Shown one piece after another: positions 1 to 31,198 of a stretch of 31,198 bases of DNA. The position numbers and the translations under genes were made by a program. Source of the stretch: a virus. Every line of letters starts with the position of its first letter. Within the stretch, counting starts at the first letter, position 1. The notes beneath the pieces are model-generated. The model searched no databases and was not told the origin of the DNA. It was given only the letters and a program-made list of their open reading frames with translations. The stretch is taken from positions 1 through 31,198 of the IMG/VR virus record IMGVR_UViG_3300022200_003166; one strand, given 5' to 3'.

Positions 1-87
1 GTCCTCCCGCTCATTCTCCGCCTCTGCACGATGGGTGAGCGCGTCGAAGTCCCACAGGTCCGACAGCTATGCGAGTTACCGCGATGA
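1..87 (+). CDS. possible 3' end of an upstream gene (partial)
   Basis: Frame 1 is open from the window edge to a TGA at 85-87, giving about 28 residues. The TGA overlaps the ATG at 84 in the ATGA arrangement that joins most genes here, and this is the only reason to prefer it. Frame 2 is also open, to a TGA at 185-187, so the assignment is weak. No family can be recognised from so short a tail. Confidence 0.3.
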   Translation, partial: VLPLILRLCTMGERVEVPQVRQLCELPR

Positions 88-266
88 CCCGCTGCACCAT
101 CTGCCACAGCCCGCATCACCGCCACGTCGGCCCCGGCCCCGTGTGCCCTGGCGGGTATCGCCGCGACTACGTGCCTGGCACCCATGATGCGCAAACGGGC
201 CAAGTCAAGACGCAGGACGAGGACCGCAAGCCGCGTCGGGAGCGGGAGGAGGCCAGCGATGCCTGA
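84..266 (+). CDS. small Cys/His-rich phage protein
   Basis: About 60 residues. The N-terminus has CTICHSPHHRHVGPGPVC, a Cys/His arrangement that could hold one zinc ion. The C-terminal half is highly charged (KPRREREE). The start at 84 is chosen because it makes an ATGA overlap with the preceding open frame; an in-frame ATG at 69 is the alternative. The last residues (EEASDA) are encoded by a junction box that recurs at the ends of the next two genes with the same reading frame (EATDA), which supports the frame. No functional family is recognised. Confidence 0.5.
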   Translation: MTRCTICHSPHHRHVGPGPVCPGGYRRDYVPGTHDAQTGQVKTQDEDRKPRREREEASDA

Positions 267-643
267 GATTTGCCAACACTGCGCTTACTGGCGACCTGCT
301 GGCAGCGATAACCACCGTGGGGACTGCCTGTCGCCTAACTCGTCCGAACAAAGCCATTCCGGCACCGGATCTCGGTGGACCTATTCCAATGAGAGTTGCC
401 ACGACTGGAACGCCAAGGAGGCCACCGATGCCAGTATGTGAACGTTGCTGGGCGATATACAGCCGTCGAGAAGCTATCGGCTACAACGTGACGTATGCGC
501 AGGTGGTCGCGGAGGAAGAAGCGCAGCGAGGTGTGTGCACGCCTGCCGAGCAGTGCGGCGACATGCACCTAGTGCTCGACTTCAAGGATGGCTCGCGGCG
601 CTGCCGTTGTGGCGAGGTCGTCGAAAAGGAGGCCACCGATGCC
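248..643 (+). repeat. junction box family A (3 copies)
   Basis: The 16-mer GGAGGCCACCGATGCC occurs at 417-432 and 628-643, and with one change (C to G) at 248-263. Each copy contains SD, spacer and ATG-CC start of the downstream gene and at the same time encodes the C-terminus E-A-(T/S)-D-A of the upstream gene. The three flanked genes are otherwise unrelated or only distantly related. Confidence 0.85.
259..441 (+). CDS. small Cys-rich protein, CxxC...C...C-W type
   Basis: 60 residues. Motifs in order are CQHCAYW near the N-terminus, GDCLSP in the middle, and SCHDW near the C-terminus. The Cys spacing and the aromatic after each Cys pair resemble the protein at 6587-6775 (CETCAAW, GQCRKNAP, DDWCFEW), so both look like one small zinc-knuckle family common in phage accessory regions. 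The start at 259 has a strong SD (GGAGG, 6 nt spacing); an in-frame ATG at 184 would add a basic extension and lacks such a site. The gene overlaps its upstream neighbour by 8 nt and its downstream one by 14 nt. Molecular role unknown. Confidence 0.7.
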   Translation: MPEICQHCAYWRPAGSDNHRGDCLSPNSSEQSHSGTGSRWTYSNESCHDWNAKEATDASM

Positions 644-646
644 TAG
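428..646 (+). CDS. small Cys-rich hypothetical protein
   Basis: 72 residues. Two Cys pairs flank a helical middle: CERCW at residues 4-8 and CRCGE near the C-terminus, with two more Cys (VCTPAEQC) between. This could be a zinc-ribbon fold, but no named family is recognised. The start at 428 follows AAGGAGG with 6-nt spacing and overlaps the upstream stop. The C-terminal EKEATDA is encoded by the next copy of the same junction box. It sits in a run of similar tiny genes that reads as an accessory block. Confidence 0.65.
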   Translation: MPVCERCWAIYSRREAIGYNVTYAQVVAEEEAQRGVCTPAEQCGDMHLVLDFKDGSRRCRCGEVVEKEATDA

Positions 647-995
647 CCGCCTAGAAGAGTTGTTGGCCGCTGCGACGCCACTCCCGTGGGTCTGCGAGGG
701 TCGCGGAAGCCTCAAGATGGATGGGAGCCGCGACTACTACGAGATCCACGGTCCACATGACGGCGAGCGATGGGCGAAAGTTTGCAGCACATGCCCACCG
801 GCACATCGAAACCCTCAGAACTTGAAGCTGATCGCCGCTGCCGTCAACGCGCTGCCAGACCTGCTCGCGGTAGTCGAGGCTGCGCGAAGATACTTATCTG
901 AGGTGGATGCTGGATCTCCGTTCTCGTCGTTCGTTGATGAGCGTAGAGCCTACCTGAGAGTCTCTCTAGCCAAGCTCGACGAGGTGCAGCCGTGA
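639..995 (+). CDS. Ead/Ea22-like phage protein (divergent paralogue)
   Basis: 118 residues. The N-terminus, LEELLAAATPLPW, is a diverged form of the ATPGPW motif found in the Ead/Ea22-like phage family, and the C-terminal half has LIAAAVNALPDLLAVVEAAR, matching the ALVEA segment of that family. Two closer relatives lie at 3938 and 12001. The start at 639 has SD AAGGAGG and an 8-nt overlap with the upstream stop. The C-terminus ends KLDEVQP, which is junction-encoded and shared with three downstream genes. Family members are early accessory proteins of unknown biochemical function. Confidence 0.7.
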   Translation: MPSRLEELLAAATPLPWVCEGRGSLKMDGSRDYYEIHGPHDGERWAKVCSTCPPAHRNPQNLKLIAAAVNALPDLLAVVEAARRYLSEVDAGSPFSSFVDERRAYLRVSLAKLDEVQP

Positions 996-1216
996 GCGCC
1001 ACCGATCAACCGCAAATGGGCATGATGCTCTGGATGGCAACCGAAGGTGGACGCAAGTGCCCTCAGTGCGGCAAGTATGCGAAGGCGTCCGAGCTTGGAA
1101 GTCTCGGTGGACGTTGCGTGATTAATGGGTGCGTCACAATCATATCCATGTATGGGCACCTGCCCGGCTTCGGGTGCAACAAGGCCCTATCCAAGCTCGA
1201 CGAGGTGCAGCCGTGA
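992..1216 (+). CDS. small CxxC protein
   Basis: 74 residues from a GTG start that overlaps the upstream TGA (GTGA). It contains CPQCGKY around residue 24, a typical zinc-ribbon half site, and further Cys (GRCVINGC, GFGCN) that could complete it. The last 9 codons are almost identical in DNA to the end of the previous gene, giving SKLDEVQP. SD is GAGGTG, 5 nt from the start. Function unknown; probable zinc-binding accessory protein. Confidence 0.6.
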   Translation: MSATDQPQMGMMLWMATEGGRKCPQCGKYAKASELGSLGGRCVINGCVTIISMYGHLPGFGCNKALSKLDEVQP

Positions 1217-1503
1217 GGACATTCGCATTCCGCAACGGCGAGTTGTTTACCGTCTCCTTTGATCTCGCTACCGAATCCTCCCGCTACGTCGTGGCTACTG
1301 TGGATCTACCAGGGTTGCCTGGTCCACATGCCGAAGAAGGCTCTAGCGCCGTTGTTGGATCCGAGCAGATCGACGGGAAATGGCACTGGTTACATCTTGA
1401 CCCGCTTACCAAGCAGGAGATTGGCGAGCACATGGAGAACTACGGCATCGGCCCAGGGTGGCACGAGTTCCGCTTTGTCACCGACGACGAGGTGCAGCCG
1501 TGA
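1213..1503 (+). CDS. hypothetical protein ending in the DEVQP junction peptide
   Basis: 96 residues from a GTG start (GTGA overlap, SD GAGGTG). The composition is that of a soluble alpha/beta protein with several aromatic residues (KWHWLHLDPL, GPGWHEFRF). No recognisable motif, Cys pair or membrane segment. Upstream in-frame starts (1129) are unlikely because the conserved junction box marks 1213 as the start, as for its neighbours. Confidence 0.6.
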   Translation: MRTFAFRNGELFTVSFDLATESSRYVVATVDLPGLPGPHAEEGSSAVVGSEQIDGKWHWLHLDPLTKQEIGEHMENYGIGPGWHEFRFVTDDEVQP

Positions 1504-1856
1504 AAGACTCAAACCATAAGTTCGACGCTTTAGTTGCCGAGTTGAAGGCTGCTAATCAGCGAGAGGCCGAAGCCGCGAGAGAACACTCTAAGGCTCGGCA
1601 TCATCTGGCCTACCATGTCTCGTGCAGCCTTGGTATCGAGACTGGCAAAACGGTCGTTAGGGATAGAAGCAATCGATACGTGGTCTTGGGGGTGGGGATG
1701 CTCTATTCGCCGAAATCAAAGAACGACATCGGATCGCTCCTTCTAACCTGCCAACAGATAAGGAAGAGCGGTGCCATGTATCGAAACACAACGAAGATCC
1801 TTGGGTGTGATGTCACCGAGATCGAGCCGGAGCATTACGACGAGGTGCAGCCGTGA
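1500..1856 (+). CDS. hypothetical protein with N-terminal coiled coil
   Basis: 118 residues, GTG start overlapping TGA, SD GAGGTG. Residues about 5-35 (LVAELKAANQREAEAAREH) are heptad-like and probably form a coiled coil, followed by a mixed domain with two Cys. Base composition is a little more AT-rich than the neighbours, with AGA and ATA codons, which may mark a separately acquired cassette. It ends HYDEVQP. No family recognised. Confidence 0.55.
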   Translation: MKDSNHKFDALVAELKAANQREAEAAREHSKARHHLAYHVSCSLGIETGKTVVRDRSNRYVVLGVGMLYSPKSKNDIGSLLLTCQQIRKSGAMYRNTTKILGCDVTEIEPEHYDEVQP

Positions 1857-2167
1857 GCCGCTCATCCCGCCGCCGCAAGCGTCTCAAGGCCCGCAAGGCT
1901 GATACTGCAAAGGTGATTGTGCATGGAATCGTTTGGGGCAATCGTTGGATGAGCTATGACGGTGAAGGACATTACACCGAGATCACTGACCCGGTCAGGG
2001 TCGCCGAGCTTGATGCAGGGCGATACAGGCCGTTAGCGAATGACGATAGCGACGACGACTGGGGCGACCACGAGCCGCCTCCGCGCCTACGGCACTTGTT
2101 GCCGGTGGTCATGCTCGCGATCGCCGGCTGGGCGCTGGTGTTCTGGGCCTACTGGGCGCTTATCTAG
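1853..2167 (+). CDS. C-terminally anchored membrane protein
   Basis: 104 residues, GTG start (GTGA overlap). The N-terminus is strongly basic (SRSSRRRKRLKARK), the middle acidic (DDSDDDWGDHE), and residues about 82-104 form one hydrophobic helix (LLPVVMLAIAGWALVFWAYW) ending at the stop. This suggests a tail-anchored inner-membrane protein with most of the chain in the cytoplasm. It is the last gene before a strong terminator. Holin or superinfection-exclusion roles are conceivable for such proteins, but nothing in the sequence decides. Confidence 0.6.
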   Translation: MSRSSRRRKRLKARKADTAKVIVHGIVWGNRWMSYDGEGHYTEITDPVRVAELDAGRYRPLANDDSDDDWGDHEPPPRLRHLLPVVMLAIAGWALVFWAYWALI

Positions 2168-2193
2168 CTACCCCGGCTCTTTGCCGGTGGAAT

Positions 2194-2228
2194 GCCTCGT
2201 CGGGTGATGCGCTCGGCGGGGCTTTTTT
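2194..2228 (+). terminator. rho-independent terminator
   Basis: Arms GCCTCGTCG (2194-2202) and CGGCGGGGC (2214-2222) pair over 9 bp with two G-U wobbles, directly followed by six T (2223-2228). A smaller CCGGC/GCCGG hairpin lies just upstream (2173-2187). It closes the small-gene operon ending at 2167. Confidence 0.85.
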
Positions 2229-2282
2229 GTGCCCTGATGGTTCGGCGAGTTGTTTCCAAACTGGAAACCGCTGTCGCAGGTG

Positions 2283-2311
2283 TTGACGTGCGATAGCGCG
2301 TAAGCTAGCGT
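2283..2311 (+). promoter_or_regulatory. sigma70-like promoter of the replication operon
   Basis: TTGACG (2283-2288), a 17-nt spacer, then TAGCGT (2306-2311), which fits TAnnnT. The hexamer ends 8 nt before the ATG at 2320, so the transcript would start at or next to the start codon. Two CGTAAGC heptamers (2299-2305, 2309-2315) and an inverted copy (2323-2329) overlap it. It lies 55 nt after the terminator. Confidence 0.5.
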
Positions 2312-2329
2312 AAGCGTCCATGGCTTACG
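2299..2329. repeat. CGTAAGC heptamers over the initiator promoter
   Basis: CGTAAGC at 2299-2305 and 2309-2315 (10-bp spacing) and its inverse GCTTACG at 2323-2329. The same heptamer is arrayed inside the gene at 2674-2731, suggesting one binding protein for both, most simply the initiator itself. Confidence 0.55.
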
Positions 2330-3114
2330 GTAAGGTATTCGAGTCGATGTTTACGGGGTCCATGGTCGGAATCGGCCCGACCGTTTTCGCAGTCTGGACC
2401 TACTGCATTTCCACAAGCAAGCCGCCTGGGATCGTAGAGCTAAACTCTCGCATCCTGGCGACCATCCTTGGTTGCTCGGCCGAAGAGGTCGACGCCGCAA
2501 TTGAGGTGCTGTGCTCTCCTGATCCAGACAGCCGATCGCCAGAGCACGAGGGGCGGCGGCTGATTAAGGAAGGGAACTTCCTCTACTCGATGCCCACATG
2601 GCAAAAGTACGTAGCCATCCGCCGAGAGGAAGATCGACGCCAACAGAACCGAAAGGCACAGGCTGAGTGGCGACGTAAGCAGGCGTCAGCATCTAGTAAG
2701 CATGGCGTAAGCGAGCGTGAGCAGGATAAGCCCACGGAGATGGAGATGGAGATGAATACAGAACACCCCCCCCAGCCCCCCAAGGGGGGAGAGCGCAAGC
2801 CTGCGCTTGTCATTGAGCGGCCGGAGTCTGTGCCCGAGCAAGTCTGGAAAGACTGGCTGTCAGTCCGCAAGGCCAAGAAGTTCGGGGCGGTGACCCCGAC
2901 GGTCATGGCCAGGATGGACAGCGAGGCCAAGAAGGCTGGGTTGACGCTAGCGCAAGCGATCGAGGAATCCGCCAGCAACGAATGGCGCGGCTTCAAAGCT
3001 GAATGGCTTCAAGACAGATTCTCGAAGTCCAAGACATCACCAAACGGCAACCGTGGGCACATGCCACACGACACCCGGCTCAAGGACTACTCAGATACAG
3101 GGATGGATGACTAA
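2320..3114 (+). CDS. lambda O-like replication initiator
   Basis: 264 residues. Residues 1-90 form a winged-helix-like N-terminal domain (KPPGIVELNSRILATILGCS, then an AIEVL helix) of the phage replisome-organiser type. Residues about 105-165 are a charged, Pro-rich linker whose DNA holds the iteron array. Residues about 175-235 (VWKDWLSVRKAKK to EWRGFKAEWL) match the C-terminal domain common in O-like and DnaD-like phage proteins. Such proteins bind origin iterons and recruit the helicase-loader complex. The next gene is a DnaC-like loader joined by TAATG, which supports this. No SD precedes 2320; an ATG at 2347 with a weak SD is the alternative, but the 2320 start preserves the conserved N-terminus. 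Confidence 0.75.
   Translation: MAYGKVFESMFTGSMVGIGPTVFAVWTYCISTSKPPGIVELNSRILATILGCSAEEVDAAIEVLCSPDPDSRSPEHEGRRLIKEGNFLYSMPTWQKYVAIRREEDRRQQNRKAQAEWRRKQASASSKHGVSEREQDKPTEMEMEMNTEHPPQPPKGGERKPALVIERPESVPEQVWKDWLSVRKAKKFGAVTPTVMARMDSEAKKAGLTLAQAIEESASNEWRGFKAEWLQDRFSKSKTSPNGNRGHMPHDTRLKDYSDTGMDD
2674..2731. repeat. iteron array, candidate replication origin
   Basis: Six heptamers related to CGTAAGC start at 2674, 2684, 2695, 2706, 2716 and 2725. Two are perfect, three have one change (CGTCAGC, AGTAAGC, CGTGAGC) and one has two (GATAAGC). Spacing is 9-11 bp, about one helical turn. The array lies in the linker-coding part of the initiator gene, the same place as the lambda origin in gene O. 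It is followed by three GGAGAT repeats and a C8/C6-AA-G6 tract (2766-2789). Confidence 0.55.
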
Positions 3115-3938
3115 TGACCAAGACGCTGCACACGCCCCGCAAGCACGTTGCGATTCAGACCGAGGAACGAACCTGCGACCAGCACGGGGCCTACGAAGCT
3201 CACATGTGGGCGCTCGACCCGATGCCGGCGAACCCCCGGCGCTATAGCTACCTCCAGCCGTTCTGGGGATCTTGCCCGACGTGCGATGCCAAGTTGCAGA
3301 TGGAGGCCAACGAGGCCGAGGCCATGGCGCTAGGTGGCCTATCTGCTTCCCAGCGTATCGCTAGTCTGCGGTGCAAGGAGGCAGAGATCCCAGCCCGATA
3401 CACGGAATGTTCGCTCGACTCCTTTGTCGCTGGCGTGCAGAAGCAGCGGCAAGTCCTACAGGCAGCCAAAGACTACGCTAGCGCCTTCGAAGGTGTCATG
3501 GCTGATGGCCGATGCCTTGTGCTCTCAGGAAGCCCTGGGAGCGGCAAGACGCACCTTGCAGTCGCCGTTCTCCGTGCGGCTATGGCAAAGGGCGCTACCG
3601 GACGATATGCGACTGTGATGGGCATGTTGGGCCGTATAAAGGCAACGTATGGGAAAGAACCCGAGGAGACCGAACGGCAGGCAGTCGAAGCTTTCGTTGC
3701 GCCGGATCTGCTAGTCCTCGATGAGGTGGCACGGCAGACGGACTCGAACTACGAGCACATGCAGGTTTTCCACATCCTCAACGCCCGCTACAACGAGGGC
3801 AAACCAACCGTCATCGTCTCGAACCTCAGCGGCAAGGAGTTGCGTGGGTTCCTCGGTGAAGCAGTCTGGGATAGGTTGCGCGAGAATGGTGGGCAGGTGA
3901 TGGCCTGCGACTGGGAAAGCCATCGGAGGGCGCGGTAA
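3114..3938 (+). CDS. DnaC/IstB-like helicase loader ATPase
   Basis: 274 residues. An N-terminal zinc-binding-like segment (C-x2-HG ... CPTCDAK, about residues 22-62) precedes an AAA+ domain with Walker A GSPGSGKT at 139-146 and Walker B LLVLDE at 199-204. VSNLSGKEL (sensor I position) and WDRLRE follow. This order is typical of phage DnaC-like proteins that load the host replicative helicase at the phage origin. The start codon overlaps the initiator stop (TAATG), so the two are translationally coupled, the usual O-P type pairing. Confidence 0.88.
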   Translation: MTKTLHTPRKHVAIQTEERTCDQHGAYEAHMWALDPMPANPRRYSYLQPFWGSCPTCDAKLQMEANEAEAMALGGLSASQRIASLRCKEAEIPARYTECSLDSFVAGVQKQRQVLQAAKDYASAFEGVMADGRCLVLSGSPGSGKTHLAVAVLRAAMAKGATGRYATVMGMLGRIKATYGKEPEETERQAVEAFVAPDLLVLDEVARQTDSNYEHMQVFHILNARYNEGKPTVIVSNLSGKELRGFLGEAVWDRLRENGGQVMACDWESHRRAR

Positions 3939-4291
3939 TGGACAACCTCAAGAAGCTACACGAGGCCGCGACGCCGGGGCCGTGGAGAGCGGACGTTACG
4001 CCGCCTGGTCCTGGTGGTCAGGTGTGCCGTAGTGAGCGCGTCGTTATTGACCATCACATAGCAGGACCGCATTTCGTCGCTAGCCGTGGTATGCAGGGCA
4101 TGGGTCGATGGTGCGCCGACGCAAACCTCATCGCCACCATGCGCAACGCGACGCCCGCCATCCTCGCGCTGGTGGAGGCTGTGCGCGACGTGGTCGAGTC
4201 GCCCAGCTTGACGGCTAAGAACTACCTGGCGCTTGTTGAAGCACTAGCCGCCTACGACGCCAATGTAGGCAACGAAGAGGTGCAGCCGTGA
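3938..4291 (+). CDS. Ead/Ea22-like phage protein
   Basis: 117 residues starting MDNLKKLHEAATPGPW, the N-terminal signature of Ead/Ea22-like proteins, and carrying MRNATPAILALVEA near residues 67-80. It is a close paralogue of the protein at 12001: both ends are nearly identical in DNA while the middle differs. TAATG overlap with the loader gene, and the C-terminus NEEVQP is encoded by a family-B junction box. The family is a variable early-region component in many phages; its activity is unknown. Confidence 0.75.
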   Translation: MDNLKKLHEAATPGPWRADVTPPGPGGQVCRSERVVIDHHIAGPHFVASRGMQGMGRWCADANLIATMRNATPAILALVEAVRDVVESPSLTAKNYLALVEALAAYDANVGNEEVQP

Positions 4292-4449
4292 GCCACACCA
4301 AGCCAGCCGACATCGTGGCCGCCGTCCGTAAGCTGCTGTTCGACCATCACGCCTACGGTACAGGAGAGGGGCGAGTGTGCATCGACGTGGATATGGACGC
4401 ATTCGTCCGGCTCGTGACGCTGATGTCGCAGGACGAGGTGGCTAAGTGA
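4288..4449 (+). CDS. 53-aa hypothetical protein
   Basis: The GTG at 4288 overlaps the upstream TGA, and the frame runs 54 codons to TGA 4447-4449, which in turn overlaps the GTG of the resolvase. It is bounded on both sides by family-B junction boxes, and its C-terminus SQDEVAK echoes DEVQP. The sequence is a small mixed alpha/beta protein (PADIVAAVRKLLFDHH) with no recognised motif. Without it a 150-nt gap would remain in an otherwise gapless operon. Confidence 0.6.
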   Translation: MSHTKPADIVAAVRKLLFDHHAYGTGEGRVCIDVDMDAFVRLVTLMSQDEVAK

Positions 4450-4949
4450 TTGTCTTGGGCATTGATCCGGGTAATGTCACCGGCTGGTGCGTCTACGACT
4501 CCGAACAGCGGCGAGCCATCGCGGGCGGCGAGTTCCCCGAGCACCGCCACGACATCCCGGCCAGTGTCGGGCGCATAGACGTAGTGGTGCAGGAAAAGCC
4601 AGTCGGACAGGGGGTTACTAGGCCAGAGATGGTGGCGTGTGGTATCACGTTCGGACGCCTAGCCGCATGGGCCGAGGCGAAGTGGCCGCGCGCCTACTCG
4701 ATGCCGCGCTACGAGGTAAAGAGCATCTTGGGCAAGGCGACGCTGGGCGAGGTCACCGTCAAGAACGACTCGACGGCGTGGGCTGCGCTCAAGCTGATAC
4801 ACGGCGAGGGCAGCGACAAGAAGGCCAAACGCAATAAGGGCGTCGAGGTGGAACCGCCGGGGGCTATCGGCGTGCTCGTGGGTGGGCACCAGAAGGCGGC
4901 GCTGGCGGTGGCGGTGGCTTGGGTGCTGCGGGAAAGATTTGTCGACTAG
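4446..4949 (+). CDS. RuvC-like Holliday junction resolvase
   Basis: 167 residues. The N-terminus VLGIDPGNVTGW holds the RNase H-fold catalytic Asp (D7), VVVQEKPVGQG gives the second acidic residue (E50), and the C-terminal helix is GGHQKAALAVAVAW. RuvC enzymes cut four-way junctions; phage versions resolve branched concatemers before packaging. At the C-terminal metal site the usual Asp pair is replaced by His148 and Ala151. Thermus RuvC uses His then Asp at these positions, so His is acceptable but the last acid is missing. A decayed relative with the same GGHQKAALAV block lies at 6769-6864. GTGA start overlap. Confidence 0.78.
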   Translation: MIVLGIDPGNVTGWCVYDSEQRRAIAGGEFPEHRHDIPASVGRIDVVVQEKPVGQGVTRPEMVACGITFGRLAAWAEAKWPRAYSMPRYEVKSILGKATLGEVTVKNDSTAWAALKLIHGEGSDKKAKRNKGVEVEPPGAIGVLVGGHQKAALAVAVAWVLRERFVD

Positions 4950-4976
4950 TGGGTTTTATCTGGCGAGCATGTGTGG

Positions 4977-4982
4977 CATAGT
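4977..4982 (+). promoter_or_regulatory. possible -10 element before the 4991 gene
   Basis: CATAGT ends exactly 8 nt before the ATG at 4991, which has no SD. No good -35 is visible at 16-18 nt. It is listed because the same 8-nt arrangement recurs at 2320 and 12981. Confidence 0.3.
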
Positions 4983-4990
4983 GGCCGCAT

Positions 4991-5272
4991 ATGACAAGCG
5001 AAGAAACTCAGGTGAGTGCGCAACTGCTGCGAGCGTTCCTCGTGGTGCGCAACTCAGGCAAGTGGCTATCGGCTAACGAGGTTGCCAAAGCGGCGAAGGT
5101 TGCTCCACGGACAGCAAGAATGCACTGCAAGCGCCTTGTCGATGCTGGCGTGTTTGACGAGGTGAGGCTGCATCCATCGCACCGATACAGCTTCTCGACG
5201 AAAGCTAAGAAGGTTGGCGCGGACATGCTCGGTAAGCTGGAGTTAGCCGAGACAGTTACGGGTGGTGCGTGA
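4991..5272 (+). CDS. winged-helix DNA-binding protein
   Basis: 93 residues. Residues about 25-62 (WLSANEVAKAAKVAPRTARM, then CKRLVDAGVFDEV) read as a helix-turn-helix followed by a wing, similar to MarR/GntR-like DNA-binding folds. YSFSTKAKK and a C-terminal helix follow. It opens a new gene group after a 41-nt gap and lacks an SD. It is probably a transcriptional regulator of the early region; its target site is not evident. Confidence 0.65.
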   Translation: MTSEETQVSAQLLRAFLVVRNSGKWLSANEVAKAAKVAPRTARMHCKRLVDAGVFDEVRLHPSHRYSFSTKAKKVGADMLGKLELAETVTGGA

Positions 5273-5622
5273 TGGATGGCGAGTTAGAGACGTTGCGGGA
5301 GCGCGCTAACCGATGGATTGATAGCAACCCAGAGGCGATGAAGCACTTTGCTGGATTTGCAGAGCAGTTGCGTTCTCTTGGCCGCATGTTTGGCATCGGC
5401 CTATTGGCGGAGCGAGTGAGGTGGGAGATGACTCTTCGAGGCGGTGACGAAGACTTCAAAATCAACAACAACTACCGGGCATACATTGCTCGGAGACTCA
5501 TCGCTGACGACCCAAGGCTTGTGGCTCACATGCGTTTCCGAGTCACCAAAGCGGCGAACCTTCCGGCTAAAGAGGTGGTGACTGCTGCCGAAGTGAACCC
5601 TCTTGGTGGGTGGTGTCGATGA
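5272..5622 (+). CDS. conserved phage protein of unknown function
   Basis: 116 residues from ATG 5272; a GTG at 5269 is also possible. The segment FGIGLLAERVRWEM...NNNYRAYIARRLIADDP is typical of a widespread small phage protein found near DNA-modification and replication genes, whose function has not been established. Mostly helical, no Cys pairs, no membrane segment. It overlaps the downstream methyltransferase gene by ATGA. Confidence 0.65.
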   Translation: MDGELETLRERANRWIDSNPEAMKHFAGFAEQLRSLGRMFGIGLLAERVRWEMTLRGGDEDFKINNNYRAYIARRLIADDPRLVAHMRFRVTKAANLPAKEVVTAAEVNPLGGWCR

Positions 5623-6590
5623 GTCCTAAAGAGAGCAAGCCGCTGTGGATTTACTTCCTGGCTGTTGGCGATGATGTCATCAAGATTGGGAAGTCAAGGC
5701 AGTCGAGAGGGACGAGGCTAAAGCAGCACCAGGCCCCAGCATTAGACGGGCATACTCCAGACGTGCAGGAGCTTTGCGAAATCAGGGCAGATTCTGACGC
5801 AGACGAGTTGGCTATACATCGTCATTTCGATGACATCCGCATCCAAAAGGAGACGTTCCAAGCAAGCGAGGACCTGATTGGCTACATCCGTTGGCTCCGC
5901 GACCTGAGCTACGTAGTTGTCCCAGAGGATGACGACTCATTCAGAGATTCTGTACCATTGATGGACCCAGAACACTGGATGCCATCACATGAAGGAAGAA
6001 CGAAGCCAAGGGATTTGAGCGTTTTGCCGGGGTTTGCTAAGCATGACTTGCTCCCAAGGAGGATTACAATCGACGACTTCTACACAAGCGAAGTCATTAT
6101 CGAGGCAGCAAGAACTGCAATGGGGTCAATCGACACGGACCCAGCCAGCCACTTTATTGCCAATCAAGTAGTGAAGGCAGAAACCTTCTATACTTTGGCG
6201 ACAAATGGACTGACGCAGCGATGGCATGGGAATGTATGGGTAAACCCTCCATTCAGTGACTGGGCATCTTGGGCTGCCAAGATAGCACATGAGCTAGCAT
6301 CAGGAAGAGTTAGCAGCATGTGCGCCCTAGCTGCAACTAGAACCATCACTGCAAAGTACTTCACGCCACTTATGGACACGGCAAATGCCGTATGCTTCAC
6401 CAGGGGTAGGATAAAGTTCTGGGGGACACGAGCAGGCACTCCAGACGATGGCCATGCCATCCTTTACTTTGGGCCAGATAGGGAGAAGTTTTGCGATTCG
6501 TTCCGCCGTGACGTGGGGAGTGTGTTCATCGCCACCGCAGCAAAGAGTCTGCAAGACCTAGTGATCAAAAGGGAGTCGATGACGCTATGA
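5619..6590 (+). CDS. T5orf172 (GIY-YIG-like) / DNA adenine methyltransferase fusion
   Basis: 323 residues with two domains. Residues about 8-95 (IYFLAVGDDVIKIGKS ... DELAIHRHFDDIRI ... ETFQ) match the T5orf172/MUG113 branch of the GIY-YIG superfamily. Residues about 155-310 match phage DNA N-6-adenine methyltransferases (Dam, PF05869 type): DFYTSEVIIEAAR, SIDTDPAS, catalytic NPPF at 209-212, and FTRGRIKFWG. The methyltransferase would use S-adenosylmethionine to modify adenines in phage DNA. The start at 5619 gives an ATGA overlap with the upstream gene; GTG 5610 is an alternative. GC is lower than in the neighbours, suggesting separate acquisition. Confidence 0.8.
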   Translation: MSPKESKPLWIYFLAVGDDVIKIGKSRQSRGTRLKQHQAPALDGHTPDVQELCEIRADSDADELAIHRHFDDIRIQKETFQASEDLIGYIRWLRDLSYVVVPEDDDSFRDSVPLMDPEHWMPSHEGRTKPRDLSVLPGFAKHDLLPRRITIDDFYTSEVIIEAARTAMGSIDTDPASHFIANQVVKAETFYTLATNGLTQRWHGNVWVNPPFSDWASWAAKIAHELASGRVSSMCALAATRTITAKYFTPLMDTANAVCFTRGRIKFWGTRAGTPDDGHAILYFGPDREKFCDSFRRDVGSVFIATAAKSLQDLVIKRESMTL

Positions 6591-6775
6591 CCGACAAAAC
6601 ATGCGAGACGTGCGCGGCGTGGGACCGGATCGGTCGGTATGCAGAAGGTCAGTGCCGCAAGAACGCGCCAACCGCAGACGTTCCGAACGGGGGCGGCGCT
6701 GTCTGGCCGCATAGCTTTGACGACGACTGGTGCTTTGAGTGGGTGCCAAAGACGCCGGAGCCTGGCGAGTGCTAG
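6587..6775 (+). CDS. small Cys-rich protein, CxxC...C...WC type
   Basis: 62 residues. CETCAAW at 6-12, GQCRKNAPTADV in the middle, and WPHSFDDDWCFEW toward the end: four Cys in the pattern of a small zinc-binding phage family. It is related in layout to the protein at 259-441. ATGA overlap with the methyltransferase stop. Function unknown. Confidence 0.7.
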   Translation: MTDKTCETCAAWDRIGRYAEGQCRKNAPTADVPNGGGAVWPHSFDDDWCFEWVPKTPEPGEC

Positions 6776-6864
6776 CCCTTCTGCTCAGTGTGCTCGTAGG
6801 TGGACACCAAAAGGCCGCGCTTGCGGTGACTGTGCGGCCTATCTGTGCGCTGCGTTATAGCTAG
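6769..6864 (+). pseudogene. remnant of the 3' end of a RuvC-like resolvase gene
   Basis: In the frame starting GTG 6769 the translation contains SVLVGGHQKAALAVTV, matching GVLVGGHQKAALAVAV of the resolvase at 4446-4949. At DNA level 6790-6835 aligns with 4872-4917, and nearly all differences fall at third codon positions. Everything upstream of this block is absent and the frame ends at TAG 6862-6864 with an unrelated tail. It is best read as the last fragment of a second, diverged resolvase gene. It overlaps the 3' end of the minus-strand HTH gene. Confidence 0.7.
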
Positions 6865-7057
6865 CTCGGATGGCGCGTAGCACTTTCGGGCGCGAGCAGC
6901 CTAACGCCAAGGCGAGAGCGATAGCAGTCGCTCGCCTTGGCTCCGATACCCGTCCGGCGCGCAGATCCGACAGGGCGCGCAGTGACAGCCCGCATTGATC
7001 CGCAATTTCGGCATAGGTAGCAGGGCGCAGGCGTTGCAACAGATCGTCAAAGTTCAT
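6839..7057 (-). CDS. Cro/CI-like helix-turn-helix protein
   Basis: 72 residues from the ATG whose complement is 7055-7057; the first is MNFDDLLQRLRPATYAEIAD. The middle (TYAEIADQCGLSLRALSDLR) is a clear helix-turn-helix, followed by two more helices (ALALALGCSRPKVLRAI). The frame could extend to 7156, but the extra 33 residues are unlike the family and a weak SD (GATGAG) precedes 7057. It is the only minus-strand gene and diverges from the recombination operon. It is likely a repressor or Cro-like switch protein acting on the intervening promoters. Confidence 0.65.
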   Translation of the reverse strand: MNFDDLLQRLRPATYAEIADQCGLSLRALSDLRAGRVSEPRRATAIALALALGCSRPKVLRAIRASYNAAHR

Positions 7058-7184
7058 GTGCTCATCGTAGGCAGTGCTGCCGAATAAATCTAGCATTGCT
7101 GTGTTGACAACTAGCAGAACTGCCGATAGCTTCCTGGCAGACAAGAGGCGACGCACTTCGCGAAGCCGAACAGAAAGGACATAG
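7058..7184. promoter_or_regulatory. divergent promoter region
   Basis: On the + strand a perfect TTGACA lies at 7104-7109, but the -10 at 17 nt (TAGCTT, 7127-7132) is weak. On the minus strand TTGTCA (7110-7105) is followed after 16 nt by TTTATT. The two -35 boxes overlap by five bases, so only one polymerase can sit there at a time. Candidate operators for the HTH protein would lie here, but no clear dyad stands out. Confidence 0.45.
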
Positions 7185-7439
7185 ATGCAAAGCAGAGATC
7201 AGAAGGGAGCCACCGAGTTCTTCGTGTTCCATGGCGGCAGCCTCAACGGGCAGGGGAGATGGTCAGGCCCGCACGCGACTCGCAGCGAGGCCGAGCAGTC
7301 CCGCGAGGAATGCGCCCGCGTCTGCGGTGGCTCGCCAGCGGTAGTCGAGCAGTATTGCGACCCGAACCCGTATGCTGGCATGACCGGCCCGGAATCCTAC
7401 TACCACGGCCCGAACGAGCGCCGCTACCAGGGAGATTAA
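7185..7439 (+). CDS. hypothetical protein, first gene of recombination operon
   Basis: 84 residues, ATG preceded by a good SD (AAAGGA). The sequence is polar and Gly/Tyr-rich (FFVFHGGSLNGQGRW, AGMTGPESYYHGPNE) with two Cys near residues 41 and 46-58. No known family recognised. Its position directly after the divergent promoters makes it the leader gene of the exonuclease/ERF/SSB operon. Confidence 0.6.
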   Translation: MQSRDQKGATEFFVFHGGSLNGQGRWSGPHATRSEAEQSREECARVCGGSPAVVEQYCDPNPYAGMTGPESYYHGPNERRYQGD

Positions 7440-7441
7440 CG

Positions 7442-7651
7442 ATGGCTGCTTCACGCTACGCCCTGCAATCCGAAGCTATGCGACTCAAACTTGCTATCCG
7501 TGCGCTCGATGCCAAGATTCGAGCTAGCTACATGGATAGCCGACTCGGCGCTTCGGCCTACTTCGAAGCCAGAGCGCACATGTCGCACGCATCTAGCGCG
7601 CTGAACCATGTCGAGATCGCTCTCGACGAGAGCCGGGAGGGGGACGAATGA
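7442..7651 (+). CDS. small helical hypothetical protein
   Basis: 69 residues from ATG 7442 with SD AGGGAG upstream. Predominantly helical with heptad-like spacing (ALQSEAMRLKLAIRALDAKI). Its stop overlaps the next small gene by ATGA. No motif identifies a function. Confidence 0.55.
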   Translation: MAASRYALQSEAMRLKLAIRALDAKIRASYMDSRLGASAYFEARAHMSHASSALNHVEIALDESREGDE

Positions 7652-7794
7652 GCCGCCGCCGCCAACAACGCGACTACCTGGGCCGGTGGCTTCCGATGAA
7701 GCCGACGCGCACGGGTCTCGACATCATGGAAGAGATCGGCGGCTGCGTGCTGCTGGTCCTCTTCATCTACACCGCTTTCCTTTGGGGGTTCTAA
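7648..7794 (+). CDS. 48-aa single-pass membrane protein
   Basis: ATG 7648 (ATGA overlap) to TAA 7792-7794, which overlaps the ATG of the exonuclease (TAATG). The N-terminus is basic (SRRRQQRDYLGRW), and residues about 31-48 (GGCVLLVLFIYTAFLWGF) form a hydrophobic helix running to the C-terminus. Positive-inside rules place the N-terminus in the cytoplasm. The tight coupling on both sides argues that it is translated. Its role inside a recombination operon is unknown. Confidence 0.6.
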   Translation: MSRRRQQRDYLGRWLPMKPTRTGLDIMEEIGGCVLLVLFIYTAFLWGF

Positions 7795-8681
7795 TGACCA
7801 CGACCGAGATAATCACGTCCGGCATCCATTACGACATGCCGTTCGCCGACTACCTGAATCATCCAGGCTACGGCAACAGCGACCTGCGCGAGTTTCGCCA
7901 TGGGCTTCCCGCAATGATGAAGTGGAAGCGCGAGCACCGCGACGAGAACGGCGACACCGAGGCGACACGGATCGGCAAGTCAGCCCACTGCGCGATCCTC
8001 ACGCCAGAATTGTTCGAGGCTCAAGTTGCCGTCAAGCCGGAGGGTATGACCTTCCAGAGCAAGGCCAACAAAGAGATCAAGGCGCAATGGGAAGCGGAGG
8101 GCCGCACCATCATTAGCGCCGCTGAATACCAGCAGATCGAAGCCGTGCGCTCAGCGTTCTTTGCCAAGGCTGCCGCAGCCGAATCATTCGCTGCCGCAGA
8201 AGGCAAGGAGGTCACGGTGTTCTGGACGTGCCCGGTAACCGGAGTTCGGCGCAAGTGTCGACCCGACTGGTTCACCGACGAATGGACGTACGACCTCAAG
8301 GTGTCTGTCGAGGCAACCAAGGACTTGCGAACGCTGACCTATATGGCGCAGAAGAACGGATGGCTTAACCAGGGAGCTGGTTGCCGCGCGGGACTCAACG
8401 CCAACGGCTACAGCATCAAGGGTGCTCGCCTGGTCGTTATCGCGCCGAAGCCGCCACAAGGTCTTCGAGTCTGGTTGCTGCAACTGAGCACCGATGATTG
8501 CGATCATCTGGAGATGGAGAACGAGAACACGTGCGAGGGCATCGCCGTTGCTGAGCGCACAAACTTCTGGCCTAGCACGCCGGATCAGTTTGTCGAGATC
8601 GAGCTGCCAATGTCGGCAACGTGGACGGAAGAAGTCTACGAGACCGAGGACACCGACGACGCTGAGGACTTCCCGCTATGA
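7794..8681 (+). CDS. RecE/ExoVIII-like PD-(D/E)XK exonuclease
   Basis: 295 residues. YNHPGYGNSDLR-type start (LNHPGYGNSDLREFRHG), GKSAHCAIL around residue 61, then D158 (CRPDWF) and D167-L-K169 (TYDLKV), the metal-binding D and D-x-K of the PD-(D/E)XK fold. This layout matches the DUF3799/RecE-type exonuclease used for double-strand resection. It is immediately followed by an ERF annealing protein and SSB, the standard phage recombination set. Start chosen at ATG 7794 with GGGGG SD; longer readings run into unrelated sequence. Confidence 0.85.
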   Translation: MTTTEIITSGIHYDMPFADYLNHPGYGNSDLREFRHGLPAMMKWKREHRDENGDTEATRIGKSAHCAILTPELFEAQVAVKPEGMTFQSKANKEIKAQWEAEGRTIISAAEYQQIEAVRSAFFAKAAAAESFAAAEGKEVTVFWTCPVTGVRRKCRPDWFTDEWTYDLKVSVEATKDLRTLTYMAQKNGWLNQGAGCRAGLNANGYSIKGARLVVIAPKPPQGLRVWLLQLSTDDCDHLEMENENTCEGIAVAERTNFWPSTPDQFVEIELPMSATWTEEVYETEDTDDAEDFPL

Positions 8682-9286
8682 GCACCGCAGAGTTCCACAA
8701 GGCCCTGCTGCAAGCGCAGAGGCAGATGGTTGACCCGATGAAGGATGCGAGCAACCCGCACTTCAATAGCAAGTTTGTATCGCTGCGCGGCATATGCGAG
8801 GCGGTTCGGCCAGCTCTTCAGGATGCGGAGATAACCATGACTCAGGCCATCGACTTTGATGGCGACCGGATGTTTGTGCGCACCGTGCTCACGCATGTCG
8901 CAGGCGGAAGCGTGGAGAGTCGATGCCCCGTGTTGACCGTGAAAGCCAACGACCCGCAGGCGATGGGTTCTGCGATCACCTATGCCAGACGATATGCGCT
9001 CGCTGCGATATGCGGCGTCGCGCCTTCTGACGATGACGATGACGGGGCGAGGGCAACGCGAGGAGCAGAGGGGCGCAAGCCAGCGAAGAAGCTGGAGCCA
9101 TTCGACTCAGTCGAGTTCGCAGTTGCTGCGATCCGGCAGACGAAGACGCCGGCCAGCCTGCAAGCTGTCGCCGAACGCATCAAGGCAACCCGATTCCAGG
9201 GTGTCGACAAGGAAACCGCCGTGGCTTGCTATCGCGAAAGGCAGCAGGAGCTAGGCATCACACCGAAGGCCAGGGAGGCCAGCTAG
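8678..9286 (+). CDS. ERF-family single-strand annealing protein
   Basis: 202 residues. NPHFNSKFVSL at about 27-37, ITMTQAIDFDG, and QAMGSAITYARRYALAAICG at about 88-107 are the core signatures of the ERF superfamily (P22 Erf type). DDDDD follows in a linker, then a helical C-terminal domain. It anneals complementary single strands generated by the upstream exonuclease. ATGA overlap with the exonuclease gene. Confidence 0.9.
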   Translation: MSTAEFHKALLQAQRQMVDPMKDASNPHFNSKFVSLRGICEAVRPALQDAEITMTQAIDFDGDRMFVRTVLTHVAGGSVESRCPVLTVKANDPQAMGSAITYARRYALAAICGVAPSDDDDDGARATRGAEGRKPAKKLEPFDSVEFAVAAIRQTKTPASLQAVAERIKATRFQGVDKETAVACYRERQQELGITPKAREAS

Positions 9287-9288
9287 AT

Positions 9289-9723
9289 ATGAGCAACTTC
9301 AACAAAGTCATCTTGATGGGCAACCTGACCCGAGACATCGAACTGAAATACACCCAGGGAGGTATGGCCATCGCCAAGATGGGCATGGCTATCAACCGCA
9401 AGCAGACCAACAAGAGCACTGGCGAGGTCAAGGAGGAGACATGCTTCGTCGACCTGGCCGCATTCGGTCGCACGGCTGAGGTGCTCAACGAATACTGTAA
9501 GCGCGGCAGCGGCCTGTTGGTCGAGGGTAGGCTTGAGTATTCGAGTTGGGAGGACAAGCAGAGCGGCGCCAAGCGCAACAAGCTTGAGGTGGTCGTCGAC
9601 AGGTTCGAGTTTGTCGGTGGGCGCGACGGATCGCCGGAGAGCACCGGGGATCGACGTGGCGGAGGAAGGCCGGCGCAGGTCAGCCAGGAGGCGGAGCCGG
9701 ATTACGGGGACGTGCCGTTTTGA
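9289..9723 (+). CDS. ssb: single-stranded DNA-binding protein (SSB)
   Basis: 144 residues. The N-terminal OB fold begins NFNKVILMGNLTRDIELKY and includes VDLAAFGRTAEV and GLLVEGRLEYSSWED, all standard SSB signatures. A Gly/Arg/Gln-rich linker leads to the acidic tip DYGDVPF, the partner-binding tail that recruits repair and replication proteins. Slightly shorter than E. coli SSB. Start at ATG 9289, just after the ERF stop. Confidence 0.92.
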   Translation: MSNFNKVILMGNLTRDIELKYTQGGMAIAKMGMAINRKQTNKSTGEVKEETCFVDLAAFGRTAEVLNEYCKRGSGLLVEGRLEYSSWEDKQSGAKRNKLEVVVDRFEFVGGRDGSPESTGDRRGGGRPAQVSQEAEPDYGDVPF

Positions 9724-10085
9724 GCGGCAACACACATTGCAGGAATGGTCACAGCTATGAAGTCTACGGACGCTACGGGAATGGCCAGTGCCGCCAATGC
9801 AAGCGCGAAGCGAACAAGCGTCGCGCCGAGTTGGCTGGCAGCTGGCACCCGAAGCGCAGAGACAAGTCGTGGTCTGTTCCTGGCCGCAAGTCAACCACAG
9901 ACCTAGCCGACGAACAGGCCAGGACTCTGATCATCGCTCGGCTCATTGATGCCAAGTGGAGGGCCGCAACCGTGTGGGAGCGGCAGGAGATTCAGAACCG
10001 CATAGACGCATGGACCAACGGGAAACCAGACGATGAAACTAGCCGCGAAATTGCCCAACAGGCCAGAGAGAGCCGTCAGGCTTAG
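9720..10085 (+). CDS. small zinc-finger-like protein
   Basis: 121 residues from TTG 9720, which overlaps the SSB stop (TTGA). The N-terminus THCRNGHSYEVYG ... GQCRQCKREANKRR has C-x3-H and CxxC spaced as in HNH-associated or recombination-associated phage zinc fingers. No HNH catalytic histidines follow, so nuclease activity is not supported. The C-terminal half is helical and charged. Confidence 0.65.
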   Translation: MSGNTHCRNGHSYEVYGRYGNGQCRQCKREANKRRAELAGSWHPKRRDKSWSVPGRKSTTDLADEQARTLIIARLIDAKWRAATVWERQEIQNRIDAWTNGKPDDETSREIAQQARESRQA

Positions 10086-10440
10086 GAAGATGGCGCGAAA
10101 CGGGTGCTTCAAACCACTGTCGCTGAATGCGCGACCCGAGCCGATACTGGCTAACCCTGCCAGAGTGTGGGGCATCATTGATCGCCACTGCGGCGTCGAG
10201 ATGTGGGAGCTGATTGGCAAGGGGCGCACTGCACGAGTGTCGGATGCCCGCTGCATTGCTGTGCATCTGCTGCTCGCGTGCGGGTTGAGCCTTGAGAAGA
10301 TCGGACTCATGCTCGGTGGGCGAGACCATTCGACCATCATCTACCTGCGCCGAAAGGCAGAAGCGAGGATGGGGCGCAGTGGGCAATACTTGCTGACGCT
10401 GGCTCGGATGCGGATGGAATTGCAGGAGGGTGGAAAGTGA
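10033..10440 (+). CDS. stand-alone DnaA domain IV-like DNA-binding protein
   Basis: 135 residues. From about residue 44 to 110 it follows the DnaA C-terminal DNA-binding domain: VWGIIDRHCGVEMWELIGKG, RVSDARCIAVHLLL, LSLEKIGLMLGGRDHSTIIY, with the signature GGRDHST at 95-101. The AAA+ domain of DnaA is absent. Host DnaA uses this domain to bind DnaA boxes, so the protein could compete for or redirect host origin sites, or regulate phage promoters. The start at 10033 overlaps the upstream gene by 53 nt; ATG 10090 removes the overlap but has no usable SD spacing. Confidence 0.75.
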   Translation: MKLAAKLPNRPERAVRLRKMARNGCFKPLSLNARPEPILANPARVWGIIDRHCGVEMWELIGKGRTARVSDARCIAVHLLLACGLSLEKIGLMLGGRDHSTIIYLRRKAEARMGRSGQYLLTLARMRMELQEGGK

Positions 10441-11813
10441 CCAACTACGCAAGCAAAGACCTGATTGACCGGTCTGTGGCCTACATGGAGTGGATTCTCA
10501 AGAACGACAGGAACCCTACCGAGTCGGGTTTTGAGATTATCCGCTCCCTAACCAAAGCCACACCGCTGCCAGCTTCCTACATGCACGGCTGCGTGTTGGA
10601 CGGCGTGCAGGCGACTCAGGTCGATGACGTCATTCACCTGAAGCCGAACAAGGAGCCGCGTGCGTCGATCCCCTACACGCCATGCCCATACACAGCGGTG
10701 ATACCGACAGAGACCCAGGAGCACCCGATGTTCCGGGCCATCATGAACGCGATCGGCGGGTGGGACATTAGGCGTCTACCTGGCGATGGGTTGGCGGGCG
10801 CGACAGGCACTGACGTTGCGTTGATTCTGAACGCGCTAGCAGAGGTAAGCGAGCTAGAGCCCGAGCCGCGTGCGTCGAGCGCGTTGCTGGAGGCGGCAAG
10901 AACGGTTTGGATGACCAGCCCCGCATTCGCAAAGACGGGGCCGGAATGCGATCACTTGTCTGCCGTGAACGATCTATATGTAGCCGTTAAGGCCGAGGAA
11001 GCGCGGGGGCCGAGCGAGGTCGAGGAGATGCGCGAGGAGATCGAAGAAGCCATACAGCACCTCAACCGATGGAAGCCAACATGCGACTTGGTGGATGGCG
11101 TTACGGAGTTGGTCGGCGAATACAAGGATGCTGTCGCCAGAGCCGATTTGGCCGAGGCTGAGATCAGGGAGCTCCGCAAGGAGCTTGCCTTAGTGACTGC
11201 CGAGCGCGATGAGGCTGACCACGGCCTGCTAGTCTTGCGGCCCGAGCGCAACGAAGCCGTAGCCCGCGCCGAGAAGGCTGAGGCCGATGTTAATACGATT
11301 CAGGAGACCTTGGATATGCGCTCCGACCGAGCCGATGAGGTTGAGGCGGATCTGCGCTCTCTACGCACGCTGCAAGACGAAGCCAAGCGCACGCTACGGC
11401 TGGAGGCGCCTGTTAGCGAATGGGTCGGCATCGTCGAGGCTTGTTCCGTCGCGGTCGACGTTATCCGCGAACTACGCAAGGACGTAGCCGCCACCGAAGA
11501 ACGCGCCGAGATTGCCGAGGAGGCTGTGGCCGAGATGCAGAGCAACGGCGCCGAGCGGTGGGATGAGAAGCTGCGGGCGTTCGCCGACTGGATTCGCGAG
11601 ACAGGAGACTGCACCGAAGAGCAAGCACTTGCCAAAATCGACGCCCTGCTCGCCAACCCTCCTGGCAAGGGAGCTGGCGTGCATAAGGACACAGATTCGC
11701 TCGCAGCTGTCCTGTGTCTGGCCAGTGGGGACTTCCAGTATACGGATGTCGACCACGAGGTGATCGTTGACGCTCTCGCCGAACTGTGCCGCCGCGCACT
11801 GGGTGGAAAGTAA
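10437..11813 (+). CDS. long coiled-coil hypothetical protein
   Basis: 458 residues, GTG start (GTGA overlap) with SD GGTGGA. Residues about 190-390 are strongly heptad-patterned and acidic (VEEMREEIEEAI, EAEIREL, AEKAEADV), predicting long coiled coils. The flanks are globular. A 16-nt direct repeat encoding EPRAS occurs at 10653 and 10863. Possibly a composite of several small-gene modules: segments such as SALLEAARTVW resemble standard accessory proteins of this phage group. No enzymatic motif. Confidence 0.6.
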   Translation: MTNYASKDLIDRSVAYMEWILKNDRNPTESGFEIIRSLTKATPLPASYMHGCVLDGVQATQVDDVIHLKPNKEPRASIPYTPCPYTAVIPTETQEHPMFRAIMNAIGGWDIRRLPGDGLAGATGTDVALILNALAEVSELEPEPRASSALLEAARTVWMTSPAFAKTGPECDHLSAVNDLYVAVKAEEARGPSEVEEMREEIEEAIQHLNRWKPTCDLVDGVTELVGEYKDAVARADLAEAEIRELRKELALVTAERDEADHGLLVLRPERNEAVARAEKAEADVNTIQETLDMRSDRADEVEADLRSLRTLQDEAKRTLRLEAPVSEWVGIVEACSVAVDVIRELRKDVAATEERAEIAEEAVAEMQSNGAERWDEKLRAFADWIRETGDCTEEQALAKIDALLANPPGKGAGVHKDTDSLAAVLCLASGDFQYTDVDHEVIVDALAELCRRALGGK

Positions 11814-12001
11814 TGGCGAGGATTAAGCAATCATTCGCATACAGTTGGGCAATTCTGGATCATCGAGGGGATTGGGTGCTTTGCAGGTTTGCGGAGCCTG
11901 ATAGATCATGCCTACCATCGAAGCCGTCGCCAGAGGCTCGCATCGTGCGCGTCTACATATCAACCAAGCCTGAAAGCAAGCGTGAACTGGGGGGAAAGTA
12001 A
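11813..12001 (+). CDS. 62-aa hypothetical protein
   Basis: ATG at 11813 overlaps the upstream TAA (TAATG) and the frame ends at TAA 11999-12001, which overlaps the next ATG. The product begins with a likely beta-rich segment (FAYSWAILDHRGDWVLCRF) and ends ELGGK. No family recognised. Both boundaries are family-C boxes, supporting translation. Confidence 0.55.
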   Translation: MARIKQSFAYSWAILDHRGDWVLCRFAEPDRSCLPSKPSPEARIVRVYISTKPESKRELGGK

Positions 12002-12357
12002 TGGATAACCTGAAGAAGCTGCACGACGCCACGACGCCGGGGCCGTGGGTTCATCAAGACGACCCGTATGCGTTCGATGTTGGTTATTCGTGGTGCGCGA
12101 ACGGTCACGAGATCACAACGCTAGATGCGGGAAAGTACGGAGCTTCAGTGGCCGGAAACTACGACCATGAGGCTGGCGGCATCATCCACCAGAAGGATCG
12201 CGACTTCATAATTGCCATGCGCAACGCGACGCCCGCCATTCTCGCGCTGGTGGAGGCGGCGCGTGATTACGAACGCTGCCCCATCGAGCGGGAGAAGTCT
12301 ATCTCGTCAGCGATCACCGCCTACGACGCCGCTGTTGGCAACGATGAGGGCAAGTGA
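12001..12357 (+). CDS. Ead/Ea22-like phage protein (paralogue)
   Basis: 118 residues, MDNLKKLHDATTPGPW at the N-terminus and MRNATPAILALVEAARDYE in the C-terminal half. It is the paralogue of 3938-4291: 12217-12257 matches 4139-4179 at 40 of 41 bases, and the first 48 bases match at 43, while the middle parts do not align. TAATG start overlap; ends DEGK. Same unknown early function as its paralogue is expected. Confidence 0.75.
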   Translation: MDNLKKLHDATTPGPWVHQDDPYAFDVGYSWCANGHEITTLDAGKYGASVAGNYDHEAGGIIHQKDRDFIIAMRNATPAILALVEAARDYERCPIEREKSISSAITAYDAAVGNDEGK

Positions 12358-12938
12358 TGAACCGCAAACCAGTCAAAGGTGACACGGTCGAAGCGCGCGC
12401 CCACCAGTGGTTCTTGGAGGCGATCGACTTCCCGCCGTCGCCTGGCACACCGATCGTTGCGTGGGGGCCTGGGATGATGGCCATGTTCGCTGAGGCCGAG
12501 ATCGCCAAGCTGCGCGACTCCGACGCCGCCAACCTCAAGGTCATTCAGGAAGCCCGCAAGGCGCTGGGACTCAAGCCTATCGGATGCCAGCCGGGTGATG
12601 CGGTTGACGCTGGGTTGGTGGAGGAGATTCGCAAACTCCGCGAGGACAAGGCCAACCTACTGGAGACGATCCATAACTGTCTGATTGTCGCCGGTGCTCC
12701 GGCAGACCTGGACGCTCTACGCTTAGACATGGCCAACAGGGGAATGCTCAAGCCGGGTCGAAAGCCGAGCCAATTTATGGCTGAATTGATCCGAGATGGT
12801 AAGGAAACCGCCATCCGCAAGGCGTGGATGGCAGCCGAGGAAAGAGCCACGGAAGAGATGGTGAATCCATGGATCCCGGATAGTCCAACCCTGGACGACT
12901 ACACCAAGCAGGAACTAGGCGCACCCGAAACCGAGTAG
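12357..12938 (+). CDS. hypothetical protein, last of the early-type small genes
   Basis: 193 residues from ATG 12357; GTG 12354 is an alternative. A central helical stretch (LVEEIRKLREDKANLLETIH) and a C-terminal helical region (AIRKAWMAAEERATEEM) dominate. The LRED-type segments resemble coiled-coil tails seen in Ead-type accessory proteins. No catalytic motif. It is followed by a 42-nt gap with a candidate promoter for the spike gene. Confidence 0.55.
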   Translation: MNRKPVKGDTVEARAHQWFLEAIDFPPSPGTPIVAWGPGMMAMFAEAEIAKLRDSDAANLKVIQEARKALGLKPIGCQPGDAVDAGLVEEIRKLREDKANLLETIHNCLIVAGAPADLDALRLDMANRGMLKPGRKPSQFMAELIRDGKETAIRKAWMAAEERATEEMVNPWIPDSPTLDDYTKQELGAPETE

Positions 12939-12945
12939 GCACGGT

Positions 12946-12972
12946 GTTGCGCAACCCGGAATCGGGTATACT
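12946..12972 (+). promoter_or_regulatory. candidate promoter/operator before the spike gene
   Basis: TATACT at 12967-12972 ends 8 nt before the ATG at 12981. Just upstream are a perfect 10-bp palindrome GTTGCGCAAC (12946-12955) and a small CCCG/CGGG hairpin (12955-12966). No good -35 hexamer is present, so an activator or a phage-specific factor might be needed. It lies at the border between early-type and virion genes. Confidence 0.4.
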
Positions 12973-12980
12973 GCGAGCCG

Positions 12981-15560
12981 ATGCCAACGACTACCACCAG
13001 CACGCTCGGCTCCGGCGGAGACTACGCAACCATATTAGCCTGGAATACGGCCCGGAATACGGCAGCGGCCAGCGGTGACACGGAGCGTCTGGAGATCCTT
13101 GCTGGCAGCTACTCTACCGATCTCGTCGTCACGCTGAGCGGCTGGACCGCTGGCGTCATCGTCGAGGTCGTCGCACAAGACGGCTTCGGCAGCGTCACGA
13201 TGACAGGTGCTCGCCTGACGAACGGGGCAACCGGCGCGACCAGCTTGCTGATCGAGGGTATCGAGTTCGACCAGTCAACGCTGGGCAGCTTCAACCGCAG
13301 CTTCCGCACCGATGGGACTATCACCGAGAATCGGGATGCGACCATCAGGAATTGCAGCTTCCACAGCGCACCTGCGGTCACAGCCAACGGCATCAGCCAC
13401 GCCCAGACCATGGGCACGTTCACCTCAACGCTGACCTTCGAGAACTGCGTATTCTACGGCAACGACTCCACGTATATCCCGATCGCTCTGGCATCACAGA
13501 GCGGCGATCTAGTAGTGCGAGCGAGGGGCTGCACCATCGACGGGACGCCTTGTTCCCTGACTTCGTTCGGTCGCGCTACTCCGCTGACCTACGACATCGA
13601 GTTTGCTGGGTGCCTTCTGGTTAGCTCGACGGCGATGACTGAGGGCGGCGCAGCTACCTATACGACTGCACTGGTTGACTGCATCCTTGGATCGGCCACC
13701 CCTGGATTCGATACGGAGACCAACTGCACGTTCTCAACGACGTTCAACGCGAGCGGAACGCCTGGGGCTGGCGAGGTATCGTTCACTGCATCGGCATCGG
13801 GCGACTACACGCTAGTAGATCATGCCAATAACCTGGCGCTGGGGTATTGCTCGACGGCGACGATGCCCGCAACGGACATTGTTGGCACCGCTCGCGACGC
13901 CTCTGAGGACGCTGGAGCCTACGAAGTTGCATCGGCTAGCCCGCCGCTAGGCGGCACGATGGACATCGGCTGGAACATGTCGCCGATCAACTACTACGCT
14001 GGTTGCCGGCCGTTCTTGGACATGATGAAATCCATCATTGCTCCGGTGTCGCGGCAAATCAGCCCGAACATCTGGGCTGACGGGCGCGAAGTGACGGTCG
14101 ACGCAAACGGCTACCCGCAGTCGGTGCTGTCGAACCAAGAGATCGTTTACGTCATCACAAGCAGTGATGAGGACTCGGAATGGCCATCGGGAACCTACGT
14201 GTTCCGCACTGATGGCGACATGACGTTCACCGTCACGGGCGGGACGGGGCTCACCGAAACCAGTCCAGGTGTCTGGGAGTTCACGAGCGACGGCGCTTCG
14301 GGGTTGCAGCTACGCATCACCGCGATAGTGACTCCGCCTACCTACATGACGATGGTCCACGAGGATCACGTCACGGCAAGCGATGGTGGCGAGTTGTTCC
14401 ATCCTACGTTTGTCGCGCAGGTTACAGGCCGCCCGTTGCTCCGGTTCATGAACTGGCTGGCGACAAAGAACTCGACGACGACCGACACGCTACGACCACA
14501 GTCTTACCTCTACTGGGGCGGGGACTATGGCGTGCCCATCGAGGTATGTGTCGCGCTGGCCAACAAGCTCGGTTGCGATATGTGGTATTGCATCCCCCAC
14601 CAAGCCACAGACGCAGCAGTCACAGCAGCAGCGACGAAGCTCCTGGATTGTGACGGCACGGTATACGTCGAATACAGCAATGAAACCTGGAACGGAGTCT
14701 TCCAGCAGACAACGTATGTCGGCGACCAGGGTGCTCTGATCTGGCCCGCGGAGTCGGTAACAATCCAGCGACTATGGTATACGATCCGCCGCAGTCGTGA
14801 GTGTTGGGCGCTTATGCACACTGCGGGATTGACGCAGGGCACCAAGATGCAGCGCGTGCTGGCATCTCAGGCAGCCAATAGCTGGTTGTGCGACCAGATG
14901 ATGCTGGCCGAGAGCAGCGCCGCTGTGGGGGTCGTTGACATCCTGTCGATTGCGCCTTACTTCGGTGGTGCAACGTCAAGCGCACAGAGCGCGTGGCATC
15001 AAACTAGAACGACGGAGCAATTCTTCAGTGACTACACCGCAGCCGACTCGACGGAAGTCAACGGGGTAGCGAAGGCGATCGAGGTATCGCTCGGCTACGT
15101 CCAAAGCCACATTGATCTAGGCTACGGGCTGCCGATCGTTCTCTACGAGGGCGGCCAGCACTACGCGCCAGCAGTCGCTAGCGATGCTGCACTGCGAGCG
15201 TATCTGCTGACGATGCAGAACGTCCCCGAGATGGGGTCTGCGTATGCGACATACCTCCAGGGCCTAGAAGACCTAGGAGTCCAGGGGTTCTGCGTCTTCA
15301 CGCTCGACCAACCACGAGGCAACGGCAAGGACGGTGACTTCGGGCACCTTCCGTTCGGCACGTTCTCTCCCGAACCGTTGACGCAGTATGTCAAATACGC
15401 AGCGGTGCTGGACTACATCGGGGCATCAGTGACGTTGTTCGCTGGGCACGGCGAGTTCGCGACAACGTTCCATCCAGCGGCGCTGGCCGTCAGTTCTGGC
15501 GCCGTCGTCTCTGGTTCCGGGGCGCAGCGCCTCTCACTTGGCATCGGCATCGGTATCTAA
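12981..15560 (+). CDS. tail spike: beta-helix plus GH-A-like glycosidase domain
   Basis: 859 residues. Residues 1-315 look like a right-handed parallel beta-helix of the pectate-lyase type: it opens STLGSGGDYATI, shows repeated IRNCSF/FENCVF rungs, and ends DIVGTARDASEDAGAYE. Residues about 325-800 carry YVEYSNETWNG with E568 preceded by Asn, and IVLYEGGQHY with E723, at the ends of strands and in the order of the acid/base and nucleophile of clan GH-A glycosidases. A short Gly/Ser-rich tail (LSLGIGIGI) ends the protein. It probably binds and cleaves a host capsule, O-antigen or exopolysaccharide. The ATG has no convincing SD. Confidence 0.7.
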   Translation: MPTTTTSTLGSGGDYATILAWNTARNTAAASGDTERLEILAGSYSTDLVVTLSGWTAGVIVEVVAQDGFGSVTMTGARLTNGATGATSLLIEGIEFDQSTLGSFNRSFRTDGTITENRDATIRNCSFHSAPAVTANGISHAQTMGTFTSTLTFENCVFYGNDSTYIPIALASQSGDLVVRARGCTIDGTPCSLTSFGRATPLTYDIEFAGCLLVSSTAMTEGGAATYTTALVDCILGSATPGFDTETNCTFSTTFNASGTPGAGEVSFTASASGDYTLVDHANNLALGYCSTATMPATDIVGTARDASEDAGAYEVASASPPLGGTMDIGWNMSPINYYAGCRPFLDMMKSIIAPVSRQISPNIWADGREVTVDANGYPQSVLSNQEIVYVITSSDEDSEWPSGTYVFRTDGDMTFTVTGGTGLTETSPGVWEFTSDGASGLQLRITAIVTPPTYMTMVHEDHVTASDGGELFHPTFVAQVTGRPLLRFMNWLATKNSTTTDTLRPQSYLYWGGDYGVPIEVCVALANKLGCDMWYCIPHQATDAAVTAAATKLLDCDGTVYVEYSNETWNGVFQQTTYVGDQGALIWPAESVTIQRLWYTIRRSRECWALMHTAGLTQGTKMQRVLASQAANSWLCDQMMLAESSAAVGVVDILSIAPYFGGATSSAQSAWHQTRTTEQFFSDYTAADSTEVNGVAKAIEVSLGYVQSHIDLGYGLPIVLYEGGQHYAPAVASDAALRAYLLTMQNVPEMGSAYATYLQGLEDLGVQGFCVFTLDQPRGNGKDGDFGHLPFGTFSPEPLTQYVKYAAVLDYIGASVTLFAGHGEFATTFHPAALAVSSGAVVSGSGAQRLSLGIGIGI

Positions 15561-15563
15561 CCC

Positions 15564-15989
15564 ATGACAACATTCCAGAAGTTCTATCAGTTCGTCGAAG
15601 ACAAGGCGCACGGCGTCCACAATCTCTCGGTAGGCGGGCACACGCTCAAGGTCGCACTAAGCAACGTCTCGCCAGTGGTCACAGACAGCGTGCTCGCCGA
15701 CATCACAGAGATTGCAGCAGGCAACGGCTACACCGCAGGCGGCGAGACCATCACGGTTTCGAGCAGCGCGCAGACCAGCGGTGTATACAAGCTCGTCCTG
15801 GCGGACGTAGTGTTCACATCTGCTAGCGCGGGTATGGCTGACTTCCGCTATGCCATCGTTTACAACGCCACGGCTACCGACGGCCCGCTTATCGGTTTCT
15901 TCGACTATGGCAGCACGGTCTCGCTCCCGGTTGGCGAGACTTTCACCGTAGACTTTGACGCGACAACGGGCGCGATAACCGACGTTTAG
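15564..15989 (+). CDS. conserved phage virion protein
   Basis: 141 residues. The sequence FQKFYQFVEDKAHGVHNL, LKVALSN, ADITEIAAGNGYTAGG and IGFFDYGSTVSLPVGETFTV follows a small beta-rich protein found beside tail-fibre genes in many phages. No enzymatic residues are evident, and a structural or fibre-associated role is likely. It starts 3 nt after the spike stop. Confidence 0.65.
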   Translation: MTTFQKFYQFVEDKAHGVHNLSVGGHTLKVALSNVSPVVTDSVLADITEIAAGNGYTAGGETITVSSSAQTSGVYKLVLADVVFTSASAGMADFRYAIVYNATATDGPLIGFFDYGSTVSLPVGETFTVDFDATTGAITDV

Positions 15990-15991
15990 CC

Positions 15992-17791
15992 GTGCGCATC
16001 GCCCTAGCAAACCATGGCGCGCACCCGTTCGTTGGATGGGTCCGCCGCAACATCGACTGGATGCCGCCGCACAAGGCTGGCCAGGTCGAAGGCGCCAGGT
16101 ATGTCCTGGGCAACAGCACCGGCAAAGACACTCGGGCCATCCACGTCCACGTTGAGCTACAGCCGGGCGAGCGCAGGTCGCTGGACATGACCGAGTCGCG
16201 CCCGTGGGACTGGGCGCCGGAACCGCCCAACGGCATGAGCTGGTTCGGCGGGCCGATCAAGCTCAACGGGCTGACGCTGCCGGTGCTCGACATCAAGACG
16301 GACGGCCCAGCATACGTCGCCCACATGCGCCTGCGGCACGGCGAGATGGTCTCGGAAGTCTGGTTGACGCAATACCCCGGCCAGCCATGGGCAGAGGGTC
16401 GCATCCTGACGGTCCACAGCACGCCGCGAACCGACAAGCTGCTCACGCAAGCCCCAGCCATCAAGTTGGAGTTTGGCAACGGCATCGTCTACGTCGAGGG
16501 GCGAGAGATCTGGCAACCGCTCGCAGACGCCAAGCCGGTAGCTGATGGGCAAGGCAACGCGCTCCCGTTCTCGGTGTTCTGGCCTAGCCACTCGACCGCC
16601 AAGCAAGGCGCGAGTTGGAAGATGCAGGCTGGTGGCCTCATCGGATGCGCCGCGCTCCATCGCCTGCTGCCGGACGGCAACCCGCAATACGCTCCAGGCT
16701 TCGACCCGATGGCGTGGAGCCGCCAGCACTGGCGTGGCGCAGTCGATCGCCTGCACGACTACGGATACCCGGTCGTCGGCATTGCGCCCACCAGCAGCCA
16801 GACAGGCAGCCAGGAGGACCAGCTATTTGTGCGCGGGGAGTCGTTGCTGCCCGGTGGAGCCGGAGCCGAACATGTCGCCTACCTGAGCGCGTGCAAGTAT
16901 GCCCAGCGCCCGTGCCATCACTACGAGGACAGCGGCGCACCGCTCGACCTGGCCGCGCACCCCGGCATGTTCTTCTGGAGCAGCCGACCGCACCGTCTAA
17001 GCCCTGACCGGCTCGGCAAGAAGCGAGACTTGGCCGCATGGGATGCGCCCGGCAACTGGTTCGGCCCAGATCGGGAGCACTGGCTGCTAGGCACGCTCGC
17101 CGCAGCTGCCCGCATCTACGGTTGCCCGATGCTCCAAAGGTTGCTCGAGCACCAAGCCACGAGCTTCCTTGCCGGCGAGACCATCGACCGCAGCCTGTCG
17201 ACATCACACTGCGACGCTGCCCGATCTGTCGGCTATGCGGGCATGGTGGCCGTGCATCTCTACGAGGGGCTGGCGAACCGCGAACTGGCGGACAAGGTGG
17301 CCGATCGCTGGGTCGATCGCGTCGAGAAGGTCTACGTGCCGGAGTTGTCCGGGCTGCCTGGTGGCATCTGGGACAGTCGCGCCGATGAGAGCATCACCGC
17401 TGACCTTGACGGCTACCAGCGCGGCACCATGTTCTGGCAGCAGTCGCTAGGCGCTTACGGTCTGGACCTGGCCTGCACCATCATCGGCGGCAAGGGTGGC
17501 AGAGACCTGGCACTCGCAGCAGCCAAGGCAGTCATCGCCCACGCATGGCGCAAGCAACCCAACGGGCGCTGGATCTTCTGGGACAACGTCGGCTACACGG
17601 ATGGCACGGTTCTGCCGGCAGCCGAATACGTCGAGGGCAAGGGGGCGCATCGCACCGGATGGTTCGACCACTCGTGGGCGGTCCCCGGCATCGCAACGAT
17701 CCTTCGCCACGAGCCATACCACGCCGAGGCGCTACAGATCTGGGACCAAGTCGCAAACGGCGGCGGGTCATGGGTTCCGCCAGGCGTCTAG
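15992..17791 (+). CDS. large virion-associated protein, alpha/alpha-toroid-like
   Basis: 599 residues from GTG 15992, two bases after the preceding TAG; the SD is poor. The N-terminal third is beta-rich (FVGWVRRNIDW, ARYVLGNSTG, SWFGGPIKLNG). The C-terminal two thirds have repeated helical pairs rich in Trp, Tyr and His (HYEDSGAPLDLAAHPGMFFW, MFWQQSLGAYGLDLAC, GWFDHSWAVPGIATIL), as in alpha/alpha-toroid polysaccharide lyases and hydrolases. Phage proteins with this architecture are known next to tail-fibre genes but without established activity. Catalytic residues cannot be assigned. Confidence 0.55.
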   Translation: MRIALANHGAHPFVGWVRRNIDWMPPHKAGQVEGARYVLGNSTGKDTRAIHVHVELQPGERRSLDMTESRPWDWAPEPPNGMSWFGGPIKLNGLTLPVLDIKTDGPAYVAHMRLRHGEMVSEVWLTQYPGQPWAEGRILTVHSTPRTDKLLTQAPAIKLEFGNGIVYVEGREIWQPLADAKPVADGQGNALPFSVFWPSHSTAKQGASWKMQAGGLIGCAALHRLLPDGNPQYAPGFDPMAWSRQHWRGAVDRLHDYGYPVVGIAPTSSQTGSQEDQLFVRGESLLPGGAGAEHVAYLSACKYAQRPCHHYEDSGAPLDLAAHPGMFFWSSRPHRLSPDRLGKKRDLAAWDAPGNWFGPDREHWLLGTLAAAARIYGCPMLQRLLEHQATSFLAGETIDRSLSTSHCDAARSVGYAGMVAVHLYEGLANRELADKVADRWVDRVEKVYVPELSGLPGGIWDSRADESITADLDGYQRGTMFWQQSLGAYGLDLACTIIGGKGGRDLALAAAKAVIAHAWRKQPNGRWIFWDNVGYTDGTVLPAAEYVEGKGAHRTGWFDHSWAVPGIATILRHEPYHAEALQIWDQVANGGGSWVPPGV

Positions 17792-17841
17792 CCGCGCACA
17801 ACACAACCGAAGCACCAAGCAAACCAACCCCGGAGATACCA

Positions 17842-18096
17842 ATGTCAGGCGTATACGATCAAGCAGGCTCCGCGCAGAAGTTGCGCGAGATCACCCCATC
17901 CGACACGACGCTTCTCGACCCGCCAGCAGACGCGCTGCACATCAGCGTTGCGGGCAACGTCAAGATCACCGACCCGAGCGGCTACGAGACCATCGTGCCG
18001 AACGTGCCCGCAGGCATCTGGCCGCAGACCTGCATCAAGGTGTGGTCAACGGACACCACGGCGACGGTCACGCACATCTACTACAAGCACCGCTAG
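17842..18096 (+). CDS. spike-base-like small virion protein
   Basis: 84 residues from ATG 17842 with SD CGGAGA. EITPSDTTLLDPPADALHI, VKITDPSGYETIVPNVPAG and CIKVWSTDTTATV follow the pattern of the small spike-base protein family (RCAP_rcc01079 type), which forms a beta-barrel adaptor for spikes. The neighbouring spike and fibre genes agree. Longer in-frame readings upstream run through the previous gene and are not real. Confidence 0.6.
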   Translation: MSGVYDQAGSAQKLREITPSDTTLLDPPADALHISVAGNVKITDPSGYETIVPNVPAGIWPQTCIKVWSTDTTATVTHIYYKHR

Positions 18097-18104
18097 GAGG
18101 CCGC

Positions 18105-18386
18105 ATGGCCTACCAAGACCAGGAGCCGCAGCAGTTCTCGATCTTCGAGGTCGACTGCATCGTTACGCCACTGCAAGCCAACGAGGCTTGGGAATCCATC
18201 TGCGAGACTATCGACGGGCTGCGCTACCACGTGGTAGAGCTGCTACTCGACAAGCTGCACATGGACGCCAGCAACAAGGAAGTCTTGGACTATGCAGAGT
18301 CGATTTGCTGCGAACACGCCACGCTGCGAGTCCGGCTGGCTGCTGCGACGCGGGCCAAGCTGGCTGATATGGGGGTGCTTGCTTGA
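18105..18386 (+). CDS. hypothetical protein
   Basis: 93 residues from ATG 18105 with SD AGGAGG. Mostly helical and acidic (CETIDGLRYHVVELLLDKLH), with a Cys pair (ESICCEH). It overlaps the downstream methyltransferase by TTGA. No family recognised. It could be a small chaperone or regulator linked to the late operon, but this is speculation. Confidence 0.55.
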   Translation: MAYQDQEPQQFSIFEVDCIVTPLQANEAWESICETIDGLRYHVVELLLDKLHMDASNKEVLDYAESICCEHATLRVRLAAATRAKLADMGVLA

Positions 18387-19549
18387 TAGCCAAACAGATC
18401 GAGCACCTGTCGGTTCCTATAGCCGACTTGACGCCGGACCCGGCCAACGCACGCAAGCACGGGCAGAAGAACCTAGACGCCATCAAGGCATCGCTGCACA
18501 AGTTCGGGCAACGCAAGCCGATCGTGGTGCAGAGCGAGGGGATGATTGTCCGCGCTGGTAACGGCACGCTAGAGGCCGCCAAGGCGCTTGGATGGACTCA
18601 CCTGGCGGCAGTCGTCATCGACGAGGACAACGCCACCGCATCGCAGTTCGCCATCGCCGACAATCGAACGGGCGAGCTAGCGGAATGGGACGACGAGACG
18701 CTTGCTAGCCTGCTCGACGGCATGGACGACGAGACGCGCAACTCGCTGGCGTTTGACGAGAAGGACATGCGCCAGTTGATGTCAGGGCTGGAGCCTACCG
18801 ACATCGTCGAGGATGAGGCACCGCCTGTTCCTGATGAGCCTGTGACGAAGCCTGGCGACCTGTGGCTGCTTGGCGAGCATCGGTTGCTTTGTGGTGATTC
18901 TGCCAAAGCGGAGGATGTTGGCAGGCTGATGGCTGGTGGTGTTGCATCGCTAGTGTTCACCGATCCTCCATATGGGATCAGCTACCAGTCGAACATGCGC
19001 ACGAAGTCTGCCAAGTTCGCCGTCATTGATGGAGATGATGCGATCGCTACGGAGTGGGTTGCGCCAGCCATGTCTCATAGCAGCGGATGGGTGTTTATCT
19101 GGACGACTTGGAGGGTGCTAACAGAGTGGACCGAAGCCGTAAGCCAGATTGGCGACATGAGCAACTTGGTAGTGTGGCACAAAGGCGGAGGAGGCATTGG
19201 CGACCTAAAGCGAACTTTCTCGACTGATTACGAGGTGGCGATGGTTTTCCATCGTGGATCAGAGTTGTGCGGCAAGCGCATCGGCAGCGTATGGTCATTC
19301 GGCAAGGACGCTGCGGCGAGATATGTTCACCCAACGCAAAAGCCAGTTGCCTTGGCTGCCGAGGCAATCGAGAAGACAACCAGAGGCGCGGCGCTGGTCC
19401 TAGACGTATTCCTCGGATCCGGCACCACGCTGATCGCCGCCGAACAACTGGGCCGAAAGTGCTACGGCATGGAGATCAGCCCCGCATACTGCGACGTGAT
19501 CGTCAAGCGGTGGGAGAACCTAACAGGCAAGCAGGCGGTGCGTGGCTAG
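18383..19549 (+). CDS. ParB-like / beta-class DNA methyltransferase fusion
   Basis: 388 residues from TTG 18383 (TTGA overlap). Residues 1-110 form a ParB/sulfiredoxin-like domain (VPIADLTPDPANARKH, LHKFGQRKPIVVQ, RAGNGTLEAAKALGW, AIADNRT). The methyltransferase part has DPPY at 194-197 before FLGSGTT at 343-349, the motif order of beta-class N6-adenine or N4-cytosine enzymes, ending in GMEISPAYCDVIVKRW. It would modify phage DNA, probably against host restriction or to mark packaging substrates; it lies directly upstream of the terminase genes. The recognition site cannot be read from the sequence. Confidence 0.85.
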   Translation: MIAKQIEHLSVPIADLTPDPANARKHGQKNLDAIKASLHKFGQRKPIVVQSEGMIVRAGNGTLEAAKALGWTHLAAVVIDEDNATASQFAIADNRTGELAEWDDETLASLLDGMDDETRNSLAFDEKDMRQLMSGLEPTDIVEDEAPPVPDEPVTKPGDLWLLGEHRLLCGDSAKAEDVGRLMAGGVASLVFTDPPYGISYQSNMRTKSAKFAVIDGDDAIATEWVAPAMSHSSGWVFIWTTWRVLTEWTEAVSQIGDMSNLVVWHKGGGGIGDLKRTFSTDYEVAMVFHRGSELCGKRIGSVWSFGKDAAARYVHPTQKPVALAAEAIEKTTRGAALVLDVFLGSGTTLIAAEQLGRKCYGMEISPAYCDVIVKRWENLTGKQAVRG

Positions 19550-19919
19550 TAAGCGCAAAGCGAAGAAGAAGCCCGCCAAGGTGGGCCGACCGCGCACCGA
19601 GATGACGGACGAGAACATCGACGCCATCCTTCGCACCGTGGCGCTTGGAGTGTGGCCGGATCGCGCTGCACAGATGCACGGCGTGAGCGCAGATGCGATG
19701 CGTATGCACAAGATGCGCAACCCTGACTTTGTTACGGCCCTAGAAAAGGCAGAAGCGCAGGCGGAAAGTGGATTCCACGGCAAGATCCTCCGACACACCG
19801 AAAAGCACTGGACCGCCGCCGCATGGATGCTCGAACGACGCTGGCCTGATAGGTGGGCCAAACGTGAGCCAGCATCCGAAGATGTCGACAACATCGAGCC
19901 AGATCCGAGGTTCGAGTAA
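19542..19919 (+). CDS. terS: terminase small subunit
   Basis: 125 residues, GTG start 8 nt inside the methyltransferase gene. After a basic N-terminus (KRKAKKKPAK) residues about 20-55 form a helix-turn-helix (VALGVWPDRAAQMHGVSADA), followed by NPDFVTALEKAEAQAES and the AAAWMLERRWPDRWA segment typical of TerS. It binds the packaging site and feeds DNA to the large subunit encoded next, which begins in the adjacent base. Confidence 0.8.
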   Translation: MASKRKAKKKPAKVGRPRTEMTDENIDAILRTVALGVWPDRAAQMHGVSADAMRMHKMRNPDFVTALEKAEAQAESGFHGKILRHTEKHWTAAAWMLERRWPDRWAKREPASEDVDNIEPDPRFE

Positions 19920-21242
19920 TTGACCGCTATAGCCACACCGCCTAGCCAGGACTTCTGGCGCATGGATGAGCCGGAGCTGGACGCATCTGGCGCCGTCGTG
20001 CGCGGTGGCATGTGGGAGCATCAGCGCAAGTGGTGGGACATGCCCAACTTCATCAAGGCGCTAGTGACGGGCTACGGCGGCGGCAAGACGATGACGCTGG
20101 GCAAGCGCACCATCTACACCGCTCTGCGCAATTCGCCTGTCCCCGTGATGACGGTGTCGCCGACCTACCCGATGGCAGAGGCCACGGTAGTCGAGACGAT
20201 CAACGAACTTCTCGATGGGAGATGCAGTGGCGAGAAGTATATGCGCTTCCGGCTGCTCAAGAAGACGCCATACACGTTCAACATCACGAACCGTCGAGCA
20301 GTCGCAACCATCAAGTGCTACAGCGGCGAGAAGCCAGCTAGGCTCAAAGGGCCGAACATGGCAGCCGCATACATCGACGAGCCGTTCATCCAGCACGAGG
20401 ACGTTTACAAGCAGGTGATTGCCCGCGTCCGGCATCCACTGGCCAAGCTGCGCGAGATCGGCTTGACGGGCACACCGGAAGGCGTGGTTGGTTGGGGATA
20501 TGAGTTGTGCGAGGGCGAGAAGGGTGTCAAGCAAAACGTGGGCTTCGTGCAGGCCAGCACCGACGCCAATCGTGCGCTGTCCCCTGACTACGTCGCACGC
20601 ATGGAGGCTGCCTACGACCCCGAGGCATTGAAGGCGTACCGCCATGGCCTGTTCGTCAACATGTCTCAGGGGCGTGTGTATCACAGCTTCGACTCGACCA
20701 TCCATGTCGTTGACTGCCCGATGCCAGCCCATGCAGAGCTTTGCGTCGGGATGGACTTCAACGTCGATCCGATGGCGTATCTGGTGTTCTGGCGAAGCGG
20801 TGACCGCATCCACTTCGTCGCCGAGTATGAGAAGTTCGACAGCGACGCCGAGGAGTGCGCGCAAGACATCCGCAACGATCATCCTAGCGTTCGCAAGATC
20901 TACCCAGATGCCAGCGGTGCGCAGCGATCGCACGCCGGAAACAAGGGCATGTCCGCCCATGCGTATCTACGCAAAGCAGGGTTCTCGCTGCAATGTCGGC
21001 CATCCAACCCAGCCATTGTGGACCGCATCAACGCTGTCAACGGCGGGCTTCGTAACGGCAAGGTGACCATCTCGCCAGAGTGCCGGAAGCTGCGCAGCTA
21101 CTTGCTAGCGAACACGCACAAGGACAGCCACAAGCAATCGCAGAAGGCTATGGGCCACCTGTTGGACGCCTTTGGCTACCCGATCGCCTATCTGTTCCCC
21201 GTCGACCGAGTGGCCGCACGGCTATTGGAGTTCCGTCAATGA
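19920..21242 (+). CDS. terL: terminase large subunit
   Basis: 440 residues from TTG 19920. ATPase: Walker A GYGGGKT at 51-57 and Walker B YIDEP at 151-155 (D153, E154), with GLTGTPEG as the coupling motif. Nuclease: RNase H-like acids D279 (GMDFNVDP), D330 (YPDASG) and D416 (DAFGYP). This is the complete set for a packaging motor that cuts and translocates DNA into the procapsid. It ends over the portal start (ATGA). Confidence 0.95.
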   Translation: MTAIATPPSQDFWRMDEPELDASGAVVRGGMWEHQRKWWDMPNFIKALVTGYGGGKTMTLGKRTIYTALRNSPVPVMTVSPTYPMAEATVVETINELLDGRCSGEKYMRFRLLKKTPYTFNITNRRAVATIKCYSGEKPARLKGPNMAAAYIDEPFIQHEDVYKQVIARVRHPLAKLREIGLTGTPEGVVGWGYELCEGEKGVKQNVGFVQASTDANRALSPDYVARMEAAYDPEALKAYRHGLFVNMSQGRVYHSFDSTIHVVDCPMPAHAELCVGMDFNVDPMAYLVFWRSGDRIHFVAEYEKFDSDAEECAQDIRNDHPSVRKIYPDASGAQRSHAGNKGMSAHAYLRKAGFSLQCRPSNPAIVDRINAVNGGLRNGKVTISPECRKLRSYLLANTHKDSHKQSQKAMGHLLDAFGYPIAYLFPVDRVAARLLEFRQ

Positions 21243-23092
21243 TTCAGTCTCACGAAGCATATCGGGCATTGATCCCGCTCTGGACCAAGGTCCGCGATGT
21301 CGTTGCAGGCGAAGAGGTCGTCAAGTCTGCTACCACCACATACCTGCCACGCCTAGCATCGCAGGAGGCTGGCGACCGATACGCGCAGGAGAGTTACGAG
21401 AACTACATCACGCGGGCGAGCTTCTACGGTGCCGCCAGTCGCACGGTGCAGGGTCTTGTGGGCGCTGTCATGCGGAAGGATCCCAGTATCGAGGGCGTGC
21501 CAGATGCTGACCTGACCGACATCAAGGACGCGCTCGGCATCAACTACGAGGGCGCCAAGGCGCTGACGATGTCGCAGGTCGAGGACGCTGTGACCGTTGG
21601 CCGATACGCGCTGATGGTCGACAAGGGGGCGGATCCCGAAGGGCGTCCCTACGTCGTGCAGTTCCCTGCGGAGGATGTTCGACACTGGGCCGAGGAAGAG
21701 ATCGACGGGCGCCGCACGCTGACCCGCGTCGCGATCGCGCAGACCTACGAGGAGCAGGATCCCGACGACAAGATGGGGTTGGCGGTCAAGGAATACCCGC
21801 AGCTGCTGATCCTTCGGCTGGGCATGATCCCCGAGCACTGGGAAGGCGTTGCAGGGTTCGAGGGCTTTGCGGGAGCGCCCACGGATCAGCCGATCTACTG
21901 GCAGGAGATCTGGCGCGAAGAGGAGGGCAAGCCGGGCAAGGTCGCATCGAGCTACGGCGACTTCCCGCACGAGATCAAAGTGCCGACCAAGAACGGCGGA
22001 CGCTTCTGGAACGAGATCCCCTGCGACATCGTCAACGCGCTCGGTGGCATCACAGCCAAAAACGAAAATCCGCCGATGCTCGCGCTGGCCAACTGCGTCT
22101 TGGCGCACTACCGAGGCGCTGCCGACCTGGAGTGGGGCCGCCACCTGACCGCGATCCCGCAACCATGGATGTCTGGCTTCGAGGCGCCCGAGGGTGCGCA
22201 GTTCGTCATCGGGTGCGGATACGCATGGGCTACGTCGCAGACCGGCGCCAACGTGCAGTACCTGGAGTTCTCCGGCGCTGGCCTGAACCACCTAGCCGAA
22301 GGACAGCGCGACAAGGAGCGGCAAGCAGCAGTCCTTGGTGCAAGGATGCTAGAGGAGCAGCCGAACCAGGCCGAGGCTATGGGCACCGTGCGGCTGCGAC
22401 AGTCAGGCGACCGCAGCATCCTGGCGACCATCGCGCACAACGTCAGTGAGGCGATGACGCGAGCGATCCAACGCTACCTGTCGTGGCAGTATCCTTCGTT
22501 CGAGAGCACCGACCAACTGGCAGCCGTGCGCTACGAACTGGCCACGGACTTCGACAGCAGCCGCATGGACCCGGCCGAGCTGGCTTCGCTGACCCAGTCG
22601 TTGCAGGAGGGCGCCATCAGTTGGGAGACCTACAGCTACAACCTGCGGCGCGGCGAGATGCTGCAACCAGGCGTCACCGACGACGAAGAGCGCGACCGCA
22701 TCCGCAAGGGTGCCATGATCCAGAAGCCGGATGCGATCGCTGCCATGTTGCAGGCTGACGTGGGTATGGGGCGCATCAGCACCGCGACATACCTGGAGCA
22801 GATCCAGATGCTCGGGATGCTCGAGGGCGTCGACCTGGCTGCCGAAGCCGACAAGGTCTACGAGCAGAAGGTGGTGGCGTCCGAGTTGCAGATGATGGCA
22901 TTCCAGCAGGCTGGTGCGAACCTCGGCGGTGCTCCGATGCAGGCATCCGGTGACGGTGGAGCGTTCGGCGCAGGCGTTCCGATGGGCGACGACGAGGATG
23001 CCGCGATCGAAGAGGATCCCGAGGCGGAGCCTGTCGAGGATGCCGAGGAAGATCCCGTCGAGGATGAAGATGAGGAGGAAGCCGCACAGTGA
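21239..23092 (+). CDS. portal protein (DUF4055 type)
   Basis: 617 residues from ATG 21239. YRALIPLWTKVRDVVAGEE, YLPRLASQE and the FYGAASRTVQGLVGAVMRKD segment match the DUF4055 portal family; ALANCVLAHYRGAADLEWG and GAGLNHLAEGQRDKE follow in the core. The tail is a strongly acidic low-complexity stretch (DDEDAAIEEDPEAEPVEDAE). It forms the dodecameric DNA-entry ring. It lies between terminase and the MuF protein, the usual order. Confidence 0.88.
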   Translation: MIQSHEAYRALIPLWTKVRDVVAGEEVVKSATTTYLPRLASQEAGDRYAQESYENYITRASFYGAASRTVQGLVGAVMRKDPSIEGVPDADLTDIKDALGINYEGAKALTMSQVEDAVTVGRYALMVDKGADPEGRPYVVQFPAEDVRHWAEEEIDGRRTLTRVAIAQTYEEQDPDDKMGLAVKEYPQLLILRLGMIPEHWEGVAGFEGFAGAPTDQPIYWQEIWREEEGKPGKVASSYGDFPHEIKVPTKNGGRFWNEIPCDIVNALGGITAKNENPPMLALANCVLAHYRGAADLEWGRHLTAIPQPWMSGFEAPEGAQFVIGCGYAWATSQTGANVQYLEFSGAGLNHLAEGQRDKERQAAVLGARMLEEQPNQAEAMGTVRLRQSGDRSILATIAHNVSEAMTRAIQRYLSWQYPSFESTDQLAAVRYELATDFDSSRMDPAELASLTQSLQEGAISWETYSYNLRRGEMLQPGVTDDEERDRIRKGAMIQKPDAIAAMLQADVGMGRISTATYLEQIQMLGMLEGVDLAAEADKVYEQKVVASELQMMAFQQAGANLGGAPMQASGDGGAFGAGVPMGDDEDAAIEEDPEAEPVEDAEEDPVEDEDEEEAAQ

Positions 23093-24153
23093 CCGGCATC
23101 CCCGGACAACTGTCAGCGGCAAACCGCGCCGACATCCGCGCCAAGCTGCGGCAAAGCGCGGGCGAGTTCCTGCAACGGTTCTACCGGCATGACGTGCTGG
23201 TGGCGCGCGCGGTGCGCGGCATCCAGATCGAGGCTGCGCAGCGGTTCCGCATGGAAGTTGCCGAGCCGCTGATCCGCGCCATTGCCGGTGGGCTGGCAGG
23301 ATTCGACCCACGCGGACAGGACGTTACCCCGGCCAACTTCCCCGAGCTGGCCCAGATCATCCGCGAGGCGGAGGCCATCATCGAGCAGGGCGTCGCCAGC
23401 GTTCGTCTGCTGACCGAGCAACGGATGCGAGACATCGGACAGGGCGAGGTCGACTTCGTGGCGGAGAACGCAGCCAAGACGCTTGGCGAGCCTGTCCCGA
23501 CCACACCAGCAGGCCAGGAGGTCCGGCGCCCGTGGCTTGGCGACGACACCGAGCGATGGTTTCGCAAGATGCTGGTGCAGCCGACCGGCGATGCAGTCCG
23601 GCAACGGATCACGCAAGGAATGCAGCAGGGCCAGACGGTGGACCAGATCGTCGGCAGCATCCGTGGGACGCGGACACAGGCCGGTGTTCTGGACGCGAGC
23701 ACTCAGGCAGTCGGCACGCTGGTTCGCACTGCGGCCACGTCAGCCAGCGCGCAGGCTCGCGGCGAGACGTTCCAGGAGTTGGGCGTCACGCATTGGCGGT
23801 TCCTGGCCACTCTGGACAGCAAGACCACGGTGCAGTGCGCGGCCAATGACGGAAAGTCGTTCCTGGTTGGCGAAGGGCCGATGCCCCCTCTGCACCCCAA
23901 CTGCCGATCTGTGGCAGTCCCCGACTTCCGTGGCAAGCCGATCGGCACCCGCGCCAGTATCGACGGGCAGGTGCCTGCCGCTACCGACTACGAGTCATGG
24001 CTGGCCACGCAGTCGATCAGCGAGCAAAACACGGTGCTCGGCAAGACCAAGGCGGAGGCATGGCGAGCAGGCAAGATCACGCTAAAGCAGATGCTCGGGC
24101 GCGATCTCCAGCCGCTCACGTTGGCGGAACTGCGGCGGTTGGATAGGATCTAG
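23089..24153 (+). CDS. Mu F-like minor head protein
   Basis: 354 residues, GTG start (GTGA overlap). The C-terminal domain has the Phage_Mu_F signature: THWRFLATLDSKTTVQCAAND with C250, then PPLHPNCRS with C272. The N-terminal 200 residues are helical. Such proteins sit inside the head near the portal and are probably ejected with DNA or aid assembly. Confidence 0.88.
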   Translation: MTGIPGQLSAANRADIRAKLRQSAGEFLQRFYRHDVLVARAVRGIQIEAAQRFRMEVAEPLIRAIAGGLAGFDPRGQDVTPANFPELAQIIREAEAIIEQGVASVRLLTEQRMRDIGQGEVDFVAENAAKTLGEPVPTTPAGQEVRRPWLGDDTERWFRKMLVQPTGDAVRQRITQGMQQGQTVDQIVGSIRGTRTQAGVLDASTQAVGTLVRTAATSASAQARGETFQELGVTHWRFLATLDSKTTVQCAANDGKSFLVGEGPMPPLHPNCRSVAVPDFRGKPIGTRASIDGQVPAATDYESWLATQSISEQNTVLGKTKAEAWRAGKITLKQMLGRDLQPLTLAELRRLDRI

Positions 24154-24157
24154 GGGC

Positions 24158-24442
24158 ATGACCGAGTTTAACGGGAACAGCGCATCTATGTCTGACGGTG
24201 ATCCGGTCAGCGGACTCGGGACAGGCAAAGGTCAAGCGCATGACGTTCACGCGCTCTGTTGGATCCCGGTTTCTGTGAGGCTTCCCGAGGAATGCTGCGA
24301 CGTACTCGTTATGCTCGATATCGGGAGCATGGCCGTGACAAGTCGTGACGAGGATGGAGGCTGGGACACCACAGACATATACCCTGCCAGTAGTTGCTAC
24401 GTCACCCACTGGATGCCGCTGCCGCCGCCTCCGAAGCCATGA
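24158..24442 (+). CDS. DUF551-like small protein
   Basis: 94 residues, ATG with SD AGGGG. WIPVSVRLPEECCDVLVMLD and the terminal VTHWMPLPPPP match the start and end of the DUF551 phage family. Members are common early or accessory proteins of unknown function; here one sits unusually between MuF and scaffold genes, a site often used for inserted cargo. ATGA overlap downstream. Confidence 0.75.
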   Translation: MTEFNGNSASMSDGDPVSGLGTGKGQAHDVHALCWIPVSVRLPEECCDVLVMLDIGSMAVTSRDEDGGWDTTDIYPASSCYVTHWMPLPPPPKP

Positions 24443-24828
24443 GCATCCACACCGCCAAACTCATCGAGATCACCGAGCGATTCATCGTCGATTGGCGAAG
24501 CCGCGATGACGGATCACCATTCGGCCGCCCGGCGGAGCCAGAGGAATACTTCCGACCCGTCACGATCGAGGAATGCGACTATCCAGTCGCTGCGGATGTC
24601 TTCGCAGTATGGGATCGCAAGGGGCGTCGGCCGTTCGTGGAACTTCGCACAGGGCTAGGAATGGGCGCGGCGTCATCCGTGATCAGCTTTCCAAGGACCG
24701 ATGCAGAAGACGCCGAATGGTGCAGCTTCGCATTCGTGCTATGGCCTGAAGGTGATCGTTACGGTGTCACGGTGGCGTTCGCAACTGGCGAGCAACCACA
24801 AGGCTGGGGGGAGCAATCCGCGCAGTGA
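24439..24828 (+). CDS. hypothetical protein
   Basis: 129 residues from ATG 24439. It looks like a soluble alpha/beta protein (KLIEITERFIVDWRSRDDG, WCSFAFVLWPEGDRYGVTV) without Cys pairs or membrane helices. No family recognised. Coupled by ATGA upstream and GTGA downstream. Confidence 0.55.
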   Translation: MSIHTAKLIEITERFIVDWRSRDDGSPFGRPAEPEEYFRPVTIEECDYPVAADVFAVWDRKGRRPFVELRTGLGMGAASSVISFPRTDAEDAEWCSFAFVLWPEGDRYGVTVAFATGEQPQGWGEQSAQ

Positions 24829-25070
24829 CCGACCCCAACGAGTTCGCCCAATGCCTGCCATCAGAGCACCTGCGCACGCTGGCCGCGCTGATGCAGCAGC
24901 AGGGCATCGAGATCACATTCGCCACCGACGAGACGCACGGCGGCAGTCCATACACCGTGATCGTGGTCCAAGGTCAGCACACACAACAAGCACACGACTT
25001 GGCTACCGCATTCGAGGAACTGATCTCGAAGTGGCGCCAGGCACAACAGAACGAGGCCGAGAGGGGCTGA
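24825..25070 (+). CDS. small hypothetical protein
   Basis: 81 residues, GTG start. EHLRTLAALMQQQGIEITF, YTVIVVQGQ and AHDLATAFEELISKW give an alternating helix-strand-helix pattern. Unknown function. It is part of a three-gene insert between MuF and scaffold. Confidence 0.55.
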   Translation: MTDPNEFAQCLPSEHLRTLAALMQQQGIEITFATDETHGGSPYTVIVVQGQHTQQAHDLATAFEELISKWRQAQQNEAERG

Positions 25071-25073
25071 TAT

Positions 25074-25796
25074 ATGACGGACACAGAAGAGCAAGTCGCC
25101 GACTCGGCGCAAACGGCAGAACCACAGCAGCCAGACCTCAGCAGGCAACTGGCATCGCTTAAGGGTCGACTCGACCACATCCAGGCCGAGAAGGCAGCCG
25201 AGCGTCAGAAGCGCGAAGAGCTAGAGGCGAAGCTTGCTGCATTCGAAGGCATCGACCCAGAGGCAGCCCCGAAGATGCGCGAGGTGTGGGAGAAAAGCCA
25301 AACGGAAGGAGAGCGCAACGAGTCTCTTCGCAAGCAGTTCGAGGCAAACAAGGAGCGCGAGAAGGCTGCGTTGGATGCCGAGCGAAAGGCATGGAATGCC
25401 ACGAAGGAGAAGGAGTTCTCGCACCTGAGCCAAGCGGCCCTCAAGGATCGCGTGCTCTCCGTTGTCGAGGGCAAGAAGCTCAGGTTGCGCAGCGGGGCGC
25501 GGGAAAGCCTGCTCCTGCACGCAGACCGGGTCTTCAAGGTCAACGACACGTTTGACGACCTGACCCCACGCGAGCCGATGCTTGATGACAAGAGCAACGA
25601 TCTGACGGTTGATTCGTGGGTCGACAAGCTGGTGGCCACGCATCCCTACTTGTTCGAAGGTGGTGAGGGCGGGAGCGCACGGCCTGGCGGTCGCCCAGGC
25701 GGCAAGAAGCAATACCGACGCAGCGAGCTATCGGCGGAGCAGAAGATCAAAGCCGTCGAAGAAGTCAGCCGAGGCGAAGCGGAGTGGGTGCAATGA
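25074..25796 (+). CDS. scaffolding-like protein
   Basis: 240 residues. Highly charged and helical: residues about 25-130 are coiled-coil (LKGRLDHIQAEKAAERQKRE ... FEANKEREKAALDAERKAW). There is a Gly-rich hinge (GGEGGSARPGGRPGGKKQ) near the end and a basic/acidic C-terminal tail. Size, composition and position two genes upstream of the coat are those of an internal scaffold that templates procapsid assembly. Sequence identity to a named family is not clear, so the call rests mainly on composition and position. Confidence 0.7.
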   Translation: MTDTEEQVADSAQTAEPQQPDLSRQLASLKGRLDHIQAEKAAERQKREELEAKLAAFEGIDPEAAPKMREVWEKSQTEGERNESLRKQFEANKEREKAALDAERKAWNATKEKEFSHLSQAALKDRVLSVVEGKKLRLRSGARESLLLHADRVFKVNDTFDDLTPREPMLDDKSNDLTVDSWVDKLVATHPYLFEGGEGGSARPGGRPGGKKQYRRSELSAEQKIKAVEEVSRGEAEWVQ

Positions 25797-26131
25797 GAAT
25801 CGAAACCAGAGCATTCCCAGGTGACGCGCAGACGTTCGAGATCAGCGCGCCAAAGGGGGCGCAGGTCATTGATATGCGCATGAACCGTCTCGGCCAGTGC
25901 CTTGTCGCTCTCAAGTGCGATGACGAGGCCGATGGCGAAGAAGACATCGGCGTCATGGTCTTAATGGAAGACCAGGGCAATATCGGCGAAGGCATGGCCG
26001 AAGAATGGGACCACGTTGGCAACTGGACGTTCCCGAACGGGCGGATAGCTCACGGGTTTCGCCGCCGACCAAAGGCGCCGAAGCGTCGCCGCAGCAACTC
26101 GGATACGGTTGACAGGACCGAACCCGAGTAG
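25793..26131 (+). CDS. DUF7352-like small protein
   Basis: 112 residues from ATG 25793 (ATGA overlap). EISAPKGAQVIDMRMNRLGQCLVALKCDDE followed by HVGNWTF...AHGF resembles the small DUF7352 phage family (egg-like beta barrel with a G-T-F near the end). The C-terminus is very basic (RRRPKAPKRRRSN). It is the last gene before the coat leader. Confidence 0.45.
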   Translation: MRIETRAFPGDAQTFEISAPKGAQVIDMRMNRLGQCLVALKCDDEADGEEDIGVMVLMEDQGNIGEGMAEEWDHVGNWTFPNGRIAHGFRRRPKAPKRRRSNSDTVDRTEPE

Positions 26132-26137
26132 TAAAAA
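26109..26137 (+). promoter_or_regulatory. candidate coat-gene promoter
   Basis: Perfect TTGACA at 26109-26114, 17-nt spacer, then TAAAAA at 26132-26137 (4 of 6 matches to TATAAT). It overlaps the end of the preceding gene and would start a transcript about 250 nt before the coat start, carrying the hairpin-rich leader. Confidence 0.4.
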
Positions 26138-26159
26138 GCCATCAGCCGCGAGGTTTCGC

Positions 26160-26383
26160 CCTGGATAAGCCAGGCGCCAAGCGGCCCGCGCACCTGTGCC
26201 ACTCCGATAAGGACTCGCACAGGATGTTGCCGGTTGTCAGTCTTGCTCTTGTCGCTCACCGCACCGGGATCCGTCCCGCTCCGGTCATCGAATTGAGCAG
26301 TTAGCTGATGGTTGGCGCCACCAAGGGGTGGTCTGCGGAAAACGCACCCCTTGGAGACCGGACAGCCAACGATCGCTGCCGGT
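26160..26383 (+). ncRNA. structured 5' leader of the coat gene
   Basis: A 261-nt non-coding stretch (26132-26392) contains five perfect inverted repeats in series. (1) CCTGG/CCAGG at 26160-26164 and 26170-26174. (2) CCTGTGC/GCACAGG at 26193-26199 and 26217-26223, with an inner TCC/GGA stem around loop GATAA. (3) CGGGA/TCCCG at 26265-26269 and 26274-26278. (4) CCAAGGGGTG/CACCCCTTGG at 26321-26330 and 26345-26354 (10 bp). (5) ACCGG/CCGGT at 26357-26361 and 26379-26383. No T-tract follows, so these are not ordinary terminators. No known Rfam class is recognised. Confidence 0.5.
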
Positions 26384-26392
26384 TCTAGACAA

Positions 26393-27514
26393 TTGGCGAA
26401 CAACCTCTCCTCGCTTTACGAGGATCTCTTCACGTTGATGCTGAACCCGCTTCGGGCCAACAGCGTCACTCCTCGTCTGCTCACGTCGGAATACTCGGCG
26501 CTGTCTGCCCAGAAGGGCCAGAAGATCAGCGTTCCGATGACGCCGTCCATGACGGTCAGCGACGTAACCCCAGGCGTCACTCCTCCAACGCCTCCAGACA
26601 TGACGCCAACGGCTGTCGATGTCGAGATGGCCAACTGGAAGTACGTCACGTTCCAACTGTCTGATAAGGACAAGTTTGACGTGCGTGAGGGCAACATGCC
26701 GAAGGTGCTTTCGAAGGCGATGTCCACGCTCGTGGATGCGATCGACGTGTCGATCCTCACCGCTGGCAGCCAAGGCGCTGGCGCTGCTACCGGAACATCC
26801 GGGACCACTCCCTTCGCGTCAGCGATCCTCGCTGTCCAGGCGAACAAGATCCTGAACCGCAACAAGGTAGAGAAGGAAGGCCGCCACGTTCTGTTCGATG
26901 CAGACGCGGAAGCCAACCTGATCGCCCTCCCCGAGTTCGCGAACAGCCAGTTTGTTGGTGACTACCAAGCCATGACCAACGGCACCTTCGACGGCAACCG
27001 CCGCGTTGGCTCGCAGTGGTGGCAGAACCAGAACATCCCAACCCATACCAAGGGTGTCGGATCTGGCTACGTCACCAATGGCATTCAGGCTGCTGGGGCA
27101 ACGTCGATCGTGGTCCAGACTGGCACCGGGGCGCTCGTTGCTGGCGACGTGATCTCGTTCGCTGCTGACACGGCGAACAAGTACGTGGTTGCAGAGGCAT
27201 ACACGGGCGGCGCTGGCACGGTCACGATCAATAGCCCCGGCTTGGTGAATGCCATTCCGACCGGCAATGCGATCACGGTCAACAACGACCACGTGGCGAA
27301 CCTCGCGTTTACCTCGGACTCGATTGCATTCGCATCGCGCCCGCTGCCTGCCAGTGACGCCAATGCGATGACCGACACGCTCGTTGACCCGGTATCTGGA
27401 TTGGCCGTGCGGCTCGAAACGATGCGCGGATGGATGCAAGACCTGTGGGTTGTCAGCGCGCTCTGGGGCGTCAAGGCAGTTCGCAGCGAAGGCATCGTCA
27501 AGATCCTCGGCTAA
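26393..27514 (+). CDS. major capsid (coat) protein, P22-like fold
   Basis: 373 residues if started at TTG 26393. ANNLSSLYEDLFTL matches the family start (MANxLxxL). VTPRLL, KISVPMTPS, TPFASAILAVQANKILN and RHVLFDADAEANL follow. A small beta insertion (GTGALVAGDVISFA...) and the C-terminal IAFASRPLPASDANA ... LWVVSALWGVKAVRSE align in order with phage P22 coat (SQPIPAN ... RIALWYGVNATRPE). TTG at 26312 or 26351 would extend the N-terminus but the family start favours 26393. No SD is seen before any of them. Confidence 0.85.
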   Translation: MANNLSSLYEDLFTLMLNPLRANSVTPRLLTSEYSALSAQKGQKISVPMTPSMTVSDVTPGVTPPTPPDMTPTAVDVEMANWKYVTFQLSDKDKFDVREGNMPKVLSKAMSTLVDAIDVSILTAGSQGAGAATGTSGTTPFASAILAVQANKILNRNKVEKEGRHVLFDADAEANLIALPEFANSQFVGDYQAMTNGTFDGNRRVGSQWWQNQNIPTHTKGVGSGYVTNGIQAAGATSIVVQTGTGALVAGDVISFAADTANKYVVAEAYTGGAGTVTINSPGLVNAIPTGNAITVNNDHVANLAFTSDSIAFASRPLPASDANAMTDTLVDPVSGLAVRLETMRGWMQDLWVVSALWGVKAVRSEGIVKILG

Positions 27515-27532
27515 CCCCGAGTGATCTTCCTC

Positions 27533-27563
27533 GTGACGCGGCTGCCTCATCCGGCCGCGTCGC
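27533..27563 (+). terminator. hairpin after the coat gene (attenuator or 3' stabiliser)
   Basis: GACGCGGC (27535-27542) and GCCGCGTC (27554-27561) pair perfectly, extended by a G-U and a G-C pair. There is no T-tract, so strong intrinsic termination is not expected. The position, 19 nt after the coat stop, suits partial termination or mRNA end protection. Confidence 0.5.
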
Positions 27564-27587
27564 ATTGACTCCAGCGCGAGGCGACCA

Positions 27588-30164
27588 GTGGCAGCGATCC
27601 CGACCATCATCTACCTGGGTAGCGAGACGATCACCGGCACCACTGCCACGGTCACACCGCAGCCAGGATACCCGCTCACGGCGGGGCTGCCGCTGTCGCC
27701 TGCGGACCTGTTCCTCACCGGCCTGGGCGATCCCAAGCTGACGCTGGATGTCGGCAACGACTCCACGGCCAAGGTCTGGTGGGATGGCAAGTCTGGCACG
27801 CCAGGATCGGAAGGCGCCAACGCGACAACTGGGCAGTTCGTCGTCGCTGCATCGCCATCGCCGACCACTACCACGTTCACCTTGACCGGCGCCGCGTTCG
27901 CCGGCGACTTGACCGGCAAGAAGGTCTACTTCGACGAGACATCCAACGCAGCCCTGGCGCCTGCTGGACTCGAGCGAACGATCGCCAGTCATACGGCCAC
28001 GGCCATCACGATCACGCCTGCGCTGCCGGTTGCCCCGTCTGCCGGCGACGTGATGCACATCGCCACAGGTGCATGGCGCCGATACAACCCAGTGCGCTCT
28101 GGCTACAACCCGACGATCGGGCAGAACAAGGGCACGCTGGGTGATAACTGGTTCCAGTCTACCCCTGGCAACTTCGGCCCGTCGATCAAGCTCATGGAGC
28201 GGCTCAACGAGCTGTATCCAACGTCGCCCTACTTCCGGGTCTTCAAACAGGCTTTCGATACCGGCATCGCGCAGATGGTTACCGGTGGCACTGCATGGAC
28301 ATCATTCGTAGCCGAGTGGGACAAGGCGGAGTTGGCCTATGACGCGGACACAGCCGACATCAAAGGCATCGTTCTCGACTTCGCCCACGAGGACATCCAA
28401 CTCGACAACGAGAGTTACTTCGGCCAGCTGTTCCTGGTCCTGACGCAGATCCGAGCCAAGTTCGGAACCACTGTCCCCATCTTCCTCGTCAACCCGCACG
28501 CGGAGATCGGCAACGTCTCGCACCTCTACAGCGTAGGTGGCGGCCCATTGGCCGAGACTGTGCGCCAGTGGACGCGGGTCATGGCCAACACCGACCCCGG
28601 CGATGGCAGCGACGACTACGTCCGGCTGATTGACGCAAACGCCCTGAACCCGGCATTGCTGACAGACGCGACCGGATACGACGTGCCGTCAGTTCTGACG
28701 CATGGCGTGCAGATCGCAAACGCGATCGAGGCTTATCACGCAGCTGCACCGACTGTGGCGCCAGGAACCGGCATCGCCACATACATCATGCTCGGCGACT
28801 CGCAAGCAGTCGGGCAGATCGAGTTGAACTTCATCGTCGCGGAAGGGTCGGAAGAGTTGCTTGGCCCGAGTCCTGGCACGGTCAGGCAGGACCAGTGGGT
28901 CTACAACGGCGACAACGAGACGATCGAGCTATACGACGTAACTGCCAACGACAACGCCAACGGTGCTCCGGCAAGCGGATACGCTGGACCTAGCTGCACT
29001 TTCCTGGCTCGGCTGGCAGAGGAACACCCGAACGGCGTGCTGCTGCTCAAGGTTGCGCAGGGTGGCGCATCACTCACTGTCGAAGGTCAAGACGACATAG
29101 GCATCGAGTCGTTTGACATCACGCTCACAGATAGCCTGTGGAGCGACACTAAGACGTGGTGGTCCGAGGTCATCGCCAAGGTCTACTCGCAGCTATCGAG
29201 GACGCTAGACGTTCGTGGTGTTGCCGCGCTGCTAGGTGACAACGACGTGATGTCGTCCACCGCCGCTGCGGCATTCGCTACGAAGCTGGCGGATACGGTC
29301 GCCGCATGGCGCGAGACGTTCCAGACGCGCTCAGAGGGTTCGCTCTCGGTCGCGATGCAGGAGATCCCGAAGCATGTCGACGAGGGCGGATACAGCACTC
29401 GAGGCACGTTTGCGGATCGGTCGACCGTCCGGGCGGCTGTTGCGCAGCTAGCCACGACGGACGCCAAGTTCGCGGTATCTGCGGACACCGGCTTCCGGCT
29501 CAAGCGCGACAACATCCACTGGAGCGGCGAGGCCAACTTGCAGATCGGCAGGCAGCTTGCCGAGACGCTGATCGCACTGAACAGCGATGAAGGCGAGACA
29601 GATACGACAACGTCGACCCTGTCTAGTTCCGCCGCCTTCACCGTCGAAGCCGGGAGCGGGGCAACGGATGCGAACAGCTACGCCACCGTCGCATTCGGCG
29701 ATAGCTACTTCGCGACGCGCAGCAACCCGGCAACATGGACGGGAGCTACCACGATCGAGAAGCAGAACGCTTTGCGCGAGGGCACCGCATATCTGGACGA
29801 TGTCCACGGCGGATCGTGGCGCGGCACTGTCTTGACGCTGACGCAGGCATTGACCTGGCCGCGCATGGGCGCCGTCGACTCTGACAGCAACCTTCAATAC
29901 AACAGCGACGTAATCCCGCGCCGGCTGCAAGAGGCTTGCGCAGAGCTTGCCATCCGTCACCTGTCCGGCATCAGCCTCCGGCCTGACCTTGCCGCTGGGA
30001 CTGACAACATCTCGTCGTCGTCGTTCTCGATCGGGCCGATCTCGGTCAGCGAGTCGTTCGCCGGTCAGCAGGGGACACATCCACGCTTCCCGATCGTCGA
30101 GAGCAAGCTGCGCGGTCTGCTGTCCTACTCATCGAGCAAGTCGATGGTGAGGATCACCCGGTGA
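27588..30164 (+). CDS. two SGNH/SASA esterase-like domains fused to a head-tail connector
   Basis: 858 residues, GTG start with GAGG SD. Residues 1-150: beta-sandwich-like. Residues about 160-390: SGNH-like domain without a clear catalytic Ser. Residues about 395-675: intact SGNH/sialate-O-acetylesterase-like domain, with G-D-S405-Q, VAQGGASL, GDN552D and D641-N-I-H644 as nucleophile, oxyanion and Asp/His elements. Residues about 685-858: connector domain (VEAGSGATDANSYATV ... ALTWPRMG ... IPRRLQEACAELAIR), the DnaT-like/gp6-type head-tail adaptor. No ATG, GTG or TTG lies between esterase and connector in frame, so one fused chain is expected. It would place a polysaccharide deacetylase at the virion neck. 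Confidence 0.8.
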   Translation: MAAIPTIIYLGSETITGTTATVTPQPGYPLTAGLPLSPADLFLTGLGDPKLTLDVGNDSTAKVWWDGKSGTPGSEGANATTGQFVVAASPSPTTTTFTLTGAAFAGDLTGKKVYFDETSNAALAPAGLERTIASHTATAITITPALPVAPSAGDVMHIATGAWRRYNPVRSGYNPTIGQNKGTLGDNWFQSTPGNFGPSIKLMERLNELYPTSPYFRVFKQAFDTGIAQMVTGGTAWTSFVAEWDKAELAYDADTADIKGIVLDFAHEDIQLDNESYFGQLFLVLTQIRAKFGTTVPIFLVNPHAEIGNVSHLYSVGGGPLAETVRQWTRVMANTDPGDGSDDYVRLIDANALNPALLTDATGYDVPSVLTHGVQIANAIEAYHAAAPTVAPGTGIATYIMLGDSQAVGQIELNFIVAEGSEELLGPSPGTVRQDQWVYNGDNETIELYDVTANDNANGAPASGYAGPSCTFLARLAEEHPNGVLLLKVAQGGASLTVEGQDDIGIESFDITLTDSLWSDTKTWWSEVIAKVYSQLSRTLDVRGVAALLGDNDVMSSTAAAAFATKLADTVAAWRETFQTRSEGSLSVAMQEIPKHVDEGGYSTRGTFADRSTVRAAVAQLATTDAKFAVSADTGFRLKRDNIHWSGEANLQIGRQLAETLIALNSDEGETDTTTSTLSSSAAFTVEAGSGATDANSYATVAFGDSYFATRSNPATWTGATTIEKQNALREGTAYLDDVHGGSWRGTVLTLTQALTWPRMGAVDSDSNLQYNSDVIPRRLQEACAELAIRHLSGISLRPDLAAGTDNISSSSFSIGPISVSESFAGQQGTHPRFPIVESKLRGLLSYSSSKSMVRITR

Positions 30165-30529
30165 CCGCTCTGACCGACAAGCTTGCAACGAAGACGCTTG
30201 CCGCAATCACGCGGTTCGGCGCATCGGCAACGCTTGTCGTTCCCAATGGCACATACGAAGCGGGTGAAGTGACCGAAGTTCCGACATCTGTCTCCGTGAC
30301 GCTTGTGGGGCCAGTCGACGAAGCAAAGCGATATGCAGCGACTGGGGCCGCTACGACTGTCACGGGGACGTTCTACATGGCGGCCAGCGGCTTGGCGGTC
30401 GCGCCGAGCAATGGGCACCGAATCGAGTTCGGCGCGCGCACGTTCGCAATCATCGCAACCACGACCTACGAGCTACAGGGCGTTGCGCTGGCCTATCAGG
30501 TCGACGTGGGGGAGATCGGCGATGACTGA
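30161..30529 (+). CDS. head closure / head-tail adaptor-like protein
   Basis: 122 residues, GTG start (GTGA overlap). Beta-rich: VTLVGPVDEAKRY, VTGTFYMAASGLAVAPSNG, HRIEFGARTFAIIATTTYEL. Size, beta pattern and position between connector and neck protein match head-closure proteins of long-tailed phages. Sequence signatures are weak. Confidence 0.6.
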   Translation: MTALTDKLATKTLAAITRFGASATLVVPNGTYEAGEVTEVPTSVSVTLVGPVDEAKRYAATGAATTVTGTFYMAASGLAVAPSNGHRIEFGARTFAIIATTTYELQGVALAYQVDVGEIGDD

Positions 30530-31019
30530 CGCACGAGGCTTCGGCCTGGACATCAGCAAGTGGATCAAGGAGACGGTTCCGGCTCGCGTTGCGGAGGTGC
30601 AGCGAACCATCGTCGCCGAGGCGTTGACGTTGATCGTGCAGGCCACGCCGGTAGGCAACCACACCAAGTGGAAGGCCAACATCCTGCGACGGCGCAGGGC
30701 GGGCCGAGAAGGTCGCGCAGCAGGTAGTGGAGAGCCGCTTCCGAGGGGCTACGTGGGTGGCCACGCTCGAAAGAACTGGCAGGTGACCATCGGCGCATCA
30801 AGCTCCCGGCCGCTGTCAGGCGTAGACGCGAACGGGTCAGAGGCTCTGCGGATCGGCTACGACGTAGCCGCAAGTATCAAGTCTCCAACGATCGCCTACA
30901 TCGGCAACCCGCTGCCATACATGTTCAGGCTGGAGAACGGGTGGTCCAAGCAGGCGCCGCGAGGCATGGTCGCGCAAGCGGTCGCAGCCATCTCCGCCAA
31001 GTATGCGAGGGTGCAGTGA
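30522..31019 (+). CDS. neck / tail completion protein (HK97 gp10-like)
   Basis: 165 residues from ATG 30522. TPVGNHTKWKANI, PRGYVGGHARKNWQV and YIGNPLPYMFRLENGWSKQAPRGMV are the standard signatures of HK97-gp10-like neck proteins. It links head closure to the tail terminator and implies a long tail. It overlaps both neighbours. Confidence 0.82.
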   Translation: MTDARGFGLDISKWIKETVPARVAEVQRTIVAEALTLIVQATPVGNHTKWKANILRRRRAGREGRAAGSGEPLPRGYVGGHARKNWQVTIGASSSRPLSGVDANGSEALRIGYDVAASIKSPTIAYIGNPLPYMFRLENGWSKQAPRGMVAQAVAAISAKYARVQ

Positions 31020-31198
31020 GCTTCGCCGACATCCTGACCGCTGTTCGCAACCGGTTCGATACCGAGGTCGCGACGCCGCAATCTCTGCGGGTCATCCACG
31101 ACAACGCGCCCGAGCCATCTGGCCGCGTGCAGTCATGGTGCCGCTTCTCGGTGCAGATCGACGGCACGAGCCAAGTCAGCATGGGGCAGGTTCGCCAC
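31016..31198 (+). CDS. tail terminator protein (N-terminal part)
   Basis: 61 codons before the window ends, GTG start (GTGA overlap). FADILTAVRNRF, then QSWCRFSVQIDGTSQVSMGQ has the (R)FSV...QVSxG pattern of phage tail terminators (gpU/gp17-like). Its place after the neck protein agrees. The 3' part is outside the window. Confidence 0.65.
   Translation, partial: MSFADILTAVRNRFDTEVATPQSLRVIHDNAPEPSGRVQSWCRFSVQIDGTSQVSMGQVRH

Follow-up and report, generated by a model that had tools for sequence, protein, structure and literature searches.

Organization of the replication locus

The window, that is, the whole stretch of 31,198 bases analysed here (IMG/VR record IMGVR_UViG_3300022200_003166), is a linear fragment of an uncultured phage without terminal repeats. 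It carries an O-like initiator gene directly followed by the gene of a DnaC-like helicase loader, as is the case of lambdoid O genes:

2320-3114, plus strand: O-like replication initiator gene, 264 aa (phrog_678, E=3.5e-21 over residues 121-257; N-domain family)
2320-2694, plus strand: part coding for the N-domain, a winged helix plus a long basic helix (AlphaFold2 model, winged-helix matches)
3114-3938, plus strand: DnaC-like helicase loader (phrog_50, E=9.5e-64; IstB/DnaA ATPase domains)

The initiator matched no Pfam family at E<=0.001, the defining domains of RepA_N and Rep_3 included, and a permissive limit brought only Phage_rep_org_N, at 0.24. No match was found among GenBank phages, either for the window by nucleotide search or for the N-domain by tblastn, and the helicase-loader patterns searched for in viral contigs were not found. 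The cumulative GC skew climbs almost throughout the window and, since this linear fragment is transcribed mostly in one direction, it is unusable for placing an origin. Elsewhere in the window, a T5orf172 domain fused to a Dam-type adenine methyltransferase (5610-6590), a ParB-like domain fused to a DNA methyltransferase (18383-19549), and an 859-aa ORF at 12981-15560 with no PHROG match and no tblastn match in GenBank phages were observed.

Iteron array within the initiator gene

The initial annotation had placed six CGTAAGC-like heptamers, 9-11 bp apart, in the linker-coding part of the O-like gene, and their positions and spacing were confirmed:

2674-2680, plus strand: iteron 1, CGTAAGC
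2684-2690, plus strand: iteron 2, CGTCAGC
2695-2701, plus strand: iteron 3, AGTAAGC
2706-2712, plus strand: iteron 4, CGTAAGC
2716-2722, plus strand: iteron 5, CGTGAGC
2725-2731, plus strand: iteron 6, GATAAGC, the last before the junction, aligned with the last iteron of the relatives

The spacings of 10, 11, 11, 10 and 9 bp correspond to about one helical turn, and iteron 6 differs from CGTAAGC at two positions. The likeness that had been drawn to the lambda origin, with a different and tighter repeat, also held, the repeats being direct heptamers 9-11 bp apart inside an O-like gene. The iterons fall in codon phases 0, 1, 0, 2, 0 and 0, and this use of three phases indicates that they do not stem from a repeated peptide. 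When the same residues were synonymously resampled 50,000 times, six RTNAGC sites were never found, and five were reached 4 times. When the heptamer was freely chosen, a five-copy cluster appeared in 0.7-2.3% of the synonymous versions of the gene, so that the array by itself is only moderately surprising; at the sequence level, it is the upstream copies and the relatives that settle its reality.

Copies upstream of the initiator gene

Three further copies, overlooked in the initial annotation, overlie the putative promoter and the start codon of the O-like gene:

2283-2311, plus strand: putative promoter TTGACG-17-TAGCGT (recognized by eye; absent from the list of a consensus scan)
2299-2305, plus strand: putative operator copy CGTAAGC
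2309-2315, plus strand: putative operator copy CGTAAGC
2323-2329, minus strand: putative operator copy CGTAAGC, within the first codons

These three exact CGTAAGC copies lie within 31 nt (0.04 expected in 400 nt; rough chance ~2e-7), and only three other exact copies occur in the 31-kb window. Their position suggests that the initiator may repress its own gene by means of them. Upstream of O, clusters of iteron words also occurred in 15 of 28 relatives and in 2 of 195 control windows. In one relative (L194), tandem 10-mers, TTCCTTGACG, make up the upstream copies, about 308 nt ahead of the start of O. In many relatives, O is immediately preceded by a small ORF with a zinc-ribbon-like motif (IQCRxCxR), and no such ORF was seen in the window.

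Relatives and conservation at the DNA level

The N-domain was found in 63 loci of IMG/VR and in two species genomes, a Pyrinomonadaceae MAG and a Burkholderiales MAG. In the phylum of the former, 10 of 396 genomes matched, that MAG included; in the phylum of the latter, about 400 genomes were searched and that genome alone matched. The register of the array was conserved in 32 relatives, the window being excluded, since 35 of their 76 iteron hits fell at the window's five offsets, against 5.9 expected; counted back from the last iteron, the sites of the relatives peak at 9/10, 19/20, 30/31, 40-42 and 51, and those of the window lie at 9, 19, 30, 41 and 51. Moreover, comparison of the linkers of 56 loci with synonymous resampling revealed an excess of TGTCA (68 vs 15), GTCAA (85 vs 30) and GCAGA (119 vs 41), with GTCAG and CAGAA likewise strongly over-represented.

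The module formed by the iterons and the adjoining element runs past the O stop codon in three relatives (L181, L096 and L305), lies upstream of the O gene in another (L102), and is read in different frames across the family, giving EAEA, QKQK, QSQS or EMEM peptides. As judged from these cases, the module is kept at the DNA level and not at the protein level. Conservation of the heptamers beyond codon constraints, on which the initial annotation had made its proposal depend, was thus observed, positions and junction being kept despite variation in iteron word and frame, also where the module is non-coding; the same conservation agrees with its reading of the array as an iteron-type origin, which would be the activity of this segment. 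In one contig, the iteron-plus-element array occurs twice within one O gene (L199 / L104).

Junction and putative unwinding element

Beyond the last iteron, the relatives present a fixed junction and then a tandem element, with the consensus GTCAGC-CCATGCAGAAGCAGAAGC. A junction model built without the window ranked position 2726 second among all window positions on both strands. The features on this side of the array are the following:

2732-2765, plus strand: putative unwinding element with GGAGAT x3 (2736-2754), assigned by its position in the family and its low stability
2766-2789, no strand assigned: C/G palindrome, from the sequence

The window carries GGAGATGGAGATGGAGATG at 2736-2754, where its relatives carry the tandem low-stability element, and the element type differs, being CAGAAG in the relatives and GGAGATGGAGATGGAGAT in the window (GGAGAT, not CAGAAG). 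The tandem element of the relatives is on average their least stable stretch and is 76% purine; in the window, its best 30 bp stand at the 99.7th percentile of instability, and at 60 bp only at the 83rd. The GGAGAT triplet and the C/G palindrome noted earlier after the array are both present. The accompanying remark that no obvious AT-rich unwinding element follows stood as regards an AT-rich tract, which is absent beside the iterons, but a counterpart does exist, as a low-stability purine tandem occupies its place. This purine-rich tandem next to the array is likely the unwinding site.

The element varies in several ways. It is inverted in four relatives (L095, L111, L171 and L310, with TCTGnn on the gene strand), in which the iterons keep their orientation, and the variants GGAGAT, GATCA and 7-mers have little sequence in common. 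Downstream of the tandem element, two C-runs (CCCCCCnnCCCCCC-like) are present in the window (2764-2789) and also in L189, L190 and L229. A reading of the tandem as DnaA-trios was rejected, since the middle-A rule is broken in the window and in many relatives, and periods of 5 and 7 occur: GGAGATGGAGATGGAGATG has an A in the middle of every second triplet only, and at least three consecutive ones are required (PMC8287927).

An element shared with other initiators

When the element alone was used as query, initiators with other N-domains were retrieved, each locus having its own iteron word. The search with ATACAGAAGCAGAAGCAGA also returned tail-fibre and other genes in which the motif is plain coding sequence, and the initiator loci alone were used. 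In 17 such initiators pooled, self-matches peaked at lags of 9-11 and 19-21, with 201 matches at lag 10 against 7.6 expected. Profile comparison showed one group of these initiators to be homologous with the N-domain of the window (99.7%, E=8e-27), and the DUF1376 initiator group had no detectable relation to it. The N-domains of L301 and L232 had no match in phages, nor that of L301 in plasmids. A similar layout was recognized by eye in two cultured phages, the Pseudomonas koreensis phage AH02 and DC33. As the element also occurs with DUF1376 initiators and in one cultured phage of Pseudomonas, a host factor or a melting mechanism common to them is suggested.

A basic helix as candidate iteron reader

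In the AlphaFold2 model of the N-domain (pLDDT 90.5), a winged helix leads into a long helix spanning residues 94-124, and the winged-helix matches of this domain in the PDB include CRP-like proteins and pPS10 RepA. The codons of the candidate contact residues in the long helix directly precede the array:

2635-2673, plus strand: bZIP-like contact residues R106, Q109, N110, R111, A113, Q114, W117 and R118 (iteron association at 114/117, Pap1 signature and codons)

When loci were sorted by the third iteron base, the columns most associated with iteron type were 114 and 117, with lower scores for others, including 113, 110 and 109. With N110 taken as position 0, columns 114, 117, 113 and 109 become +4, +7, +3 and -1. 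The base contacts of the Pap1 complex are made by N, +3, +4, +7 and R(+8), with -1 touching phosphate, and the NxxAQxxFR of this yeast protein reads TTAC/GTAA (PMC7261193); the window combines an NxxAQxxWR helix with GTAAGC sites. This comparison with bZIP proteins was made post hoc.

Met at +4 was found in 6 of 7 GTGT-type loci vs 0 of 28 of the GTCA type (p=4e-6), and F/W at +7, in the first table, in 3 of 6 GTAA-type loci vs 0 of 35 others (p=0.002). In GTCA-type relatives, position +4 is mostly K or Q, and position +7 mostly S, E, Q or H. Among the homologues, L206 pairs the helix NREAQRRSR with GTCA, and L189 pairs NREAQKRFR with GTAA. Position +4 and the iterons differ together between the members of one supported sister pair, L088 (K, GTCA) and L204 (M, GTGT). 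The members with F/W at +7 outside the first table (L301, L309, L298, L183 and L209) were examined afterwards as a prediction test. L301, from a remote N-domain group, has GTAAGC at 45, 55 and 64 bp past the helix codons; the array of L309 reads GTAATC, GTAACC, GTAACC, GTAATC, GTAAGC; L298 and L183 present several scattered GTAAGC upstream of the gene and no linker array; and L209, with Phe at +7, has no array within the stretch covered. Altogether, GTAA accompanied F/W at +7 in all 7 scorable cases, with a pooled Fisher p=3.8e-6 that ignores relatedness. The +7 rule began as any aromatic residue (F, W, Y) and was narrowed to F/W after exceptions were seen, since Tyr proved mixed, with GTAA in L187 and L198 and not in L199, L308 and L310.

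The well-supported independent switches on the tree number 1-2, too few for a sign test. As the helix codons abut the array, both may be inherited as a cassette, and shared descent may be the source of the covariation; such inheritance would still imply that helix and array work together, but it weakens the count.

In comparisons with all PDB sequences, a profile of GTAA-type helices, the window included, retrieved two entries with weak E-values, the bZIP-domain protein 7aw7 and Pap1. The L189 helix alone retrieved 7aw7, Pap1 and one weak other, that of L301 one unrelated weak match, and those of the window and L298 none. With E-values of 0.005-0.3, the matches to bZIP are weak and do not reach the Pfam cut-off; against bZIP in Pfam, the window gave no match and L189 one below the cut-off. 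The N-x7-R/K pattern of a basic region in a continuous helix is represented by N110 and R118 within the predicted helix 94-124, and R118 is invariant in 30 sequences. No leucine zipper follows the basic region; it is RKQASASSKHGVSEREQDKP that follows R118. Taken together, the initiator appears to read its iterons via a bZIP-like helix, with one protein per helical turn.

Proposed mechanism and alternative explanations

The sites, their register, the junction, the upstream copies, the family conservation and the covariation of residues and iterons are read directly from the sequences, and from them we infer binding, melting, helicase loading, autoregulation and origin activity as follows. The repeats in the O-like gene are very probably the phage replication origin, and the array at 2674-2731 would be its initiator-binding half. 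The six sites would be occupied by adjacent copies of the O-like protein, one per turn and on one DNA face, each reading a GTAA(GC) half-site through the helix that extends from the winged-helix domain and carries R106, N110, A113, Q114, W117 and R118. The row of proteins would abut the purine-rich tandem at 2732-2765, whose melting would let the DnaC-like loader (3114-3938) place the host helicase, and through the three copies over the putative promoter and the start codon the initiator would switch off transcription of its own gene. The proposal as a whole, comprising origin array, bZIP-like reader, melting tandem, loader and self-repression, is considered probable.

Parts of this proposal admit other explanations. 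The tandem element could be a binding site of a host protein (primase, helicase or another factor) instead of a melting site, which would explain why its sequence is common to unrelated initiators: the same CAGAAG element accompanies different iteron words and unrelated N-domains, and inverted copies occur in some loci. However, low stability and purine asymmetry fit melting, and the variants GGAGAT, GATCA and 7-mers share little sequence; this reading is rated possible though somewhat unlikely, and the two roles are compatible. It is more doubtful that, with the same origin and initiator, the recognition helix of the winged helix reads the iterons and the role of the basic helix is limited to gripping the backbone or to dimerisation. 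Its fold matches to CRP-like proteins and pPS10 RepA favour this, as does the fact that RepA_N initiators read their boxes with a winged helix (PMC5703833), but covariation with the iterons involves bZIP contact positions of the basic helix and not residues of helices 43-65, and the helix rule extends to the remote N-domain of L301.

The proposed origin function itself could be questioned if the array were a pure transcriptional control site for a phage repressor or the initiator, with replication starting elsewhere. Although copies over the putative promoter and clusters upstream of O in many relatives would suit such a site, a larger phased array stands far inside the gene, always facing the low-stability element, in a layout that agrees with the lambda and pSK41 origins, which renders control alone improbable. 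The least credible explanation, hardly to be entertained, is that the repeats are a by-product, with no DNA function, of a slippage-prone, low-complexity linker peptide. The linkers are indeed variable and often of low complexity (EAEAEA), but an origin of the repeats in slippage or in the peptide was rejected, as it is contradicted by synonymous resampling, the three codon phases, the conserved register, and the non-coding, upstream and putative operator copies.

Comparison with known systems

An origin within the initiator gene is of a known kind, and the proposed one shares features with several systems. Rep_3 iteron plasmids (pPS10, F and pSC101) have a winged-helix initiator, direct repeats and extra copies in the initiator promoter, their repeats being longer and outside the initiator gene. 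The window resembles them in its winged-helix initiator, its direct repeats and the copies at the initiator's putative promoter, and differs in its shorter repeats inside the gene, with no Pfam relation found. In lambda, the iterons are 19-bp imperfect inverted repeats, four in number (six in Stx phages), beside an AT-rich tract (PMC7466680). The window is like lambda in having iterons in the linker-coding part of an O-like gene with a helicase loader downstream, and unlike it in its six direct heptamers one turn apart, its purine tandem and its copies over the putative promoter; lacking 19-bp inverted repeats, it would work like a lambda-type origin without being one. With the RepA_N plasmid pSK41 (PMC5703833), it shares a winged-helix N-domain, repeats placed centrally in the rep gene (there, Rep boxes) and a linker encoded by the origin, whereas pSK41 has another protein family, four Rep boxes and antisense-RNA copy control. 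As in the DnaA-trio region of oriC (PMC8287927), protein sites adjoin a repeated strand-asymmetric element, but the unit here has six bases (five or seven in some relatives), whereas trios need a middle A in consecutive triplets.

Three features are new to our knowledge: iterons at one-turn spacing, a melting element common to different initiators and, in a phage initiator, a bZIP-like reader. No description of the melting element or of a helix/iteron code was found in a literature search that covered few subscription papers. That the window may represent a widespread class of phage initiators, which combine a bZIP-type helix following the residue-to-base rules of fungal bZIP proteins with a common CAGAAG-type melting element across unrelated DNA-binding domains, is favoured with some reserve. 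Were a phage initiator to use the same helix code, iterons, and hence origins, would be predictable from protein sequence in uncultured phages. With Pap1, a yeast AP-1-like bZIP (PMC7261193), the phage initiator shares the RxxxNxxAQxx(F/W)R helix together with TTAC/GTAA half-sites; unlike it, the phage helix is without a zipper and joined to a winged helix, and it faces direct one-turn repeats instead of palindromic pairs. As far as sequence tells, it would read DNA in the manner of a bZIP without being one, the zipper being absent. bZIP factors have been described as exclusive to eukaryotes (PMC4046829), and a phage initiator with the same helix code would, if true, be a clear case of convergence.
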